Of a stretch of 64,000 nucleotides of DNA, positions 1 to 64,000 are shown piece after piece; the first letter of the stretch is position 1; every line of letters begins with the position of its first letter. The notes beneath the pieces were generated by a model. That model ran no database searches. It saw only the letters and a list, made by a program, of their open reading frames with translations, and was not told the origin of the DNA. The translations under genes were made by a program, and so were the position numbers. Origin of the DNA: Haloplanus salinarum (GTDB lineage Archaea > Halobacteriota > Halobacteria > Halobacteriales > Haloferacaceae); contig NZ_CP101823.1 of the NCBI RefSeq assembly GCF_024498175.1, positions 1,984,001 through 2,048,000 on the forward strand, read 5' to 3'.

Positions 1-818
1 GGGAGCGCCACTACCGGATCAAGCAGTCGCCGGTGTATCACACCCGGTCGCACGCGGGCCGCCTCGGCGATCGCGAGGTCCGACTCGGTCGGACGGTGGT
101 GATCGAGGACGTGACCGAGCGCAGGAACCGTGAGCGGGAACTCGAACGACAGAACGAGCGCCTCGACGAGTTCGTGAGCGTCGTCTCTCACGACCTTAGA
201 AACCCGCTGAACGTCGCCGCGGGACACGCCGAGCTGGCCCGTCAGGAGTGTGACAGCGACCACCTCGACGAAGTGCTGCGATCGCACGAGCGGATGGAGA
301 CCCTGATCGAGGACCTCCTGACCCTGGCACGGAGCGGGCGCTCCATCGACGAGACGGAGGCGGTCGACCTGCCGGCGGTCGCCCGGCGCTGCTGGCGGAA
401 CGTCGAGACCGACGGCGCGACTCTCTCCGTCGAGACGGACCTGACGGTCGTCGCCGACCGGACCCGCCTCCAGCAGCTGCTGGAGAACCTCGTGCGGAAC
501 AGCGTCGAACACGGGTCGACCGACAGCCGGCCGGAGGCCGACGATAGCGTCGAACACGGAGCGGGCAACGACGACGGCGTCACGGTCACGGTCGGTGCGG
601 TCGAGGACGGCTTCTTCGTGGCGGACGACGGCTCGGGGATCGACGCGGCGGAGCACGAGCGGGTGTTCGAGAGCGGCTACTCGACCGGGGACGAGGGGAG
701 CGGGCTCGGATTACACATCGTCGAACGGATCGCCGAGGCACACGGTTGGTCCGTCCGCGCCGCCGAGAGCGCGGCGGGCGGGGCGCGCTTCGAGATAACC
801 GGCGTCGAGGCGGCGTAG
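1..818 (+). CDS. Sensor histidine kinase, C-terminal part (5' end outside window)
   Basis: The frame is open from base 3, so the gene is cut by the window edge and the true start is upstream. The visible part begins at the end of a PAS/PAC-like segment (VIEDVTERRNRERELERQ), followed by the phospho-acceptor H box (SHDLRNPLN), the N box (LLENLVRNSVEHG), the G1 box (DDGSGID) and the G2 box (GSGLGLHIVERI). It should autophosphorylate on the H-box histidine and pass phosphate to a response regulator. No transmembrane segment or receiver partner is visible in the window. A short acidic insert follows the N box and repeats the residues SVEHG. The family call is firm; the signal sensed cannot be inferred. 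Confidence 0.9.
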   Translation, partial: ERHYRIKQSPVYHTRSHAGRLGDREVRLGRTVVIEDVTERRNRERELERQNERLDEFVSVVSHDLRNPLNVAAGHAELARQECDSDHLDEVLRSHERMETLIEDLLTLARSGRSIDETEAVDLPAVARRCWRNVETDGATLSVETDLTVVADRTRLQQLLENLVRNSVEHGSTDSRPEADDSVEHGAGNDDGVTVTVGAVEDGFFVADDGSGIDAAEHERVFESGYSTGDEGSGLGLHIVERIAEAHGWSVRAAESAAGGARFEITGVEAA

Positions 819-832
819 GTCTCGGGTCGTCG

Positions 833-3508
833 TCACCGCCGCGCCCAGTCCAGCATCCGGGCGTAGAACGGCTCCGACGCCAGCGCCCCGGCGTCCCCGA
901 CGAGGACGAGCGACTTCTTCGCCCGCGTGAGCGCCACGTTCACCCGCCGGGTATCCTCGAAGATGGGGCCGTCGAGGTCGCCGGTGGCGACGAAGGAGAC
1001 GACGACCACCTCGGCGCTCGACCCCTGGAAGCGGTCGACGGTGTCGACGGCCACGTCCACCCGGCGGCTGATCTCCGCCACCTGCGCGCGGAAGGGGGCG
1101 ATCACCACCACGTCGTCGGGGTCGACGCCGGCGTCGAGGTACTCCGCGACGACGGCGGCCACCCGCTCGGCCTCGACGGGGTTGGCGTTGCCCTCGCGGC
1201 ACCCGTCGGGGTCGATAAATCGGACGCCCCGCCGAAGTTCCGGACCGAGGGCCGCCCCGTCGACGCCCGGGAGGTCGGAAAGCGTCCCGCCGGCCACCTC
1301 GGGGGTCGCCGGACGGAGCGCGCCGTCGTAGAACTCCCGGGAGGCAAAGGCCTGGATGCGCTGGCTCATGCGGTACTGTCTGTCGAGCATGGTCGCGGCG
1401 TCGGGATGCGCGTCGTGGAGGCGCTCGAACAGCGATGTAGCGAGCCGTTCGTCGCCCGACTGGACGACCGGCGGGAGTTGCTGGTGGTCGCCGACGAGAA
1501 CGAACCGGTCCGCGAGGTTGATGGCCGCGAGCGTCCCCGGCTCCGTCAACTGCGACGCCTCGTCGACGACGGCGACGTCGAAGGAATCCTCGCGGAGCTC
1601 CCGGGAGCCACAGGTGGCGGTGGTGGCGGCGACGACGGGCGCCGACCGGAGCGCGGCCGCCCGGTCGTTCGGCTCGCCCCGGCGCTCCAGGCGCACGTCG
1701 AGCATGTCCTCGCGGACGCCAGTCGCCGTGCCCACCCGGGCCACGTCCTCGAACCCCTGTTCCCGGAGGGCTTCGAGGGCGTTGTCGACGGCACGGTTCG
1801 TAAACGCCGAGAGGAGGACCCGCTCGCCGCGTTCGACCAGCGCTCGGACGAGGTGGGCGATGGTGTAGGTCTTGCCCGTCCCCGGCGGGCCGTGGACGAG
1901 CGCGAAATCCTCGGCGCCGACGGCCCGCCGGACGGCGTCGTTTTGGGCATCGTTGTTGTCGACGAACGTCTCCGTCACCTCGTTGAAGGTGGGGTCCCGC
2001 CGGCCGAACAGGACGTCCTTCCGCTCGGGGTCGCCCTTCAGGAGCGCGTCGTGGAGTGCCGTCAGCTGGCGCGAGACCGAAATCTCCGAGGGGTAGACGT
2101 CGAGCCGTCGTAGGTCGAGCGGTTCGTCCGCCCTGACGACCGCCTCGTCGCCGAGTTCCTCGATCCGCCCGAGTTCGGCGTCGCCGTCGATGGGGTCGCC
2201 CGCGCTGGCGAGGGCGACGTCGCCCTCGCGGAGTTTCGAGACGGCGCCGTCGGGGACCCGTGCCCGGAGTTCCCAGTCGCCGTCGGGGAGCTGCCGACGG
2301 TCGAGCGGCTCCAAGTCGATCAGGGCGCGGTCGGCCGCCGCCCGCTCGGCCGGTCGCTGTTCCCACAGCTTCCGGTACTCCGCGTGGACCGCCCGGCGCT
2401 CGTCCTCGATGGCCCGGTAGAACGTCTCGAAGTACTCGCGTTCCTCCTCGGGGATGGCGGTGCCGACCTGTCCGGCCTTGGACTCCTGATCGAGGCGCCC
2501 CGAGACGACCATGCAGGTGTCCTGCTCGAAGCACCACTCGCATTTGGCGTCGGCCTCGTAGCCCGTAGGGACGCGACGCTCGGCCTCGGCGGCCGCGATC
2601 TCGTTGCGCGTCCGGACGACGAACTCCAGCAACCCGCGCCCGACCGAGAACTCCTTGGCCGGGGAGAGGTCGCCGCTCGCCTCGCTCCGGTCGAGGGCCG
2701 CGTTCTTCGTGTAGAGGAGCGTCCCCGTGTCCGGCGGGTCGCCCGACTCGCCGAGCAGGAGGGCGTACGTCGCCGCCTGGATCTTGTCGTGAAAGCGCGG
2801 GTCGCGCTTGGTGTTTTTCCCCGTCTTGAGTTCGACCGGCATCCCGCGCCGGAGCGCGTCGGCGCGTCCCTTGATGCCGAAGGTGGGACTGATGAGCGTG
2901 TACTCCGAGCGCCACTCGTCCTCGTCGGTGAGGGTACCCTGTGCCAGCCACCCCTCGATGGCGGCGGCGTTCCGGCGCACCTCGTCGCGGACCTCCTCGG
3001 CCTCGCGGCCCAGCAACCCGAGTTCCAGCCCCGCGGCTTCGACGTGGTCCGCGACGGCGGCGTCGAGGTCACGGCCCCGCAACAGGTCGCCGAACACCTC
3101 GTGGACGATGGTCCCCTTGACGACGGGGTAGGCGAGTGGCACGCCCGAGAGCTTGTTCAGGTAGTACATCCGCGGACACTGCACCCACGAGCGCACGTCG
3201 GTCACGTCCACGAGGAAGTCGGGTTCGAGGACGACGTAGGAGTCGCCGGTCGTCGCGTATCCCCGCTCGCCCCGGAACTCCGTCTCTTCGGCCTCGGTCA
3301 CGAGGAGGTCCATCCCCTCGCCCGCATGCTCGGCGGTGTGGGTCCACTTCCCCCAGAGCGTCACCGTGACCGATCCGTCGGCCGTCGTCGCCCCCTCGCC
3401 GTCGATGCGCTCGGGACGGATCGTCGCCTCGACGAGTTCGCGTTCGCCGTGTCGCGTCGAGACGCTTCGCACCTCGCCGACGTCGATGATCGTCCCGCGG
3501 AGGTTCAC
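833..3508 (-). CDS. Dna2-like helicase-nuclease (Cas4-type nuclease plus superfamily 1 helicase)
   Basis: This 891-residue protein has three parts. Residues 1-100 look like an OB-type beta-rich region. A PD-(D/E)XK/Cas4-like nuclease follows, with an iron-sulfur type cysteine set: C111 in CPRMYY and a later CEWC...C near residue 330, with the VELKTGK motif between them. The C-terminal half is a superfamily 1 helicase: Walker A GPPGTGKT, Walker B DEASQ, VGDHQQLPP, RQYRMSQ, DRFQGSSAEVV and NVALTRAK. Dna2-family enzymes process 5' flaps and DNA ends in replication and repair. The gene converges on the upstream kinase with 14 bases between stop codons. The start at 3508 gives the full N-terminal region; no competing ATG extends it convincingly. 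Confidence 0.93.
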   Translation of the reverse strand: MNLRGTIIDVGEVRSVSTRHGERELVEATIRPERIDGEGATTADGSVTVTLWGKWTHTAEHAGEGMDLLVTEAEETEFRGERGYATTGDSYVVLEPDFLVDVTDVRSWVQCPRMYYLNKLSGVPLAYPVVKGTIVHEVFGDLLRGRDLDAAVADHVEAAGLELGLLGREAEEVRDEVRRNAAAIEGWLAQGTLTDEDEWRSEYTLISPTFGIKGRADALRRGMPVELKTGKNTKRDPRFHDKIQAATYALLLGESGDPPDTGTLLYTKNAALDRSEASGDLSPAKEFSVGRGLLEFVVRTRNEIAAAEAERRVPTGYEADAKCEWCFEQDTCMVVSGRLDQESKAGQVGTAIPEEEREYFETFYRAIEDERRAVHAEYRKLWEQRPAERAAADRALIDLEPLDRRQLPDGDWELRARVPDGAVSKLREGDVALASAGDPIDGDAELGRIEELGDEAVVRADEPLDLRRLDVYPSEISVSRQLTALHDALLKGDPERKDVLFGRRDPTFNEVTETFVDNNDAQNDAVRRAVGAEDFALVHGPPGTGKTYTIAHLVRALVERGERVLLSAFTNRAVDNALEALREQGFEDVARVGTATGVREDMLDVRLERRGEPNDRAAALRSAPVVAATTATCGSRELREDSFDVAVVDEASQLTEPGTLAAINLADRFVLVGDHQQLPPVVQSGDERLATSLFERLHDAHPDAATMLDRQYRMSQRIQAFASREFYDGALRPATPEVAGGTLSDLPGVDGAALGPELRRGVRFIDPDGCREGNANPVEAERVAAVVAEYLDAGVDPDDVVVIAPFRAQVAEISRRVDVAVDTVDRFQGSSAEVVVVSFVATGDLDGPIFEDTRRVNVALTRAKKSLVLVGDAGALASEPFYARMLDWARR

Positions 3509-3547
3509 GACCGGGGGTGGGCGGTCGCCGGCGAAAAACCCTGCGGG

Positions 3548-4159
3548 TCACCCACCGTCGCCGTCCCCCTCGCCGCTCCGGACGTCGCCGAGGCGGTCGA
3601 CCGCCTCGTCGTCCGCCGCCGAGACCGTGGTTCGCCCCCGCGGCGACCCGGGCGGGCCGTCCCCGGCTTCGGCCGACCGCACGTCCGTCGACCCGCACAG
3701 CGGGCACGCCCCGGTCGGGTCCTCGACGGCCGTCCCGCAGACTGCACAGACGACGTCGCCGGTCGGGTCGTCGTCCGCCATCTCGCGGTCGCCGGTCGGG
3801 TCGTCGACGTCGACCGCTCGCTCGCCCGCCGTCGGCGCATCGGTCCCGCCGGCCACCGACTCGGCGTCGGGGATGGACACCCGGTCGGGGCGCTCGACGT
3901 CCTCGCCGTCGCCCGACGTGTCGTCGCCGTCCTCGGTCGTGGCAGCGTTCGGAACCGTCCCCGACGACGTTTCACCCTCCGAGGGGGGCGATGGATCGAG
4001 ATCCGACGGCGTCTCCAACGGTCGGTCGTCCCGGTGGACGACGGTGGGGGACTCGCCCGCGAACCGATCCTCGTCATCCGGGGGCGCGTCGTCGCCATCA
4101 GTCCCGTCGCCCAAAAAGGAGCCGAGCCACGCGCGGAGGCCATCGAGGAGCCCCGTCAT
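3548..4159 (-). CDS. Acidic zinc-ribbon protein of unknown function
   Basis: This 203-residue protein starts with a short amphipathic helix (MTGLLDGLRAWLGSFLGDG). A long low-complexity acidic region rich in D, E, T and P follows, and near the C-terminal third there is a zinc ribbon (CAVCGTAV then CPLCGS). The ATG at 4159 overlaps the TGA of the upstream gene in an ATGA junction, which supports this start over longer readings and implies translational coupling. The pair is probably a haloarchaeal operon. I do not recognise a specific function. Four cysteines in two CxxC pairs suggest structural zinc binding. Confidence 0.8.
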   Translation of the reverse strand: MTGLLDGLRAWLGSFLGDGTDGDDAPPDDEDRFAGESPTVVHRDDRPLETPSDLDPSPPSEGETSSGTVPNAATTEDGDDTSGDGEDVERPDRVSIPDAESVAGGTDAPTAGERAVDVDDPTGDREMADDDPTGDVVCAVCGTAVEDPTGACPLCGSTDVRSAEAGDGPPGSPRGRTTVSAADDEAVDRLGDVRSGEGDGDGG

Positions 4160-4617
4160 CGGTAATGTTTGAACAGGAGCGCCTTCACGTCGTCTTTGGT
4201 CCGGACCTGCTCGGTCGTCCCGTCGGGCAGTTCGACCGCGTACCGCTCGTCGCCGTCGGACTCGCCCCACTTGTCGTCGTGGGTGTCCAGCAGACTCATC
4301 ATCTCGTTCAGCATGGCGTCGTCGCCGCCGGTCGTGGGGTCGCCGTCGGTCGTCCCGTCCGCGGCCTCGCCGTCGTCGTCGTCGTCGACGACACGGGCCG
4401 TCGCGGCCTCGGTGCCGCCGACCGAGTCGCCCCCGTCGGCGTCGTCCGCCGCGTTCGCGGGGTCCGCCTCCTCGTCGTCCTCGTAGCGATCGAGGAGATA
4501 TTCGACGGCGTCGCGGGGCCGGACGTGGCCGTACTTGCCGACCACGTCGCGCGCGATCTCCTCCTGGAGGGCGCGCAGACGCTCCTCCTGTTCCGAGGTG
4601 ATCTCGATTTCGGGCAT
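4156..4617 (-). CDS. Conserved haloarchaeal acidic protein, unknown function
   Basis: This 153-residue protein has an N-terminal helical segment (EQEERLRALQEEIARDVV) followed by HVRPRDAVEYLLDRYED, which looks like a small helical domain. An acidic disordered linker leads to a C-terminal basic patch (RTKDDVKALLFKHYR). It is the first gene of a two-gene minus-strand operon, with its stop overlapping the start of the zinc-ribbon gene. It is divergent from the gene starting at 4703. I see no catalytic motif and do not recognise the family. Confidence 0.75.
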   Translation of the reverse strand: MPEIEITSEQEERLRALQEEIARDVVGKYGHVRPRDAVEYLLDRYEDDEEADPANAADDADGGDSVGGTEAATARVVDDDDDGEAADGTTDGDPTTGGDDAMLNEMMSLLDTHDDKWGESDGDERYAVELPDGTTEQVRTKDDVKALLFKHYR

Positions 4618-4702
4618 TGCCCGAGTTTGCGTCCCGCGACCTATGAAGGTGGGCGTCTCCGCGACCGATACACTCTCGGGGATCGCTCGTCAACCGCGGC
4701 CC

Positions 4703-5254
4703 ATGCGGGTCAGAGAGTGGCAGGACATCCTCGACGACGTGAGCGAAGGAACCGTCGACCCGGACGGGTGGCGTGCCGTCGCCGGACAGCGCCGTGACGG
4801 CGTCGGCGAGGATCTCTATCTCGGCCATCCGGGCGTCGGCGTCTACCACCTGAAGACGTACGCGAAGAACCCGTACGACGTCCGGGGCGTCGGCACGAAG
4901 GTCACCCGGTCGCTCGACGACGACATCGCCGCTCACTTCCCGACCGAGGACCGCCCCCGGCGCTTCGCGGTCCAGTCGCCGCCGGAGAACGAGGACGAGG
5001 CCGAGTCGACGGCCAGACGGCTGGCCGAGACGGTACGGGTTCACGCCGAGGCACCGACGACGCCCGAGGACTTCTTCGAGGACGTGATGGAGACCGTCGA
5101 CAGCCCGGCCTACGGACCGATGTCCTTCGACCTCGCGGACCGCCCCGAGCCGCTGGACGCACTCTCGGAGACGTTCGAGGAGGCGGAGGAACTGCTCGAT
5201 GCGGAACTCGATGATCTGATCGAAAACGACGGCGTCGGCCGCGGCTTCCAGTGA
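4703..5254 (+). CDS. Conserved haloarchaeal protein, unknown function
   Basis: The 183-residue protein starts MRVREWQDILDD. An upstream in-frame ATG at 4643 is possible but adds a poorly conserved-looking 20-residue stretch, so I prefer 4703. The middle section (DLYLGHPGVGVYHLKTYAKN) looks like a small alpha/beta domain, and the C-terminus is acidic and helical (LDALSETFEEAEELLDAEL). There is no signal peptide or membrane segment. It converges on TFB: its stop at 5252-5254 abuts the TFB stop at 5255. No function can be assigned. Confidence 0.78.
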   Translation: MRVREWQDILDDVSEGTVDPDGWRAVAGQRRDGVGEDLYLGHPGVGVYHLKTYAKNPYDVRGVGTKVTRSLDDDIAAHFPTEDRPRRFAVQSPPENEDEAESTARRLAETVRVHAEAPTTPEDFFEDVMETVDSPAYGPMSFDLADRPEPLDALSETFEEAEELLDAELDDLIENDGVGRGFQ

Positions 5255-6226
5255 CTACGCGGCGTCGGCGGCGCCCTTGGCTTCGAGGAGCTCCTTGTAC
5301 CGGTTGCGGATGGTGACCTCGCTGATGTTGGCCACCTCGCTGACCTCGCTCTGGGTCACCGTCTCGTTGGTGAGGAGGGCGGCGGCGTAGACGGCGGCGG
5401 CCGCGAGGCCGACCGGGCTCTTGCCGCTGTGGACGCCGCGCTCGCGCGAGGAGCGGAGCAGTTCGCGGGCCTGTCGGCTCACCTCCTCCGAGAGGTCGAG
5501 ATCGGAGGCAAAGCGCGGGACGTACTGCTCGGGGTCGGCGGGTTTGACCTCGAGTTTGAGTTCGCGGACGACGTAGCGGTACGTCCGGGTCAGCTCCATC
5601 TTCTCGACGCGGGAGACGGTGGCGATCTCGTCGAGGCTTCGTGGGGTGCCGGCCTGGCGCGCGGCGGCGTACAGCGCGCTGGTGGCGACGCCCTCGATCG
5701 ATCGGCCGGGTAGGAGGTCGTCGGCGAGCGCGCGGCGGTAGATGACGCTCGCGGTCTCGCGGACGTTCTCGGGCAGGCCGAGCGCCGAGGCCATGCGATC
5801 GATCTCGCCGAGGGCCTGCTTGAGGTTGCGCTCCTTCGAGTCACGGGTGCGGAACCGCTCGTTCCAGGTCCGCAGGCGCTGCATCTTCTCACGCTGGCGC
5901 GAGGAGAGCGCCCGCCCGTAGGCGTCCTTGTCCTGCCAGCCGATGTTCGTCGACAGCCCCTTGTCGTGCATCATCTGGGTCGTCGGGGCACCCACGCGGG
6001 ACTTGGAGTCGCGCTCGCTGGAGTCGAAGGCGCGCCACTCGGGGCCGTGGTCGATCTCGTCCTCCTCGACGACGAGCCCACAGTCGGCACACACGGTCTC
6101 GCCGTGTTCCTCGTCGGTCACGAGGGAGCCGCTACACTCGGGGCAGTTCGGGGCCGTCCGCTCGTCCGTTCGTTCCTGTTCTCGCTCGGCCGCGTCCGTG
6201 GTACTGTATGTCGTTGTTTCGCTCAT
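5255..6226 (-). CDS. tfb: Transcription initiation factor IIB (TFB)
   Basis: This 323-residue archaeal TFB recruits RNA polymerase to TBP-bound promoters. The sequence shows an N-terminal zinc ribbon (CPECSGS and CADCGLV), the B-finger/linker (SRVGAPTTQMMHDKGLSTNIGW) with the family's conserved G-W-D pattern, and two cyclin-fold repeats. The C-terminal helix-turn-helix (VSEVANISEVTIRNRYKELL) contacts the BRE. I chose the ATG at 6226 (MSETTTYS) over a longer in-frame start at 6295. The longer start would lie upstream of the transcription start predicted from the TATA box at 6313-6320. Haloarchaea carry several TFB paralogues, and I cannot say which this is. Confidence 0.95.
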   Translation of the reverse strand: MSETTTYSTTDAAEREQERTDERTAPNCPECSGSLVTDEEHGETVCADCGLVVEEDEIDHGPEWRAFDSSERDSKSRVGAPTTQMMHDKGLSTNIGWQDKDAYGRALSSRQREKMQRLRTWNERFRTRDSKERNLKQALGEIDRMASALGLPENVRETASVIYRRALADDLLPGRSIEGVATSALYAAARQAGTPRSLDEIATVSRVEKMELTRTYRYVVRELKLEVKPADPEQYVPRFASDLDLSEEVSRQARELLRSSRERGVHSGKSPVGLAAAAVYAAALLTNETVTQSEVSEVANISEVTIRNRYKELLEAKGAADAA

Positions 6227-6312
6227 GGTTGGTGTCGGATGCCCCCGTACCGAGAGAGAAGCGAAGAGACGAACGGCGGGTGGGTCCTTAACCAAAAGTA
6301 CGGTCGTGACAG

Positions 6313-6326
6313 TTATAAACGTTTCG
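6313..6326 (-). promoter_or_regulatory. BRE/TATA element upstream of TFB
   Basis: Read on the minus strand there is CCGAAAC followed by GTTTATAA, a good archaeal BRE plus TATA box. Transcription should start about 25 bases downstream, near 6288, giving a leader of roughly 60 bases before the ATG at 6226. Confidence 0.6.
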
Positions 6327-6411
6327 GCACCGAAACGCCCGAATTCGGGTCGTTAACGGTCTTACACGGGTATTTTGCCGTGTGAGTGAGGCACACGGAC
6401 GCGCCGGCGAC

Positions 6412-6419
6412 GTATATAT
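6412..6419 (+). promoter_or_regulatory. TATA box for the glutaredoxin/cobalamin adenosyltransferase operon
   Basis: GTATATAT is the only strong AT-rich box upstream of the ATG at 6476. Spacing predicts a transcript start near 6440 and a leader of about 35 bases. Confidence 0.5.
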
Positions 6420-6475
6420 CTATTTCGCTCGTCGCGTGGGCCAAGCTACTTGACCGCAGCGACCGAACCCGCGGT

Positions 6476-6715
6476 ATGTCGATCACGCTGTACGCGCTCG
6501 ACGGCTGCCCGTACTGTGAGAAGATCCACGACGCGCTCGCGGCACACGACGTCACCTACGACACCGTCTGGGTCGAGGCGCTCCACTCGGAACGAAACGA
6601 GGTAAAGCGAGTCAGCGGCCAGCGAGGCGTCCCGGTCCTCGTCGACGACGAACACGGCGTCACGATGGCCGAGAGCGACAACATCCTGCAGTACGTCGAG
6701 CGAACCCTGGCATGA
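6476..6715 (+). CDS. Glutaredoxin-like protein
   Basis: This 79-residue thioredoxin-fold protein has the redox motif CPYC near residue 11, the cis-proline segment GVPVLVD and the C-terminal helix NILQYVERTL. These are the usual features of a small glutaredoxin or glutathione-S-transferase N-terminal-like domain. Haloarchaea use gamma-glutamylcysteine as a thiol, so its partner is probably that system rather than glutathione (inference). The stop overlaps the next ATG in an ATGA junction, so it is co-translated with the cobalamin adenosyltransferase. The ATG at 6476 gives a compact family-length protein. Confidence 0.88.
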   Translation: MSITLYALDGCPYCEKIHDALAAHDVTYDTVWVEALHSERNEVKRVSGQRGVPVLVDDEHGVTMAESDNILQYVERTLA

Positions 6716-7245
6716 CGGTCTACACCGGCCGCGGCGACGAGGGCATGACCGACCTGCGGGACATGTCCCGCGTCTCGAAGACGAGTCCCCGGATCGAGGC
6801 CTACGGCACCGTCGACGAGGCGAACGCCCTCATCGGGACGATCCGACCGTCGGGGTACGACGACGTCGACGACCGGCTCGAACGGATCCAGAACCACCTC
6901 CACATCGTCCAAGCGGACTTCGCGAACCCCGACCCGGACGACGACGACCCTGCCGTCGACGAGGCCCACGTCGAGGAACTGGAGGCGTGGATCGACGAGG
7001 CCGAGGCGGAACTCGATCCGCTGCAGTCGTTCGTCCTCCCCGGCGGGAGCGAGGCCGGCTCCGCCCTCCATCACGCCCGAACGGTCGTCAGGCGGGCCGA
7101 ACGGCGGGCGGTCGACCTAGCCGACGCCGACCCGGTGAACCCCGTCGCCGTCGCCTACCTGAACCGGCTCTCCGACGCGCTGTTTACGTTCGGTCGCCTC
7201 GTCAACGCCCGCGACGGCGTCCGCGAGGACCGCCCGACGTACTGA
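6712..7245 (+). CDS. ATP:cob(I)alamin adenosyltransferase, PduO type
   Basis: This 177-residue enzyme transfers the adenosyl group of ATP to cob(I)alamin, the last step in making adenosylcobalamin. The sequence shows the N-terminal MTVYTGRGDEGMT, the conserved YGTVDEANALIG segment, the FVLPGGSEAGSALHHART helix and the RRAERR...LNRLSDALF region, all typical of the PduO/MMAB family. Length is normal. It follows the glutaredoxin with a four-base overlap. A redox partner next to an enzyme that needs reduced corrinoid is suggestive, but functional coupling is inference. Confidence 0.95.
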   Translation: MTVYTGRGDEGMTDLRDMSRVSKTSPRIEAYGTVDEANALIGTIRPSGYDDVDDRLERIQNHLHIVQADFANPDPDDDDPAVDEAHVEELEAWIDEAEAELDPLQSFVLPGGSEAGSALHHARTVVRRAERRAVDLADADPVNPVAVAYLNRLSDALFTFGRLVNARDGVREDRPTY

Positions 7246-7329
7246 ACGGGCGACACACCACCGCGCCCCCGTGCCGACGGCCGGTCATCCCCCACAAGAG
7301 CTATATTTGTCGTCCACGTCTGGTCACAT

Positions 7330-7587
7330 ATGAACAAACACTTCGAAGACGCACTGTACTACATCGGCCGCGCCGGCGAGCACGCGAAGGAAGGCGTCAT
7401 CGAGGAACTCGATCCGCTGGAGGAGCGATTCCGGGAGCTCACCGGGGAGGAGAAGGAGCCGGAACCGTCGCGCCTGGAGAAGCTACAGGACGACCTGCAG
7501 GAACTGGAATCCCGGGCCGAGGGCGAGGCGAAGACGGCCATCGAGGACGCCCGCGAGCGCATCCGTCGGTACCGCTCGGGCGAGTAA
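7330..7587 (+). CDS. Small helical haloarchaeal protein, unknown function
   Basis: This 85-residue protein (MNKHFEDALYYIGRAG...) is predicted to be almost entirely alpha-helical, with a coiled-coil-like second half rich in E, L and K/R (RLEKLQDDLQELESRAEGEA). It resembles a short uncharacterised haloarchaeal family. A TATA-like CTATATTTG near 7304-7312 lies about 20 bases upstream of the ATG, consistent with a leaderless or near-leaderless transcript. tRNA-Val follows 42 bases downstream. I can assign no function. Confidence 0.8.
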   Translation: MNKHFEDALYYIGRAGEHAKEGVIEELDPLEERFRELTGEEKEPEPSRLEKLQDDLQELESRAEGEAKTAIEDARERIRRYRSGE

Positions 7588-7629
7588 GACAATCCTTAAG
7601 TCGGCGTCGCCGGTACCGACGTACTGCGC

Positions 7630-7704
7630 GGGTTGGTGGTCTAGCCCGGTTATGACGGCTCCTTCACACGGAGCAGGCCGGCGGTTCGAATCCGCCCCAA
7701 CCCA
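7630..7704 (+). tRNA. tRNA-Val (CAC)
   Basis: This is a 75-nt cloverleaf with acceptor GGGTTGG paired to CCAACCC and discriminator A. The anticodon stem GCTCC/GGAGC has loop TTCACAC, giving anticodon CAC, and the T arm is GGCGG-TTCGAAT-CCGCC. No intron or encoded CCA is present. Three additional copies of its 3' end lie downstream (see repeat 7705-8071). Confidence 0.95.
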
Positions 7705-8071
7705 CTTCTGCCGACGCAACGACGACGAGCGAAGCGAGGAGTCCGTTCGTCGTCGAAGTGGTCGGCGGATTCGGTCCCAGAGGACGAGCGAAGCGAGTCC
7801 TCGCGGTTCGAATCCACCCCAACCCACTCGTTTTCCTGACGTTCCTGAAGGAGGGATGGAACAGGCCGGCGTTCCCGCCGAGCGGAGCGAGGCGGGAGGC
7901 AGCGGACGACCGGCGGGAGTCCGCCAGCGTTCGAATCCGCCCCAACCCACTTCTGCCGACGCAACGACGACGAGCGAAGCGAGGAGTCCGTTCGTCGTCG
8001 AAGTGGTCGGCGGATTCGGTCCCAGAGGACGAGCGAAGCGAGTCCTCGCGGTTCGAATCCGCCCCAACCCA
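7705..8071 (+). repeat. Three tandem tRNA-Val tail units, 122-123 bp each
   Basis: Copies of the tRNA-Val 3' end (GTTCGAATCC through CCAACCCA) finish at 7826, 7949 and 8071, against 7704 in the real gene. This gives spacings of 122, 123 and 122 bp. Units 1 and 3 are identical apart from one base (7816 versus 8061). Unit 2 has the same layout but a different sequence. In units 1 and 3, TGGTC lies 68 bases before the end, exactly where the real tRNA has TGGTC. A hairpin GAGGAC...GTCCTC with loop GAGCGAAGCGA replaces the anticodon arm. In unit 2 the hairpin is CCCGCC...GGCGGG with a GAGCGGAGCGA loop. No protein-coding signal is credible here. Confidence 0.85.
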
Positions 8072-8170
8072 CTTCCCCTGCATCGTACCGAGCTACCGGT
8101 GACAACCGCGGTTCCACGCCGACACACGCAAGAAACAACTTTCAAGCCACCGGGCGGTTCACGTGTAGCT

Positions 8171-9319
8171 ATGGATATCTCCGATATTGCGACTCCCGAA
8201 TACATCGAAGTCGACGCGGGCGAGCGCTTGGGGAAGGTCCGTTCCATCTTCGAACGCGAGAACCCCAAGGGGCTCATCGTCACTCGGGACGGCGAGTACG
8301 CCGGCGTCATCGGCGAACGCGACTTGGTTCGATCGCGGATCGAAGACGACACCAAGGCCGACGTGCTGATGAAGTCCGCCCCGCGGGTCGACCGCACGGA
8401 GGACGTCCGCGAGGTCGCCCGGGTCCTCGTCGAGGGGGGAACCAAGGTCGCCCCCGTCTACGAGGGCGAGAAGCTCTGGGGGATCGTCACCGCCGACGCC
8501 ATCCTGGAGGCGGTTCTCGACAGCCTCGACGCGCTGACCGTCGAACAGATCCAGACCGACGACGTGATCACCATCGGCGAGAAGGCCCACGTCGGACAGG
8601 CGATCAACCGACTGCGCGAGCACGGCGTCTCGCGACTGCCCGTCGTCGACGACGATGACGGGTCGCTCGCCGGCGTGTTGACCACCCACGACATCGTCGA
8701 CTTCGTCGTCCGTGACGCCGACCGGCAGGGTCGCGGCGACCGCCGGGGCGACCTCGATCGGATGCTCGATCTGCCCGTCTACGACCTGATGACCAGCCCC
8801 GTCCTGACGACGACCGCCGACGAGACCGTCGAGGACGCCGTGCGGACGATGCTCGACAACGACGTGTCCGGTCTGGTGGTCACGCCGACCGAGGCCGACG
8901 ACGGGACGGTGGCCGGCGTGCTCACCAAGACCGACGTGCTCCGCGCGCTCACCTTCACCGAGGAAGGACAGATGGACGTCCAGATCACCAACGTGGCCCT
9001 GCTCGACACCATCGCCCGCGAGGAGATCGTCGAGGGCATCACCGACGTGGCGGACAAGTACCAGAAGATGCAGGTCCACCACGCCCACGTGCGCTTCCAC
9101 GAGCACAAGGAGAAGCTCCGTGGAACGCCCCTGATCCAGTGTCAGATCCGCCTGCGGACCAACCACGGGCAGGTCGCCGGCTCCGGCGAGGGGTACGGCG
9201 CCGATCACGCCTTCCACGTCGCGGCCGACACGCTCGAGCGAAACGTCCTCGAACTGAAGGGACTTCGGGCCGACGAGCAGTACCGCGGGCAACTGCTCCG
9301 GAAACTCGGCGAACTATAG
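8171..9319 (+). CDS. CBS-domain protein with C-terminal ribosome-hibernation-like domain
   Basis: This 382-residue protein starts MDISDIATPEYIEVDAG and carries four CBS motifs, at roughly residues 1-60, 65-120, 130-190 and 205-265. They are recognisable from repeated D-x-V/G-V-(I/V)-T-x-x-D signatures (GVIGERDLV, GIVTADAIL, GVLTTHDIV, GVLTKTDVL). CBS pairs usually bind adenosyl nucleotides. The last 110 residues (MDVQITNVALLDTIA... LIQCQIRLRTNHGQVAGSGE) have an alternating beta-alpha-beta pattern resembling HPF/RaiA ribosome-binding domains; this is inference. It converges on radB, the ends overlapping by six bases. An energy-sensing ribosome or RNA regulator is plausible. Confidence 0.88.
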   Translation: MDISDIATPEYIEVDAGERLGKVRSIFERENPKGLIVTRDGEYAGVIGERDLVRSRIEDDTKADVLMKSAPRVDRTEDVREVARVLVEGGTKVAPVYEGEKLWGIVTADAILEAVLDSLDALTVEQIQTDDVITIGEKAHVGQAINRLREHGVSRLPVVDDDDGSLAGVLTTHDIVDFVVRDADRQGRGDRRGDLDRMLDLPVYDLMTSPVLTTTADETVEDAVRTMLDNDVSGLVVTPTEADDGTVAGVLTKTDVLRALTFTEEGQMDVQITNVALLDTIAREEIVEGITDVADKYQKMQVHHAHVRFHEHKEKLRGTPLIQCQIRLRTNHGQVAGSGEGYGADHAFHVAADTLERNVLELKGLRADEQYRGQLLRKLGEL

Positions 9320-10033
9320 GCTCTCCTCGCCCGCGGCCAGGCCGTCGCCGGTGATGCGGAAGGTGACCGTCTCGCCGGCGGGCTTCGACCGGTGTTTCTC
9401 CAGCGTGGCTCGCCGGTTGCCGCCGCGGAACCGATCCAGGCGGACGACCGTCCCCGTCCAGTGGTTGAGCGTGTTCCCGCCGAGCGCTCGCGTCCGGTCG
9501 GCGTCGGGATCGGTGAACACCTGGTTGGTGACGACGACCGCGAGGTCGTGTTTCCGCGCGAGCGACAAGAGGTGGGTCACCTGCCGCCCCACCCGTCTGA
9601 GCGTCTCGCCCTCGTCGCCGTCGCGGCGTTCGAGCCGATAGAAGCCCGTGGCGCTGTCGAGGACGATCAGCTCCGCCCGGGAGGCGAAGTCGGCGGCGTC
9701 GCGGACGGCCTCTTCCTGTTCGGCGAAGTCGTGAGCCTCGGTGACGACGATGCGGGAGGTAACCGCCTCCAGGTCCCCGTCGTCACCGAGAACCCCCGTC
9801 GCGAGCTGTCCGAACCGTTCGACCGAGAGCCCCTCGGTGTCGATGTACACCGCGGTCCCCCCCTCGGCGGCGACCTGGACGGCCGCGGAGAGCGCGACGT
9901 TCGTCTTGCCGGCGGCCGGCGAACCGTACAGTTGGGTGACGGTACCGCGTTCGAAGCCGCCGCCCAGAAGGTCGTCGAGCGGGGCACAGCCGGTCGACAC
10001 TGGCGCTGGCTCTGACTCGGACACACACCTCAT
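9314..10033 (-). CDS. radB: DNA repair and recombination protein RadB
   Basis: This 239-residue RecA-family protein carries Walker A GSPAAGKT, a Walker B-like LIVLDSATGFYRLE, and the C-terminal NHWTGTVVRLDRFR and R-A-T-L-E-K-H-R-S-K-P motifs seen in archaeal RadB. It lacks the N-terminal helix-hairpin-helix domain of RadA, as expected. RadB assists RadA in homologous recombination. I chose the ATG at 10033 (MRCVSESE). A GTG three codons further in is an alternative. The short upstream gap leads to the divergent gene at 10119. Confidence 0.93.
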   Translation of the reverse strand: MRCVSESEPAPVSTGCAPLDDLLGGGFERGTVTQLYGSPAAGKTNVALSAAVQVAAEGGTAVYIDTEGLSVERFGQLATGVLGDDGDLEAVTSRIVVTEAHDFAEQEEAVRDAADFASRAELIVLDSATGFYRLERRDGDEGETLRRVGRQVTHLLSLARKHDLAVVVTNQVFTDPDADRTRALGGNTLNHWTGTVVRLDRFRGGNRRATLEKHRSKPAGETVTFRITGDGLAAGEESL

Positions 10034-10118
10034 CGGTCGTTCCGGGTCATAAACCCTCGACACCGCGGTCGTCGCTCGACCGCGATACGTTTTACCGCCG
10101 CGGCGTCGAAGGGAGGTC

Positions 10119-10847
10119 GTGATCGTCGTCGCCACCGCGGACTTCGAGCTGTACCACGAGGTCGTCGACCTCCTCCGGGAGCGCGGCGTGGCGTTCACCA
10201 CGGTCGAACCGGACGACGACCTGCCCGAGGGGACGTCGGTCGTCGTCACGGCGCCGGACGACCACATCGACGGTGACGCCGACGTGGACCGCGTCACCGC
10301 GACGGCCGACGAGGCCAGACGCGCCGTCGACGAGGCACTCGCACTCCTGCGTGGCGGCGAAGGCCGGACCGTCGTCGGGGTCGATCCCGGCACCCGGCCG
10401 GGAGTCGCTGTCCTCGCCGGCGAGACGGTCGTCGCGGCCTTTCACGTCCCCCTCGCCGACGCCGTCGAGACGATCCGCCGGGAGGTCGCGGACGCGGTCG
10501 ACCCGCTGGTCCGGATCGGCGACGGCGCCCGCATCCAGGGGGCCCGACTCGTCGACGACCTCGACGACGTGACCGTGGAACTCGTCGACGAGACGGGGAC
10601 GACCCCCTACCTCGGAACCGGCACTCGGGGGATGGGCGACGTCCTCGCCGCGGTCAACATCGCCCGTCTGGAGGGCGAACGGGTCGACTCGCGGGAGATC
10701 GAACCCACCGCCGGCGAACTCCAGCGGATCAAGGACCGCTCGCGGCGCGTTTCGACTGACGACCGGACCATCGACGACGCGCTCGCCCGCCGAGTCGCCG
10801 TCGGCGACCTCACCGTCAAGGAGGCGCTGGACGAGCACCGCGACTAG
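10119..10847 (+). CDS. Predicted RNase H-fold protein, function unknown
   Basis: This 242-residue protein has a GTG start at 10119 (MIVVATADFELYHEVV). The first 80 residues look like a Rossmann-type alpha/beta domain. The centre holds VVGVDPGTRPGVAVL, a beta-strand plus VDPG signature of the RuvC/YqgF-type RNase H fold. It is followed by further alternating strands (DPLVRIGDGA and TVELVDETG) and a helical tail. The first acidic catalytic residue is visible; I cannot place the others confidently. It is divergent from radB and converges on ridA with a four-base overlap. A nuclease role is inference from the fold signature only. Confidence 0.75.
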   Translation: MIVVATADFELYHEVVDLLRERGVAFTTVEPDDDLPEGTSVVVTAPDDHIDGDADVDRVTATADEARRAVDEALALLRGGEGRTVVGVDPGTRPGVAVLAGETVVAAFHVPLADAVETIRREVADAVDPLVRIGDGARIQGARLVDDLDDVTVELVDETGTTPYLGTGTRGMGDVLAAVNIARLEGERVDSREIEPTAGELQRIKDRSRRVSTDDRTIDDALARRVAVGDLTVKEALDEHRD

Positions 10848-11251
10848 ACGCGCGCCGTCGCCTCCACCTCGATCAGCATCTCGGGGTCGATCAACCGCTC
10901 GACCTGCACCATCGTCGTGGCCGGCCGCCCTCCCGAGGAACGTCGTTCCTCGCTCTCGTCGAACGCCTCGGCGTGGGCGCGACCGATGGCCTCCCAGTCG
11001 TCGATGTCGGTCACGAACAGCCGGGTCCGCACCACGTCGGACAGCGAGGCGTCGAGTGCCGCGAGCGCCGTGTCGACGTTCTCGATCGCGCGACGGGTCT
11101 GTGCGTAGGGATCGCCGGGACCGACCACCGCGCCGTCGTCGTCGGTCGCCGTGGTCCCCGAGACGTGGATCTCGTCGCCGGCGCGGACCGCCCGCGAGTA
11201 GCCGACCGCCGATTCCCACTCTGTACCCGAGGAGACGCGTTCTCGCTCCAT
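10844..11251 (-). CDS. RidA/YjgF/YER057c/UK114 family protein
   Basis: This 135-residue protein has RidA family features: VSGTTATDDDG, YAQTRRAIENVDTALAALDA, VVRTRLFVTDI and the C-terminal RPATTMVQVERLIDPEMLIEVEA. RidA proteins hydrolyse reactive enamine/imine intermediates, and the conserved arginine in VRTRLF is present. The loop before RPATT is longer than usual (ESEERRSSGG) and is encoded by a perfect palindrome at 10934-10952. The ATG at 11251 gives the family-length N-terminus. It lies 37 bases downstream of larC on the same strand, so the two may be co-transcribed. Confidence 0.9.
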   Translation of the reverse strand: MERERVSSGTEWESAVGYSRAVRAGDEIHVSGTTATDDDGAVVGPGDPYAQTRRAIENVDTALAALDASLSDVVRTRLFVTDIDDWEAIGRAHAEAFDESEERRSSGGRPATTMVQVERLIDPEMLIEVEATARV

Positions 11252-11288
11252 GTCGGGCGCTCGACGCGGAGCCTCGAAACGGTGTCGC

Positions 11289-12653
11289 CTACCGGTCCCG
11301 GATCGCCGCCTCGGCCCGTTGCAACACGGTGCGGACCGGCAGGTCCGTCGCACGGGCGACCGCGAGCGCGTCGTCGTACTCCGCGCTCACGTCGTAGACC
11401 GTCCCGTCGGCATCGGTCGCGACCTTCACCGCCACGTCGTAGTCCTCGCCGTCGACGTCGAGCGTCGCCGTCTCGAAGACCCGGTCGGCGACCCAGCGGT
11501 GCCCGGCGCTCCCCTCCCGGACGCCGAGCGTCCCCGTCTCCTCGGCGAGACGGCGCGCCACCCGCTCGGCGTCCGCGGGGTCGACGACCACCTTGACGAG
11601 GTGACCCGGTCGCGATTTCTTCATCGTCGCGGGCAGGATCGACACGTCGCGGGCCCCCGCCTCGGCGAGCGTCTCCTGCAGCGCCCCGAGGACCTCCGGC
11701 GTGGCGTCGTCGAGGTTGGTTTCGAGGACCGTGATCGACTCCCGACGCAGCCCGCCGCCGCCGTCGCCGACGAGCGCCCGGAGTACGTTCGGGCGGTCGG
11801 GAACGTCCGCGTCGCCGGCGCCGTAGCCGACCGTGTCGACGGCGAGGTCGGGGAGTCGGTCGGCGCCGTCGGCGAGTTCCGCGAGGATGGCCGCCCCGGT
11901 CGGCGTGAGGAGTTCGCGGTCGACGGGACCACCGCGGATCGACCAGTCGGCGTCGGCGACCACCTCCGTCACCGCGGGCGCCGGGACCGGGTAGGTGCCG
12001 TGACTCATCGTGACGGTCCCCCCGCCGACCGCGACGGGCGTCGTCACGATCCGCTCGACGTCGAGGTCGGCGACGAGGAGGCAGACACCCACCACGTCCG
12101 CGATGGCGTCGTCGGCGCCGACCTCGTGGAAGTGGGTGGTATCGAGGTCGGTACCGTGGACCGCCGCCTCCGCCTCGCCCAGGCGACGGAAGACCGCGAG
12201 GGCGTTCCGCTCGACGGCGGCTGGGAGATCCATGCCCTCGACGAGGGCGACGACCTCGGGATAGGTGCGGTCGGGGCCGGCGCCCTCGGCATGCGTGTGG
12301 GTATGGTCGTGGTCGTGACTGTGGTCGTGGTCGTGGCTCTGGTCGTGACTGTGGTCGTGGTCGTGGCTCTGGTCGTGACTGTGGTCGTGGTCGTGGCTCT
12401 GGTCGTGACCACGCTCCGGGTCGTGCTCCGGACGCCGCTTCCGAGCCGGATCGTCGGCCTCGGCGTCGTCGAGGATCACGTCGACGGTCGTCGCGTCGAT
12501 GCCGGCTTTCGTCGTCGACCCCACGTGGTATCGGACGTCCAGCGCCGCCTCGACGGGGTCGAGGACGGCCGGATCGGCGCCGGCGGCGACCAGGGCTCCG
12601 AGGAGCATGTCGCCGCTCGCCCCCATGCGGCCGTCGAACGCGAGCGTGTGCAT
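11289..12653 (-). CDS. larC: Nickel insertion protein LarC
   Basis: This 454-residue protein starts MHTLAFDGRMGASGDMLLGALV, the typical LarC opening. It continues with FHEVGADDAIADVVG, PTGAAILAELA, LETNLDDATPEVLG and MKKSRPGHLVKVV, all conserved in LarC. LarC inserts nickel into the pincer cofactor of lactate racemase-type enzymes. Residues about 80-125 are an extreme histidine/aspartate tract built from the ten-residue repeat HDQSHDHDHS, which is likely to store or deliver metal. LarB, LarE and LarA are not in the window. I chose the ATG at 12653 because the family begins there; an upstream ATG at 12680 adds nine residues. Confidence 0.93.
   Translation of the reverse strand: MHTLAFDGRMGASGDMLLGALVAAGADPAVLDPVEAALDVRYHVGSTTKAGIDATTVDVILDDAEADDPARKRRPEHDPERGHDQSHDHDHSHDQSHDHDHSHDQSHDHDHSHDHDHTHTHAEGAGPDRTYPEVVALVEGMDLPAAVERNALAVFRRLGEAEAAVHGTDLDTTHFHEVGADDAIADVVGVCLLVADLDVERIVTTPVAVGGGTVTMSHGTYPVPAPAVTEVVADADWSIRGGPVDRELLTPTGAAILAELADGADRLPDLAVDTVGYGAGDADVPDRPNVLRALVGDGGGGLRRESITVLETNLDDATPEVLGALQETLAEAGARDVSILPATMKKSRPGHLVKVVVDPADAERVARRLAEETGTLGVREGSAGHRWVADRVFETATLDVDGEDYDVAVKVATDADGTVYDVSAEYDDALAVARATDLPVRTVLQRAEAAIRDR
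12311..12409 (-). repeat. 30-bp tandem repeat encoding the LarC His/Asp tract
   Basis: Three exact 30-bp copies and part of a fourth lie head to tail inside larC. Each encodes HDQSHDHDHS. The exactness at DNA level suggests recent expansion or contraction by slippage. Confidence 0.9.
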
Positions 12654-12838
12654 ACCCCCTCGGTCGGGTTCGACGGGCAAACGGCTTGCGACCGCCGCCG
12701 GACCGGCAGGGGTTTGTACCGCCCCGTCGTATGCTACGGTATGTCACAGTCCACGGCGAAATCGGACCCCGAAACCCCGGGTAACAACAAACTTATCCCG
12801 CATCATCGCCCAGTCACGACCATCCTCGCGGGTACATC

Positions 12839-15067
12839 ATGAACGAAGTGCAACTCGAAGTGGCGAAAGCGTACCCGAACGACTCGGGACGCGGCATCGC
12901 CAGACTGGACCCCGACACCTTGCTCCACCTGAAGCTGTCGCCAGGTGACATCATCGAGATCGAGGGGGCCGAGACGACGGCGGCGAAGGTGTGGCGTGCC
13001 GACAGACAGGACTGGAACACGGACACCGTCCGCATCGACGGGTTCACGCGACAGAACGCGGACGTTGGGATCGGCGAGCGTGTCACCATCCGCAAAGCGG
13101 AGGCGACGAAAGCCGAGAAACTCGTCCTCGCGCCGCCGGAGGAGGCGAGCGTCCAGTTCGGCTCCGACGCCGCCGGCATGGTGAAACGCCAGATCCTCAA
13201 GCGCCCGGTGGTCGAACGCGACATCGTGCCCGTCATGTCGAGTACGAACCACCCGTTCATGCGCTCGCCGGGACAGGCCATCCCGCTGATCGCCGTCGAG
13301 ACGGAGCCCGACGGCGTCTGTCTGGTCACCGAGGACACCGAGGTCGAACTGCGGGAGGAACCGATCTCGGGGTTCGAGAAGACCGGCGGCGGCATCACCT
13401 ACGAGGACATTGGCGGCCTGCAAAACGAGATCCAGCGGGTCCGGGAGATGGTCGAACTCCCGATGAAACACCCGCAGATCTTCAAGAAGTTGGGGATCGA
13501 ACCCCCGCAGGGCGTTCTCCTCCACGGCCCGCCGGGGACGGGGAAGACCCTCCTCGCCAAGGCCGTCGCCAACGAGACGTCCGCGAGTTTCTTCTCCATC
13601 GCGGGCCCGGAGATCATCTCGAAGTACTACGGCGAGTCCGAACAGCAGTTGCGCGAGATCTTCGAGGACGCCAAAGACGAGTCGCCGTCGATCATCTTCA
13701 TCGACGAACTCGACTCCATCGCGCCGAAACGGGAGGACGTGACCGGCGAGGTCGAACGCCGCGTGGTGGCGCAGTTGCTGACGATGATGGACGGCCTCGA
13801 AACCAGAGGGCAGGTCATCGTCATCGCGGCGACCAACCGCGTCGACAGCGTCGACCCCGCGCTCCGCCGCCCGGGCCGGTTCGACCGCGAGATCGAGATC
13901 GGCGTCCCCGACGAGGAAGGGAGGAAGGAGATCCTCCAGATCCACACCCGCGGGATGCCGCTCTCGGACGACGTGAGCCTCGATCACCTCGCCGACGAGA
14001 CCCACGGCTTCGTCGGCGCCGACATCGAGAGCCTCACCAAGGAGGCGGCGATGAAGGCGCTCCGGCGCTACCTCCCCGAGATCGATCTCGACGAGGAGGA
14101 CATCCCGCCGAGCCTCATCGACCGGATGATCGTCAAGGACGACGACTTCGGCGGCGCGCTCAACGAGGTCGAACCCTCGGCGATGCGGGAGGTGCTGGTC
14201 GAACTCCCGAAGATCACGTGGGACGACGTGGGCGGGCTGGAAGAGCCAAAACAGAACGTCAAGGAGGCCGTCGAGTGGCCGCTCTCCTCGCCGGAGAAGT
14301 TCGACCGCATGGGGATCGAACCCCCGAAGGGCGTCCTCCTGTACGGCCCGCCGGGGACGGGGAAGACCCTGATGGCGAAGGCCGTCGCCAACGAGACCAA
14401 CGCCAACTTCATCAGCGTGCGCGGCCCGCAACTCCTCTCGAAGTGGGTCGGGGAAAGCGAGAAGGCGATCCGGCAGACCTTCCGGAAGGCCCGGCAGGTG
14501 TCGCCGACGGTCATCTTCTTCGACGAACTCGACTCGCTGGCCCCCTCGCGCGGGAACGAGGTCGGCAACAACGTCTCCGAGCGCGTGGTCAACCAGCTCC
14601 TGACGGAACTCGACGGGCTGGAGGAGATGGGCAACGTGATGGTCATCGGCGCGACCAACCGGCCCGACATGATCGACCCCGCGCTCCTCCGCTCGGGGCG
14701 GTTCGACCGCCTCGTGTTCATCGGCGAACCCGAACAGGAGGGTCGCGAGCAGATCCTGAAGATCCACACGCAGGACTCGCCGCTGGCTCCCGACGTGAGC
14801 CTGCGCGAGATCGCGGAGATCACCGACGGCTACGTCGGCTCCGACCTGGAGAGCATCGCCCGCGAGGCGGCCATGGTCGCGCTCCGCGAGGACGACGAGG
14901 CCGAGGACGTGGAGATGCGCCACTTCCGGCAGGCCATGGAGAACGTCCGCCCGACGATCACCGACGAGATCATGGACTACTACGAGCAGATCGAAGAGCA
15001 GTTCAAGGGCGGCGGCGGCGAGAGCTTCGCCGAGCGCGGCAGCGGCGGTCGCATCGGCTTCCAGTAA
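12839..15067 (+). CDS. Cdc48/VAT-type AAA+ ATPase
   Basis: This 742-residue unfoldase has an N-terminal double-psi barrel domain (residues about 1-180) and two AAA modules. D1 has Walker A GPPGTGKT near residue 229 and Walker [10 protein letters not shown]2 has GPPGTGKT near residue 502 and VIFFDELD. Arginine-finger regions (RRPGRFDRE and RSGRFDR) are present in both. The archaeal homologue feeds substrates to the proteasome. The C-terminus is short and glycine-rich ([13 protein letters not shown]). The ATG at 12839 lies about 50 bases downstream of a TATA-like AACTTATC, so a short leader is likely. It is divergent from larC. Confidence 0.96.
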
Positions 15068-15112
15068 CGCCGCCACGGCAGGTTTATCTCCCCGTCAGTC
15101 CTGCCTCGGGAC

Positions 15113-16810
15113 GTGGCGTGGGATCCGACGCTGTACTCCGTCGTCGGCATCGCGGCGGCGGCGCTGTTGTTCGTCGTCGCCGCGGCAGGGTGGCAACACC
15201 GAACGGAGCCCGGGGCCAAGGCGTTTATCGGTCTCATCACGGCGCTCGGCGCGTGGGCGCTCGTCTACGGGATTCAACTCGGATTCACGACTCTCGACGC
15301 ACAGCTCGCCTGGCAGCGCGTCGCCCTCGCCATCGGGGGACCGGTGCCGACGCTCTGGTTTCTCTTTGCGGTCCAGTACACCAACCGCGACGCCTGGCTC
15401 ACCCGTCCGGTCCGGGCGATCATGCTCCTCGATTCGGCGGTCTTCGGCCTGCTGACGCTCACGAACCCGTCACACGGCCTCGTCTGGCACGACGCATCGC
15501 TCGTCTCCTACGGCACGCTCCAAGCGCTCGACATCGCGTTCGGGCCGGGGTATCTGCTCCACATCGCGTACACCTACGTCGTGACGCCGATCGGGTTCGG
15601 TCTGCTCGCGGTCGCGACGCTCCGGTCGACGCTGTATCGCGCGCAAGCGGGACTCTTGGTGGTGGGGGCGATCCCGCCGCTGGTGGCGAACGCGGCGTTC
15701 TCGCTCGGACTGCGATGGACGTCGTTGCCGCCGGTCGATTTCACGCCGTTCGCGTTCGTGATCACGGGGCCCTGTTTCGCGCTGGCGCTGTTCCGATTCG
15801 ACCTGCTGGAACGCGTCCCCGTCGCGAGACGGAAGATCGTCGCGGACGCCGACGACGGGTTCGTCGTCCTCGACGAGGACGAACGGATCGTCACGTTCAA
15901 TCCGAGCGCGGCACGGCTGCTCGACGATCCGATCGAGGGACGTCCGCTCCGAGAGCACCTTCCGGCTGGAAGCGACGGCGCGACGCTTACCGCCCTCGAC
16001 GGGACGACCCTGACGGCGGTCGTCGGCCAGCAGCAACGCGTCTACGACGTGACCTGCTCGACCCTGTCGGACCACCACGACCGGGTGGTTGGCTACGTCC
16101 TCCGCTACCGGAACGTGACGGATCGTCACCGGTACGAGAAGCGCTTGAAGGTCGCCAACCGGGTGTTGCGACACAACCTCCGCAACCGGATGAACGTCAT
16201 CATCGGGTGGGCCGAGGAACTCCGGGAACGCGACGACCCGGAGGTCGCCGCCGCCGGCGAACGGATCACCACGACGGCCGTGGACCTGGTCGAACTGGGA
16301 TCGCAGGTCCGACTGCTGGTCGAGACGGCCGACGACGTCGGCGAGACCACCGAACGGGTCGTCCTGCGTGATCACCTCGAACCGTTGCTGAACCGCCTGC
16401 GGGAGAGTCATCCCCAGGTCGCCGTGGAGGCGGACCTCCCGTCGACGGCGACGGCGGTCGTGCCGAGCGCGAAACTCCTCGTCATCGCCGTCGAGAACCT
16501 GCTCCAGAACGCCGTCGAACACAACGACGCCGAACGGCCGTGGGTCCGGTTGGTCGTCGAGGACGACGGCGAACACACGCGAATCCGGGTGGCCGACAAC
16601 GGGCCGGGCATCCCCGACGACGAGCGGGCGGTGTTGCGCCGGGGCAGCGAGACGCCCCTCGAACACGGGAGCGGACTCGGCCTCTGGCTGGTCCACTGGA
16701 CCGTCACCGCCGCGGGCGGCGAGGTGTCGTTCGGGGAAAGCGACGCCGACGGGAGTGTCATCACCCTCACGTTGCCGTCCGGTACCGACGGCGGGGCGGC
16801 GTCGGCGTAG
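15113..16810 (+). CDS. Membrane sensor histidine kinase with 7TM-type input domain and PAS domain
   Basis: This 565-residue protein has a GTG start (MAWDPTLYSVVGIAAAALLF). The first about 225 residues hold seven hydrophobic segments, matching the histidine-kinase N-terminal 7TM region. A PAS domain follows (DGFVVLDEDERIVTFNPSAARLL). The H box is LRHNLRNRMNVI with the histidine near residue 354, the N box is ENLLQNAVEHND, and then come DNGPGIPDD and HGSGLGLWLV. It should phosphorylate a response regulator that is not in the window. The ligand is unknown. It follows cdc48 by 45 bases, probably as a separate unit. Confidence 0.92.
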   Translation: MAWDPTLYSVVGIAAAALLFVVAAAGWQHRTEPGAKAFIGLITALGAWALVYGIQLGFTTLDAQLAWQRVALAIGGPVPTLWFLFAVQYTNRDAWLTRPVRAIMLLDSAVFGLLTLTNPSHGLVWHDASLVSYGTLQALDIAFGPGYLLHIAYTYVVTPIGFGLLAVATLRSTLYRAQAGLLVVGAIPPLVANAAFSLGLRWTSLPPVDFTPFAFVITGPCFALALFRFDLLERVPVARRKIVADADDGFVVLDEDERIVTFNPSAARLLDDPIEGRPLREHLPAGSDGATLTALDGTTLTAVVGQQQRVYDVTCSTLSDHHDRVVGYVLRYRNVTDRHRYEKRLKVANRVLRHNLRNRMNVIIGWAEELRERDDPEVAAAGERITTTAVDLVELGSQVRLLVETADDVGETTERVVLRDHLEPLLNRLRESHPQVAVEADLPSTATAVVPSAKLLVIAVENLLQNAVEHNDAERPWVRLVVEDDGEHTRIRVADNGPGIPDDERAVLRRGSETPLEHGSGLGLWLVHWTVTAAGGEVSFGESDADGSVITLTLPSGTDGGAASA

Positions 16811-16859
16811 CGGCCCACGGGCCGGTGCGTATTAGTGATTCGTCGGCGTACGCCAGCGT

Positions 16860-16979
16860 GGAAGGGTGGCTCAGTGGTAGAGCGCACGCCGTCGTCCGCC
16901 CGACGAGGGTGGCCGGCGGGGCTGTCGACCGACCCCGGTCGGCGCGTGGCTTCGCGTGGTTCGACTCCCGCCCCTTCCA
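16860..16979 (+). tRNA. tRNA-like element of 120 nt, identity unresolved (intron-containing or degenerate)
   Basis: The ends match a tRNA: GGAAGGG at the 5' end pairs with CCCTTCC followed by A, and a good D arm (GGCTC-AGTGGTA-GAGC) is present. An anticodon-type stem CACGC/GCGTG encloses about 55 bases instead of seven. These fold into two hairpins (CGTCG/CGACG and CCGACC/GGTCGG), as an intron might. However no T33-anticodon can be placed, and the T arm has an extra T (GCGTGG against CCCGC). It could be an archaeal intron-containing tRNA, a tRNA interrupted by an insertion, or a pseudogene. Anticodon not assigned. Confidence 0.5.
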
Positions 16980-16986
16980 CTTCGGG

Positions 16987-17145
16987 TTAGGAGTTGCGGG
17001 GAGAGCGAGCGTCGCGAACGTCGGCGCCGTCACGGACCATGTCCTCACAGCGGGGACACACGCGCGGTTCCTCGACGCTGTTCGGCGTGAACACCCGGGC
17101 GTAATCGCGAGTGACGAAGGCTCCACAGTTCTGGCACTCGGGCAT
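16987..17145 (-). CDS. Mini zinc-finger protein, 52 residues
   Basis: The protein starts MPECQNCGAFVTRDYARVF and contains two CxxC pairs (CQNC and CPRC), enough for one zinc site. It ends VRDGADVRDARSPRNS. A clear paralogue of 51 residues lies at 29894-30049, with about 35 identical positions, which strongly supports translation despite the short length. It belongs to a small uncharacterised haloarchaeal family. It is divergent from the lsm gene and sits just downstream of the tRNA-like element on the opposite strand. The function is unknown; nucleic-acid or protein binding is a guess. Confidence 0.8.
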   Translation of the reverse strand: MPECQNCGAFVTRDYARVFTPNSVEEPRVCPRCEDMVRDGADVRDARSPRNS

Positions 17146-17263
17146 ACCGCCGGAAAATCACGTCAGATTTGACATAAGTCTTGGGGGATCGGCGATCACC
17201 GGGCGTCGTCCGGTCCGTTCCGACGCGAAGCGAACGGCAGCGACGGCGCCCGACCTTCGGTAC

Positions 17264-17273
17264 GTTTATTATT
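17264..17273 (+). promoter_or_regulatory. TATA box for lsm-rpl37e
   Basis: GTTTATTATT is centred about 28 bases before the ATG at 17296, the spacing expected for a leaderless haloarchaeal transcript. Confidence 0.6.
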
Positions 17274-17295
17274 CCGACCACCCGCTTTTGATGGC

Positions 17296-17529
17296 ATGGG
17301 CGGACGACCCCTCGACGTGCTGGAGGCCTCGCTCGACGAGGACGTGACGGTGTATCTCAAGGACGGCCGTGCGTTCCACGGCCTTCTCGGCGGGTACGAC
17401 CAGCATATGAACGTCGTACTCGAACCTGGCGACGAGATCGGCGAGGGCGCCCTCGACGATCCGAACGTCGAGCAGGTCGACAACACAACCATTATACGCG
17501 GCGACAACGTCGTGACGATAAGTACATGA
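17296..17529 (+). CDS. Archaeal Lsm (Sm-like) RNA-binding protein
   Basis: This 77-residue Sm-fold protein shows the Sm1 motif ([27 protein letters not shown]) and a short Sm2 segment ([10 protein letters not shown]). The Sm2 segment carries the R-G-D/N residues that bind uridine-rich RNA. Archaeal Lsm forms heptameric rings and acts on small RNAs. It overlaps rpl37e in an ATGA junction, a pairing that is very conserved in archaea. Another ATG five bases upstream is out of frame. Confidence 0.95.
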
Positions 17530-17699
17530 CCGGAGCAGGAACGCCGAGCCAGGGCAAGAAGAACAAGACGACCCACGTCAAATGTCGACGTTGCGGTGAG
17601 AAATCCTACCACGTCCGGAAGAAGGTCTGTTCGTCGTGTGGCTTCGGCAAGTCGGCGAAGCGACGCGACTACGAGTGGCAGAGCAAGGCCGGCGAGTAA
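17526..17699 (+). CDS. rpl37e: 50S ribosomal protein L37e
   Basis: This 57-residue ribosomal protein has a basic N-terminus ([17 protein letters not shown]) and the four-cysteine zinc finger CRRCG...CSSCGFG characteristic of eL37. It ends [15 protein letters not shown]. The start overlaps the lsm stop by four bases, so the two are co-translated. Length and residues are normal for the family. Confidence 0.95.
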
Positions 17700-17825
17700 C
17701 CCGGCTCCGAGCGGGCCGACGCTCCGTTTTTCGTCTCTCCTCACGATCGCCGTTCAGCAGGGATAGCGGCGCTGATACGGCCTATCGCCGCTCGGGGTCG
17801 AGGCGAAAACGTACCCAATAGCGTG

Positions 17826-17835
17826 CCTTTTTACC
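17826..17835 (+). promoter_or_regulatory. TATA-like box for purF
   Basis: CCTTTTTACC is centred about 28 bases before the ATG at 17858, which supports a leaderless message starting there rather than at 17894. Confidence 0.45.
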
Positions 17836-17857
17836 CCGCGGCACACTACCCACGCTC

Positions 17858-19336
17858 ATGGCACACGGGCGGGATCACCGTACCCCGGACGGGATGACCG
17901 AGAAGTGTGGCGTCGTGGGCGTTTCCCTCGCCGACCGCGACGCCGCTCGGCCCCTGTATTACTCGCTGTACGCACTCCAGCACCGGGGGCAGGAGTCGGC
18001 CGGCATAGTGACCCACGACGGGTTCCAACAACACAGTCACGTGGAGATGGGACTGGTGGGCGACGCCTTCGGCGCCGACGACCTGGACCAGTTGAACGGG
18101 ACCGCCGGGATCGGTCACGTTCGGTACCCGACGTCCGGCGGCGTCAACGCCTCCTGCGCTCAGCCGTTCTCCGTCTCCTTCAAGTCCGGATCGCTCGGCC
18201 TCGCACACAACGGCAACCTCGTCAACGCCGCGGAGATCCGCTCGGACCTCGAGGCGCTCGGCCACGCCTTCACCTCCGACGGCGACACCGAGGTGATCGC
18301 CCACGACCTCGCGCGCAACCTGCTGGAGGAGGACCTCGTGCGGGCGGTCAAGCGAACCATGGGCCGCATCCACGGCTCCTACGCCCTGACGATCATGCAC
18401 GACGACGCCGTCCTCGGGGTCCGCGATCCGGAGGGGAATCGCCCGCTCTGTATCGGGAAACTCGACGACGGCTACGTGTTGGCCTCGGAGTCGGCGGCCA
18501 TCGACACGCTGGACGGTGAACTCGTCCGCGACGTGGCTCCCGGGGAACTGATCGTCCTCGAACCGGACGGCTCCGGATTCGACTCGTATCAACTCGTCGA
18601 CCGCGACGACACGGCCCACTGCTTTTTCGAACACGTCTACTTCGCCCGCCCGGACTCGGTCATCGACGACGACCTCGTCTACGACGTGCGGCGTGACCTC
18701 GGGCGCGAACTCTGGGCGGAGAGCGGCATCGATACGGACGTGGTGATGCCGGTGCCGGACTCCGGGCGCTCCTTCGCCTCCGGCTACGCCGAGGCCGCGG
18801 GCGACGACGGCGGCGACGTGGAGTTCGCCGAGGGACTGATGAAGAACCGCTACGTCGGCCGGACGTTCATCATGCCGACACAGGACGAGCGCGAACGCGC
18901 CGTTCGGCTGAAACTCAACCCGATCCGGAGCACGGTCGAGGGCAAGACCGTCACCATCATCGACGACAGCATCGTCCGTGGCACCACCTCGACCCAGTTG
19001 GTCGACCTCATCCGCGACGCCGGGGCCGAGGAGGTCCACGTCAGGATCGGTGCCCCACCGATCGTCGCCCCCTGCTATATGGGGATCGACATGGCGAGCC
19101 GGGACGAACTCATCGCGGCGGACAAGAGCGTCGACGACATCAGGGAGATCATCGGCGCCGACAGCCTCTCCTATCTCTCCATCGACGCCATCGCCGACGT
19201 CCTGGGTCGGGCGAAAGGCGACCTCTGTCTGGGCTGTGTGACCGGGGAGTATCCGTACGACATCGAGGGCGAGCGGACCGACCGCGACGTCTCCCGGCCG
19301 GCCGTCGGTGGCGAGTCCGCGCCGGCGGACGACTGA
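17858..19336 (+). CDS. purF: Amidophosphoribosyltransferase
   Basis: PurF makes phosphoribosylamine from PRPP and glutamine, the first step of purine synthesis. The sequence contains the class II glutamine amidotransferase nucleophile in TEKCGVVG, which becomes N-terminal after propeptide removal. ALQHRGQESAGI, the PRPP-binding IIDDSIVRGTTSTQL and a C-terminal cysteine segment (LCLGCVTGEYPYDI) follow. The last resembles the iron-sulfur ligand region of Bacillus-type PurF. The start at 17858 gives a 15-residue propeptide and fits the TATA spacing; the ATG at 17894 would give a three-residue one. Length from either start is normal. Confidence 0.95.
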   Translation: MAHGRDHRTPDGMTEKCGVVGVSLADRDAARPLYYSLYALQHRGQESAGIVTHDGFQQHSHVEMGLVGDAFGADDLDQLNGTAGIGHVRYPTSGGVNASCAQPFSVSFKSGSLGLAHNGNLVNAAEIRSDLEALGHAFTSDGDTEVIAHDLARNLLEEDLVRAVKRTMGRIHGSYALTIMHDDAVLGVRDPEGNRPLCIGKLDDGYVLASESAAIDTLDGELVRDVAPGELIVLEPDGSGFDSYQLVDRDDTAHCFFEHVYFARPDSVIDDDLVYDVRRDLGRELWAESGIDTDVVMPVPDSGRSFASGYAEAAGDDGGDVEFAEGLMKNRYVGRTFIMPTQDERERAVRLKLNPIRSTVEGKTVTIIDDSIVRGTTSTQLVDLIRDAGAEEVHVRIGAPPIVAPCYMGIDMASRDELIAADKSVDDIREIIGADSLSYLSIDAIADVLGRAKGDLCLGCVTGEYPYDIEGERTDRDVSRPAVGGESAPADD

Positions 19337-19426
19337 ACTCCCGTCACCGAACTGACCGAAAACCCCGCGGATCGGGCCCGAAACCGGCAATATTTTTGAA
19401 GGGGTCGTGTGTAGGAGGAGGCGACC

Positions 19427-20188
19427 ATGAGCGAGGAACGCGACGCTCGGCTGGGACGGCGGCGGCTGTTGCAGGCGAGCGCCGGGGCCGTGGGTGCCGG
19501 GCTACTCGGTGTGGGAGCGACCGGGACCGCCGCGGGCCAGTCAGGCCCGTTCGACGGATGGATGAGTGACGTGAGCAACTACGAGGGCGTCGTCGACCAA
19601 ACGGGGTCGGGCGAGGTGACCGTCGAGGTGGGCGTCGAGGCCAACAACGGCGCGTTCGGGTTCGGTCCGGCGGCCATCCAGGTCGACACCGGGACCACCG
19701 TCGTCTGGGAGTGGACCGGCCAGGGCGGACAGCACAACGTCGTCGCGGAGGAGGGCGGCGACTTCGAGAGCGAGCTCTCCGCCGAAGCCGGCTTCACTTT
19801 CGAACAGACCTTCGACTCCGAAGGCGTCGTCAAGTACTTCTGTACGCCCCACCGGGCGCTCGGCATGAAGGGCGTCGTCGTCGTCGGCGACGTCGACACC
19901 GGCGCGGAGGTCATCAGCGGCGGTGGCGGCGACGGCGGTGGCGGCGGTGGCGACGGCGGTGGCGGCGACGGCGGTGGCGGCGGTAACAGCGGTAGTGAGG
20001 GGAGCGGGAGCGGCGGTGACGGCGGCAGCGCGGCCAGTCAGGTGATGTCCCTGGCGATCGGCGGGTCGCTCGTCGCCGCGTTCCTCTCGCCCATCGTCTT
20101 CGGGCTGATCCTGATGCTCCGGGATGCCGGCGGCTCTCGCTCCGACGACGCGAGCGCCGAACACGGGGAGCCGAGCCACGAGGACTAG
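19427..20188 (+). CDS. Halocyanin-domain blue copper protein with C-terminal membrane anchor
   Basis: This 253-residue protein has a twin-arginine signal (RLGRRRLLQASAGAVGAGLLG). The cupredoxin domain follows, with copper ligands visible as GGQHNVV (His) and YFCTPHRALGM (Cys, His, Met). A glycine/aspartate linker of about 45 residues leads to one membrane helix (SLVAAFLSPIVFGLILML) and an acidic tail. A GGAGG ribosome binding site lies just before the ATG, and ATATTTTTG sits about 36 bases upstream. Halocyanins shuttle electrons outside the membrane. Being next to nirK, it is the obvious candidate electron donor to nitrite reductase (inference). Confidence 0.93.
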   Translation: MSEERDARLGRRRLLQASAGAVGAGLLGVGATGTAAGQSGPFDGWMSDVSNYEGVVDQTGSGEVTVEVGVEANNGAFGFGPAAIQVDTGTTVVWEWTGQGGQHNVVAEEGGDFESELSAEAGFTFEQTFDSEGVVKYFCTPHRALGMKGVVVVGDVDTGAEVISGGGGDGGGGGGDGGGGDGGGGGNSGSEGSGSGGDGGSAASQVMSLAIGGSLVAAFLSPIVFGLILMLRDAGGSRSDDASAEHGEPSHED

Positions 20189-20826
20189 TCGACGACGCTC
20201 GCGTCGGCGACGAACGCGCGGATGATCGCGCCCTCGGCGCGGTGGAGCCGTTCGCTGGCGGTCGACTTGGCGATATCGAGGTGATCGGCCAGCTCGGTCA
20301 GCGTACAGGTCCGCGGCGTGTGGTAGTAGCCGCGTTCGACCGCCGTCTCGAGCAGGTCGCGCTGGCGGTCGGTGACGACCGACTCGGGGTCCATCGAGGT
20401 GCGGACCGACCGCACGTCGAACTCGAGGCCGAAGGTACGAAGCTGGTCGGCGAGCGACGACAGTCGGTCCCGCGAGGCCGTGAGTTCGAGGTCGGCGACG
20501 CCGTCGACGATGGTGATCGGCGGCTCGAACGGCGTCCGGGAGTTACGGATCGAGAGCAACAGGAGGGGTTCGTCGGTCTCGAACTGGATCAGCGCCCGGT
20601 CGTCCCCACGGTGGAGCAGTTCGAAGACCCGGACGCCGGAGACCGCATCGAGCTGCGAGAGGACGGCCTCCATGTCGGGGGCCGTGATCTCGACCAGCCC
20701 GACGCCCGTGTCGTCGTCGTCGGGGAGCGCGGCGAGTACGCGGAAGGTCGCCTCGGGATGGCGCGACGAGAGATCGGCGATCCAGACGTCCTCCGGAAGT
20801 GTCACCGCGAGCCGTGCCGTGGGCAT
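20185..20826 (-). CDS. Bat/HTH-10-type transcriptional regulator
   Basis: This 213-residue protein has an N-terminal alpha/beta sensing region (LAVTLPEDVWIADLSSRHPEATFRVLA) typical of haloarchaeal HTH-10 regulators. The C-terminal HTH is VTDRQRDLLETAVERGYYHTPRTCTLTELADHLDIAKSTASERLHRAE (residues about 155-205). The ATG at 20826 is preferred over a longer reading at 20901. It lies between halocyanin and nirK, convergent with halocyanin (four-base overlap) and 82 bases downstream of the nirK stop on the same strand. Regulators of this family next to nirK have been linked to denitrification control in haloarchaea. Control of nirK by this protein is inferred from position. Confidence 0.88.
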   Translation of the reverse strand: MPTARLAVTLPEDVWIADLSSRHPEATFRVLAALPDDDDTGVGLVEITAPDMEAVLSQLDAVSGVRVFELLHRGDDRALIQFETDEPLLLLSIRNSRTPFEPPITIVDGVADLELTASRDRLSSLADQLRTFGLEFDVRSVRTSMDPESVVTDRQRDLLETAVERGYYHTPRTCTLTELADHLDIAKSTASERLHRAEGAIIRAFVADASVVD

Positions 20827-20908
20827 GACAGTACGGTTGTCCGCGACGGGTATAAGTCGGTCTCGACGCGCCGGAACGGCGAACGGATCGACATCGACCA
20901 CAAGGATG

Positions 20909-22024
20909 TCAGGCGTACTGTGCCCCTTCGTGGCTGGTGCCGTGGGCGTCGGGGTCGTAGATGTCCTCGTTCTCCTCGCCGACCACGTCGACCTCCGCGA
21001 GCATCCCCCGGCGGGCGACGCGACTGAGCGCGTGGTCGACGAGCTTGATCCGCTCGGGGACGGGCGTGTCCATCTCGCCGATCATACAGCTTCCGGGCGG
21101 CACCTTCACCGTCTGGATGTTCTTGTCGGCGTACGCCTCGAAGTCACCGTCCTCGGGGATGCCACCGTCGCGGTAGGCCCGCTTCCAGACGTTGCCGATC
21201 GGGTGGAAGTTGCTGGAGTAGTTCGGGCCGCCGTCGACCATGAACACGCGCACCCGTTCGCCCTGCTGGACCTCGATCGGGCCGCGGTTGGCGGCCGCCC
21301 ACGCGTACTTCTCGCCGTTCAGGAGGACGTAGGTCGGGTTCTCGTTCCGCATCGCGGCCATGTCGAAGCTGTGCTTGCCCTCCTGTCCGACCTCGCCGTC
21401 GGTGTACACCTCGTGCTGGCCGAAGTAGAGCTCGCGGTCCACCTCGGGGAGTCCCCCCTCCGGTTCGACGAGGATCATGCCGAACATCCCGGCACTGATG
21501 TGCATGTCGAGGTTCGGCACGGCACAGTGGTAGATGAACGCGCCGGGGTAGTCGGCCCGGAACCGCATGGCGTTCTCCTCGCCGGGTGCGGCGGTGGTCG
21601 CCACCGCCCCGCCGCCGGTACCGTAGACGGCGTGGAGGTCAACGTTGTGTGGCAGCGCGTTACCCGAAGGACTCTCGAAGGTCAGGTCGACGGTGTCCCC
21701 CTGCCGGACCCGGATCATCGGGCCCGGAATCTCCCCGTCGAACGTCATGAAGTCGAAGGTGACGCCGGGTTCGATCTCGGCGGTCACCTCCTCGGCGGTC
21801 AGCGTAACCTCGTGCGTCGTCGGCTCGTCCCGATCGATCGGACCCGGGATGTCGGTGGGATCGGCAGCCACCTGGTCGGTAGTCGGCGTCGACGTCTGTT
21901 CGACCTGTTGTCGCTGCGTCTCGGCTTCAGAGGCTCTCGGAGCCTCGGCGCTGCACCCTGCAACTGTCGCCGCGCCGCCGATACCGAGCGCCTGGAGCGC
22001 CCGTCGACGGGTGGTTTCGAACAT
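20909..22024 (-). CDS. nirK: Copper-containing nitrite reductase
   Basis: NirK reduces nitrite to nitric oxide outside the membrane. This 371-residue protein has a twin-arginine lipoprotein-like leader (TRRRALQALGIGGAATVAGCS) and two cupredoxin domains. The ligands are visible: PHNVDLH (type 1/type 2 His), YHCAVPNLDMHISAGMFG (Cys, His, Met of type 1 copper), SSNFHPIG and KLVDHAL (type 2 His). Length is normal. The promoter region 22025-22188 contains a TATA box and a perfect palindrome (see 22103-22131). NO reductase and nitrate reductase genes are not in the window. Confidence 0.96.
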   Translation of the reverse strand: MFETTRRRALQALGIGGAATVAGCSAEAPRASEAETQRQQVEQTSTPTTDQVAADPTDIPGPIDRDEPTTHEVTLTAEEVTAEIEPGVTFDFMTFDGEIPGPMIRVRQGDTVDLTFESPSGNALPHNVDLHAVYGTGGGAVATTAAPGEENAMRFRADYPGAFIYHCAVPNLDMHISAGMFGMILVEPEGGLPEVDRELYFGQHEVYTDGEVGQEGKHSFDMAAMRNENPTYVLLNGEKYAWAAANRGPIEVQQGERVRVFMVDGGPNYSSNFHPIGNVWKRAYRDGGIPEDGDFEAYADKNIQTVKVPPGSCMIGEMDTPVPERIKLVDHALSRVARRGMLAEVDVVGEENEDIYDPDAHGTSHEGAQYA

Positions 22025-22102
22025 CGGGTGTCACCTCTGTTTGGATCATCGGGAGCAACCCGTATCAACCGGTCAGTCGATTCCTGACGGGTGGGTCCGC
22101 GA

Positions 22103-22131
22103 CCGAACCGGTTCGGCCGGGTACATAAAAG
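22103..22131 (-). promoter_or_regulatory. nirK TATA box with adjacent palindromic operator
   Basis: On the minus strand CTTTTATGTAC (22131-22121) is a TATA box. Five bases downstream lies the perfect 14-bp palindrome CCGAACCGGTTCGG (22116-22103), covering the region between TATA and the predicted start near 22100. The core CGAAC-NN-GTTCG recurs upstream of the MoaD-like gene at 22635-22646. It resembles the inverted CGAA...TTCG sites reported for denitrification promoters in Haloferax volcanii; I cannot confirm the exact spacing from memory. Confidence 0.65.
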
Positions 22132-22188
22132 GGCCGGCGGACGGGCGACGAACGGTCGCTCCGACGGTGACGCGGCAACGCCGCGCAG

Positions 22189-22593
22189 TCAACAGCAGAA
22201 GATGAACGGGTAGACCAGGCTCACGCGGTCCTCGTCCTCGATTTTCGTGTCGAACCCGTCGAGGACCTCGTTGAACTTCCCGTTGACCAGCACACGCGCG
22301 TAGGGTTTCGTCTGTTCGCCCTCGGGATTCTTGTGCCACGTGCCCGGGAGGTTCTCCGGGGGTTTCGCCCACCCGTCGGTCGTCGCCTCGGCCTCCGTCT
22401 CCGCGACGAGCATCTCCGCGAGCCCGGGCTGTTCGTCGAACAGTTTCTCCAGCAGGTCCCGGAGGGTATGCCCCTCGAACGTGAACTCTTGGTGGGGCTG
22501 GTCCATCGCGTCGCGGACGTGTCCGGTCGCGTGGAGCGCCACCGTCGTCGTTCGTGGATCCGTCCGGCCCTCGGAATCGGTAGTCGTACTCAT
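22189..22593 (-). CDS. MoaD/ThiS-like beta-grasp protein with Cys-Cys C-terminus
   Basis: This 134-residue protein shows the beta-grasp pattern: HATGHVRDAM, a helix TLRDLLEKLFDEQPGLAEML, YARVLVNGKF, then EDEDRVSLVYPFIFCC. This is the order of MoaD/ThiS/SAMP ubiquitin-like proteins, where the last strand normally ends in Gly-Gly for adenylation and sulfur transfer. Here the protein ends Phe-Cys-Cys, so ordinary E1-type activation looks impossible. A central insert (TTDGWAKPPENLPGTWHKNP) is also unusual. It lies 164 bases upstream of nirK on the same strand, with its own promoter region carrying the nirK-type palindrome. A role in copper or sulfur delivery to NirK is speculation. Confidence 0.82.
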   Translation of the reverse strand: MSTTTDSEGRTDPRTTTVALHATGHVRDAMDQPHQEFTFEGHTLRDLLEKLFDEQPGLAEMLVAETEAEATTDGWAKPPENLPGTWHKNPEGEQTKPYARVLVNGKFNEVLDGFDTKIEDEDRVSLVYPFIFCC

Positions 22594-22634
22594 GACGACT
22601 ACACATACGTGAGTATCACCCGAAAAGCTGTGTC

Positions 22635-22646
22635 CGAACATGTTCG
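22635..22646. promoter_or_regulatory. Palindromic operator in the MoaD-like/HTH intergenic region
   Basis: CGAACATGTTCG is a perfect 12-bp palindrome with the same CGAAC-NN-GTTCG form as the nirK operator. It lies 42 bases upstream of the MoaD-like ATG and 71 bases upstream of the divergent HTH gene, so it could serve either. Confidence 0.6.
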
Positions 22647-22716
22647 ATCGGCTCCGTGTCGTCGTCGCGCTCCGGGAAACGGCGGGCCTAAGTGAGTTCC
22701 TCGGCGATGGGTGTGT

Positions 22717-23094
22717 ATGGTGCGCGATCCGCTGTCGGGCGACGATCCGCCCGACCTGCAGTCGGTGTTGGACGCTCTCGACGACGCCGACTGCCGGACC
22801 ATCATCCGGCACCTCGACGAGCCGATGACGGCGACCGAGGTGTCGGAGGAATGTGATATCCCCATGTCTACGACCTACAGAAAACTCGAGCTACTGACCG
22901 AAGCATCGTTACTCGTCGAGGGAACGGAGATCAGACCGGACGGTCACCACGCCACGCGCTACGAGGTCGACTTCGAGGCCGTCACCATCGGGGTGACCGA
23001 GCAGCGCGACCTGGACGTGAGTATCGACCGGCCGTCTCACAGCGCCGACGAGCGCCTCGCGTCACTGTGGGGGGAGGTTCGCAAGGAAACATGA
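22717..23094 (+). CDS. ArsR-like winged-helix regulator
   Basis: This 125-residue protein has a winged HTH from about residue 15 to 75 (LQSVLDALDDADCRTIIRHL, MTATEVSEECDIPMSTTYRKLELL) and a wing with GHHATRYEVDF. The rest is a short C-terminal extension. I chose the ATG at 22717; GTG at 22711 and 22720 are alternatives. Its stop overlaps the ATG of a small three-helix membrane protein, so the two form a unit. It is divergent from the MoaD-like gene across a shared palindrome. The ligand is unknown. Confidence 0.85.
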   Translation: MVRDPLSGDDPPDLQSVLDALDDADCRTIIRHLDEPMTATEVSEECDIPMSTTYRKLELLTEASLLVEGTEIRPDGHHATRYEVDFEAVTIGVTEQRDLDVSIDRPSHSADERLASLWGEVRKET

Positions 23095-23366
23095 GCCACA
23101 TCGACATCGCGCTCATGGCGGTCAAGACGGGGACGCTTTTGCTCGGGAGCCTCATCACCTTCCTCTCGCTCAAGGCCTACCGTCGGACTGGCACACCCGC
23201 GCTCCGGGCGCTCGGCATCGGGTTCGGTCTCGTCACCGTCGGCGCGCTCCTCGCCGGCGTCGGCCACCAGTTCACCGCGCTCTCGCTCACGCACTCGGTC
23301 GTCATCGAGAGCGGACTCACCCTCGTCGGCTTCGCGGTCATCGTCTACTCGCTGTACGTGGAGTGA
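23091..23366 (+). CDS. Small three-helix membrane protein paired with HTH regulator
   Basis: This 91-residue protein has three hydrophobic segments, around residues 10-30, 40-62 and 68-88, with RRTGTPALRAL in the first loop and a conserved-looking GHQFTALSLTHS between helices 2 and 3. Its ATG overlaps the stop of the HTH gene. A homologue with the same loop pattern (RRSRPYL, then DHHLFEH) lies at 24496-24834 and is also fused by overlap to a HTH gene. Such pairs suggest the membrane protein senses something and controls the regulator (inference). Confidence 0.82.
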   Translation: MSHIDIALMAVKTGTLLLGSLITFLSLKAYRRTGTPALRALGIGFGLVTVGALLAGVGHQFTALSLTHSVVIESGLTLVGFAVIVYSLYVE

Positions 23367-23445
23367 CACCGCTCCGCCGCCGGTTCGGCGCCGGTCTCCT
23401 CGGGTACCGTTACGGTCGGTTGCGACAGGATCGACTCGTGGTCGG

Positions 23446-24006
23446 TCAGTAGCGGAGATAGAGCAGGCCGTAGACGACGTTGCCGAGGACAAAAGAGAGC
23501 AGCCAGAGCGCCGCGGCCACCCGTCCGACGCGGGCGTGGGCGGTGTCGGCGAGCGCCGCGACCGGACGTGTCGTCCCGAGCAGGAGCACGTAATAAAGGA
23601 GGGGGATACAGACGATGGCGAGGAGGATGTGGACCGCGAGGAGGGGGAGATACACCCAGCGGCGGACGGCGTCGGGGCCGGGGAACTCCGCGGGCCCAAC
23701 GAGTGTCACCTTGTAGAGGTAGAGCACGAGGAAGACGGCGAAGAGGGCGGCCGAGGTAAGCATCATCGCGCGGTGTCTGTCGAACTCGCCGCGGCGGGCG
23801 AAGGCGATGCCCGCGGCGATGGTGACTACGGCGACGGCGCTGACGGCGGCGTTGACGTGGGGGATGGCGGTCAGAACCGCCTCGGGCGCGCGCGGAACGG
23901 CGCCGCGGGGAATCGCGCCGAGCACCGCGCCGAACACCAGAGCGAGCGACGCGGCGGTGAGGACGGCGGTGAGTGCCGGCACGCGGTTCCGTGCGTCGAG
24001 CTGCAT
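23446..24006 (-). CDS. DUF420-like membrane protein
   Basis: This 186-residue protein has five or six membrane segments. The conserved-looking histidines are AIPHVNAAVSAV, EFDRHRAMMLTS and LLAVHILLAIV, and LYLYKVTLVG follows the second. This pattern matches the DUF420/YozB-CtaM group, whose members help assemble heme-copper oxidases in bacteria. Whether that role holds here is inference, but it fits a respiratory neighbourhood. It is transcribed toward the 23091 gene and converges with it, with 79 bases between stops. The ATG at 24006 is the only sensible start. Confidence 0.82.
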   Translation of the reverse strand: MQLDARNRVPALTAVLTAASLALVFGAVLGAIPRGAVPRAPEAVLTAIPHVNAAVSAVAVVTIAAGIAFARRGEFDRHRAMMLTSAALFAVFLVLYLYKVTLVGPAEFPGPDAVRRWVYLPLLAVHILLAIVCIPLLYYVLLLGTTRPVAALADTAHARVGRVAAALWLLSFVLGNVVYGLLYLRY

Positions 24007-24159
24007 ACCCGACGGTGAGGTAGCAACTCACAAAACGTCGGGGATTTCGGTGCGGGCGCCACGACGGAGGCCACCGAACGACGACGGGCAAAAGGAAAGC
24101 CATTTCAAATACCCCCGACAACGGTGGTATGCGTACCGACGAAACACAGAACACTGCGA

Positions 24160-24244
24160 GCGTGGGTAGCCAAGCTAGGCCAACGGCGCAGCGTTGAGGG
24201 CGCTGTCCTGTAGAGGTCCGCCGGTTCAAATCCGGTCCCACGCA
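24160..24244 (+). tRNA. tRNA-Leu (GAG)
   Basis: This 85-nt tRNA has acceptor GCGTGGG paired to CCCACGC with discriminator A. The anticodon stem CAGCG/CGCTG has loop TTGAGGG, giving anticodon GAG. The long variable arm TCCTGTAGAGGTCC is typical of leucine tRNAs, and the T arm is GCCGG-TTCAAAT-CCGGT. Its 3' end is duplicated downstream. Confidence 0.94.
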
Positions 24245-24370
24245 TCGCACGGACGCGAACGGACGTGAGCGGCCGGGGATGCACACCCGGGTTCGAATCA
24301 GGGAGAACGCGCGAGCGTTCGACCGTGGTTCAAATCCGGTCCCACGCATCGCACGGACGCGAACGGACGT
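24245..24370 (+). repeat. Duplicated tRNA-Leu 3' end with hairpin tail
   Basis: A 44-bp direct repeat covers 24223-24266 (last 22 bases of the tRNA plus 22 of flank) and 24327-24370, offset 104 bp. The duplicated tRNA end finishes at 24348. Between them is GAACGC-GCGA-GCGTTC (a six-pair hairpin) and another T-loop-like GGGTTCGAATC. The second copy runs into GCGAACG-GA-CGTTCGC (24359-24374), a perfect hairpin that is interrupted in the first copy. The remaining sequence to 24495 shows no gene. Confidence 0.8.
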
Positions 24371-24495
24371 TCGCGCCCACCGATGCAGGTGATTCCCATC
24401 CGGGACATCACCCACGCAAAACTTCTCCACGGACGTCGACGGCGAGCGGCAGCCACGACGAAGCGTTCAGGTGCGCCCGGTCCGAACGGGCGCAC

Positions 24496-24834
24496 ATGGA
24501 ACCGTCTTTGCCTCTGCACGCCGTCGCCGACGCGGGCTTTAGGTCGCCCGGGCTGGTCGCCGTCGTCGTCGTCGCCACGCTCGGAGCAGCCGTGCTCCTC
24601 GGGGTGGCCTTCGCCGCCTTCGTGCAGCGGCGCTCCCGGCCCTACCTCCTGCTCGTCGCCGCCTTCGCCGCGCTGCTCGGTCGGTCCGCCGTCGTCGGGA
24701 TGAGCCTGCTCGGGGGACTCTCACCCGCGGATCACCACCTCTTCGAACACGGCCTCGACGTGGTGCTGGTGGCGCTCGTCGTCGCGGCGGTGTACTACGC
24801 CCGGAGCGTCGACCGGGAGGTGTCGGCCTCGTGA
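24496..24834 (+). CDS. Small three-helix membrane protein paired with HTH regulator (second pair)
   Basis: This 112-residue protein has three hydrophobic stretches, at residues about 18-42, 52-70 and 88-104. The RRSRPYLLLV loop and a histidine cluster ADHHLFEHGLDV match the arrangement of the protein at 23091-23366 (RRTGTPALRAL and HSVVIESGL). The stop overlaps the GTG of a winged-helix gene (GTGA at 24831-24834). I place the start at the ATG at 24496 because the upstream sequence is tRNA tail. The function is unknown; a membrane sensor of the paired regulator is inferred. Confidence 0.8.
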   Translation: MEPSLPLHAVADAGFRSPGLVAVVVVATLGAAVLLGVAFAAFVQRRSRPYLLLVAAFAALLGRSAVVGMSLLGGLSPADHHLFEHGLDVVLVALVVAAVYYARSVDREVSAS

Positions 24835-25346
24835 CGACCCAGCGCGACCGTATCCGCCGACACGTCGCCGCCAACCCGGGCGTCCACTTCAACCGGCTCG
24901 CCCGCGAACTCGATCTGGCGACGGGGCAGGTCCAGTACCACCTCAAGAAGCTCCGCCGGGCTGGCGACCTGGTCGCGGAGCCGCTGTACGGCCGCACGCA
25001 TTACTACACGCCGGAGTACGACGCGGCGGAGCGGGGGGCCATCGCCGTGTTGCGACGGGAGACGGCGCGGGACGCGTTGCTCTCCCTGATCGACCGGGGG
25101 CCGAGTCCACCGGGGACCGTCGCGGCGGACCTCGGCATCGCCCGGAGCACGCTGGAGTGGCACCTGGATCACTTAGTCGAACAGGGCCTCGTCGAGAAGC
25201 GACGCGACGAGCGCGACCGCGTGACCCTCGCCCTGTCGCGGCCGGGGGCGACCGCCCGCGCGCTCCGCGAGATCGAACCCAGCCTCCCCGAGCGACTCGT
25301 CGATCGGTTCACGCGACTCGTCGACGGACTGGTCGCCGACGAGTAG
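24831..25346 (+). CDS. Double winged-helix transcriptional regulator
   Basis: This 171-residue protein has a GTG start and two winged-helix units. Residues 1-65 (RIRRHVAANPGVHFNRLARE, LATGQVQYHLKKLRRAGDLV) and 75-140 (ALLSLIDRGPSPPGTVAADLG, ARSTLEWHLDHLVEQGLVEKR) both have clear recognition helices. The start overlaps the stop of the membrane protein upstream, so they are translationally coupled. This mirrors the regulator/membrane pair at 22717-23366 with the gene order reversed. It may regulate the DyP-like/Tp34-like genes downstream, which begin 58 bases later on the same strand (inference). Confidence 0.87.
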   Translation: MTTQRDRIRRHVAANPGVHFNRLARELDLATGQVQYHLKKLRRAGDLVAEPLYGRTHYYTPEYDAAERGAIAVLRRETARDALLSLIDRGPSPPGTVAADLGIARSTLEWHLDHLVEQGLVEKRRDERDRVTLALSRPGATARALREIEPSLPERLVDRFTRLVDGLVADE

Positions 25347-25404
25347 CCTTCGAGAGCCACACCACAACCCGCTTCCCGTCGAGGCCCGAAGGCTCCGCCG
25401 ACCG

Positions 25405-26694
25405 ATGTCCACTGACGGCGACCGATCGCGGCGCGCGGTTCTGAAGGCGGCCGTCGCACTCGGCGGCGCGAGCGCGCTGAGCGCCTGTCTGGACCGCACC
25501 GACGACGACCCCGTCCCCACGGGCGACCCGGCGTCCAAGCCGCCCAGACAGCACGCGTGGCGCGAGTACGTTCGCCACGACGATCACGGGAACACGCAGT
25601 TACCGTCCCACCAGATCCTTCTGTACCTCGATTTCGACGTCGAGGGGCCGCCGACGGACGAGGACCAGGAGGCGCTCGCGGCGTCGCTCACCGCCCTCGA
25701 CCGCGCCTACGCGTGGCGTCACGAGGGGCTCCTCCACTCGCTCGCTTACTCCCCGGCCTACTTCGACCGGTTCGACGCGTCGCTCCCCGAGGGGATCGAC
25801 CTCCCCGAGCCGACGGCCCTGTCGCCGTTCGAGTCGCCGACCTTCGACCGACAGGATGCCGTCCTCCACCTCGCCAGCGACCGGGCCGACGTCGTGCTGA
25901 CGGCCGACCGCGCCCTCCGCGGGGAGCGCGAGACGGCCAACGGCGTGTCGGTGCCGCCGCTGACCGAGGTGGCGACGGTGGCGTCCCGGCGGACGGGCTT
26001 CGTCGGCGCCGGTCTCCCCGCGGCCAACCAGGACGCGGCGGGCATCCCCGACTCGGAACCGGTGCCCGAGGCGTCGCCGCTGTTCATGGGCTTCGAGGCG
26101 GGGTTCCGCGGCAACCAGGCGACGGAGGACTACGTGACTATCGAGTCGGGGCCTTTCGCCGGCGGGACGACCAAAGTGATCGCCAACCTCCGCCAGCGAC
26201 TCGACGACTGGTACGACGAGCAGTCCGAAGCGGAGCGGGTGATGGAGATGTTCAGCCCGGGGCACGCCGAGAACGGCCTCGTCGAGGGCGTCGGCGACAA
26301 CCTCGGGTCGTCGAGCGGGATCGACCAGTTCGTCGACGGCATCGTCGACGACGCACGGGAGCACGGCCGGGTCGGCCACGCCCAGAAGGCCGCGCGGGCC
26401 AACCGCGACACGGACGGGAACGTCCGCCTGCTCCGCCGGCATTTCGAGTCGACCGACGACATCGGGTCGGATCAGCGGGTCGCGAGCCTGCATTTCCCGT
26501 CGCTCCAGCGGCGGATCTCGGCGTTCGAGGCCGTGCGCCGGGCGATGAACGGGACCGACCTGACGGAAGCGACGCCGGCGATCCGCCAGCGGGTCAACAA
26601 CGGCATCCTGGAGTACATCTTCGTGCGTCGCCGGGGGAACTTCCTCGTCCCGCCACGTCGACACCGTGTCCTGCCGACGCCGCGGCCGGAGTGA
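25405..26694 (+). CDS. Tat-exported DyP-like peroxidase-family protein
   Basis: This 429-residue protein has a twin-arginine lipoprotein leader (RSRRAVLKAAVALGGASALSACL). The body has two alpha/beta repeats like dimeric ferredoxin-fold DyP peroxidases: HQILLYLDFDVEGP, LHLASDRADVVL, and MGFEAGFRGNQATEDYV at the position where DyP proteins have their GF-x-DG-like motif. FSPGHAENGLVEG supplies a possible heme-ligand histidine. Catalytic residues cannot be confirmed from sequence alone. A Tp34-like secreted protein follows in the same direction. In bacteria, EfeB (a DyP protein) works with EfeO-type iron-binding proteins, so a similar iron or heme role is plausible. Confidence 0.75.
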   Translation: MSTDGDRSRRAVLKAAVALGGASALSACLDRTDDDPVPTGDPASKPPRQHAWREYVRHDDHGNTQLPSHQILLYLDFDVEGPPTDEDQEALAASLTALDRAYAWRHEGLLHSLAYSPAYFDRFDASLPEGIDLPEPTALSPFESPTFDRQDAVLHLASDRADVVLTADRALRGERETANGVSVPPLTEVATVASRRTGFVGAGLPAANQDAAGIPDSEPVPEASPLFMGFEAGFRGNQATEDYVTIESGPFAGGTTKVIANLRQRLDDWYDEQSEAERVMEMFSPGHAENGLVEGVGDNLGSSSGIDQFVDGIVDDAREHGRVGHAQKAARANRDTDGNVRLLRRHFESTDDIGSDQRVASLHFPSLQRRISAFEAVRRAMNGTDLTEATPAIRQRVNNGILEYIFVRRRGNFLVPPRRHRVLPTPRPE

Positions 26695-26751
26695 GCACCC
26701 GTTCGACGACCGGACCAGAACCGGTTTTCCGTCCGAGCCCCGAGCGGGGAT

Positions 26752-27828
26752 ATGAAGCGCCGGGAACTGCTCCGGACGGGCGCGGCCCTGTCGGGAGCGC
26801 TGACGCTCGCGGGCTGTTCTAGGCTGATGGAGACGCGGGCGGCCGGCGTTCCCCCGGTCCCGGAGGACCGTCCCGACGGCGTCTACCTCCCCAGTCACGT
26901 CGAGGGAATGGAGATGGTCGGCACGGCGTCGAGCGGCGACTACGTGGTCGGCCTCATGTACAGCTACCCCCACCGGTTCTGGAACGTCAACGGCGAGAAC
27001 GTCTCGCTGACCGAGATCGACACCGACGACGCCGTCCACCTGATGGCGAGCGTCTGGGACGCCGACACCGAGGCGATCCTCCCCGACACGGGCCTCTCGG
27101 CCGAGATCTATCGGAACGGGTCGCTCGTCTCCCAGGAGGCCATCTACCCCATGCTCTCCCAGCCGATGGGGTTTCACTACGGGGCGAACTTCGGCCTCGA
27201 CGGGGAGGGGACGTACGCGGTCCGCCTGAGCGTCGGTGCGGTGTCGACGCGCCGAACGGGGGCGTTCGAGGGGCGGTTCGCCGACCCGGCGACCGTCGAG
27301 ATCCCCTTCGAGTACAGCGAGGCGGCGAAAGAGGAGATCGAGTTCCGAACCCTCGACGACCGGGCCGGCACGCCCGGGGCGGTCGACCCCATGGGCATGG
27401 AGGGGCTCCCCGACTCCTTCGCGCCGCCGGAGTCGGCGCTGCCGGGGCGTGTCCTCGGCGCGGCGACGAGCGACGACGCCCGCCTCGTCGTGACCGCACT
27501 CGACGGCCCGCCGACGGGGATCGACGCGGAGGGGACCTACCTCGCCGTCTCGGCACGGACCCGGTACAACCGGATGGTGATCCCCGCGATGGGGCTGTCG
27601 GGACGGCTAGAGCGCGACGGCGAGGCCGTATACGACGGCGAGTTCGCGCGCACGCTCGATCCGGACCTGGGCTATCATTACGGGGCGGTCGTCGACGGCG
27701 TCGAGTCGGGGGACACGCTCACCCTCTCGACGACCGTCCAACCACAGACGGCGCGCCACGAGGGCTACGAAACGGCCTTCGGCGGAGTCACGGGCGGGAT
27801 GCCCGACGTGACGGTCGAGGCACCCTGA
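26752..27828 (+). CDS. Secreted lipoprotein with two Tp34/P19-like iron-transport domains
   Basis: This 358-residue protein has a lipobox leader (MKRRELLRTGAALSGALTLAGCSR). It carries two related domains: residues about 40-190, with EGMEMVG, FHYGANFGL, and residues about 220-355, with YNRMVIPAMGL and YHYGAVVDG. The paired M...HYGA pattern matches P19/Tp34-type copper/iron-binding proteins with Met and His ligands, and the repeat suggests an internal duplication. It is 57 bases downstream of the DyP-like gene, probably in the same operon. Iron uptake or heme handling at the cell surface is the likely area; the ion is not proven. Confidence 0.78.
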   Translation: MKRRELLRTGAALSGALTLAGCSRLMETRAAGVPPVPEDRPDGVYLPSHVEGMEMVGTASSGDYVVGLMYSYPHRFWNVNGENVSLTEIDTDDAVHLMASVWDADTEAILPDTGLSAEIYRNGSLVSQEAIYPMLSQPMGFHYGANFGLDGEGTYAVRLSVGAVSTRRTGAFEGRFADPATVEIPFEYSEAAKEEIEFRTLDDRAGTPGAVDPMGMEGLPDSFAPPESALPGRVLGAATSDDARLVVTALDGPPTGIDAEGTYLAVSARTRYNRMVIPAMGLSGRLERDGEAVYDGEFARTLDPDLGYHYGAVVDGVESGDTLTLSTTVQPQTARHEGYETAFGGVTGGMPDVTVEAP

Positions 27829-27867
27829 ACGACAAGGGATTTATCGGTCGATGTCGTTGTCACGGAT

Positions 27868-28812
27868 ATGGCAGGCCCCGTCACCGACGTACTCGCCTGG
27901 GCCGTCGTCGGCCTCTTTCTCGTCGGTGCCCTCCTCCGGTGGCAGGACCGCGACGGCGGTCGGGCGGTGACCGTCGCCGCGTGGGCCGTCTTCGCCGCCT
28001 TCTGGGCCGCGCTCGTGCCCCACTTCGCGTTCGAACAGAAGAGTTTCGTCGAGGGCTTCCTCTCGCTCGTCGCCGTCCCCGCGTCGCTGTACGTGGGCTG
28101 GCTCCTCTACGACGGCCGGGACTCCCTCTTCGTCCTCTCGAAGGCCATCGCCGTCATGGGCGTCGTCTACCTCCCCTTCGAGACGATTCCGGCGCTCACG
28201 GTCGGCGGCCTCGCGCTCCCGTCGCCTCGCTATATCCTCATCTCACATACGACCGCCCAGACAGAACGGGCGATGGAACTGTTGGGCTACACGCCGACGC
28301 TCGTCGAGGGCGACCAGGGGTATCTCAACACGTTCAAGTTCGTCACCGAGGGCGGACACGTCATCCTGTTCTCGATCATTCTCGCCTGTACGGGGCTGGG
28401 CAGCATCGCCATCTTCGTCGGCCTCATCGGCGCCGTCGAGGCACCGCTGCGTCGAAAACTCCGGGCCCTCGCCGTCGCCGTGCCGATCATCTACGTCCTC
28501 AACATCGCGCGCACGACGTTCATCGCCGTGATGTTCGGCGAGCAGTACATGCAGTGGTTCGTCGACGAGGTGCTGTTCCTGTTCGGCGGCACCGACCCCT
28601 ACAAGGTCTCGTTTTACATCTCGGATCGCGTCATCAGTCAGGTGCTCGCGGTGTTCGCCCTGATCGGCGTCACGTTCCTCGTGGTGCGTGAACTCCCCGA
28701 ACTCCTGACAATCGTCGAGGACGTCCTCTATGTCGTCACCCGCGAGGAGTACGACCTCCGGGAGGCGCTCGACCTGCCCGAACCGGACGAGATCGGACCG
28801 GGCGCCGATTAG
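27868..28812 (+). CDS. artA: Archaeosortase A
   Basis: ArtA removes the C-terminal PGF signal of S-layer and other surface proteins and attaches a lipid. The 314-residue membrane protein has about eight hydrophobic segments and the three known catalytic residues in their motifs: Cys near 174 (LACTGLGS), Arg near 215 (NIARTTF) and Arg near 254 (YISDRVI). This matches the C/R/R spacing of the Haloferax enzyme almost exactly. The C-terminal tail is soluble and acidic. The ATG at 27868 follows a TTTATCGG sequence by about 25 bases. No PGF-type substrate is evident in the window. Confidence 0.95.
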   Translation: MAGPVTDVLAWAVVGLFLVGALLRWQDRDGGRAVTVAAWAVFAAFWAALVPHFAFEQKSFVEGFLSLVAVPASLYVGWLLYDGRDSLFVLSKAIAVMGVVYLPFETIPALTVGGLALPSPRYILISHTTAQTERAMELLGYTPTLVEGDQGYLNTFKFVTEGGHVILFSIILACTGLGSIAIFVGLIGAVEAPLRRKLRALAVAVPIIYVLNIARTTFIAVMFGEQYMQWFVDEVLFLFGGTDPYKVSFYISDRVISQVLAVFALIGVTFLVVRELPELLTIVEDVLYVVTREEYDLREALDLPEPDEIGPGAD

Positions 28813-29074
28813 GGGGAGACGGCCACAATGCTTTCGTGGGCAGGCTGAGCGTTCCTGATCGGTATGGCGTGTCGCGGCGGCGGGCGTCACCCGGCCTCAG
28901 AGCCTGCCGACCCCGACCGCTTCCCCCGTTCGACAGGAACTCCTCAACCGTATTAAAATTTTATCCCGTTTGCCCGTGTTTTTGCAAAAAAACCGGCGAT
29001 CTCCCGCATCTGCATAATATTTTCGTGATATTTTTCGCGTCGGTGTCGCGTTTCCAATGGTGGATCGACGCTCC
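28813..29074. other. AT-rich intergenic region between convergent artA and dphB
   Basis: The region has no credible gene. It is much richer in A and T than its surroundings from about 28945 to 29045. It contains the palindromes TAAAATTTTA (28954-28963) and TTTTTGCAAAAA (28979-28990), plus several T runs suited to archaeal termination in both directions. It most likely serves as a bidirectional termination zone. Confidence 0.6.
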
Positions 29075-29866
29075 CTACTCCGGGAGGAGCGCCGCGGGCG
29101 CGTCCGCGAGCGTCCGGAGGGCGTCGGCCTCGACGTGGTGGACCTCGCCGGGGATCACCAGCAGGTGGAGCGGGTCGCCGAAGTCGCGGTCAGCGAGCGC
29201 CGCGAGGCGGTCGGCGGCGACCAGTGGATCCGGGCTCCCCGCCCGCGCCACGGCCACGGCGAGGCGGTCGGGCCACTCCGCGGCGAGCAGATCTGCGGCG
29301 ACGTCGGCGGTCATGAACCGCTCGCCGGCGTCCGGTCCCCGTCCGTCGTCGACCTTGATGTCGAGGTAGACGAGGGTGTGGAGGCCACGCTCGCGGTTGG
29401 CCGCGACCGAGTCGACGACCGAGTCGGGGACGCCCGCCCCGCCGTGGGCACGGGGGAAGGGGAGCGTGACCGCCTTGCCGAAGCGGTAGTTCTGGAGGCC
29501 GGTGAGGCCGCTTGCGGCGGACTGGGCGGTGACACCGTGGACGACCCTGGTGTCGATCCCGCGGTCGATGGCGCGCAGGCGGAGGTCGACGTGGGTCGTC
29601 GAGATCATGGCGTCGCCGGCGGTCAGGAAGACGGCGTCGCCGTCCGCGGCGGCGTCGAGGATGGGATCGGGGTTCCGTTCGACGCCGGCGCGGTCCCGGA
29701 CCTCGATGTCGACCCCGTGGTGGGATTCGAGGGCGTCGACGCTGGTCCCGACGAGGCGACTGGTGTAGAACTCCGCGAACGCACGGTCGGCCGCACGGAG
29801 GGCGTCGCGTCCCTCGACCGTGATCGACCGTTCGTCGTAGAGTCCGAGGCCGACGAAAGTGAGCAT
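29075..29866 (-). CDS. dphB: Diphthine synthase
   Basis: DphB is the SAM-dependent methyltransferase that builds diphthine on the conserved histidine of elongation factor 2. The 263-residue protein begins MLTFVGLGLYDERSITVEG, then shows AFAEFYTSRL, AVFLTAGDAMISTTHVDLRLRA, HGVTAQSAASGLTGLQNYRFGK and YLDIKVDDGR. This is the standard tetrapyrrole-methylase fold series of archaeal DphB. Length is normal. It is convergent with artA. The mini zinc-finger gene lies just upstream on the same strand, 27 bases away. Confidence 0.95.
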   Translation of the reverse strand: MLTFVGLGLYDERSITVEGRDALRAADRAFAEFYTSRLVGTSVDALESHHGVDIEVRDRAGVERNPDPILDAAADGDAVFLTAGDAMISTTHVDLRLRAIDRGIDTRVVHGVTAQSAASGLTGLQNYRFGKAVTLPFPRAHGGAGVPDSVVDSVAANRERGLHTLVYLDIKVDDGRGPDAGERFMTADVAADLLAAEWPDRLAVAVARAGSPDPLVAADRLAALADRDFGDPLHLLVIPGEVHHVEADALRTLADAPAALLPE

Positions 29867-29893
29867 ACGGGTCGTGGGACGCGAGCCGATAAA

Positions 29894-30049
29894 TCAGGTG
29901 CGTCTCGCGCGCGCTTGCCGAACGTCCGCGCCGTCGCGGACCAGATCCTCACAGTTCGGACAGACGCGCGGTTCCGTCATGCCGGTGGGGGCGAACACTC
30001 GGACGTAGTCGTCGGTGACGAACGAACCACAGTTCTGACAGCTCGGCAT
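29894..30049 (-). CDS. Mini zinc-finger protein, 51 residues (paralogue of 16987-17145)
   Basis: The protein starts MPSCQNCGSFVTDDYVRVF, has a second pair CPNC and ends VRDGADVRQARARRT. About 35 positions are identical to the protein at 16987-17145, and both have CxxC pairs separated by about 25 residues. It is upstream of dphB with a 27-base gap and divergent from the UspA gene. Conservation of two copies within 13 kb argues for real genes. The function is unknown. Confidence 0.8.
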   Translation of the reverse strand: MPSCQNCGSFVTDDYVRVFAPTGMTEPRVCPNCEDLVRDGADVRQARARRT

Positions 30050-30151
30050 ACGTGCCAACGAGTGACGTGAACCATCATGTACGTTACGGCCGACCGACGT
30101 GATCGGGACGGGAGTCGTCGTTTCAAGTGCTCGGGGGTCGAACGGCCGCGT

Positions 30152-30592
30152 ATGTACGACGCGATACTCGTCCCGACGGACGGTAGCGAGGGCGTCGAGC
30201 GGACGCTCGACCACGCCCTCGAGATGGCGCGCAACCACGACGCGACGGTCCACGCCCTCTATGTCATCGACCGTCGGTTCGAACTCGCGGCCGACGAGGA
30301 CCGCGACGACCTGATCGCCCGCCTCACGGAGCGCGGCGAGGGGGCCGTCGCGGCTGTGGCCGAGCGGGCCGGGGCGGCCGGCGTCGACGCCGTGACCGGC
30401 GTCCGCGAGGGCATCCCCTACAAGACCATCCTCGGGTACGCCGACGAGGCGGACGTGGACGTCATCGCGATGGGGACCCACGGCCGCACCGGTCGGGACC
30501 GACTCGCCCACCTCGGTTCGGTCACCGAGCGCGTCGTCGAGAACGCGACCGTCCCCGTGTTCGTCGTCAACATCGGGGACGACGCCGACTGA
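30152..30592 (+). CDS. UspA-type universal stress protein
   Basis: This 146-residue protein starts MYDAILVPTDGSEGVERTL and ends with the nucleotide-binding signature MGTHGRTGRDRLAHLGSVTERVVENATVPVFVV. The G-2x-G-9x-G(S/T) motif indicates an ATP-binding Usp subtype. I chose the ATG at 30152 because the family begins there; an upstream in-frame ATG adds 25 unlikely residues. It ends one base before the malic enzyme stop on the other strand. Confidence 0.93.
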   Translation: MYDAILVPTDGSEGVERTLDHALEMARNHDATVHALYVIDRRFELAADEDRDDLIARLTERGEGAVAAVAERAGAAGVDAVTGVREGIPYKTILGYADEADVDVIAMGTHGRTGRDRLAHLGSVTERVVENATVPVFVVNIGDDAD

Positions 30593-30593
30593 G

Positions 30594-32858
30594 CTACCCG
30601 TCGCGTTCCTGTGCGTCGACGACGGCGACGCCCGCGAGGTTGACGATGTCCTTGACCTCGTCGCCACGCTGGAGGACGTGGACGGGTTCGTCCATGCCGA
30701 CCAGCATCGGCCCGACGGCGTCGGCGCCGCCGAGGCGCTGGAGGAGCTTGTAGCCGACGTTACCGGCTTCGAGGTTGGGGAAGATCAACACGTTCGCGGG
30801 TTCGTCGAGCTCGGCGAAGTCGTAGGTGCCCTCGAGGACGTCCTCGACGACGGCCGTGTCGGCCTGCATCTCGCCGTCGACCGGGAAGTCGACCGCCGGA
30901 TCCGCCCGGAGTCGCTCGGCGGCTCGCCGCGGTTTGCGTGTCCCCGCGTTGTCGACGCTCCCGAAGTTCGAGTACGAGAGGAAGGCCGTCCGCGGCTCGA
31001 CGTTGAAGCGGCGCGCCAGGTCGGCGGTGTGGCGACCGATCTCGGCCAACTCGTCGGCCCCAGGGTCCTGGTTGACCGTGGTGTCGGCGACGAAGATCAC
31101 CCGGTTCCGGAAGGCGAGCATGTAGACGCCGGCCGCGTAGTCGGCGTCCTCGGCGGTCCCGATCACCTGGAGCGGCGGCCGCAGCGCCGAGGGATAGTGG
31201 TGGGTCAGTCCCGTCAGGAGCGCGTCGGCGTCGCCGGCCTCGACCATCACGCTCCCGAAGTAGTCGGTGTCGGTGCGGACGCGGTCCGCGGCCTCGACCC
31301 GCGTGAGGCCCTTTCGCTTGCGCGCGTCGTAGAGCCGGTCGGCGTAGGCGTCGAGCACGTCGGCCTCGGCCGGGTCGACGATCGCCGGGTCGAACTCGAG
31401 GCCGAGATCGGCCAGTCGTCCCTCGATCGTCTCGCGGTCCCCGAGCAGGACGGGGTGGGCGATCCCCTCCTCGACCATCCGGGCGGCGGCGCGGATGGTC
31501 GTCGGGTTCGTCCCCTCCGCGAGGGCGACCCGCTTGGGGTCGGTCTTGGCCTTGTTGAGGACGATCCGCATCATCTCGCGGTCCTTTCCGAGGCGGGCCT
31601 CCAGGTCCTCGCGATAGGTGTCGAGGTCGAGGTCGACCCGGGCGACGCCGCTCTCGACGGCTGCTCGGGCGACGGCGGGGGCGACCTCGAACAGCACGCG
31701 CGGGTCGAGCGCCTTCGGGATGAGGTACTCGGGACCGTAGCGGAGCGGGTCGTCGCCGTAGGCCTTCGCGACGGCGTCCGGGACGTCCTCGCGGGCGAGT
31801 TCGGCGAGTGCGCGGGCGGCCGCGACCTTCATCTCCTCGTTGATCTCGCGGGCGCGCACGTCGAGCGCGCCCCGGAACATGAAGGGGAAACAGAGGACGT
31901 TGTTCACCTGGTTCGGGAAGTCCGAGCGGCCGGTGGCGGCGATCACCGTGTCGTCGCGGGCCGCCCGGGCCTCGTGGTATCCGATCTCGGGGTCGGGGTT
32001 GGCCATGGCGAAGACGACGGGGTCCCGGGCCATCGAGCGAACCATCTCGGGGTCGACGAGGCCGCCGACGGCGAGGCCGACGAAGACGTCGGCACCCGCC
32101 ATGGCGTCGGCCAGGTCGCCGGCGGGGCGGTCGCTCGCGAACCGTGCCTTGTAGTCGTTGATCTCGCCCGCGTCCGCGCGCGCAGTCGTGACGATTCCCT
32201 CGGAGTCGACCATCGTCACGTTCTCGCGGGGGACGCCGAGCGAGACGTAGAACTCGGCGGTGGCGATGGCACTGGCGCCCGCGCCGGCGAAGGCCACCTC
32301 CAAGTCGGCGAGGTCCTTGTCGACGAGGTCGACGGCGTTGAGCAGGGCCGCCCCGGAGACGATGGCGGTGCCGTGCTGATCGTCGTGGTAGACGGGGATG
32401 TCCATCCGCTCGCGGAGCCGTTCCTCGATCTCGAAACACTCGGGGGCCTTGATGTCCTCGACGTGGATGCCGCCGAAGGAGGGTTCGGTGAGCGCGACGG
32501 CCTCGACGATGGCGTCGGGGTCGTCGGTGTCGAGTTCGAAGTCGAACACGTCGATGTCGGCGAAGCGCTTGAGTAGGACACCCTTCCCCTCGATGACGGG
32601 TTTGGACGCCTGCGCGCCGATATCACCCAGTCCGAGGACGGCCGATCCGTTCGAGACCATGCCGACGAGGTTCCCCTTCGCGGTGTAGGTGTAGGCGTCG
32701 GTCGGGTCGTCGGCGATGGCCCGACAGGGCGCGGCCACGCCCGGCGAGTACGCGAGACTCAGGTCGCGTTGCGTGCTGGTCGGTTTCGTCGTCTCGATGG
32801 CGACCTTGCCCGGCGGATCGCGCCGATGGTAGTCGAGGGCGTCTTCGTCGAGTCCCAT
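30594..32858 (-). CDS. maeB: NADP-dependent malic enzyme (MaeB type, with phosphotransacetylase-like domain)
   Basis: This 754-residue enzyme oxidatively decarboxylates malate to pyruvate. Residues 1-430 form the malic enzyme part: SLAYSPGVAAPC, NGSAVLGLGDIGAQASKPVIEGK, FDFELDTDD, PVYHDDQHGTAIV, and the nucleotide-binding FAGAGASAIATAEF. Residues about 430-754 are a phosphotransacetylase-like domain (VALAEGTNPTTIRAA, LTGLTHHYPSALRPPLQVIG, NPxAGN-like FPNLEAGNVGYKL). In MaeB proteins this domain regulates the enzyme and is not catalytic. Length and domain order are typical. Confidence 0.95.
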   Translation of the reverse strand: MGLDEDALDYHRRDPPGKVAIETTKPTSTQRDLSLAYSPGVAAPCRAIADDPTDAYTYTAKGNLVGMVSNGSAVLGLGDIGAQASKPVIEGKGVLLKRFADIDVFDFELDTDDPDAIVEAVALTEPSFGGIHVEDIKAPECFEIEERLRERMDIPVYHDDQHGTAIVSGAALLNAVDLVDKDLADLEVAFAGAGASAIATAEFYVSLGVPRENVTMVDSEGIVTTARADAGEINDYKARFASDRPAGDLADAMAGADVFVGLAVGGLVDPEMVRSMARDPVVFAMANPDPEIGYHEARAARDDTVIAATGRSDFPNQVNNVLCFPFMFRGALDVRAREINEEMKVAAARALAELAREDVPDAVAKAYGDDPLRYGPEYLIPKALDPRVLFEVAPAVARAAVESGVARVDLDLDTYREDLEARLGKDREMMRIVLNKAKTDPKRVALAEGTNPTTIRAAARMVEEGIAHPVLLGDRETIEGRLADLGLEFDPAIVDPAEADVLDAYADRLYDARKRKGLTRVEAADRVRTDTDYFGSVMVEAGDADALLTGLTHHYPSALRPPLQVIGTAEDADYAAGVYMLAFRNRVIFVADTTVNQDPGADELAEIGRHTADLARRFNVEPRTAFLSYSNFGSVDNAGTRKPRRAAERLRADPAVDFPVDGEMQADTAVVEDVLEGTYDFAELDEPANVLIFPNLEAGNVGYKLLQRLGGADAVGPMLVGMDEPVHVLQRGDEVKDIVNLAGVAVVDAQERDG

Positions 32859-32900
32859 ACCGCCGACTCGACACCCGCGCTGATAAAACGGGGCGGACGG

Positions 32901-34211
32901 TTACGCGTCCGCGGGCGGGGTGTCGAGCCAGGTGCCACGCAGGCTGGCGGCCCACTCCGGCCGGCGCTCCCACGGCACGTCGGACGGGAGCGCGGTGACG
33001 ACCGCCGCGCCGGCGCGGATGCGGTAGGCGTAGACGGTGGTGCCGTCGATCTCGTAGAGCACGCGGTCCCACGGCCGCCCGGCGAAGGTGGCGGTGCCGG
33101 ACGCGGTCACGGGGCCGTCATCGGCCGACGCGACGGCCGACCGGGCGACCTCGGGGGAGGCGAACCGTTCGACGTACAGCGGTTCGGCGTCGAACCCCGC
33201 GTCGACCGTGTCGATCAGCATCGTGACGCCGGCCGTCCGACTCGGTGATCGGACCGGGCCGAAGAGGTCGGTGAGGACCGGTTCGAAGTCGTCGAGTCGC
33301 TCGCGGTAGTCGACCGTGTCCTCGAGGAGAGCCACGGTACCGTCCTCGCCGACAGCGTACAGTTCGTTGTACTGCGGTTCGTTCTCGTGATCGCCGACCG
33401 GATGCGGGGGGGAGTGGGCGTGTGCGTGGGTGTAGGTCCGGTGCCCGCTCGGGAACTCGTGGGTGTGCCGGTCGATCCCGTCGCCGGCCGTCGACTCGGT
33501 GCGGTCCGGATGGGACCAGGTGACGAAGTCGTCGTCGGCGCTCACGAGCGCGACGACCCGGTCGTCCCCGCCCGGGACCAAGGTGTCGTACAGTGGCCCG
33601 TAGATCGGCCGCCGGGAGAACGCGTTCTCGACGTACTCCGTCGAGATGGCCCGCTGGTAGAACACCCGGGCACTGGAGAGCGCCCGCCGCTGTAGTTCCT
33701 CGTCGTTCCGGGTGACGCCCCGCTCGAAGTCACGGACGTAAACGTTGTCGCCACGCCGGAGCGCGGCGTCGACGACGAAGTGATCGACGAGGCTCGACCG
33801 CACGTAGTCGGCGACGGTCGTGGTCGCCTCCCGCAGCGCCGTCACGTGGGACTGGGTCGCCTCGTCGGCGGTCTCGGCGTCGCCGATGGCGCCGAGCACC
33901 CGGTTGACCCGCGTTCGGAGTCCGCGGATGGCCGCCGGATACTCCGTGCGGAACCACTCGAACTCCGCGACGACGTCGGCCGTAGCGCCCGCGAGGTCGG
34001 CGTGGGCCACCGGCGTCGCCGTCGCCGTCGCCGTCTCTGTCGCGTTCGTCCCGGTCGGTTCGGGGGTCCCCGTTGCCGCCGCAGTCGACCCGCCGTCGGC
34101 GTTCGATCCGTCGTCGGCGGTCGTACCGTTGGAGCCGTCGAAACACCCCGCGAGGATGGAGGACTGGGCGAGCGCCGCGGCCGCCAGGAGTCCCCGTCGG
34201 GTCACGGACAT
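32901..34211 (-). CDS. Tat-type lipoprotein with histidine-rich segment, unknown function
   Basis: This 436-residue protein begins MSVTRRGLLAAAALAQSSILAGCF, a twin-arginine signal with a lipobox cysteine. A Ser/Thr-rich linker follows. The middle is helical (residues about 80-160). Around residues 245-285 there is a histidine cluster (DRHTHEFPSGHRTYTHAH and HSPPHPVGDHENE) that could bind metal. The rest is a mixed alpha/beta domain. I do not recognise a family. Start chosen at the signal peptide ATG (34211). It lies 42 bases upstream of maeB on the same strand. Confidence 0.8.
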   Translation of the reverse strand: MSVTRRGLLAAAALAQSSILAGCFDGSNGTTADDGSNADGGSTAAATGTPEPTGTNATETATATATPVAHADLAGATADVVAEFEWFRTEYPAAIRGLRTRVNRVLGAIGDAETADEATQSHVTALREATTTVADYVRSSLVDHFVVDAALRRGDNVYVRDFERGVTRNDEELQRRALSSARVFYQRAISTEYVENAFSRRPIYGPLYDTLVPGGDDRVVALVSADDDFVTWSHPDRTESTAGDGIDRHTHEFPSGHRTYTHAHAHSPPHPVGDHENEPQYNELYAVGEDGTVALLEDTVDYRERLDDFEPVLTDLFGPVRSPSRTAGVTMLIDTVDAGFDAEPLYVERFASPEVARSAVASADDGPVTASGTATFAGRPWDRVLYEIDGTTVYAYRIRAGAAVVTALPSDVPWERRPEWAASLRGTWLDTPPADA

Positions 34212-34304
34212 TCGGTGAAAGGGAGGGCCGGCGGCCAATTAGCTCTGTCGGCCGACCGCTCGGCGAGCGTTAACGTCTTGAACCGGGGTGTCGAACGACG
34301 CCGT

Positions 34305-34412
34305 ATGAACCTTCCATCGTTGACGACGCCGGACGGTCTCTTCGAATACATGATGGTGTTTATCCTCCTCGCCGCGGCGCTCGGGTTCGCAGTCATCTAC
34401 TTCGGCGGGTGA
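34305..34412 (+). CDS. Single-helix membrane microprotein, 35 residues
   Basis: The protein reads MNLPSLTTPDGLFEYMMV, then one hydrophobic helix (IFLLAAALGF-type) ending VIYFGG. Tiny membrane proteins of this shape are common beside haloarchaeal genes. The ATG follows an AACGTCTTGAA region with no strong TATA box. It is divergent from the lipoprotein gene. The call rests on codon composition and a clean membrane helix only; function unknown. Confidence 0.55.
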   Translation: MNLPSLTTPDGLFEYMMVFILLAAALGFAVIYFGG

Positions 34413-34481
34413 CCCCGCCCGGCCCGTCTACGGGTAACGTTCATGATAGTGTGCCCGAAACGGGTAGCCGGTGTTACACCG

Positions 34482-34832
34482 ATGACAACGACCGAAGACG
34501 TGCTGGACCACCACCTCGACGCCTTCACCGCACAGGATCTCGACGAGACGCTCGCGGACTACACGGACGAGTCCGTCGTCATCACCAACGTCGGGACGTT
34601 CCGGGGGCTCGACGAGATCGAGGGCCTGTTCGCCGATCTGTTCGAGGAGTTCTCCCAGGAGGGCTCGCGGATCGACCTCGAACGGAAGACCGTCGAGGAC
34701 GAGTACGCGTACATCGTCTGGAACGGGGAGACCCCAGAGAACGACTACGAGTTCTGCACCGACACGTTCGTCGTCCGTGACGGGACGATCCACCGACAGA
34801 CGTTCGCCGGGAAGATCGAACCGAAGGCGTAG
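34482..34832 (+). CDS. SnoaL/NTF2-like fold protein
   Basis: This 116-residue protein has a cone-shaped alpha+beta pattern: MTTTEDVLDHHLDAFTAQDLDETLADYTDESVVI, FRGLDEIEGLFADLFEEF, a long set of beta strands (YAYIVWNG, YEFCTDTFVVRDGTI) and a final FAGKIEPKA. This matches SnoaL-like NTF2 proteins, which bind small hydrophobic ligands or act as isomerases or hydrolases. No catalytic pair is evident. The start at 34482 removes an unlikely N-terminal extension. Confidence 0.82.
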   Translation: MTTTEDVLDHHLDAFTAQDLDETLADYTDESVVITNVGTFRGLDEIEGLFADLFEEFSQEGSRIDLERKTVEDEYAYIVWNGETPENDYEFCTDTFVVRDGTIHRQTFAGKIEPKA

Positions 34833-34841
34833 CCGTCGGCG

Positions 34842-35117
34842 TCAGGACGGTCGGACGAAGACGCGGCCGTCGGCGTGGACGGTGACCCGCATCTCCTCGA
34901 CCCCGAAGGTTACGCTCATCGAGGGGCCCGAGTCGGTCACGAGCGCGTCCAGCGCGTCGGGATCGACGTAGTCGAACAGCGGTCGGTCGCTCCCCTCGCG
35001 GGCCACATCGAGCGCCTCGGCGACGGCGATGCTCGGCGGGAGGCCCTCGGCGTCGAAGTCGGCCACGTACGCGTCCCGGTCGTCGTCCCAGGAGGCCGGG
35101 GGATCGGTCCCGATCAT
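34842..35117 (-). CDS. HalOD1-like output domain protein
   Basis: This 91-residue protein has the layout of the haloarchaeal HalOD1 output domain: LPPSIAVAEALDVAREGSD, PLFDYVDPDALDALVTDSG, then three beta strands (MSVTFGVEEMRVTVHADGRVFV). Such stand-alone domains are frequent in haloarchaea and occur fused to receiver domains, so a role in signalling is inferred. It ends nine bases from the SnoaL-like gene's stop, converging with it. The 174 bases on its other side, up to the VOC gene, show no gene. Confidence 0.8.
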   Translation of the reverse strand: MIGTDPPASWDDDRDAYVADFDAEGLPPSIAVAEALDVAREGSDRPLFDYVDPDALDALVTDSGPSMSVTFGVEEMRVTVHADGRVFVRPS

Positions 35118-35291
35118 GGCCGACGGGACACCTCCGTCGCCGCTGGAGGGAGGGCCGTGTTACGGCCGCTCGAGGGAGATTCGGCGATACGCCGCCGTCG
35201 GGGGCCGCGATGGTGGTCGGGCATGATGTGTGCCTGTGCTACGGGGACCAGCTAGCCGCCTCGCTGGAATACGTCTTTTGGCAAACGTGTC

Positions 35292-35738
35292 TCAGGCTTC
35301 GAGCACCTCGACGAGGTTCCCCTCCGGATCCCGAACGAAGAGGATGCGCGTCCCGCTCTCGGTCGTTCGGGGTTCGCTGAGGGTGGTGACGGCGGGGTCG
35401 AGGCCGGCGTAGAAGGCGTCGAGGTCCTCGACGGAGAGGCCGAGGTGTTTGGCCCCGGGGCGGTTCACGGTCCCGCCGGAGGCGTCGGGACCCTCGGGGT
35501 CGTACTCGACGAGTTCGATCCGGGCGCCGCCGGCGTCGAAGTGGGCGAACCGCCCGGTGGCGCCGTCGACGTCGACGGCGTCGGCAAAGGCTTCCCCCGA
35601 GACGCTGAACCGCTCGGGGTCGCCGAGCCCCAGGGTGTCGCCGTAGAACTCGACCGCACGATCTAGGTCGGAGACGGTCACGCCGAAGTGGTGGGCAGCG
35701 AGTCGGGTCACGTCGTCGGGCGGGGCCGCCGTCGACAT
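35292..35738 (-). CDS. VOC/glyoxalase-family protein
   Basis: This 148-residue protein shows the two beta-alpha-beta-beta-beta modules of the vicinal-oxygen-chelate fold. The first includes AAHHFGVTVSDLDRAVEFYGDTLGL and ARIELVEYDPEG, and the second includes KHLGLSVEDLDAFYAGL and RILFVRDPEGNLVEVLEA. Metal-ligand candidates are His near residue 17, Glu in IELVEY, His in KHLGL and the final Glu. The substrate is unknown. The start at 35738 is the family position. Confidence 0.9.
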   Translation of the reverse strand: MSTAAPPDDVTRLAAHHFGVTVSDLDRAVEFYGDTLGLGDPERFSVSGEAFADAVDVDGATGRFAHFDAGGARIELVEYDPEGPDASGGTVNRPGAKHLGLSVEDLDAFYAGLDPAVTTLSEPRTTESGTRILFVRDPEGNLVEVLEA

Positions 35739-35794
35739 AGCGGCTTCGATACGGCCGGGGGAACCTTCTTTGAGATCCGGGCGTACTAGCAGTC

Positions 35795-36844
35795 ATGCGA
35801 CCGACACTCGGCGAGTGGCGCCGCCTGGCGCTTCTGGTCGTCGCGGTAGTCGCCCTGGTGGCCGTGGCGGGCGCCGCGACGACCGGCACCGACGACGGGC
35901 AGCCCTCGGGCGAGTCGGTGCTCAACGACACGCGGGACCGGTACGCGGCCGCGGACACCGTCGTCGTGACGGCGAACGTGACCGTCGACAACGGGAGCGC
36001 GAACCGCACGTCGACCGTCGAGTTCGCCGCCGCGGGTAACCGGTCTCGGACCGTCGTCGCGGGCCAGAACGTCACCTACCGGACCGGCGTCAACGAGACG
36101 GTCGCCTGGTACGTCGGCCCCAATCGGAGCGTCGCCGTGGAGCGCGGCGCGGCCGGCCGCGTGGCCGGCGTCGAACCCGTCGGGAACGCCTCGTCGACCC
36201 TCGACCCCACGAACCGGTCCGCCGACGAGGCGAACCTGAGCGCCACGTACCTGCGCCGCGGGAGCGACGACGGGACGGACGCCCACGTCGTCGAGGTGCG
36301 CCCGGACGACCCGTCGGCGACGACCACGGCGACCGTCTGGGTCGCCGTCGACGACTCGCGGCTTCTGCGGGTCGAGACCGAGGACGGGACGAACACCACG
36401 GTGATCGACTACCGCGAGACGCGGTTCAACGCGAGCGTCCACGACAGCACCTTCGACCCGCCGGGCGACCGCCTCTCGGTCGCTTCGGTCGAGCGCTACG
36501 ACGCCTTCGGCGCGGCGCAGGCGAACACGAGCCTCGACCTGCCGCGGCTGGACGCCGAGTTCCGCAACGCGACGGTCCTCACGCGGGCCGCAGGCACCAA
36601 CGTCGCCCAGCGGTACCGCGACGACGGCGACGACGTGACCGTCGTCTCGACGACGGCGGACCGCGAGTTCGATCGGTCGGGCGAGAACGCCACCCGCGTG
36701 ACCGTGGACGGCCACGAGGCGAACGTGACGACGGTCCGCGACGCCGCCGTGGTCTACTGGGAGGACGACGGCGTGACGACGGCCGTCGTCGTCGAGGGGA
36801 GTGAGGACCGAGCCGTGTCGCTGGCCCGCCGACTGGACGGGTAG
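35795..36844 (+). CDS. Exported LolA-like lipoprotein-carrier-fold protein
   Basis: This 349-residue protein has an N-terminal signal or anchor helix (WRRLALLVVAVVALVAVAGAA) and then VLNDTRDRYAAADTVVVTANVTV. The body is beta-rich with repeated patterns (TVWVAVDDSRLLRVETEDGTNTTVIDYRETRFN) typical of archaeal outer-membrane-lipoprotein-sorting/LolA-type domains. The second half (residues about 245-349) looks like a separate small domain. The protein is very rich in Asn-x-Thr/Ser, so it may be N-glycosylated outside the cell. Function unknown. Confidence 0.78.
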   Translation: MRPTLGEWRRLALLVVAVVALVAVAGAATTGTDDGQPSGESVLNDTRDRYAAADTVVVTANVTVDNGSANRTSTVEFAAAGNRSRTVVAGQNVTYRTGVNETVAWYVGPNRSVAVERGAAGRVAGVEPVGNASSTLDPTNRSADEANLSATYLRRGSDDGTDAHVVEVRPDDPSATTTATVWVAVDDSRLLRVETEDGTNTTVIDYRETRFNASVHDSTFDPPGDRLSVASVERYDAFGAAQANTSLDLPRLDAEFRNATVLTRAAGTNVAQRYRDDGDDVTVVSTTADREFDRSGENATRVTVDGHEANVTTVRDAAVVYWEDDGVTTAVVVEGSEDRAVSLARRLDG

Positions 36845-36936
36845 GGAGGCACCGCGACGGCCGGATCGGTGCCGTCGACGGTCGTGGGGCCCCGTCCCAC
36901 GCAACGTTTAATACCGCCGTGGCCCCACTTACGCCT

Positions 36937-37116
36937 ATGGCTTCGAAGCGTTCCATCGCCACGCGCACTGCCGCCCGGACGAGTTCCGTCGAGAACTCCG
37001 GCATCTTTACAGCGCTGGCGAATTTCAAACGCTTCGGAACCGACGCGAACGTCTCCGACCGACCCGATAGGTCGCGGGCGTTACACCACCGGTCGGCCGA
37101 TGGTTACGGCCGCTAG
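36937..37116 (+). CDS. Possible small basic protein, 59 residues
   Basis: The ORF starts MASKRSIATRTAARTSSVEN and contains GIFTALANFKRFGTDANV. A TATA-like GTTTAATA (36906-36913) lies about 28 bases before its ATG, the spacing of a leaderless gene. It ends six bases before the next ATG on the same strand. It is more basic than normal for this organism. It could instead be leader sequence for the gene at 37123. Confidence 0.4.
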   Translation: MASKRSIATRTAARTSSVENSGIFTALANFKRFGTDANVSDRPDRSRALHHRSADGYGR

Positions 37117-37122
37117 CGTGGC

Positions 37123-38007
37123 ATGAGCGTCTCTCAACACCCGATCGCACTCCGCCTCGAGCGACGCGTCGGTGGTGCGACGAAGCTCCTCGCGACGGTG
37201 ATGATGCTCCCGCTGATCGACGGGATCTTTCCCGCGCTGATCCTGGCGGGGGCGCTCACCTATCCGTTCGGCATCCTCGAGACCGGCCTGCTCATCTTCG
37301 GTGGCTCGGCCACCGTCGCCGTCGTCCTCGCCGAGATGGACGGCTCGCCCCGCGAGCGCGTGCGTGCCATCGCGCTGCTGGCGCTCGTCCTCCTCCCGGC
37401 GGCGGCCGTGGAGGCCGCGCTGGCGCCGACCGTCCAGAGTCTCATCGACATGGCGGTCTTCGAGCGGTTCGCCGGGTTGGTCATCCTGACCGTCGCGGCC
37501 AAGACGGCGAGCGCGCGCGTCGGCGAATACCTCCCCCGGCCGGCGGTCATCATCGGCCTGGGGCTGATCGCCAGCCTCCAGCCTGCGGGGGCGTCCGTGA
37601 CGTTCGTGGCCGATCCCGGCCTCGTCGTCCGCGGGGTCGCCGCCGCCGGCGTCGGCGTCGGCTTCGCCATGCTGATCGCGGCGCTCGGACCGGTGCTGCA
37701 GGAATCGGTCGACCTCGATCTGTTCCGGTTCGGGAGCGCCGTCGCCCTCGGCATGCTGGCGCTCTCCGTGTTGGGCCTGATGCCCACCGAAGCGCCCGTG
37801 GCGCTCGGCGTCCTCTGTGTGACGGCCCTGTTCTCCTTCGACCCCGGCCGTGCCCCGGCGGAGGACGACGCGGACGCCGGAGACGAGGATCCGGCCCCGG
37901 AGGGGTCACCGGAGGTCGCCGACGAGGACGCCGACGCCCCCGCCGAGGACGAGGGTCGCCCCTCGCCGTTCCCCGTCGAGGAGGAGTCCCGCGCCCCGTG
38001 GTTATGA
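37123..38007 (+). CDS. Multi-pass membrane protein of a haloarchaeal DUF family
   Basis: This 294-residue protein has about seven hydrophobic segments between residues 20 and 235 (MMLPLIDGIFPALILAG, LIFGGSATVAVVLAEM, and the proline-rich PRPAVIIGLGLIASLQPAG). It ends in an acidic cytoplasmic-type tail of about 55 residues. It resembles the haloarchaeal DUF5794 family. No transporter signature is obvious. A strong hairpin terminator (38029-38066) follows its stop. Confidence 0.8.
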   Translation: MSVSQHPIALRLERRVGGATKLLATVMMLPLIDGIFPALILAGALTYPFGILETGLLIFGGSATVAVVLAEMDGSPRERVRAIALLALVLLPAAAVEAALAPTVQSLIDMAVFERFAGLVILTVAAKTASARVGEYLPRPAVIIGLGLIASLQPAGASVTFVADPGLVVRGVAAAGVGVGFAMLIAALGPVLQESVDLDLFRFGSAVALGMLALSVLGLMPTEAPVALGVLCVTALFSFDPGRAPAEDDADAGDEDPAPEGSPEVADEDADAPAEDEGRPSPFPVEEESRAPWL

Positions 38008-38028
38008 TACTGTTTATTGTACGTCGTT

Positions 38029-38066
38029 ACCGGTGGTTCGCCGAGACGGTCCGGCGAACCACCGGT
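38029..38066. terminator. Long hairpin between convergent genes
   Basis: A perfect 15-bp inverted repeat (ACCGGTGGTTCGCCG and its complement) has an eight-base loop. It lies between the stop of the membrane protein (38007) and the stop of the UspA gene (38073). It probably limits readthrough in both directions. Confidence 0.65.
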
Positions 38067-38072
38067 GAACAG

Positions 38073-38519
38073 TTACGATAATCCGTATGAGTCGTCCGCC
38101 GACCGGACGGTGAGCACGGGAAGCGGGGACGACCGGACGATCCGTTCGGTGACGCTTCCGAGCAGGTATCGGTCGATGCCCTGTCGGCCGTGGGTCCCCA
38201 TCACGATCAGGTCGGCCTCGGCCTCCTCGGCGTAGTCGAGGATCGATCGGTGGACGGCCCCCTCGACGACGGCCGTGTCGGCCTCGACGCCCGCGTCGGC
38301 GGCCGCCTCCGCGACCGCCGACACGGCCCGCGATCCCTCCTCGTGCAACGCCTCGACGACCGTCGGCGTACTCTCCCCGAGGACGCCGTACGACCCGCTG
38401 TCGACGACGTACAGCGCGTGGATGCGGGCGTCGTATCGGTCGGCCAGATCCACCGCGTGATCGACCGCCGCCGCCGAAGCGTCGCTTCCGTCCGTGGGCA
38501 CCAGGATGGTTCGATACAT
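38073..38519 (-). CDS. UspA-type universal stress protein (second copy)
   Basis: This 148-residue protein starts MYRTILVPTDGSDASAAAVDH and ends MGTHGRQGIDRYLLGSVTERIVRSSPLPVLTVR, the ATP-binding Usp signature. It is related to the UspA at 30152 but is not a recent duplicate. It is divergent from the acylphosphatase gene. Confidence 0.93.
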   Translation of the reverse strand: MYRTILVPTDGSDASAAAVDHAVDLADRYDARIHALYVVDSGSYGVLGESTPTVVEALHEEGSRAVSAVAEAAADAGVEADTAVVEGAVHRSILDYAEEAEADLIVMGTHGRQGIDRYLLGSVTERIVRSSPLPVLTVRSADDSYGLS

Positions 38520-38590
38520 ACGTCCCCCTAGGTCGGCCGGCGGGCGTAGTGTTGTCGGCGGCCAGCACGGTCCCGGGTCGCACGCTTCGG

Positions 38591-38599
38591 GTTTTTATC
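38591..38599 (+). promoter_or_regulatory. TATA box for acylphosphatase
   Basis: GTTTTTATC is centred about 27 bases before the ATG at 38622, consistent with a leaderless transcript. Confidence 0.5.
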
Positions 38600-38621
38600 G
38601 GTGGATCACGAACGAACCACC

Positions 38622-38900
38622 ATGAGCGAGCGAGTGCGGGCCCGCGTCTTCGTCTCGGGACGGGTCCAGGGTGTGTACTACCGTGCGAACACCCGGGACG
38701 CCGCGCGAGCCAGGGACGTCGACGGCTGGGTGCGCAACCTGAGCGACGGACGCGTCGAGGCCGTCTTCGAGGGCGAGGAGGCGGCAGTCGAGTCGATGAT
38801 CGAGTGGTGTCACACCGGCAGTCCCGCCGCCGACGTCCGGGACGTCGACGTGAGTTACGAGAAACCGGACGGCGAATCGGACTTTACGATCCGCCGATGA
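38622..38900 (+). CDS. acyP: Acylphosphatase
   Basis: This 92-residue enzyme hydrolyses acyl phosphates. The catalytic arginine and asparagine motifs are visible in RVFVSGRVQGVYYRANTR and DGWVRNLSDGRVEAVFEG, standard for the family. The C-terminal strand VSYEKPDGESDFTIR completes the ferredoxin-like fold. The ATG at 38622 fits both family length and the TATA box. Confidence 0.94.
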   Translation: MSERVRARVFVSGRVQGVYYRANTRDAARARDVDGWVRNLSDGRVEAVFEGEEAAVESMIEWCHTGSPAADVRDVDVSYEKPDGESDFTIRR

Positions 38901-38919
38901 GTGAGGGTGACCGACCGAC

Positions 38920-39123
38920 GTGAGTTCGGTCGTCAAGCTCGTGGCCGGCGTCGTCGGCGCCCTGGGACTCGTCGTGACGCTCGGCGCGGGGTATCTCGTC
39001 GTCCGCGGACCCTTCCTCGGCGGCCCCACGCTGGCGCCGCGACCGCTGCTCGCGACGCTCGGCGCGTTCGTCGTCGGCGTCACCGTGGCGGCCTGGGGCG
39101 CCACGCGCTACGCCAGACTGTAG
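38920..39123 (+). CDS. Small two-helix membrane protein
   Basis: The protein has 67 residues, a GTG start (MSSVVKLVAGVVGALGLVV) and two membrane segments (about residues 7-27 and 42-60). It lies 19 bases after acylphosphatase on the same strand and may be co-transcribed. It is an unknown small haloarchaeal membrane protein. Confidence 0.68.
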   Translation: MSSVVKLVAGVVGALGLVVTLGAGYLVVRGPFLGGPTLAPRPLLATLGAFVVGVTVAAWGATRYARL

Positions 39124-39374
39124 TCGGTCGCACGACGGGGCACGGTTTCGATCCGGCCGATTACCCGGGATCCCAGCAAGACTTATCCGTGTGTACTCCT
39201 GACATGGTTTATAGTCTCGGTTACCAGCGGACTGGTCGACCGCCCCCGCCGTCCGGCGTCCCCTGGAGTCAACGCACGCACCCCGTGGTCGCGACCGGGG
39301 CGTGGTAGAAGTAGCCATACCACACGCGTCGGGGGACGTGACGCCGGTCCTCGGGCCCGAGACACGACGAGACA

Positions 39375-41441
39375 ATGACGAAGGAAACCCTCGAAGACCT
39401 CAGCCAGCACTACAAGGAATCGGTTCCCGCGGACCTCCGCGAAGCGAAGCGCTTCGACTGGTATCTGGACGAGGTGTACGACCATCCGCGGATCGCCCGT
39501 AACTCCCACCAGCGTGTCGCCGACATGTTCGACTACTACGGGACGGAGTACGACGAGGACGCCGGCGTGGTGGAGTACCTCATGGCCTCGGAGGACCCGT
39601 TGCACGACGGGGAGAACACCTTCTACGGCCGGGAGGTCCACGAGTCGATCCACGAGTTCGTCAACAAGGTGAAAAGCGGTGCCCGGGGGCTCGGCCCGGA
39701 GAAACGCATCAAACTGTTGCTCGGGCCCGTCGGCTCCGGAAAGTCCCACTTCGACTGGATGGTCCGGCGCTACTTCGAGGACTACACCATGAACGACGAC
39801 GGCCGGATGTACACCTTCCGGTGGACCAACCTCTGTGACATCGTCCGCGATCAGGACCCCGCGGACGACACCGTCGTCTCGCCGATGAACCAGGACCCCC
39901 TCGTGCTCCTCCCACAGGAGCAACGCGATCGGGTGCTCGAACGCCTGAACGGGGCGCTGGAGGCACCGTACACGATCCGGAACGAGCAGTCGCTCGACCC
40001 GGCCAGCGAGTTCTACATGGATCGCCTGCTGGCCCACTACGACGACGACCTGAAGGCCGTCCTCGACAACCACGTCGAGATCGTCCGGCTGGTCGCCTCC
40101 GAGAACAAACGCCAGTGCGTCGAGACCTTCGAGCCGAAGGACAAGAAAAACCAGGACGAAACGGAGTTGACGGGGGACGTCAACTACTCGAAGATCGCCA
40201 TCTACGGCGAGAGCGACCCCCGGGCCTTCGATTACTCCGGAGCGTTCTGTAACGCCAACCGCGGGCTGTTCAGCGGGGAGGAACTCCTGAAGCTCCAGCG
40301 GGAGTTCCTCTACGACTTCCTCCATGCCTCCCAGGAGCAGACGATCAAGCCCAAGAACAACCCCCGGATCGACATCGACCAGGTGATCGTCGGCCGCACC
40401 AACATGCCCGAGTACCGGGACAAGAAGGGCGACGAGAAGATGGAGGCGTTCAACGACCGCACCAAGCGCATCGACTTCCCGTACGTGTTGGAGTACAGCG
40501 AGGAGGCCGAGATCTACCGGAAGATGCTCCGGAACGCCGACGTGCCCGACATGCACATCGAGCCCCACGCCATGGAGATGGCGGGGCTGTTCGGCGTCCT
40601 CACCCGGATCACCGAACCCGACGGCGAGAACGTCACGCTCGTCCAGAAGGCCAAGGCGTACAACGGCGAGATCGACGAGGCCGACGACGTCGACGTCAAG
40701 AAACTCCGGGAGGAGGGTGAGCGAAAGGCCGACATCGCCGAGGGCATGGACGGCGTCTCCGCGCGGTTCATCGGCGACGAGATCGCCGAGGCCATCATGG
40801 ATGCCACCCACCGCGGCCGGGGTTACCTCTCGCCGCTCTCGGTGTTCACCCACTTCGAGCGCAACCTCGAGAACCACGGCTCGATCCCCGAGGAGAACGT
40901 CGACCGGTACCACCGCTACCTCGAACTCGTCCGCGAGGAGTACAAGGAGCGGGCCATCGAGGACGTGCGCCATGCGCTCGCCTACGACGTGGACGAGATC
41001 CGGCGGCAGGGCGAGAAGTACATGGACCACGTCATGGCCTACATCGACGACGCCACGGTGACCGACGAGTTGACCGGGCGCGAGCAGGAACCCGACGAGA
41101 CGTTCCTGCGATCCGTCGAGGAGAAGTTGGACATCCCTAGCGACCGCAAGGACGACTTCCGACAGGAAGTGTCCAACTGGGTGAGTCGTCGCGCCCGCGA
41201 GGGCGAGGGGTTCGACCCGCAGGACAACGACCGCCTGCGGCGCGCCCTGGAGCGAAAGCTCTGGGAGGACAAGAAACACAACATCAACTTCTCGGCGCTC
41301 GTATCGGCGAACGAACTCGACGACGACGAGCGGAGCGCGTGGGTCGACGCGCTCATCGAACAGGGATACTCCCGCGAGGGCGCCACCGAGGTCCTGGAGT
41401 TCGCCGGTGCGGAGGTCGCAAAGAGCGAACTGGAAGGATGA
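39375..41441 (+). CDS. prkA: PrkA-type serine protein kinase/AAA+ protein
   Basis: This 688-residue protein has the AAA core of the PrkA/YeaG family: Walker A GPVGSGKSHFD near residue 118, sensor-like INRGLFS-equivalent NANRGLFSGEE, and a C-terminal kinase-associated region. PrkA proteins act in stress or stationary-phase regulation with YeaH and SpoVR partners. The stop overlaps the ATG of a second PrkA-like gene. It is the first gene of a four-gene unit with a 251-base leader region (39124-39374) containing TTTATAG at 39206-39212 as the best TATA candidate. Whether the archaeal proteins act as kinases is unproven. Confidence 0.92.
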   Translation: MTKETLEDLSQHYKESVPADLREAKRFDWYLDEVYDHPRIARNSHQRVADMFDYYGTEYDEDAGVVEYLMASEDPLHDGENTFYGREVHESIHEFVNKVKSGARGLGPEKRIKLLLGPVGSGKSHFDWMVRRYFEDYTMNDDGRMYTFRWTNLCDIVRDQDPADDTVVSPMNQDPLVLLPQEQRDRVLERLNGALEAPYTIRNEQSLDPASEFYMDRLLAHYDDDLKAVLDNHVEIVRLVASENKRQCVETFEPKDKKNQDETELTGDVNYSKIAIYGESDPRAFDYSGAFCNANRGLFSGEELLKLQREFLYDFLHASQEQTIKPKNNPRIDIDQVIVGRTNMPEYRDKKGDEKMEAFNDRTKRIDFPYVLEYSEEAEIYRKMLRNADVPDMHIEPHAMEMAGLFGVLTRITEPDGENVTLVQKAKAYNGEIDEADDVDVKKLREEGERKADIAEGMDGVSARFIGDEIAEAIMDATHRGRGYLSPLSVFTHFERNLENHGSIPEENVDRYHRYLELVREEYKERAIEDVRHALAYDVDEIRRQGEKYMDHVMAYIDDATVTDELTGREQEPDETFLRSVEEKLDIPSDRKDDFRQEVSNWVSRRAREGEGFDPQDNDRLRRALERKLWEDKKHNINFSALVSANELDDDERSAWVDALIEQGYSREGATEVLEFAGAEVAKSELEG

Positions 41442-43690
41442 CGGGCGAGTACATCCGCGCGGGCGACGAGGCGCTCTCCGGCGCCTACGAGGAGCCGATG
41501 AGCCTCGAGGCGTACGTGGAGACGGCGATGGAGCGGCCCTCCATCGCCTCCCACGCCCCGAAGTACCTGCTCGAAGCCATCGAATCGATGGGTTCCCGGA
41601 CGGTCATCGAGGAGGGGAAGCGGCGGGAGCGCTACCGCTTCTTCGACGACCCCGCCAACGACGGGGAACACGCCGTCCTCGGCAACACCGAGGTGTTGAA
41701 CGGCTTCGTCGACGACCTCCGGACCATCGCCGCGGACCGAGGGAAACGCGAGAAGATCATCTGGTTCGACGGGCCGACCGCGACCGGCAAGTCGGAACTC
41801 AAGCGGTGTCTCATCAACGGCCTCCGGGAGTACTCGAAGACCGAGGCCGGGCGCCGGTACACCGTCGAGTGGAACGTCGCCAGCGGTAGCGAGGAGCGAG
41901 GCCTCAGCTACGGCGACGGGGTCGACCGCGAGGACGACTGGTACGAGAGCCCCGTCCAGTCCCACCCGCTCTCGGTGTTTCCCCCCGAGGTGCGGGCGTC
42001 GATACTCGACGACCTGAACGCGGGGAGTCACATCCCGATCCGGATCGAGACCGACCTCGATCCCTTCTGCCGGGAGGCCTACGACCACCTGGAGGAGCGC
42101 TACCGGCGGGCGGGCGGCACCAACCTGTTCTCCTCGATCACCGACCCGCGACACCTCCGGGTCAAAAACTACGTCGTCGACGTGGGGCGGGGCATCGGCG
42201 TCCTCCACTCCGAGGACGACGGCTCGCCCAAGGAGCGACTGGTCGGTTCGTGGATGCCCGGGATGCTCCGCGAACTCGACTCCCGGGGGCGGAAGAACCC
42301 GCAGGCGTTCTCCTACGACGGCGTCCTCTCGCAGGGCAACGGCCTGCTGACGGTCGTCGAGGACGCCTCCCAGCACGCCGACCTGCTGCGGAAGCTCCTG
42401 AACGTCCCCGACGAGGGACGGGTGAAACTCGACAAGGGCATCGGGATGGACATCGACACACAGCTGCTCATCATCTCGAACCCCGACCTCGACGTCGAAC
42501 TCGATCAGTACGCCGACCGGAACGGCCGTGACCCGCTCAAGGCGCTGAAGCGGCGCCTCGACAAACACGAGTTCGGCTACCTCACCAACCTCTCGCTGGA
42601 GGCCGAGTTGATCCGCCGAGAGCTGACGGCGGAGACGGCCGTCTGGGAGGCGGAGGGGTACGCCGACCTCGAATCGCGGGTCCGCGAGGGCCTGACGCTG
42701 TCGACCCGCGACGACGACGGCGTCGTCGAGCGCGAACTCGCCCCGCACGCCGTCGAGGCGGCCGCGCTGTACAGCGTCGTCACCCGGTTGGACGGCGAGG
42801 ACATCCCCGGGAACCGGACGCTCGTCGAGAAGGCCCTGCTCTTCGATCAGGGCTACCTCCGGGAGGACGACGAGCGGATCGAGGCCGACGAGTACGACTT
42901 CGACGGCGACGACGGGAGCCACGGGGTTCCCGTCACCTACACCCGCGACGTGATCGCGGACCTGCTCCAGACCGACGCCGACCGACACCATCCGGACCTG
43001 CCGGTCGAGCGGGTCGTCATGCCCGACGACATCCTGGACGCGATGGCCGAGGGACTGAACGACGCGCCGGTCTTCTCGCGGGCCGAGGCCGCCGAGTACG
43101 AGAACCGTCTCGCGGTCGTCAAAAGCTACGTCTTCGACCGACAGGAGGCGGACGTCCTCGACGCGCTGCTCGCCGACAAGGCCGTCGACGAGGAGACGGT
43201 CGCGGAGTACGTCGAACACGTCTTCGCCTGGGCGAACGACGAGCAGGTCGAGGCCGAACGCGGCCCCGTCGATCCCGACCCCCTGTTGATGAAGGTGTTC
43301 GAGACCGAGCATCTGGGGCGGTTCGGCGCGAGCGCGTACGACGGCGACCGACCGGCCGACCGGGTCGAGGAGTTCCGTCGCGAGAAGGTCATCACGGCGA
43401 TCAACCGCTACGCCTGGGAGAACCGGGACGAGGACTTCGCCATCGAGAACGTCGACGTGGCCGACATCCCGGTCATCCGGGCGGTGCTCGACGCCCACGA
43501 CTGGAGCGACGTGAAGCGGCTGTTCGACGACTTCGATCCCGCGCAGTGGACGGACCCGCCGTCGGGCACCGAGACCGAGCGGCTCAAGGAGCGCACCCTG
43601 ACTCACCTGCAGGATCACGGCTACTCGGCCGCCTCGGCGGAGCTGACGGGGCGGAAGGTGATGCGGGAGGTGGGCTACCGATGGGACTGA
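41438..43690 (+). CDS. Second, divergent PrkA-type protein
   Basis: This 750-residue protein has an AAA core with Walker [13 protein letters not shown] near residue 110, then [33 protein letters not shown] and [12 protein letters not shown]. It is homologous to the upstream PrkA but clearly divergent, with a longer N-terminus. Start at 41438 overlaps the stop of the first copy (ATGA). Its own stop lies ten bases inside the next gene. The two copies probably form a complex or act on different partners (inference). Confidence 0.9.
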
Positions 43691-45003
43691 GGGAGGACCT
43701 CGAACGGTTCCGCGAGGTCGGCGAACGGCGCCGGGAGGACCTAGAGGAGTTCATCCGCTACGGCGACCTGGGGGGGAGCGGCCCGGAGAGCATCCGGGTG
43801 CCGATCAAGGTGGTCGACCTGCCGGAGTTCGCCTACGATCCCCGGGACCGCGGCGGTGTCGGGCAGGGGCAGGACGGCACGCCCGACGTCGGCCAGCCGG
43901 TCGAGGGACCGACGCCGGACGACGCTGACGGCGAGGGCGACGAGGACGGCGACCCCGGCGAGGAGGGCGCCGACCACGAGTACTACGAGATGGACCCCGA
44001 GGAGTTCGCCCAAGAACTCGACGAGGAGCTCGGCCTCGACCTGGAGCCGAAGGGCAAGGAAGTGATCGAGGAAGTCGAGGGCGACTTCACCGAACTCACC
44101 CGCGCGGGGCCGAACAGCACGCTCGACTTCGAGCGCCTGTTCAAGCGGGGGTTGAAGCGAAAGCTGGCGATGGACTTCGACGAGGAGTTCGTCCGCGAGG
44201 CCATGCGCGTCGACGGGGCCACCCCCGACGAGGTGTTCCGGTGGTGTCGCGAGGAGAACGTCCTCGTCTCGCGGGCCTGGATCGGGGACCGGTGGGACTC
44301 GATCCCCGACGACGAGCGCGGGCGATGGGAGAGTTTCGAGGAGATGGCCGAGAACGTCGAGCGGACCACGACCCTCGAACGCATCCGTCGTGAGGGGCTC
44401 CGGGAGGTGCCCTTCCGCCGCGAGGACGAGCGCTACCGCCACCCCGAGGTGATCGAGCAGACGGAGAAGAACGTGGTCGTGGTGAACATCCGCGACGTGT
44501 CGGGGAGCATGCGCGAGGGGAAACGCGAACTCGTCGAGCGGACGTTCACGCCGCTGGACTGGTATCTCACCGGCAAGTACGACCGCGCGGAGTTCGTCTA
44601 CATCGCCCACGACGCGGAGGCGTGGGAAGTGGACCGAGGGGACTTCTTCGGCATCCGGTCGGGCGGGGGAACCCGCATCTCCTCGGCGTACGAACTCGCC
44701 GCGGAGATCTTAGAGGAGCGGTACCCCTGGGCGGAGTGGAACCGCTACGTCTTCGCCGCCGGCGACTCGGAGAACTCCAGCAACGACACCCGGGAGAACG
44801 TCGTCCCCCTGATGGAGGGGATTCCGGCGAACCTGCACGCGTACGTCGAGACCCAGCCGGGCGGGACGGCGATCAACGCTACCCACGCCGAGGAGGTCGA
44901 ACGCGCGTTCGAGGACCACGACGGCGTCGTCGTCACGTACGTCGCCGACGCGGCGGACGTGACCGACGCCATCTACGAGATCCTGAGCTCGGAGGACCAA
45001 TGA
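43681..45003 (+). CDS. YeaH/YhbH family protein (DUF444)
   Basis: This 440-residue protein starts [20 protein letters not shown]. It contains an acidic insert (residues about 75-110) and a von Willebrand-A-like domain in the second half. That domain has [20 protein letters not shown] as a MIDAS-like motif and [18 protein letters not shown]444 proteins accompany PrkA and SpoVR across bacteria and some archaea. The overlap of ten bases with the upstream gene and ATGA with the downstream gene show tight coupling. Confidence 0.93.
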
Positions 45004-47012
45004 GAGACGACCGCATCGACGCACGACGGGAGGCGAGCCGACTCGCGGAACCGGTCGAGGAAGCCGCGGCGCTGGCGCGGAAACTCGGCCTCGATCCGTA
45101 TCCGGTCAACTACTGGATCGTCGACCACGACGAGATGAACGAACTCATCGCCTACGGCGGGTTCCAGCGACGTTACCCCCACTGGCGGTGGGGGATGGCC
45201 TACGACCGCCAGCGCAAGCAAGACCAGTTCGGCATGGGGAAGGCCTTCGAGATCGTCAACAACGACAATCCCGCTCACGCCTTCCTGCAGGAGTCGAACT
45301 CGCTGGCCGACCAGAAGGCGGTCATCACGCACGTCGAGGCTCACGCCGACTTCTTCGCGAACAACGAGTGGTTCGGGCTGTTCGGCGACGGCCAGGACCG
45401 GGACGACGAGCACGCCGATCCCGACGCCGCGGCCATGCTCGAACGCCACGCCGAGACCATCGCCGGCTACGTCGAGGACCCCGCGATCGACCGCGACGAG
45501 GTCGAGCGGTTCATCGACGCGGTCCTCTGTCTGGAGGACACCATCGACCAACACCGCGCGTTCGCGCGCGCCGACGAGCGCCGCGAGAGCGACGCCCCGC
45601 CCGATCTCAGGGAGCGCCTCGACGACCTCGACGTCTCCGAGGACGTGCGCCGCCACGCCTTCGACGAGGAGTGGCTGGACGACCTGGCCGAGTCCGAACG
45701 GACGGACGCCCGACTCGAAGACCCCCACACGGACGTGCTCGCCTACCTCCTCGAACACGGCCAGCGGTTCGACGAGGAGTCGGGCAAGGCCGAGCCGTTC
45801 GAACCCTGGCAGACGGACGTCCTCGACATCCTCCGGACGGAGGCGTACTACTTCGCCGGCCAGAAGATGACGAAGGTGCTCAACGAGGGGTGGGCCAGCT
45901 TCTGGGAGTCGCTGATGATGAGCGACGAGGGCTTCGCCGCCGACGACGAGTTCGTCACCTACGCCGACCACATGGCCCGCGTCCTCGGGGCGCCCGGACT
46001 CAACCCCTACAAACTCGGGAAGGAACTCTGGGAGTTCGTCGAGAACGTGACCAACCGCCGCGAGGTGGTCGATCACCTCCTCCGCGTCGAGGGGATCACC
46101 TGGCGGAACTTCCACGACGTGATCGACTTCGAAGCGGTCGAATCGCTGCTGGCGCCGGACCCGGCCGTCGCCTCGATCACGGCCGACTCGCTCGCCGACC
46201 TCGATCCCGACGATCCGCGGATCGACGCCGAGGCCCTGGAACGGGCACGAGCGGGCGAAGTCGACGTGGAGCGATACCCCTGGAAGGTGCTCACGACCGC
46301 GGGGCTGGCCGAGCGTCACTTCTCGCTGTCGAAACCGCAGAACAGGGGGTTCCTCGGCCGGATTCGGCGGTCGGAACTCGAACGGCTGGCGCGGTACATG
46401 TTCGACGACGCGAAGTACGACGACGTCGAGGCGGCCCTCGACGACGTCGATTACGAGGCCGGCTGGCGGCGGATGCGCGAACTCCGGGAGAGCCACAACG
46501 ACGTGACCTTCATCGACGCGTTCCTCTCCGAGGAGTTCGTGGCCGAGAACGACTACTTCACCTACGAGTACTCGCGGGCGACCGACGACTTCCGCGTCGC
46601 CTCGGACGATCCCGAGGACGTGAAAAAGAAACTCCTCCTGCAGTTCACCAACTTCGGGAAACCGACCGTCGCCGTCTACGACGGCAACTTCGACAACCGC
46701 AACGAACTGCTCCTCGGCCACCGGTACAACGGCATCGACCTCGACGTCGAACAGGCAAAGCGCGTGCTCGAACGCACCTACGAACTGTGGGGACGGCCGG
46801 TGAACCTGATGACCATCGTCAAGCGGTACGACGAGCACGAACTCGAGATCGCCCGGCGGCGCAACCGCGAACCGACGCCGACGGAGGTGGGCAAGCGCAT
46901 CCGATACGACGGGGAGCGGTTCGAGACCCACGACCTCGACCCGGACCTCGAGGAGCGCATCGCCGCCAACGACATCGACTACGACACGAAACCCGACGAC
47001 TGGCTGAACTAG
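45000..47012 (+). CDS. SpoVR family protein
   Basis: This 670-residue protein has SpoVR family features: [72 protein letters not shown], and the C-terminal domain [25 protein letters not shown]. SpoVR is needed for spore cortex formation in Bacillus and is found with PrkA/YeaH in non-sporulating species, where its role is unknown. It is the last gene of the operon and converges on the wHTH membrane protein (four-base overlap). Confidence 0.93.
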
Positions 47013-47566
47013 TCGGCGTCCGCCACCGCGTCCCCGTCGATCCGGTCACGGCGCGCGAGATACGCGTTGGCGCCGGCGACGACGGCAAAGAGGGCCACGA
47101 TCAGACCCGCGGCGGTCAGCCCCGACACGACGCCGAGCCACGCCGCCGCGACGAGGCAGGCGGCGAGCGCCGAGAGGCCGAGATAGCACGCCCACCACGG
47201 GACGTCCCGCTCGTCCGGGGTCGCCAGATATGGCTCCAGGTCGGCGGCCCGGTCGGCGAGAGTGATCGTCCCCCGGTTCCGATCGTACTCGACGATCCCG
47301 GCCTCGTCGAGTTTCGGCAGGTGGGTCTGGTGGAGCGACGTGTAGACGCGCTTGCGCTGTTTGTAGTCGACCTCGGACACCGGCACGTCGTTCTCCCACG
47401 CGGCGATCCGCTCGGCGAGGTCACGGAGCGACGCCGATCCCCGGTTCCGGTCGAGATAGCGGAGCACGTGCCGCCGTCGCTGGTTGCTCAGGATCGAGAA
47501 GACGGTGTCTCTCGACAGCCGATCGGGACGTCGGCGTTCGCGGCGTTGGGGCTTCTGTATGGACAT
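47009..47566 (-). CDS. Membrane-anchored winged-helix protein
   Basis: This 185-residue protein has an N-terminal winged helix (residues about 20-110: SRDTVFSILSNQRRRHVLRYLDRN, LHQTHLPKLDEAGIVEYDRNRGTITL). Two C-terminal membrane segments follow (LGLSALAACLVAAAWLGVVSG and AAGLIVALFAVVAGA). This architecture is common in haloarchaeal regulators. The ATG at 47566 is the most plausible start. An imperfect palindrome at 47633-47648 may be its operator. Confidence 0.85.
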   Translation of the reverse strand: MSIQKPQRRERRRPDRLSRDTVFSILSNQRRRHVLRYLDRNRGSASLRDLAERIAAWENDVPVSEVDYKQRKRVYTSLHQTHLPKLDEAGIVEYDRNRGTITLADRAADLEPYLATPDERDVPWWACYLGLSALAACLVAAAWLGVVSGLTAAGLIVALFAVVAGANAYLARRDRIDGDAVADAD

Positions 47567-47632
47567 GAGTGGTCCGACCCAGCGGCGGTCGCTCCGGCAC
47601 AGGATTCCGACCGAACGCACCGTGGCGGTCGC

Positions 47633-47648
47633 GTACCGTATACTGTAC
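47633..47648. promoter_or_regulatory. Imperfect palindrome upstream of the wHTH gene
   Basis: GTAC-C-GTATAC-T-GTAC is symmetric except for one pair. It is 67 bases upstream of the wHTH ATG. A TATA-like AATTTATC lies a few bases farther out, on the minus strand near 47660. It is a candidate autoregulatory site. Confidence 0.4.
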
Positions 47649-47764
47649 CGGTTGATTGATAAATTCACTCCCCGTGGCGATCGGTCCGGTCCCCGAACGA
47701 CGCGCTCGCCGACGCTCGTCGGCGTCCATTGCGGAACCGGGCGCACGTACGTTCGCTCGCAGTG

Positions 47765-47900
47765 AACTACCCCACCCTACCGCTCGCCTGACGGCTCGCG
47801 CTTGAGGGAGGGGCTTCCTGTTTCCACGACGCGCTTTGCAGATACGGACGTATCCACAGGGAGCGCAGTCTCCACAGGCGTTGATTCGGAGCGCCCCGCT
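47765..47900 (-). ncRNA. Probable omega-RNA / sense-overlapping transcript at the tnpB 3' end
   Basis: TnpB guide RNAs come from the 3' end of the gene and the right end of the element. In Halobacterium, sense-overlapping RNAs were described at exactly this place in IS1341-type genes. Here the last part of tnpB and its flank contain a GC-rich inverted structure (CCCCTCCCTCAAG...GTAGGGTGGGG). The limits are approximate. Confidence 0.5.
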
Positions 47901-48997
47901 CCTAACCGCTTCCTGCCGCGAGAAAGAATGTTCCACGCCGCGTTCGCATCTCTATCTGCCTCAAACCCGCAGGCAGGACAGGAGTGTTCGCGCACCCACA
48001 GCGGTTTCTCGGTCGAAACGCCGCAGGACGCGCACTCTTTCGTCGTTCCGCGTGGATTCACGGCGACGAAGTGCGTTCCCTCGCGTTCGCACTTGTATTC
48101 GAGCATCCGAAGGAACGTCCCCCACGCCGCTCCTGCGCGGTTTCGAGAGTTGCCCGGCAGTTCGACCAACCCCTTCGCGTCCAAGTCCTCAACCGCCACG
48201 AGGTCGTACTCTCGGGCGTAGTAGGTCGAGAGTTTGTGCAAGAAGTCGCGGCGCTTGTTCTTCAATTCGGCGTGGCGTTCAGCCACGACACGGCGCTGTT
48301 GCTCCCAATTCGAGGAACCGTGTTCCTTCCGCGAGAGGCCGCGCTGTGCGCGTTCCAACCGTTCGCGCTCGTCTGAGAGGTCAAGTGATTCAACGGCGGT
48401 TCCGTCTGTGTCGTGGGCGTACTTGAGAATCCCCACGTCGATACCGACGCACTTCTCGGGATTCTCCGGTTTCGCAGGCGGGTCGTCCGGGGTTTCGACG
48501 CCGAGGATAGCGTGCCACTTTCCGGTCGGTTCTTGCTTGACGGTGACGGTCTTAATCTCGGCGCCGTCGGGGAGGTCGCGGTGGAAGGTGAGCGGGATTT
48601 CTCCGAGTTTCGAGAGCCACAGTTTTGTCCGACCGCTCGTGTTCTTGAGCTTGAAGCCGGATTGACTGTAGGTGAAACTGCGGTACTCGCCCGGCGCTTT
48701 CCACTTGAGCGTCCCGACGCGGTAGCCGTTCTCTTTGCGACCGCGAAGCGTCGAGAGGTTGTCGTACAGCCGTTGCACGACTTTCTGAAGGACCTTTGAG
48801 TGAACTTGTTTCAGGTCGTTCCACCACTTCTTGAGACTTGGCAAGAGTTTTTGCTCGCTGTATGCCGAAGTATCGTCGGTTCGGTTGAGTCGGTGAAGGA
48901 AGTGGTTGTAGACCTGTCTACAGGTATCGACAGTCCACGATAACTGCTCTTCGAGAGCGTCGGACGGTCGGAGTCGATACCTGTAGTTGTAGTTCAC
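47777..48997 (-). CDS. tnpB: RNA-guided nuclease TnpB
   Basis: This 406-residue TnpB has all RuvC residues: Asp in CVGIDVGILKYA (near 187), Glu in LVAVEDLDAKG (near 270) and Asp in CGFEADRDANAAWNI (near 350). The zinc finger CASCG...CPACG is also present. The N-terminal helical domain begins MNYNYRYRLRPSDALEEQL. It uses a GTG start overlapping the stop of the RHH gene (GTGA). The protein looks full length and active. TnpB cuts DNA guided by an RNA from the element end. The C-terminus (SPSLKREPSGER) overlaps the guide-RNA region. Confidence 0.95.
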   Translation of the reverse strand: MNYNYRYRLRPSDALEEQLSWTVDTCRQVYNHFLHRLNRTDDTSAYSEQKLLPSLKKWWNDLKQVHSKVLQKVVQRLYDNLSTLRGRKENGYRVGTLKWKAPGEYRSFTYSQSGFKLKNTSGRTKLWLSKLGEIPLTFHRDLPDGAEIKTVTVKQEPTGKWHAILGVETPDDPPAKPENPEKCVGIDVGILKYAHDTDGTAVESLDLSDERERLERAQRGLSRKEHGSSNWEQQRRVVAERHAELKNKRRDFLHKLSTYYAREYDLVAVEDLDAKGLVELPGNSRNRAGAAWGTFLRMLEYKCEREGTHFVAVNPRGTTKECASCGVSTEKPLWVREHSCPACGFEADRDANAAWNILSRGRKRLGAGRSESTPVETALPVDTSVSAKRVVETGSPSLKREPSGER

Positions 48998-49116
48998 GAG
49001 CGTTCTTCGATGAGTTCGTCAAGTTTCTCTTGGACGAACGAGGACAGACTCAGGTGGTTCTCCTGAATCCACTCCTCTTGGTCGTCGCGGATAGAGATGG
49101 TCTTGCGCGTTGCCAC
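48994..49116 (-). CDS. Small ribbon-helix-helix-like protein coupled to tnpB
   Basis: The protein has 40 residues and a GTG start: MATRKTISIRDDQEEWIQEN then HLSLSSFVQEKLDELIEERS. The beta strand (KTISIRDD) followed by two helices is the RHH fold of small DNA-binding proteins and antitoxins. Its TGA overlaps the tnpB GTG, so the two are co-translated. It may autoregulate the element. ATG codons just upstream are out of frame. Confidence 0.72.
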   Translation of the reverse strand: MATRKTISIRDDQEEWIQENHLSLSSFVQEKLDELIEERS

Positions 49117-49204
49117 ACCATAAGTTATGCAAAAAACGTACTAAATCGTTGCGATTGTGTGGGCCTGTGGGCCGAGCGACGAACGTGTTTGAGAGCCGTG
49201 CGGC

Positions 49205-49272
49205 GCTGTATCCCCTCCCTACTCGCTCCCTTCGGTCGCTCGTTGAGGAAGGGGCCTTAGCGCCTCAATTCA
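49205..49272 (-). other. Isolated copy of a TnpB-element right end (solo omega-RNA-like remnant)
   Basis: On the minus strand this stretch reads AAGGCCCCTTCCTCAACGAG then, after 9 bases, GGAGCGAGTAGGGAGGGG. The tnpB right end has AAGCCCCTCCCTCAAGCG... GAGCGGTAGGGTGGGG in the same order and spacing. It lies outside the intact element on its left-end side, with no tnpB attached. It looks like a remnant of a related element, or a non-autonomous one. Confidence 0.5.
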
Positions 49273-49277
49273 GGTAA

Positions 49278-49383
49278 TGCTCGGTGGGGGATCCGAACCC
49301 GATTGCGAGACTCGCTATCGCACTCTCGCGTGGTTCAAATTCCGTTCCTGCGCGTGCGTCGTCACTCACTTCGTTCAGAATCA
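49278..49383 (-). repeat. tRNA-Glu tail unit with degenerate copy of the tRNA 3' end
   Basis: On the minus strand a degenerate copy of the tRNA-Glu end (GGGTTCGGATCCCCCACCGAGCA) finishes at 49278, 106 bases past the true end at 49384. Before it is a hairpin TGCGA...TCGCA with loop containing TAGCGAG. No gene is visible here. Confidence 0.65.
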
Positions 49384-49458
49384 TGCTCGGTCAGGGATTC
49401 GAACCCTGGTCGTCGGCTCGAAAGGCCAACATGATTGGCCGGACTACACCAACCGAGC
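49384..49458 (-). tRNA. tRNA-Glu (TTC)
   Basis: This 75-nt tRNA has acceptor GCTCGGT paired to ACCGAGC with discriminator A. The anticodon stem TTGGC/GCCGA has loop CTTTCGA, giving anticodon TTC. The T arm is CAGGG-TTCGAAT-CCCTG. Confidence 0.94.
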
Positions 49459-49575
49459 TTCGTTGACGCTCGACGCCCGACCCGACCACGCGCCGGGTGG
49501 CATCTTGCCTGCGACTAATTCGACGGATGCACGATTGATAAATCCCTCCTTTTCCGTCGGCGAGACGAATTTGGT

Positions 49576-50139
49576 TCACCGAGCTACGCTAACGAGAGTC
49601 TGCACGCGCGAGAGGGTGGCGTAGTCGGTTCCGAAGACCCGCTGACCGATCCGCAGGAGGTCGTCCACCCGCGCCTCGAACGACGACTCCCGGTCGGCGA
49701 CGACGTCGTACATCTCCCGGAGGGTCGCCTCGCGGAACTCGAGTTCCTCGCGGCGGCGGCGACGCTCCGTGACGTCGCGAAAGCAGACCGTGAGTCCCGT
49801 CGCCGAGGGGTACGCGCGGACCTCGAACCAGACGTCGAGCGGGGCGTAATACTCGTCGAAGGTGACGGACTCGCCCGTCCGCATCGCCTTCCGGTATCGC
49901 TCCTCGAAGGTCGTGCCGCGGGCGTCCGGAAACACCTCCCAGAGGGTCCGTCCAACGAGTTCTTCGGCCGCGTCCGCCTCGCCGACGGCGTCGTGGACGA
50001 GTTCGCGGGCCCGCTCGTTCAGATACGTGAACCGCCACTCGGTGTCGAGGGCGAACACCCCGTCGAGTATCCGGTCGAGCACCTGCTCGAACCGCTCGTC
50101 CCCGCCGACCGTGGACGCCCGGTCCGCGCCGTCACTCAT
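49576..50139 (-). pseudogene. Truncated PAS-GAF signalling gene
   Basis: The 187-residue reading frame starts MSDGADRASTVGGDERFEQV and has a good PAS domain (residues about 20-130, LDGVFALDTEWRFTYLNER to CFRDVTERRRRREELEFREA). The first strand and helix of a GAF domain follow (FEARVDDLLRIGQRVFGTDYATLSRVQ), after which the frame ends abruptly with TLVSVAR. Related haloarchaeal proteins continue through GAF into a HTH or kinase. The break coincides with a sequence (ACCGAGCTACGCTAACGAG, 49582-49600) resembling the DNA next to the tRNA-Glu 5' end (49452 onward). It is probably a 3'-truncated remnant left by recombination at the tRNA. Confidence 0.7.
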
Positions 50140-50216
50140 CGTCGATCACGACCGACTGTTCCATCGCCGTTGGTAGGCGCCACCGGCAAAAAAGCCCAGC
50201 GGTGGTCCCGTCCGCG

Positions 50217-50765
50217 TCACGCGACGAGGTCGAACGTCGCGGTGCGGGGATCGGACGTCCGGTGTAACTGGAGTTCGCCGATGGCCACCGACGCGGTCAG
50301 GCGGCCGGCCGGCCAGTCGTCCGTCTCGAAGGTCATCGCGTCCTCCCAGGTGTAGAGTCCCGCCGTGTCGACCGTCCGGTCCATGTCCCGGTTGCGACGG
50401 ACGACCAGGTCGTCGTCCGCGAGGACGTCGACGCCCTCCTTGAGGTTGATCGTCCCCGAGGGGACGCGGAGGCGGTAGCGAAAGGCGACGACGGCGGGCT
50501 GCCCCCGGGGGAGCCGGGCGATCCGGTTCGCCGCCAGGTCGCCGGGTTCGCTCCACGTCGAGACCAGGGCCACGTCGAGCAACTGGGGCCGATAGCGCTG
50601 CTCCGGCGGCGTGCGCGTGGGGGTCGCCGTCGGCGTGGCGGTCGGTGTCCCCGTCGCCGTCGACGACGCCGTCCCCGTCGGCGTCCCGGTGTCGGGCGCC
50701 GTCCCTGTCGATCCACATCCGGCCAGTCCCGCCCCCGCGGCAACGAGAAACGCACGCCGATCCAT
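50217..50765 (-). CDS. Small lipoprotein with Thr/Pro-rich linker
   Basis: This 182-residue protein has a signal with lipobox (MDRRAFLVAAGAGLAGCGST). A Thr-Pro-Ala linker (residues about 20-55) follows, and a beta-rich domain (VVAFRYRLRVPSGTINLKEG, LYTWEDAMTFETDDW) then makes up the rest. It is likely anchored at the outer face of the membrane. No family recognised. Confidence 0.8.
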   Translation of the reverse strand: MDRRAFLVAAGAGLAGCGSTGTAPDTGTPTGTASSTATGTPTATPTATPTRTPPEQRYRPQLLDVALVSTWSEPGDLAANRIARLPRGQPAVVAFRYRLRVPSGTINLKEGVDVLADDDLVVRRNRDMDRTVDTAGLYTWEDAMTFETDDWPAGRLTASVAIGELQLHRTSDPRTATFDLVA

Positions 50766-50849
50766 GCCCCCCGTTCGTGGAGTGATCGGTATAAGGGTTC
50801 GTCACCGTCGGAGCCGGCGGCGGGGCCGAAGAGTCGTCGTTCCCCCGCA

Positions 50850-51149
50850 CCCACGGAGGTTCGCTGGGGGGTTCGAACTCCCCGAACCGCTCGCTATGCT
50901 CGCGGTTCTCTACCTCAAATCCGCAGGAGACGCTTTCGCCTCGCAACGCGGCTCGCTGGCTCACGGCGACGGCGTTCGCCATCCCGAGACGCTCACCGGT
51001 CGGCGTCGACGGAAATGCGCTGGCTGGGATTTGAACCACGGTCGTTTCGCTCGCGACGCTCGCTCCACTCCCTGATTCGAATCCGCAGGAGGAGTTTTCG
51101 GACTGCGGAAACGACTCGCTTCGCTCGTCGTTTCGTTGGAGTCCGAAAA
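50850..51149 (-). repeat. Two tRNA-Gly tail units with nested hairpins
   Basis: On the minus strand, copies of the tRNA-Gly 3' end finish at 51016 (134 bp from the true end at 51150) and, more degenerate, at 50850 (another 166 bp). Directly 3' of the tRNA a nested hairpin spans 51095-51149: TTTTCGGACT/AGTCCGAAAA outside and AAACGAC/GTCGTTT inside, with loop TCGCTTCGCTC. A second hairpin GAACCG/CGGTTC encloses CTCGCTATGCTCG around 50882-50906. Segments reading CAAATCCGCAGGAG and CGAATCCGCAGGAG occur once in each unit. No protein-coding gene is credible here. Confidence 0.75.
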
Positions 51150-51220
51150 TGCGCTGGCCGGGATTTGAACCCGGGTTGTGACCATGGCAAGGTCACGTGA
51201 TACCACTACACTACCAGCGC
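51150..51220 (-). tRNA. tRNA-Gly (GCC)
   Basis: This 71-nt tRNA has acceptor GCGCTGG paired to CCAGCGC with discriminator A. The anticodon stem TGACC/GGTCA has loop TTGCCAT, giving anticodon GCC. The T arm is CCGGG-TTCAAAT-CCCGG. Confidence 0.94.
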
Positions 51221-51439
51221 CCTTCGCATTTGTACGAACTGGGGACGGATTATTAAGGGTTCCGAAATCGCGCCCAACCGAGGGCGGGCGTGGTGATCGT
51301 CCGCACGTGAGAGGGTGCCACGAATCGCCGTTTCGGGGCGTGTGACGCCGTCACAGCCCGCTCGAGCTTTCGCTACCCTTTTACCGGAGGATGCGGTACG
51401 AACTGCACAGTCTAGTGACGTGACGCGGAAAGGCCCGGC

Positions 51440-52297
51440 ATGACGCTCAGCGTGCTCGTGCCGTCTTCCCTCGTCCGGGAAGCCGAGGACAAACGCGAGG
51501 CAACTCGCAAACTCGGTTACGTCGCCCGTGCGGCGACGGTGTTCCGGGCGGATCGGCTGGTCGTCTTCCCCGACGGGGACGGCGAGCGCCGATGGGGAGG
51601 CGGGTTCGTCGAGGTCGTGCTTCGGTACGCCGCCACGCCCCCGTACCTCCGAAAGGAGGCGTGGGGGCGTCGGGACGAACTGGAGTACGCCGGCGTGTTG
51701 CCGCCCCTCCGCGTCTCGTCACGGACCGGCTCCGGACCTGACCGTCCGGGGTCGTTGCAAGAAGGAATCGTGACCGAGGTCGGACCTGACGGCCGCGTTC
51801 GGGTCAATTGCGCACTGCAACACCCGATCTCCCTCCTCCTCCCCGACGGGATGGAGGCGAGCGAAGGAGAGCGCGTCGCCATCAGGATCTCTTCGAGAGA
51901 ACCGGTCCGCGCCCGAATCGTCGACGAACCCCCGCCGGGGTTCGCGGTTCGGCGCGCGGACCTGTCGGAAGCGCTGGCCCGTCCCGACGCGGGACTTCGC
52001 ATCGCGACGTCCCGCCACGGGACGGCGCTGTCGGTCGACCGATTGGCCGACATGGCCGGGCGCCGGGGCGACATGACCGTCGCCTTCGGCGCGCCCGGGC
52101 GAGGGCTTCCGAGCATCCTCGACGTATCGGTCGAGGACGTCGCCGGTGCGGCGGAGTCCGCCGCCGGCGACACGGACGTCGAACCCGGACCGGGGTTCGA
52201 CCTCTGGCTGAATACGATTCCGCGGCAGGGGAGCGAGACGGTGCGAACCGAGGAGGCGATGTTCGCGTCGCTCGCGCCCCTGACACTCACGGAGTAA
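51440..52297 (+). CDS. SPOUT-family RNA methyltransferase upstream of the L3 operon
   Basis: This 285-residue protein starts MTLSVLVPSSLVREAEDKREATRKLGYVARAATVFRADRLVV, the knot-fold opening of the archaeal/eukaryotic SPOUT group (COG2106-type). An OB-like insert (residues about 95-155: GIVTEVGPDGRVRVNC) is typical. The C-terminal part carries ATSRHGTAL, VAFGAPGRGLPSIL and the final NTIPRQGSETVRTEEAMFASLAPL, where the SAM-binding knot lies. It is linked to rpl3 by four bases, a conserved archaeal arrangement. The target is probably ribosomal RNA (inference). Confidence 0.9.
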   Translation: MTLSVLVPSSLVREAEDKREATRKLGYVARAATVFRADRLVVFPDGDGERRWGGGFVEVVLRYAATPPYLRKEAWGRRDELEYAGVLPPLRVSSRTGSGPDRPGSLQEGIVTEVGPDGRVRVNCALQHPISLLLPDGMEASEGERVAIRISSREPVRARIVDEPPPGFAVRRADLSEALARPDAGLRIATSRHGTALSVDRLADMAGRRGDMTVAFGAPGRGLPSILDVSVEDVAGAAESAAGDTDVEPGPGFDLWLNTIPRQGSETVRTEEAMFASLAPLTLTE

Positions 52298-52301
52298 ATC
52301 C

Positions 52302-53318
52302 ATGCCACAACCAAGCAGACCACGAAAAGGCTCGATGGGATTCGGTCCGCGCAAGCGCGCGACCAGTGAAGTCCCGCGTATTCGCTCGTGGCCCGACGAC
52401 GACGGCGCCCCCGCGCTGCAGGGCTTCGCCGGCTACAAGGCCGGCATGACCCACGTCGTCATGGTCAACGACGAGGCCAACTCCCCCCGCGAGGGGATGG
52501 AAGAGTCGGTCCCGGTGACCGTCGTCGAGACGCCACCGATGCGGGCAGTCGCCCTGCGAGCCTACGAAGACACGTCGTACGGACTGAAGCCGACAACCGA
52601 AGTGTGGACCGACGAGTTCCACCCGGAACTCGACCGCACGCTCGACCTGCCGGCCGAAGACAGCTTCGAGGCGGACGCCGACGCGCTCCGCGAGGCCGTC
52701 GAGAGCGGTGCGGTCGACGACCTCCGGATGATCACGCACACGGTGCCGAGCGAACTGGCGAACGTCCCGAAGAAAAAGCCCGACGTGATGGAGACGCGCG
52801 TCGGCGGCGGCTCGGTCCACGAACGCCTCGACTTCGGGCTCGAACTGCTCGAGGACGGCGGCGAACACGACATGTCCGACGTGTTCCGCGCCGGCGAGTT
52901 CATGGACGCGAGCGGCATCACGAAGGGGAAGGGTACCCAGGGCCCGGTCAAGCGCTGGGGCGTCCAGAAGCGGAAGGGCAAACACGCCCGCCAGGGATGG
53001 CGCCGACGGATCGGCAACCTCGGTCCGTGGAACCCGTCCCGCGTGCGCTCGACGGTGCCCCAGCAGGGACAGACGGGGTACCACCAGCGGACGGAACTCA
53101 ACAAGCGCCTGATCGACATGGGTGACGGCGACGAGCCGTCCGTCGACGGCGGCTTCGTCAACTACGGCGAGGTCGACGGGCCGTACGCGCTCGTGAAGGG
53201 CTCGCTGCCGGGCCCGGACCAGCGCCTCCTGCGCTTCCGTCCGGCCGTCCGACCGAACGACCAGCCGCGCCTCGACCCCGAGGTGCGGTACGTTTCGACC
53301 GCATCCAACCAGGGATAA
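52302..53318 (+). CDS. rpl3: 50S ribosomal protein L3
   Basis: This 338-residue uL3 begins MPQPSRPRKGSMGFGPRKRA and contains FAGYKAGMTHVVMVND and the peptidyl-transferase-contacting extension GTQGPVKRWGVQKRKGKHAR. It binds 23S rRNA early in assembly. It lies four bases after the SPOUT gene and three before rpl4. Confidence 0.97.
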   Translation: MPQPSRPRKGSMGFGPRKRATSEVPRIRSWPDDDGAPALQGFAGYKAGMTHVVMVNDEANSPREGMEESVPVTVVETPPMRAVALRAYEDTSYGLKPTTEVWTDEFHPELDRTLDLPAEDSFEADADALREAVESGAVDDLRMITHTVPSELANVPKKKPDVMETRVGGGSVHERLDFGLELLEDGGEHDMSDVFRAGEFMDASGITKGKGTQGPVKRWGVQKRKGKHARQGWRRRIGNLGPWNPSRVRSTVPQQGQTGYHQRTELNKRLIDMGDGDEPSVDGGFVNYGEVDGPYALVKGSLPGPDQRLLRFRPAVRPNDQPRLDPEVRYVSTASNQG

Positions 53319-53321
53319 CAT

Positions 53322-54068
53322 ATGCAAGCAACAGTACGCGATCTGAGCGGCGAGGATGCGGGCACGGTAGACCTCCCCGAGGTCTTCGAGACGGCCTACC
53401 GGCCGGACCTCATCAAGCGTGCCGTCCTGGCCGCACAGGCGAACCGAAAACAGGCGTACGGTGCCGACCCCTACGCCGGGCTGCGAACCCCGGCGGAGTC
53501 CTTCGGGAGCGGCCGCGGGATGGCCCACGTGCCCCGAGAGAACGGGCAGGGCGCCCGCGTGCCCCAGACGGTCGGCGGGCGCAAGGCGCACCCGCCGAAA
53601 GCCGAGAAGGATCAGGGGAAAGGAATCAACGACAAGGAGCGAAAACTGGCGGTCCGTTCGGCCATCGCCGCGACGGCCGACGCCGAGCGCGTGGCCGAGC
53701 GCGGCCACGAGTTCGACACGGACCTCTCGCTCCCGCTGGTCGTCAGCGACGACTTCGAGGATCTGGTCAAGACCCGCGATGTCGTCGACCTGCTGGAGAC
53801 GCTCGGCGTCCACGCCGACGTCGAACGCGCCGACGACGGCCGATCGGTCAAGGCCGGACAGGGCAAGGCCCGCGGGCGCAAGTACCGCGAGCCGAAGTCG
53901 GTCCTGTTCGTGACGAGCGAGGAGCCGTCGAAGGCGGCCCGGAACCTCGCCGGCGCGGACGTGACGACCGCTCGGGAAGTCAACGCCGAGGACCTAGCGC
54001 CGGGGACGGACGCCGGTCGCCTCACGCTCTGGACCGAGAGCGCCGTCGCGGAGGTGGCGGACCGATGA
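53322..54068 (+). CDS. rpl4: 50S ribosomal protein L4
   Basis: This 248-residue uL4 begins MQATVRDLSGEDAGTVDLPE. The extended exit-tunnel loop is visible (GSGRGMAHVPRENGQGARVPQTVGGRKAHPP), as is the globular domain ending LTLWTESAVAEVAD. It overlaps rpl23 by four bases. Confidence 0.97.
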   Translation: MQATVRDLSGEDAGTVDLPEVFETAYRPDLIKRAVLAAQANRKQAYGADPYAGLRTPAESFGSGRGMAHVPRENGQGARVPQTVGGRKAHPPKAEKDQGKGINDKERKLAVRSAIAATADAERVAERGHEFDTDLSLPLVVSDDFEDLVKTRDVVDLLETLGVHADVERADDGRSVKAGQGKARGRKYREPKSVLFVTSEEPSKAARNLAGADVTTAREVNAEDLAPGTDAGRLTLWTESAVAEVADR

Positions 54069-54319
54069 GCTCGGTCATCAAGCACCCGCTGGTGACCGAG
54101 AAGGCGATGGACAAGATGGACTTCGACAACAAGCTCCAGTTCATCGTCGACATCGACGCGACGAAAGGCGAGGTCGCCGAGGCGATCGAGTCCCGCTACG
54201 AAGTGACGATCACGAAGGTGAACACGCAGATCACCGCACAGGGCGAGAAGAAGGCCGTCGTCTCCCTCTCCGAGGACGACGACGCGCAGGAAATCGCCTC
54301 GCGAATCGGGGTGTTCTAA
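54065..54319 (+). CDS. rpl23: 50S ribosomal protein L23
   Basis: This 84-residue uL23 reads [20 protein letters not shown] and ends with the ASRIGVF beta end. It surrounds the exit tunnel and docks SRP and chaperones. ATGA overlap with rpl4; one base separates it from rpl2. Confidence 0.97.
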
Positions 54320-54320
54320 G

Positions 54321-55043
54321 ATGGGACGACGCATTCAAGGCCAGCGGCGTGGTCGCGGTGGGCCGACGTTCCGTGCCCCCAGCCACCGCTACAAGGCCGA
54401 TCTCGAACACAAGAAGGACGAAGAGCGCGACACGATCTCGGGAGAGATCGTCGACATCGAACACGACCCGGCCCGCTCGGCGCCGATCGCGGCCGTCGAG
54501 TTCGAGGACGGGGACCGACGGCTCGTCCTCGCCCCCGAGGGTGTGACGGTCGGCGAGACGATCCAGGTCGGCGTCTCCGCGGAGATCAAGCCCGGGAACA
54601 CGCTCCCGCTGGCGGAGATCCCCGAGGGCGTCCCGGTCTGTAACGTCGAGAGCAGCCCGGGCGACGGCGGCAAGTTCGCCCGAGCCTCCGGGACGAGCGC
54701 CCAGCTCATGACCCACGACAAGCGCGTCGCGGTCGTGAAGCTACCGAGCGGCCAGGTCAAGCGCCTCAACCCGCAGTGTCGCGCCACGGTCGGCGTGGTC
54801 GCGGGCGGTGGGCGGACGGAGAAGCCGTTCGTCAAGGCCGGCAACAAACACCACAAGATGAAATCGCGCGGCACGAAGTGGCCGCGCGTTCGCGGGGTCG
54901 CGATGAACGCCGTCGACCACCCGTTCGGTGGCGGCGGCCGCCAGCATCCCGGGAAGCCCAAGTCCGTCTCGCGGAACGCGCCGCCGGGACGGAAGGTGGG
55001 CGACATCGCCTCGAAGCGAACCGGACGCGGAGGTAACAAATAA
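54321..55043 (+). CDS. rpl2: 50S ribosomal protein L2
   Basis: This 240-residue uL2 reads [20 protein letters not shown], then [20 protein letters not shown] and the conserved C-terminal [20 protein letters not shown] that lies near the peptidyl-transferase centre. Its stop TAA shares one base with the rps19 ATG. Confidence 0.97.
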
Positions 55044-55465
55044 TGAGTTCCGATTACCGAACCGGCCGCGAGGGTGAGTTCACCTACCGCGGTCACACGC
55101 TCGACGAGCTGCAGTCCATGTCGCTCGACGAGGTCGCGGAACTGCTCCCCGCTCGACAGCGGCGAACCATCACCCGAGGCCTGTCGCTCGAACACCAGAA
55201 GCTCCTCGACAGCGCCCGCGAGGCCGGCGAGGAGGAGACGGCCAACGACCCGATTCGGACCCACCGACGGGACATGCCGATCGTCCCCGAGATGGTCGGG
55301 CTGACCTTCGAGGTGTACAACGGCCAGGCGTTCCAGCGCGTCGCGGTCGAACCCGAGATGATCGGGCATTACCTCGGCGAGTTCCAGCTCACCCGGACGT
55401 CGGTCGAGCACGGGCAGGCCGGTATCGGCGCGACCCGGTCCTCGAAGTTCGTGCCACTCAAGTAA
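55043..55465 (+). CDS. rps19: 30S ribosomal protein S19
   Basis: This 140-residue uS19 has the archaeal N-terminal extension ([20 protein letters not shown]) and the core [21 protein letters not shown]. It ends [20 protein letters not shown]...SKFVPLK. It lies on the 30S head. The gap to rpl22 is three bases. Confidence 0.97.
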
Positions 55466-55468
55466 CAC

Positions 55469-55930
55469 ATGGGAATCAACTACAGCGTCGAGGCCGACCC
55501 GGAGACGACCGCCAAGGCGATGCTCCGAGAGCGGCCCATCAGCATCAAGCACAGCAAGGCCATCGCCCGCCAGATCAAGGGGATGACCGTCGCCGACGCC
55601 CAGGAGTACCTCCAGGCCGTCATCGACGAGGAGCGGTCGGTTCCGTTCAAACAGCACAACACCGGTGTCGGTCACCGGAGCGACATCGACGGCTGGGACG
55701 CCGGTCGCTACCCCGAGAAGGCCAGCAAGGACTTCCAGAAACTGCTCACGAACGCGAGCAACAACGCGGACGAGCAGGGATTCGACGGCGAGTCGATGAC
55801 GATCAAGCACGTCGCCGCCCACAAGGTCGGCGAACGGCAGGGTCGCAAGCCCCGCGCGTTCGGTCGTGCGGACCCCTGGAACACCACGCTCTGTGACGTC
55901 GAACTGATCATCGAGGAGGTCGAGGACTGA
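55469..55930 (+). CDS. rpl22: 50S ribosomal protein L22
   Basis: This 153-residue uL22 begins MGINYSVEADPETTAKAMLR and contains RQIKGMTVADAQEYLQAVI and the tunnel loop region KVGERQGRKPRAFGRADPW. Its stop overlaps the rps3 start (TGATG). Confidence 0.97.
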   Translation: MGINYSVEADPETTAKAMLRERPISIKHSKAIARQIKGMTVADAQEYLQAVIDEERSVPFKQHNTGVGHRSDIDGWDAGRYPEKASKDFQKLLTNASNNADEQGFDGESMTIKHVAAHKVGERQGRKPRAFGRADPWNTTLCDVELIIEEVED

Positions 55931-56871
55931 TGGCTGACGAACACCAGTTCATCGAGAACGGGCTGCAGCGCTCCCAGATCGACGAGTTCTTCGCGGACGA
56001 ACTCGGCCGCGCGGGCTACGGCGGCATGGACGTCGCCAAGACCCCGATGGGGACCCAGATCGTCCTCAAGGCCGAGAAGCCCGGAATGGTCATCGGCAAG
56101 GGTGGGAAGAACATCCGCAAGGTGACCACCGAACTCGAGGAACGGTTCGACCTCGACGACCCCCAGATCGACGTCCAGGAGGTCGACGAGCCGGACCTCA
56201 ACGCCCGCATCGTCGCGGACCGCCTGGCCAACGCCCTCGAGCGTGGCTGGTACTTCCGCAAGGCGGGTCACACGACCATCGACCGGATCATGGAAGCCGG
56301 TGCCCTGGGCGCCGAGATCGTCCTCTCCGGGAAGGTCACCGGCGCCCGCTCGCGCGTCGAGAAGTTCAACCGCGGCTACATCAAGCACAACGGCGAGCCC
56401 GCCGAGTCCATCGTGGACGAGGGCCAGGGCGTCGCCGTGATGAAACTCGGGACCATCGGCGTGACGGTGAAGATCATCCCGCCGGGCGCCGAGCTCCCCG
56501 ACGACTTCGAGATCGCCGAGGACGCCGACGTCGAACCGGTCGAGCAGGCCGCGGAGACCGGCGGCGGCGTCGAGGAACTCCTCGAGGAAGAGCCCGAGGA
56601 GGTCCCCGACGTCGGCGAGGACGAGGACGTCGAGGTACCGACCGAGACGCCCGACGACCTCGACGAGGGCCTCGACGAGGAGATCGTCGAGGAAGTCGTC
56701 GAGGAGGAACTGCCGAGTGAGGACGAGGACGACGAGGCGTCCGCCGACGCCGACGCGGCCGAGCCCGACGACACCGACACCGTCGACGAGGACGTCGACG
56801 AGGAGACGATGGACGAGGCGGCGGACCTCGTCGAGGAGATGGAAGACGTCGACGAGGAGGAGGACGCATAA
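55930..56871 (+). CDS. rps3: 30S ribosomal protein S3 with long acidic tail
   Basis: This 313-residue uS3 has a type II KH domain in residues about 15-90 (KAEKPGMVIGKGGKNIRKV) and the C-terminal domain GARSRVEKFNRGYIKHNGEP. From about residue 200 it continues in a tail of more than 100 residues made almost wholly of Asp, Glu and small residues. That tail is a known haloarchaeal elaboration. Overlaps both neighbours by one base. Confidence 0.97.
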   Translation: MADEHQFIENGLQRSQIDEFFADELGRAGYGGMDVAKTPMGTQIVLKAEKPGMVIGKGGKNIRKVTTELEERFDLDDPQIDVQEVDEPDLNARIVADRLANALERGWYFRKAGHTTIDRIMEAGALGAEIVLSGKVTGARSRVEKFNRGYIKHNGEPAESIVDEGQGVAVMKLGTIGVTVKIIPPGAELPDDFEIAEDADVEPVEQAAETGGGVEELLEEEPEEVPDVGEDEDVEVPTETPDDLDEGLDEEIVEEVVEEELPSEDEDDEASADADAAEPDDTDTVDEDVDEETMDEAADLVEEMEDVDEEEDA

Positions 56872-57077
56872 TGGCGATCCTGCACGTCGATGAGATCCGC
56901 GACATGACGCCGGCGGAACGCGAGGCGGAACTCGAGGATCTCGAGACGGAACTGCTGAACGCGAAGGCGGTGCAGGCGGCCGGCGGGATGCCCGACAACC
57001 CTTCGCGAGTCGGCGAACTGAAGAAGACGATCGCGCAGATCAAGACGATCCAGCGCGAAGAAGGCGACCTCGAATAA
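56871..57077 (+). CDS. rpl29: 50S ribosomal protein L29
   Basis: This 68-residue uL29 is helical and reads MAILHVDEIRDMTPAEREAE, with the conserved NPSRVGELKKTIAQIKT. It lies at the exit tunnel. The stop TAATG overlaps the next start. Confidence 0.96.
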   Translation: MAILHVDEIRDMTPAEREAELEDLETELLNAKAVQAAGGMPDNPSRVGELKKTIAQIKTIQREEGDLE

Positions 57078-57463
57078 TGCCACTCACACCCGAGACCCTC
57101 ACACGACACGAACTCGTCGGCCTGCGGACGCGGGTCGTCGAGTCGACGAACCCCGACAGCGTCGGGATCGTCGGCCGCGTCGTCGACGAGACGATGCGGA
57201 CGCTCGTGATCGAGGGGGATCGGGTGCGGCGCGTCCCCAAACGGGGGACGACCTTCGAATTCGCCCTCCCCCAGCGCACAGATGAAGCCGCCGACGCCGA
57301 GAAGGCGTCGGGGACCGCGCCCGAACTTCCGTCGGAAACTGCCGGTCGAACCGGTCAGTCGGACGGTTGCGAGGACGTGGCCTACGTTACGGTGGATGGC
57401 GCACGACTGCTCTCACGACCCGCCTTGCGAACCGAGAAGGCAGGTGTATCCACATGGCGATAG
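57077..57463 (+). CDS. rnp1: Ribonuclease P protein component 1 (Rpp29)
   Basis: This 128-residue Sm-like barrel protein reads [38 protein letters not shown] and [15 protein letters not shown]. Rpp29 binds the specificity domain of RNase P RNA. It keeps its usual archaeal place between L29 and S17. A haloarchaeal acidic/Ser insert (residues about 75-105) interrupts the last strands. Confidence 0.93.
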
Positions 57464-57780
57464 GACTGAACGTAACCGAACCGGAGGAGCCTTGCTCCGA
57501 CCAGAACTGTCCGTTCCACGGCTCGCTTGCCGTCCGCGGACAGACGCTGGAGGGCACGGTCGCCTCCACAGCGATGGAAAAGACGGTCGTCGTGGAACGC
57601 GAATACGACGTTCGCGTTCCCAAGTACGACCGATACATGAAACGCCGGAGTCGCATTCCGGCCCACGCACCCCCGTGTCTGGGCCTCGCGGAAGGCGACC
57701 GGGTCCGCATCGCGGAGACGCGACCCCTCTCGAAGACCAAATCACACGTGGTCGTCGAGCGACTGGGAGGTGACGAGTGA
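57454..57780 (+). CDS. rps17: 30S ribosomal protein S17
   Basis: This 108-residue uS17 reads [20 protein letters not shown], with a two-cysteine N-terminal loop, and the OB fold [20 protein letters not shown]. The ATG at 57454 lies ten bases inside rnp1; a longer reading from 57367 is excluded because it would run through rnp1. Confidence 0.96.
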
Positions 57781-58178
57781 TGGAGGCGCTGAAGGCCGAC
57801 GTCACGCGTGGCCTCGCCAAGGGGTCGCTCGTCAACTGTGCGGACAACACGGGGGCGCGCGAGCTGAAGATCATCAGCGTCGCGGGCTACTCCGGAACCA
57901 AGAATCGACACCCCAAAGCGGGCATCGGCGACAAGGTGACCGTCTCGGTCACCAAGGGCACGCCGGAGATGCGTCGGCAGGTGCTGGAGGCGGTCGTCGT
58001 CCGCCAGCGCAAGCCCATCCGGCGCCCCAGCGGCACGCGCGTAAAGTTCGAGGACAACGCCGCCGTCGTCATCGACGACATGGAAGAGCCTCGCGGGACC
58101 GAGATCAAGGGTCCCGTCGCACGCGAAGTCGCCGAACGCTTCGGGAGCATCGCATCGACAGCGACGATGATCGTATGA
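57780..58178 (+). CDS. rpl14: 50S ribosomal protein L14
   Basis: This 132-residue uL14 reads [20 protein letters not shown], then [14 protein letters not shown] and [11 protein letters not shown]-like [23 protein letters not shown] at 57780 overlaps the rps17 stop; a GTG at 57777 is an alternative. Confidence 0.97.
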
Positions 58179-58531
58179 CTCGACAGCCACACAAAGAGCG
58201 CACACGGAAGCGAAACGCGCCCCTGCACGAGCGTCACGATCAGGTTCGCTCCACGCTGGCCGCGGACCTCCGCGAGGAGTACGACCAGCGGAGCGTCCGC
58301 GTCAACGCGGGCGACACCGTCGAGGTGCTCCGCGGCGACCACGCCGGCACGGAAGCCGAAGTGATCGCGGTGGATCTGAGCGACGAGGTCGTTCACGTCG
58401 AGGACGTCACCGTCGAGAAGGCCGACGGCGAGGAAGTGCCTCGGCCCCTGGACGCGAGCAACCTCCGCGTGACGGAACTGGACCTGGAAGACGAGCGCCG
58501 GCAGGCGCGCCTAGAGGAGGATAGCGAATGA
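58175..58531 (+). CDS. rpl24: 50S ribosomal protein L24
   Basis: This 118-residue uL24 has a basic N-terminus [20 protein letters not shown] and a KOW motif ([20 protein letters not shown]). It is an early assembly protein. ATGA overlaps on both sides. Confidence 0.97.
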
Positions 58532-59286
58532 CGCGACATCAGAAACGACTCTCGGTTCCGAAGTCCTGGCCGGTCGAGCGGAAGACCGCGACCTGGACGG
58601 TCAAGGCCGGTGCCGGTCCGCACGGCGAGGCGGGGGTTCCCCTGCTGATCGTCCTGCGGGACGTGCTCGGCTACGTCGACTCGCGCAAGGAAGCCAACTA
58701 CGCGCTGAACCAGGGGAGCGTCCTCGTCAACGGGGACGCCGTCTCCGACGTCGAACGCCCGATCGGGATGTTCGACATCCTGGCGTTCACGGAACGCGAG
58801 GAGTTCTACCGCGTGTTCCCGGACGAGGGCGGTCGGCTGGCGCTGACCCCCATCGACGCCGACGCGGCCGGTAGCCGCCTCGGCAAGGTCGTCCGCAAGA
58901 CGCAGGTGACTGGCGGCGACTTCCAGTTCACCCTGCACGACGGAACGAACGTGCGCGTCCCGGCCGACGAGGCCGGCGAGTACGCCACCGGTGACTCCCT
59001 GGTCGTCGACAACGAGACCAAGGAGATCGTCGCCCACTTCGTCTACGAGGAGGGCGCCCTGGTGACGGCCGTCGCCGGCAGCCACGCCGGCGAGATCGGC
59101 GAGATCGACACGATCACCGTCACGCCGGGCAGCGGCGACAACGCCGTCACCGTCAGCCAGGACGACGGCGAGGGCTTCGAGACGATCGAGGACTACGTCG
59201 TCGTGATCGACGAGAACTTCACCGGAGATGCCGACGACGAGTCGGCAGCAAATCGGACGGAGTCCGACGGAGGTGACGACGAATGA
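58528..59286 (+). CDS. rps4e: 30S ribosomal protein S4e
   Basis: This 252-residue eS4 shows an S4-type RNA-binding segment ([20 protein letters not shown]) and a KOW-like [18 protein letters not shown]. The C-terminal tail is acidic ([19 protein letters not shown]). Four-base overlaps with both neighbours. Confidence 0.97.
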
Positions 59287-59810
59287 GCGAGAGCGACACG
59301 GCGGACTTCCACGAGATGCGCGAACCGCGGATCGAGAAGGTCGTCGTCCACATGGGCGTCGGCGAGGGCGGTCGCGAACTCGCGGACGCCGAGGACATCC
59401 TCGAGGACGTCACCGGACAGCAGAGCGTCCGGACGACGGCCCGCGGGACGGTCCAGAACTTCAACGTCCGCGAGGGCGACCCCATCGGCGCGAAGGTCAC
59501 CCTTCGCGGCGAGAGCGCGGTCGACTTCCTCGAGACGGCGCTGCCGCTGGTCGATCTCTCGGCCTCGCAGTTCGACGATACGGGCAACGTCAGCTTCGGC
59601 GTCGAGGAACACACGGCGTTCCCGAGCCAGGAGTACGACCCGAACGTCGGCATCTACGGGCTCGACGTGACGGTCAACATGGTCCGTCCGGGGTACCGCG
59701 TCGCGAAGCGCGACAAGATGTCCCGGTCGATCCCGTCGAACCACCGACTCGACGCATCGGACGCGGTCGACTTCGTCGAAGCCACATTCGACGTGGAGGT
59801 AACGGAATGA
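59283..59810 (+). CDS. rpl5: 50S ribosomal protein L5
   Basis: This 175-residue uL5 reads [20 protein letters not shown], then the 5S-rRNA binding region and [20 protein letters not shown]. It binds 5S rRNA. ATGA overlap with rps14. Confidence 0.97.
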
Positions 59811-60007
59811 GCGAAAGCGAAAGTGAATCAGGAACCCAGGACGGGCGCGACGTGACCGGAGAGCACGCCACGCCGCGCACCGACGACCGCCACCAGTGTC
59901 GTCGGTGCGGGCGCAAGCAGGGACTCGTCGGCAAGTACGACATCTTCCTCTGCCGGCAGTGCTTCCGCGAGGTCGCCCGAGATATGGGATTCAAGAAGTA
60001 TCGATAA
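59807..60007 (+). CDS. rps14: 30S ribosomal protein S14
   Basis: This 66-residue zinc-type uS14 has CRRCG and CRQC pairs for zinc and ends [11 protein letters not shown] 25-residue acidic/Ser N-terminal extension ([13 protein letters not shown]) is typical of halophiles. Overlaps rpl5 by four bases. Confidence 0.97.
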
Positions 60008-60009
60008 CA

Positions 60010-60402
60010 ATGGCAGGGAACGATCCCCTCTCGAACGCGCTCTCGGGGCTCGACAACGCCGAGAGCGTGGGACATCTGTCCCACACGGTACAGCCCGCCT
60101 CGAACGTGATCGGCTCCGTACTCGAGGTCTTCTACGACCGCGGGTACATCGACGGATTCGAGTTCGTCGACGACGGCAAATCCGGTCGCTTCGAGATCGA
60201 ACTGAAAGGCGCGATCAACCACTGTGGCGTCGTCAAGCCCCGCTACTCCGCGGGTGCGGACGAGTTCGAAAAGTGGGAGAAGCGGTATCTCCCGGCCCGC
60301 GACTACGGGGCACTCGTCGTCACGACGAGTCACGGCGTCATGAGCCACTACGAGGCCCGCGAACAGGGTATCGGTGGCCAGGTGATCGCATACGTCTACT
60401 AA
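60010..60402 (+). CDS. rps8: 30S ribosomal protein S8
   Basis: This 130-residue uS8 reads [20 protein letters not shown] and ends with the rRNA-binding [20 protein letters not shown] then [11 protein letters not shown]. It binds the central domain of 16S rRNA. Two bases separate it from rps14 and three from rpl6. Confidence 0.97.
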
Positions 60403-60405
60403 ACC

Positions 60406-60942
60406 ATGAACCGAACAGAAATCGAGATTCCGGACGACGTATCCGCCGAGGTCGACCACCTGGATCTGACCGTCGAGGGTCCCAACGGGAGCGTCACGCG
60501 ACGCCTCTGGTACCCCGACGTGTCGGTGACGGTCGAGGACGACCACGTGGTGATCGAAAGTGAGGCCGACGACGCCAACACGCGCTCGACGGTCGGCACC
60601 TTCGAGAGCCACGTCGAGAACATGTTCCACGGCGTGACCGAGGGCTGGACGTACGAGATGGAGATCTTCTACGCCCACTTCCCGATGCAGGTCACCGTCG
60701 AGGGCGACGAGGTCGTCATCGAGAACTTCCTCGGCGAGCGAGCGCCGCGGAAAGTTCCGATCCGCGGCGACACCGAGGTACAGGTCGACGGCGAGGAGAT
60801 CACCCTCTCCGGCCCCGACAAGGAGGCCGTCGGACAGACCGCCGCCGACATCGAACAGTTGACGCGCGTGCCCGACAAGGACACCCGCGTCTTCCAAGAC
60901 GGTGTCTACATCACCCAGAAACCGCAGGCAGGTGGGGCGTAG
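60406..60942 (+). CDS. rpl6: 50S ribosomal protein L6
   Basis: This 178-residue uL6 has two repeats: EIPDDVSAEVDHLDLTVEGP and YAHFPMQVTVEGDEVVIENF. It ends VFQDGVYITQKPQAGGA. It lies near the factor-binding site. It directly abuts rpl32e. Confidence 0.97.
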   Translation: MNRTEIEIPDDVSAEVDHLDLTVEGPNGSVTRRLWYPDVSVTVEDDHVVIESEADDANTRSTVGTFESHVENMFHGVTEGWTYEMEIFYAHFPMQVTVEGDEVVIENFLGERAPRKVPIRGDTEVQVDGEEITLSGPDKEAVGQTAADIEQLTRVPDKDTRVFQDGVYITQKPQAGGA

Positions 60943-61656
60943 ATGAGCGCAGACGACGACACCGAGATCGAGGAGGTCGAGGACATCGGCGGCGTCGGGC
61001 CCTCGAAGGTCGAGGCGCTCACCGACGCCGGCTACGAGTCGGTCGAGGACCTCAAGGCGGCGAGCCAGTCGGAACTGGCCGACATCGAGGGCGTCGGTAA
61101 CGCCCTGGCCGCCCGGATCAAGGCCGACGTCGGTGGCCTCGAAGTCAGCGAGGAGACCGAGGCCGAGGTCGAAGAGGAGACCGAGGAAGCGGAGACCGAG
61201 GAGGCGGAGACGGAACTCCGTCCCCGCGGTCACGCCGACAAGACGCCGGACCTGGACGCGGAGGCCGCCCGCGCGCTCGTCCAGAAGCGCCGGGAGAGCA
61301 ATCCGCAGTTCAACCGCCAGGACCACCACAAGAAAAAGCGCGTCGACCCCTCGTGGCGCAAGCCGCGCGGGAACCTCTCGAAACAGCGCCGGGGCATCAA
61401 GGGCAAGGGCGCCACCGTCGATGCGGGCTACCGCTCGCCGACGGCGGCACGCGGCCTGCACCCCAGCGGCTTCGAGGAGGTCCGTGTCCACAACACGGAC
61501 GACCTCGAGGGCGTCGACTCGGACACCGAGGCCGTTCGCATCGCGAGCGGTGTCGGCGCGCGCAAGCGCGAACGCATCGAAGACGTCTGTGAGGACCGCG
61601 GGATCCGCGTCCTCAACCCGACGTACATCGAAGTCGAAGTGGAGGAAGCCGAATGA
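60943..61656 (+). CDS. rpl32e: 50S ribosomal protein L32e with N-terminal helix-hairpin-helix extension
   Basis: This 237-residue eL32 has an N-terminal helix-hairpin-helix region ([20 protein letters not shown] and [17 protein letters not shown]) and a Glu-rich linker. The ribosomal core follows: [39 protein letters not shown]. The extension is typical of haloarchaeal L32e. ATGA overlap with rpl19e. Confidence 0.96.
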
Positions 61657-62111
61657 CGGATCTGAGTGCACAGAAACGGCTCGCGTCCGACGTGCTCGAC
61701 GTCGGCGAGGACCGCCTTTGGTTCGACCCCGAATCCCAGAGCGAAATCGCGGAGGCGATCACCCGCGAGGACATCCGTGACCTGATCGAACAGGGCACGA
61801 TCCAGGAGAAGGACACGTCGAACAACTCGCGCGGTCGCGCCCGCGAGCGGGCGGACAAGCGAGCCTACGGCCACCGAACCGGCGCCGGCTCCCGTCGCGG
61901 GACCGCCGGCGCACGGAAAAACGAGAAGGAGGATTGGACGAGTCGCATCCGCGCCCAGCGGCGTCGCCTGCGCGAGTTGCGCGACGACGGCCCGCTCGAC
62001 GCCTCCCAGTACCGCGAGCTCTACAACAAGGCTGGCGGCGGGGAGTTCGAGAGCGTGGCGCGACTCGAAGCGTACATCCGCAACAACTACGACGTGGAGG
62101 TGAACGACTGA
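61653..62111 (+). CDS. rpl19e: 50S ribosomal protein L19e
   Basis: This 152-residue eL19 reads [20 protein letters not shown] then [20 protein letters not shown], with a highly basic middle and a helical C-terminus [15 protein letters not shown]. Stop overlaps the rpl18 start. Confidence 0.97.
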
Positions 62112-62671
62112 TGGCAACAGGCCCACGATACAAGGTCCCCATGCGGCGTCGCCGCGAGGACCGAACCGACTACCACCAGAGGTTGCGCCTGCTGAAATCC
62201 GGCAAGCCGCGCCTGGTCGCTCGCGTGAGCAACAGGCACGTCAGGGCGCAGCTGATCACCCCCGGTCCCGACGGCGACGAGACCCACGCGGCCGCGTCCT
62301 CCGAGGACCTCGCGGAGTACGGCTGGGAGGCCCCCACGGGCAATCTCCCGAGCGCGTACCTCACGGGGTATCTCGCGGGGATCCGCGCGGTCGACGCCGG
62401 CCTCTCCGAGGCCGTCCTCGACATCGGTCTCAACACCGCGACGCCGGGCAACAAGGTGTTCGCAGTACAGGAAGGCGCAATCGACGCGGGACTCGAAATC
62501 CCGCACAGCGAGAGCGTCCTCGCGGACTGGTCGCGCAACCGCGGCGAGCATATCGCCGACTACGCCGAACAGCTGGACGAACCGCTGTACGGCGGCGACT
62601 TCGACGCGACGGAACTCCCCGAGCACTTCGACGAAGTGCGCGAACGACTGATGGAGGATCATGAGCAGTAA
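62111..62671 (+). CDS. rpl18: 50S ribosomal protein L18
   Basis: This 186-residue archaeal uL18 reads [20 protein letters not shown], then [20 protein letters not shown] and ends [19 protein letters not shown]. It binds 5S rRNA with L5. It overlaps rps5 by 11 bases. Confidence 0.97.
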
Positions 62672-63317
62672 CGATTACGGCGACGGCTGGGAACCGCGCA
62701 CGCGGCTCGGCCGCAAGGTACAGGACGGCGACGTGACGTCGATGAAGGAGGCGCTGGAGTCCGGGCTCCCGCTGAAGGAGGCCGAAATCGTCGATCAGCT
62801 CCTGCCGGGGCTGGACGACGAGGTGCTCGACATCAACATGGTCCAGCGCATGACCGACTCCGGGCGCCGGGTGAAGTTCCGGTGTGTCGTCGCGATCGGT
62901 AACCGCGACGGCTACCTCGGCTACGCCGAGGCCCGCGACGACCAGGTCGGCTCGGCCATCCAGAAGGCCATCGACGTGGCGAAGCTGAACATCATCGAGG
63001 TCGACCGCGGCTCCGGCTCCTGGGAGGACCGCGCGGGCGGTGTCAACTCCCTGACCCGGAAGGCGACCGGCAAGGCCGGGTCGGTGACGGTCGAGATCAT
63101 CCCCGCCCCGCAGGGGCTGGGGCTGGCGGCCGCACCCACGGTGCGGAACATCCTCGAACTCGCGGGCGTCCAGGACGCCTGGACGAAGTCGACGGGCAAC
63201 ACCCGGACGACGGTCAACCTCGCGAAGGCGACGTACAACGCGCTCCGGAACGCCTCGCAGTCGCGGACGCCCGAGCGGGCGCGCCGCAAGCAGCGCGAAA
63301 CCGGGGTGACCGAGTGA
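62661..63317 (+). CDS. rps5: 30S ribosomal protein S5
   Basis: This 218-residue uS5 reads [20 protein letters not shown], then the double-stranded-RNA-binding-like [20 protein letters not shown] and the C-terminal [20 protein letters not shown]. It is important for decoding fidelity. Stop overlaps the rpl30 start. Confidence 0.97.
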
Positions 63318-63781
63318 TGGAGGCGCTCGTCCAGATCCGCGGCGAGGTGAACATCTCGGGCGACGTGCAGGACACGCTGGAGATGCTCAACCTGCACGCC
63401 GTCAACCAGTGTACCTTCGTCCCGGAGACCGACGCCTACCGCGGCATGATCACGAAGGTCAACGACTACGTCGCCCACGGCGAACCGTCGGCCGACGTCG
63501 TCGCGACGCTGATCCGCCGGCGGGGCGAACCCGAAACCGGTTCGGGCGAGGTCACCGACGAGTGGGTCGCCGAGGAGACCGACTACGCCGACGTCGACGC
63601 ACTCGCCGCGGCGCTGGTCGACGAGGAGACGACGCTGCGCGAGCAGGGTCTGGCCCCGTCGCTCCGGCTTCACCCGCCGCGAGGCGGACACGACGGCCTG
63701 AAGCATCCGACCGTCGAGGGCGGCCAGATCGGCAACCACACCACCGAGGAGATCGATCGACTGCTGGAGGCCATGCGATGA
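63317..63781 (+). CDS. rpl30: 50S ribosomal protein L30
   Basis: This 154-residue uL30 reads [20 protein letters not shown] then [20 protein letters not shown], and ends [21 protein letters not shown]-type region with a short helical tail. The ATG at 63317 is preferred to GTG at 63314. ATGA overlap with rpl15. Confidence 0.96.
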
Positions 63782-64000
63782 GCGACAAGAAAAAGCGCCA
63801 ACGCGGGTCGCGAACCCACGGTGGCGGCACCCACAAGAACCGGCGCGGCGCCGGGCACCGTGGTGGCCGCGGGCGTGCGGGCCGCGACAAACACGAGTTC
63901 CACAACTACGAACCGCTCGGCAAGCACGGCTTCACCCGCCCCGAAACCGTCCAAGACGAGGTGCGCGAGGTGACGGTTCAGGAACTCGACGAGAACGCCG
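63778..64000 (+). CDS. rpl15: 50S ribosomal protein L15, N-terminal part (cut by window end)
   Basis: The visible 74 residues begin [20 protein letters not shown], continue with the Gly/Arg-rich [20 protein letters not shown] and reach [14 protein letters not shown]. This is the typical uL15 N-terminal arm. The frame is open at the window edge. Start overlaps the rpl30 stop. Confidence 0.96.

Follow-up and report, generated by a model that had tools for sequence, protein, structure and literature searches.

The tRNA-Val array

The window is a stretch of 64,000 nucleotides from Haloplanus salinarum, whose genome (G000) is a haloarchaeal chromosome of 3.45 Mb in one contig. It contains an intact tRNA-Val(CAC) gene with three tandem units behind it, and every unit closes with a repeat of that tRNA's last 22 nt (7683-7704, nt 52-73). 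The features are listed below, where R1 is a covariance model of the covarying hairpin of the commonest unit class (class 1), which ends in the tRNA tail.

7630..7704, + strand: intact tRNA-Val(CAC) (ARAGORN, which gives 7630-7705; Rfam RF00005, 62.1 bits)
7705..7826, + strand: Val unit 1, 122 bp (tail-copy scan, fold, weak R1 match)
7805..7826, + strand: tail copy 1, with 1 mismatch to tRNA-Val
7827..7949, + strand: Val unit 2, 123 bp, a different cassette (cross-genus sequence comparison)
7928..7949, + strand: tail copy 2, base 1 mismatched, remaining 21 identical
7950..8071, + strand: Val unit 3, 122 bp, near-identical to unit 1 (repeat comparison)
8050..8071, + strand: tail copy 3, exact

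The array is as an earlier, sequence-only reading described it. The tail recurs three times at 122, 123, and 122 bp, a 145-nt repeat is shared by units 1 and 3 with about one base of difference, and unit 2 has a similar length and an unrelated sequence. A direct calculation puts the number of 22-nt matches with up to 1 mismatch expected by chance in roughly 500 bp at the order of 1e-9. Unit 2 shares 87% identity over 101 nt with a unit behind tRNA-Val(CAC) in G020, a member of another genus.

Val unit 1 is made up of a leader hairpin (7710-7766) and a second hairpin, which has an inverted T-arm copy (about 7764-7773) at one end and the tail copy at the other. The inverted arm is not clear in unit 2, nor in several other units. 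The Val units belong to a core class other than class 1, and R1 is weak on them, with 14.5 bits for unit 1 (E 0.17, 7765-7817) and 17.4 bits for unit 3 (8010-8062). The GAGCGAAGCGA hairpin pointed out earlier is present, but the second hairpin, which is built with the tail copy, is more telling. The TGGTC motif at -68, originally compared to a D arm, is also present in units 1 and 3. It sits within the stem of the leader hairpin, and the parallel is thus a coincidence, found in 2 of 117 units surveyed.

Units of the unit-2 type (window 7827-7949 and the tRNA-Val locus of G083, L025) possess a tRNA-Val-like stretch, from anticodon arm to T loop, before the hairpin. The arrangement resembles a duplicated tRNA 3' half with a cassette inserted in its T loop.

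Units in the window and in the genome

The window has four tRNAs (Val, Leu, Glu, and Gly), and all of them carry units. The units outside the Val array are the following.

24245..24348, + strand: class-1 unit, 104 bp, behind tRNA-Leu(GAG) 24160-24244 (R1 54.7 bits, E 9e-13)
49278..49383, - strand: unit of the CACGCGAG class, 106 bp, behind tRNA-Glu(TTC) 49384-49458 (tail-copy scan)
51016..51149, - strand: class-1 unit, 134 bp, behind tRNA-Gly(GCC) 51150-51220 (R1 44.9 bits, E 5e-10)

In the Leu(GAG) unit, hairpin 2 lies at 24287-24339 and the tail copy (24327-24348) is exact. The Gly(GCC) unit has hairpin 2 at 51025-51086 and its tail copy at 51016-51037. The tail copy of the Glu(TTC) unit (49278-49299) is degenerate.

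All tRNA genes of G000 were located and scanned. Copies of a tRNA's own tail are found downstream of 18 of the 44, and the earlier suspicion of a systematic tail phenomenon was right. Carriers have one to three copies each; for the first, a downstream distance of 91-142 bp and a mismatch count of 0-1 are typical. No own-tail copy was found upstream of any of the 44 tRNAs, and no copy of a tRNA's first or middle 22 nt was found downstream (0/44). As a control, tails of other tRNAs were matched at 3 or fewer mismatches in 16 of 1892 comparisons. R1 scores at least 38 bits at 17 places in G000, of which 16 are class-1 pattern matches. Many tRNAs have no unit.

Units can also lie at a distance from their tRNA. 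Those with a Gly-TCC tail are found about 19 kb from tRNA-Gly(TCC) (G000:C1:1823880-1843462, L101). They are preceded by an att-like copy of part of the tRNA, which spans the anticodon arm through the 3' end, exceeds every unit tail in length, and is distinct from the units. This partial copy marks the far side of the interval, so an integrative element probably lies in between. A class-1 unit with a tRNA-Met tail is found 6 kb downstream of that tRNA (G000:C1:2769824-2776025, L440). At both the Gly-TCC and Met loci, the units were probably separated from their tRNA by the entry of an integrative element.

An orphan array with a 69-bp period is located at G000:C1:2711400-2711700 (L107). It has no tRNA near and follows an apparent tRNA 3' half.

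Anatomy of the units

The survey is made up of 117 units. Most are 85-150 bp in length, and a unit starts directly after the discriminator base. A leader hairpin comes first, followed by a long hairpin composed of an inverted T-arm copy (5' arm), a core, and the tail copy (3' arm). The tail copy is a direct copy of nt 52/53-73 of the host tRNA. Exact identity with the tRNA covers 21-24 nt in 64 of 84 copies, which places the start at about nt 52/53, and extends only 0-3 nt beyond nt 73 at most loci. Tail copies proximal to the tRNA have a mean of 0.56 mismatches, and distal ones 1.5.

Class 1 is the commonest core, CAGGGA-stem-GACCGTG, with GG/CC pairs, a tandem G.A, an apical stem, and a bulged G. 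Further cores include CACGCGAG..CTCGCAATCG and CCCAGAGGAC..GTCCTCG, the latter in the Val units. A GTCGCGC..GAGCACGTC module is common to two classes. A kink-turn was considered for the G.A motif and dropped, as inspection revealed no 3-nt bulge beside the tandem G.A.

Some arrays consist of identical tandem units, e.g., four of 118 bp in G083 and units of 144, 144, and 143 bp in G015. Behind tRNA-Pro-TGG of G074 (L281) is a pure tandem duplication (85 x 2) that comprises the tail and the native trailer and has no hairpin 2. This duplication is a possible first stage in the birth of an array.

Distribution among archaea

Of about 53 Halobacteriales genomes sampled, 41 have the class-1 pattern, compared with 1 among about 242 genomes from the rest of the phylum. 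The reversed-pattern control gave 0. In the collection of named genomes, each of the matches listed is in a haloarchaeon. Among these, 117 of 125 units are 81-351 bp behind a tRNA and 93 share its tail with at most 2 mismatches; of the other 8, several are close to the end of the fetched stretch.

Units are found behind tRNAs of about 30 anticodons across Halobacteriales. Among all loci assembled, 90 of 217 tRNAs, with 26 anticodons, carry the 117 units. These loci were partly picked by similarity, so only the counts from near-complete genomes are prevalences: 18 of 43-44 tRNAs in G000, 18 of 48 in G074, and 4 of 42 in G024. Where loci were fetched regardless of units, 8 of 31 in other Halobacteriales families had them, and 0 of 30 tRNAs of non-haloarchaeal members of the phylum did. 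Similar tails at the tRNAs of related genomes, the check proposed for the Val array, are thus strongly present across the order. On these comparisons, the Val array is one case of an order-wide, fast-changing haloarchaeal family.

Viruses were considered as carriers and rejected. Of 47 pattern matches on viral contigs, only one (L140) looks genuine, and it is a tRNA-Glu with its unit within what reads like host DNA. Dense extra tRNA genes, some of them low-scoring, are located on a small contig of G377 (C3:5153-14548) and in a 2.6-kb stretch of G116 (C1:2635124-2637763). These clusters are possibly of viral or plasmid origin.

Selection on the fold

The long hairpin was analyzed in 51 distinct class-1 sequences from many genera. 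Pairing is observed in 94.7% of cells, against 86.9% after shuffling. Two-sided cells number 82, against 25.5 shuffled, and there are 8 two-sided pairs. Sliding the partner strand collapses the signal. The inverted arm is co-adapted to the tail copy of its own unit. The total is 342, and none of 2000 shuffles exceeded 309 or reached the values observed at positions 5 and 7.

The fold is also specific to one strand. At its best locus, R1 scores 79 bits in the sense direction and 33 in the antisense direction. Apical stems contain 9 mismatches of the G.U type and 1 of the A.C type, although the counts are small and the sequences related. The sense-strand score and the tolerance of G.U fit an RNA made together with the tRNA. 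The sense-strand fold is under strong constraint, and the units may function as RNA, in line with the earlier suggestion of processed tail RNAs.

Gain, loss, and exchange of units

Sister species differ by the gain, loss, and shuffling of units, and decayed units are common. Of the genomes tested, G024 is the closest (91% across the best stretch of flank), and it has only 4 units left together with decayed remnants. With so few in G024 and so many tRNAs lacking them, no single unit is essential.

Pairs of empty and filled sites are exact at Arg-GCG and Leu-GAG and near-exact at Phe. At Arg-GCG, the flank of G024 aligns, from base one, with the G000 sequence that follows the unit. Leu-GAG offers a series of 12 genomes. 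Six have the native trailer alone, G378 and G046 have a 104-bp unit and then the native trailer, G000 and G083 have a unit and then a leader-like trailer, and G024 and G074 have the leader-like trailer alone. The lone trailer in the last two reads as the scar of a loss. Cassettes are also re-ordered: Arg-GCG has a native flank segment with a partial tail at its end, and units of one kind are found before it in some cases and behind it in others.

Similar cassettes are found at different tRNAs. The core GGTCGCGCGCAGCGAAGCGAGCACGTCC is almost unchanged at Lys, Arg, and Leu tRNAs from different families. The inner units of Leu-TAG in G053 and Lys-TTT in G074 share 85% identity over 92 nt, and each inverted arm fits its own host. 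In some units the arm fits another isotype and the tail is that of the host, e.g., the tRNA-Glu of G074 with a Lys-type arm. The tail is thus supplied by the host tRNA and not by the cassette. Outside the core, cassettes at different isotypes are at most about 85% similar, so none of the transfers seen is very recent.

Relation to known systems

The RtT RNA (RF00391) is the closest known kind, represented by the E. coli tyrT repeats and the proK trailer. The Val array was originally believed to match no named system, yet E. coli RtT matches in layout, though not by the Rfam model. Read with the same script, tyrT possesses three 178-bp repeats, each ending in the exact last 19 nt of tRNA-Tyr, and the unit behind proK likewise ends, at +168, in the proK tail without a mismatch. 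RtT thus has the same layout at different isotypes. At both loci, as in the archaeal units, the long hairpin arises by pairing of the tail copy with an inverted arm, which is GGGGAAGGAT in tyrT and GAGGAT in proK.

The differences are in size, sequence, and prevalence. RtT units are bacterial, 168-178 bp long, and have a different core, whereas the haloarchaeal units are 85-150 bp. The copied block is 19 nt including CCA in RtT and 21-22 nt without CCA in haloarchaea. Own-tail copies are found at 3 of 20 E. coli tRNAs examined, compared with 18 of 44 in G000. A cmscan search with RF00391 gave three matches at E. coli tyrT, one at proK, and none in the haloarchaeal units. When the Val array was scanned against Rfam, the tRNA gene was the sole match. 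RtT is described as an RNA released from tRNA operon transcripts and linked to the stringent response, in a passage of PMC4986893 that cites Bosl and Kersten 1991.

In E. coli (NC_000913.3), argQ has an own-tail copy at +133 with 1 mismatch (L536), and a sub-threshold, truncated RtT match lies on its other side. This suggests RtT-like trailers in E. coli beyond tyrT and proK.

The E. coli 3'ETS-leuZ is a tRNA-transcript trailer annotated as a small regulatory RNA. It is a precedent for function at this position, but has no tail copy and no repeat.

In CRISPR adaptation, the repeat is duplicated with each insertion and new copies are added with leader-proximal polarity, which resembles the tail units. 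Integron attC sites are also similar, as they form folded hairpins with an extrahelical base near G/TT and make up cassette arrays. The likeness to integron cassettes is one of resemblance; the tail units have no ORF and carry a host-tRNA-specific tail.

Casposons likewise insert at tRNA 3' ends, but they are gene-bearing elements with cas1 and generate a 14-15-bp duplication (PMC6977970). Compared with the casposon features (cas1, TIRs, and a 14-15-bp TSD), the tail units are too short for a gene and carry neither cas1 nor cargo, and the block they copy covers 21-22 bp within the tRNA.

Archaeal integrative elements and viruses duplicate the 3' part of a tRNA downstream, e.g., in Haloquadratum (PMC3119063). 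Unlike the tail units, these elements span kilobases and encode an integrase. The two probable cases in G000 are those that displaced units by about 19 kb and 6 kb.

Origin of the units

The tRNA-tail units are neither debris nor pseudo-tRNAs. On balance, the sequence comparisons favor reading them as an order-wide family of structured trailer cassettes, RtT-like in layout, for which recombination through the T arm and tail would be the means of spread and rearrangement. The T arm (GGTTCRAATCC) is almost invariant among tRNAs and, with the tail repeats, would provide the recombination anchors. A foreign arm and core would come to lie before the host's own tail through template switching or recombination within the T arm, so that the tail is nearly always that of the host. 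Tail-to-tail crossing-over would then create, shuffle, and delete units. As far as the sequences indicate, the simplest account of the host-type tails is template switching within the T arm, or recombination there over short homology. In the read-through tRNA transcript, the conserved sense-strand fold may act as an RtT-like trailer RNA. By capturing the tail copy, the inverted arm would keep it from competing with the real T arm. The trailer fold may also present a tRNA-like 3' end for processing.

The main rival to T-arm recombination is a recombinase that generates a 21-22-bp target duplication. The units would then be a gene-less mobile element, in line with the earlier suggestion of serial integration by a tiny element, with the cassette inserted at the 3' end of the tRNA gene by a trans-acting enzyme. 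Candidates are a tyrosine integrase, a casposase or Cas1-like enzyme, and an integron-like enzyme acting on the folded hairpin. The enzyme would recognize the long hairpin, and the tail copy would be its att core or a target-site duplication. Several observations are consistent with such an element, which is a real but minority possibility. Empty and filled sites are exact, the host-like tail copy has a sharp boundary (nt 52/53-73), and whole cassettes are common to different isotypes and genera. The freshest copies are tRNA-proximal (0.56 vs 1.5 mismatches), as in polarized insertion, and the inverted arms with their extrahelical G recall integron attC sites. Casposons provide a precedent for integration at tRNA 3' ends, but their 14-15-bp duplications overlap the last few bases of the tRNA only, as opposed to 21-22 bp inside it (PMC6977970). 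An autonomous partner was not found; a left-arm pattern search of G000 for a long autonomous version of the cassette gave none, and all 10 left arms are complete short hairpins. Among the cassettes compared, no near-identical pair was found within a genome at tRNAs for different amino acids. Moreover, the strand bias and G.U tolerance fit an RNA better. A more specific version, a gene-less mobile cassette confined to haloarchaeal tRNA 3' ends whose dedicated recombinase recognizes a T-arm-mimicking hairpin, inserts at any tRNA gene, and duplicates the tail, is a shade less probable still. If true, cassettes inserted in this way would build integron- or CRISPR-like arrays while preserving the tRNA.

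Neutral tandem duplication of tail and trailer, by slippage or unequal crossing-over with homogenization by gene conversion, would leave the structure unselected. The pure duplication at Pro-TGG of G074, the identical tandem units of G083 and G015, and the many decayed units are what such a process would yield. It cannot, however, create an inverted arm, an invariant CAGGGA/GACCGTG core, or covariation, nor does it account for one core recurring in different families at tRNAs for Lys, Arg, and Leu. The covariation and shared core largely refute this explanation, which is now improbable.

Debris of att sites from serial integrations of ordinary tRNA-targeting elements is highly unlikely. The duplicated block, from T loop to discriminator, is the type of segment used by integrases, and the two probable integrative elements of G000 sit at unit-bearing tRNAs. 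The integration visible at Gly-TCC differs, however, as it left a copy from anticodon arm to 3' end and displaced the units. The units themselves are too short for an integrase gene, adjoin the tRNA directly, and are mostly 85-150 bp with a conserved architecture in which hairpin 2 and regular spacing are the rule. The earlier impression of more than random att debris was right. A role as decoy att site was also considered and is unsupported, since both probable integrations entered on the tRNA side and not at a unit copy.

The least likely explanation, the earlier suggestion of pseudo-tRNAs or tRNA-sized degenerate tRNA genes, draws on the TGGTC of Val units 1 and 3 and the tRNA-like 3' end and is refuted as far as sequence goes, because ARAGORN and the Rfam tRNA model find no tRNA within units, the D-arm motif is limited to 2 of 117 units, and a 7-bp acceptor-strand complement is found in 3 of 117.

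Implications for haloarchaeal tRNA genes

The 3' ends of tRNA genes are the main docking sites for archaeal mobile elements. Across one order, a large share of tRNA genes bears structured tail cassettes at this position that are missed by tRNA finders and Rfam. No earlier description of haloarchaeal tail repeats was found in the open-access literature (subscription papers are mostly outside this coverage), and as far as checked there, RtT-like tail cassettes are new in archaea.

RtT-type repeats are known from gammaproteobacteria. They have a far richer archaeal counterpart that differs in sequence, and the layout therefore probably arose more than once. Two old questions about RtT are what the RNA is for and how the tail copy always matches its tRNA. 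With a covariance model, named genomes, and pairs of empty and filled sites, both become directly testable in haloarchaea open to genetic work, such as Haloferax.

Follow-up and report, generated by a model that had tools for sequence, protein, structure and literature searches.

Why does a small MoaD/ThiS-like protein that ends in Cys-Cys, where ubiquitin-like sulfur carriers have their reactive Gly-Gly, stand beside a copper nitrite reductase gene in Haloplanus salinarum, and what could such a tail do? A first-pass annotation of the locus had proposed a job with NirK, for example copper delivery or protection, and a vicinal cysteine pair that could bind copper or form a persulfide. We analyzed the gene in its window (the whole stretch of 64,000 nt taken from contig NZ_CP101823.1) and in its relatives from other genomes. 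The relevant features of the window are as follows.

19427 to 20188, plus strand: halocyanin, a blue copper protein (TIGR03102, E=3e-48)
20185 to 20901, minus strand: HTH_10/BAT-type regulator adjoining nirK (Pfam HTH_10, E=3e-17)
20909 to 22024, minus strand: nirK, copper nitrite reductase (TIGR02376, E=7e-113, above cut-off), downstream of the MoaD-fold gene on the same strand
22104 to 22115, unstranded: CGAACCGGTTCG, which fits CGAA-N4-TTCG, 80-91 nt upstream of the nirK ATG
22189 to 22593, minus strand: the MoaD/SAMP-fold gene, 134 aa, with ATG at 22593, stop at 22191-22189 and tail YPFIFCC
22635 to 22646, unstranded: CGAACATGTTCG, a denitrification-type operator, 42-53 nt upstream of the MoaD-fold ATG
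22711 to 23094, plus strand: winged-helix regulator HTH_20, divergent to the MoaD-fold gene (Pfam, E=3e-11)
23067 to 23366, plus strand: DUF7521 protein, overlapping the end of the HTH_20 gene (Pfam, E=3e-30)
23446 to 24006, minus strand: DUF420 protein (Pfam, E=2e-36)

DUF420 and DUF7521 neighbors also occur in three Haloplanus loci and in the related XH8 genome.

The MoaD/ThiS-like fold proposed at first was borne out by structure prediction. The AlphaFold2 model, computed from a 57-row alignment, has a mean pLDDT of 73 and a pTM of 0.65; the beta-grasp core is confidently predicted, and pLDDT falls below 50 at residues 65-78 and 89-91 of the insert and at residues 131-134 of the tail, which is thus predicted to be flexible, as had been supposed. 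MoaD and SAMP1 rank high among the nearest solved folds of the model (VIA Z 13.1 and rmsd 1.7 with 83 aligned residues for MoaD 6jbz_B; VIA Z 11.8 for SAMP1 3po0). The sole match of a PDB sequence search with the family profile (E≤0.01) was HVO_2177 (2m19), which we take to be SAMP3. The profile scores stayed below the cut-offs, just under for Pfam ThiS (E=2e-4, 22.1 bits vs. 22.5) and likewise sub-threshold for NCBIfam SAMP1 (31.7 bits vs. 60) and moaD_arch (29.0 vs. 49.5). The suspected insert is real: it spans approximately residues 65-98, and W75, P83, W86, N89, P90, G92, Q94, and T95 are invariant in the 57 rows, W86 being missing in some divergent rows outside that alignment (the L119/L122/L123 group, L114, and L118). 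The 134-aa sequence has no CxxC, Pfam gave no HMA match at E≤1, and no signal peptide is visible by eye.

The protein belongs to a real, conserved beta-grasp family and is not a strain quirk or a chance similarity. A profile search (E≤0.01) gave matches in 247 of 391 Halobacteria genomes and 59 of 86 genera, with two of the 247 (G018 and G382) unconfirmed by alignment-based search. The 120 genomes examined from the phylum beyond this class yielded seven weak matches, to part of the MoaD region only. In a pattern scan that reached other phyla all loci kept (best 80 of 119) were haloarchaeal, and the viral contigs scanned contained no relative. The nearest named relative, from Haloplanus ruber, is 93% identical (best 80 of 119 loci).

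Cys133 and Cys134 are the penultimate and the terminal residue of the H. salinarum protein. Among the named relatives (best 80 of 119 loci) the tail is CC in 77 of 80 and the penultimate Cys is present in all 80; the three remaining tails, all from Halorientalis, are CL, CL, and CV. Another 82 rows, which contain duplicates and share certain species with the named set, gave 55 CC, 11 CL, 5 CV, 3 CF, and 8 other ends, the last group made up of one RC variant (G038) and seven broken, frameshifted or read-through copies. The penultimate Cys was found in 74 of these 82 rows; G038, with Arg at this position, is also missing the operator described below. A GG tail was seen in 0/80 of the named rows (best 80 of 119) and in 0/82 of the further rows, seven of them broken or read-through, so the loss of Gly-Gly is family-wide and the Cys-Cys end of H. 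salinarum is no single-strain variant. Decaying copies with an in-frame stop, a lost tail or frameshifts were observed at L116, L117, and L125-L128 (genomes G346, G141, G258, G036, and G339). The genomes of genus code g7, taken for Haloferax by gene content, have members with CL, CV or CC tails.

The conserved tail motif is P-F-x-[FY]-C-[C/L/V/F], in which the Cys is penultimate. A poorly resolved tree of 113 rows implies seven or more switches of the last residue between Cys and non-Cys, and in several lineages this residue is Leu, Val or Phe. In 10 of the 22 intact non-CC rows the penultimate Cys is the only Cys, and these 10 have no Cys codon between the start codon below the operator and the start of the match. 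The last Cys varies and these 10 rows contain just one, so what the family conserves is a single tail thiol; a vicinal pair is frequent and not required. The expectation of a conserved terminal CC therefore held for most named relatives and failed as a strict rule, and the idea of the cysteine pair as the working unit was not supported. Further up the chain, 56 of 57 rows retain His25 and 51 of 56 retain Cys22 (57-row alignment); five divergent rows have Arg in place of His25, and the single-Cys rows lack Cys22. The possibility that Cys22 serves as a reserve ligand where the terminal Cys is lost was rejected, both being absent in several rows.

The MoaD-fold gene and nirK do have an operator in common, as proposed, with CGAACATGTTCG at -42 and CGAACCGGTTCG at -80 from the respective ATGs. 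The window contains nine operator sites with two or fewer mismatches vs. 3.5 expected, and CGAACATGTTCG is the sole exact one. We then counted such sites in 81 loci (the best 80 of 119 plus the window), a set weighted to Natrinema, Halorubrum, and Haloarcula and including some short contigs. In the range from -260 to +40 relative to the match start, which is not a proven start codon, CGAA-N4-TTCG was found at 78 of the 81 family genes and the stricter CGAAC-N2-GTTCG at 68 of 81; the chance expectation for CGAA-N4-TTCG is 0.05 per 300 bases. With the range set at -300 to +60, the motif was present in 73 of the 82 further rows, and in the same loci at 46 of 916 other ORFs of at least 120 aa (from a simple ORF picker) and at 0 of 13 GG-type SAMP paralogues. 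Neighbors had an operator of their own in 8/13 cases for nirK-like genes (some of them multicopper oxidases), 12/17 for CGCGG, 5/29 for AhbD-like, 3/29 for AhbC-like, and 3/24 for MEM5 genes.

In Haloferax mediterranei the promoters of nir, nor, and nos were reported to share such a semi-palindrome, which is more divergent at nar and lies 79 nt upstream of nirK (PMC10062603). Point changes significantly lowered the activity of the nos and nor promoters, the nir promoter was not significantly affected and nar was unaffected (PMC10062603). In H. volcanii the motif was described at denitrification genes and ahbD, and was reported to be essential for nirK transcription (PMC5746218, citing Hattori 2016). 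Since 83 promoter regions of H. mediterranei in all, belonging to diverse genes, carry the motif (PMC10062603), the operator alone proves no denitrification role. At the level of promoter sequence, the operator nevertheless supports a link between the MoaD-fold gene and denitrification.

The gene neighborhood was compared within 5 kb in the 81 loci (best 80 of 119 plus the window). nirK was present in 9, norB in 7, and either in 16; AhbD-like genes were found in 25, AhbC-like genes (TIGR04347) in 15, CGCGG in 17, MEM5 in 20, MEM6 in 17, the window-type HTH_10 regulator in 16, Htur_1727 in 20, and GG-type SAMP in 13. Other copper neighbors in these 81 loci are a two-domain multicopper oxidase (4) and halocyanin (5). 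At least one of nirK, norB, AhbD-like, AhbC-like, CGCGG, MEM5, and MEM6 occurs in 50 of the 81 and none in 31. norB is adjacent to the gene in 21 of 38 genomes compared (20 divergent, 1 tandem), the 38 being among the matches listed, and 21/38 is not to be read as a rate. The genomes of genus code g2, some of which lack nirK, have the gene divergent to norB. In all 17 loci that have MEM6 (best 80 of 119 plus the window), it and the MoaD-fold gene are transcribed away from each other and the operator lies in the gap. In six Halorussus loci and L109 the ATG of MEM5 follows the stop of the gene by one base or overlaps it. Five of six annotated plasmid regions contain at least one of nirK, DUF2249, CGCGG, TIGR04347, TIGR04053, halocyanin, and a NorB-length "cbb3-type" subunit I. 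By its operator and neighbors the protein probably belongs to the NO/denitrification regulon.

H. volcanii HVO_1121 and HVO_2144 were reported to be ahbC and ahbD, respectively (PMC8305020), and we infer that TIGR04347 and TIGR04053 correspond to these two genes; nothing relevant on TIGR04053/CGCGG was found in the literature searched. In L067, L100, L054, and similar loci (Haloarcula, Halomicroarcula, and some Halorussus) the gene adjoins those for a GG-type SAMP and a small protein, with AOR near in several. From its context and the table of PMC2948915, the small protein is taken for the GG-ended TBP-fold arCOG06308.

MEM5 (L099:8359-9579) is a haloarchaeal membrane family without a Pfam, NCBIfam or PDB sequence match. 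Its AlphaFold2 model (pLDDT 88) has the fold of heme-copper oxidase subunit I, with VIA Z 34.8 to cbb3 8smr_E and 34.6 to NOR 4xyd_A. The model suggests a member of the heme-copper oxidase fold, which we call divergent because just two His are invariant across 19 rows. MEM6 (L036:6534-7913) is a membrane family without a Pfam or PDB sequence match and with one chance-level NCBIfam match (E=0.51). hhalign comparison of MEM5, MEM6, and NorB among themselves gave no convincing relation (probabilities of 37, 2, and 2%).

We examined co-occurrence across the 391 Halobacteria genomes, using odds ratios that ignore kinship. nirK (TIGR02376) is present in 215 genomes (both genes in 161, the MoaD-fold gene only in 86, nirK only in 54, neither in 90), which gives an odds ratio of 3.1 with kinship ignored. 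The association with norB (PF22085, 206 genomes) is stronger: both in 163, gene only in 84, norB only in 43, and neither in 101, with an odds ratio of 4.6 and p=5e-12, again ignoring kinship. For the AhbD-like TIGR04053 (164 genomes) the corresponding figures are 119, 128, 45, and 99, and the kinship-blind odds ratio is 2.0. A partial control for kinship comes from genus code g2, where all 26 norB genomes fall among the 36 carriers. The co-occurrence with nirK proposed as a check is thus present. Strict co-occurrence was rejected for nirK (86 of 247 carriers lack it) and for TIGR04053 (128 of 247 lack it). Of the job with NirK, the link to denitrification stood, given the operator at 78 of 81 loci (best 80 of 119 plus the window); a role specific to NirK did not, with 86 of 247 carriers devoid of nirK and nirK within 5 kb in only 9 of the 81.

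As many as 35 of the 247 carriers are without nirK, norB, and the AhbD-like gene, four of these copies being unconfirmed or broken. The remaining 31 were compared with 37 controls drawn randomly from 73 genomes that have none of the four genes. Type II DMSO-reductase-family enzymes were rejected as the missing client (1/31 vs. 1/37). CGCGG proteins gave a weak signal (11/31 vs. 5/37), and MEM5 was found in 5/31 vs. 0/37.

Our best explanation, at a probability of roughly 0.4, is that the protein would be a cytoplasmic carrier of the haloarchaeal NO/denitrification regulon that works through its tail thiol, DsrC-like in its chemistry on a MoaD-type body. The C-terminal GG chemistry of the MoaD/SAMP-type body (thiocarboxylate or isopeptide) would be swapped for a flexible aromatic arm with a penultimate thiol, and the arm may swing into a partner enzyme. 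The tail of MoaD enters MoaE. As in DsrC, the penultimate Cys would carry sulfane sulfur (as a persulfide), or some other group bound to the thiol, to or from the partner. The likeliest partners would be the NO-handling membrane proteins NorB, MEM6, and MEM5 rather than NirK alone, because they share a divergent promoter or an operon with the gene. We favor the tail-thiol carrier because one thiol on a flexible aromatic arm and the conserved loop remain family-wide and because DsrC provides a precedent.

Several observations speak against the tail-thiol carrier. A gene for a sulfur donor or acceptor is never a constant neighbor, and the persulfide is for this reason an analogy only. The AhbD-like, AhbC-like, and MEM5 neighbors mostly lack an operator of their own (24/29, 26/29, and 21/24, respectively), neighbors vary by lineage, and 31 of the 81 loci (best 80 of 119 plus the window) are without the seven linked families. 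The 35 of 247 carriers without nirK, norB, and the AhbD-like gene also count against it. The last position is mostly Cys, which a single-thiol model does not explain, and some divergent rows have lost W86 from the loop. We hold it possible, with rather more doubt than assent, that a ubiquitin-fold protein has here traded its GG thiocarboxylate for a DsrC-like swinging tail thiol and come to serve haloarchaeal NO metabolism as a dedicated carrier (of NO, sulfane sulfur or metal/heme).

A rather unlikely alternative is an NO/redox buffer or sensor, in which the tail thiol would be S-nitrosated or oxidized and would signal to, or protect, regulators and NO-handling enzymes with no transfer of a group. 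The denitrification-type operator at 78 of 81 loci (best 80 of 119 plus the window), the stronger link to norB than to nirK (kinship-blind odds ratios of 4.6 and 3.1), and the presence of the gene in genomes without any tested reductase are all consistent with it; the conserved Trp/Pro/Gly loop and the aromatic tail, however, resemble a binding surface and go beyond the needs of a thiol buffer.

Copper delivery by a Cys pair is weakened by the tail counts. In a broader form of this idea, a Cu(I) carrier or chaperone would bind the metal through its tail thiol(s), possibly assisted by Cys22 and His25 from the CTGH motif close to the base of the tail, and load NirK, a multicopper oxidase or other copper enzymes; we consider it unlikely. 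Copper proteins do adjoin the gene in several lineages (nirK 9, multicopper oxidase 4, and halocyanin 5 of the 81 loci, best 80 of 119 plus the window), a heavy-metal P-type ATPase lies near it in Haloprofundus, and His25 and Cys22 are well retained in the 57-row alignment. However, a Cys-pair copper site is disfavored because single-Cys rows exist: 10 of the 22 non-CC rows have one Cys and no Cys22, and His25 has become Arg in the five divergent rows. Some genomes that lack nirK still keep the gene in divergent orientation to norB, whose product is an iron enzyme. CxxC and an HMA match are absent, and NirK of the window, with a Tat-like leader by eye (TIGR01409 only at E=0.054), is probably extracytoplasmic.

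An improbable reading is a SAMP-like modifier or Moco sulfur carrier whose carboxylate would be activated by UbaA even though GG is missing, perhaps to serve a nitrate or DMSO reductase. It draws on the predicted SAMP/MoaD fold, on a GG-type SAMP gene lying no more than 5 kb away in 13 of the 81 loci (best 80 of 119 plus the window), with AOR near in several of these, and on Halobaculum, where the gene is plasmid-borne in seven PLSDB records. Among the Halobaculum plasmids examined (L172, L173, and L176), the molybdopterin oxidoreductase operon lies directly downstream of the gene in two of three, and one of those two regions has no denitrification gene within the stretch. SAMP or Moco chemistry is nevertheless disfavored because GG is missing: the last residue is C, L, V or F in the rows seen. 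Type II DMSO-reductase-family enzymes are no more frequent among the 31 carriers without nirK, norB, and AhbD-like genes than among the 37 controls (one genome each), and the adjoining GG paralogues lack the operator (0/13).

Most improbable is a membrane-anchored Ubl, in which the F-C-[C/L/V/F] tail would be a lipidation signal (a thioether lipid on Cys) that brings the protein to membrane partners, since, although the C-terminal C-[C/hydrophobic] tail and the recurrent membrane neighbors norB, MEM5, and MEM6 would suit it and haloarchaea have protein-bound thioether lipids, no transferase gene was noticed on inspection of the recurrent neighbors.

The family was already known by sequence; what is new, within the literature searched, is its operator, its link to NO, and the rule that a single thiol is conserved. 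A haloarchaeal beta-grasp family with a C-terminal CC, arCOG00539, was described by Makarova and Koonin (2010; PMC2948915), the only paper in the literature searched that names this arCOG, and to judge from the description our family is probably arCOG00539. Both are from Halobacteria, have the beta-grasp fold and end in CC; in the family as sampled here CC is not strict, and the operator and the NO/denitrification link are added. Sections 3.1 and 3.2 and Table 1 of that paper contain no function or gene association for arCOG00539 (PMC2948915). A MoaD-type protein is not mentioned in the available text of PMC10062603 and PMC11218638 (the term "moad" is absent), and the literature searched, in the portions at hand, gave no study of a MoaD-type protein with nirK or denitrification in haloarchaea and no description of tail-thiol chemistry for Ubl proteins.

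A reactive glycine at the C-terminus defines ubiquitin-like proteins. This large, conserved family, which has the fold and one tail Cys without the glycine, would allow a second chemistry of the fold to be put to the test, and the members in genus code g7 (taken for Haloferax) may make such a test feasible in a model archaeon. The family also adds an uncharacterized gene to a regulon with mostly unknown accessory proteins, which matters for the N2O and NO that saline waters release.

In DsrC the penultimate Cys, strictly conserved and placed on a flexible C-terminus, is the sole persulfurated residue, and the other Cys is optional (PMC3397948). The present family resembles DsrC/TusE in keeping a penultimate Cys on a flexible C-terminus (Arg replaces it in one row, G038) and differs in its MoaD-type beta-grasp body; no Dsr/Tus partners were noticed among the neighbors, and membership is not claimed. 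An NCBIfam scan at E≤1 yielded SAMP1 and moaD_arch only, leaving the DsrC profile TIGR03342 unmatched, and DsrC is absent from the fold matches of the model, among the matches listed. With SAMP1, SAMP3, and MoaD the family shares the fold and the position of the tail; it differs from them in the missing GG, the Trp/Pro loop, the denitrification-type operator, and its scores below the cut-offs. With the denitrification regulon (nirK, norB, nosZ, halocyanin, DUF2249, and ahbD) it shares the CGAA-N4-TTCG-type motif and the neighborhood.
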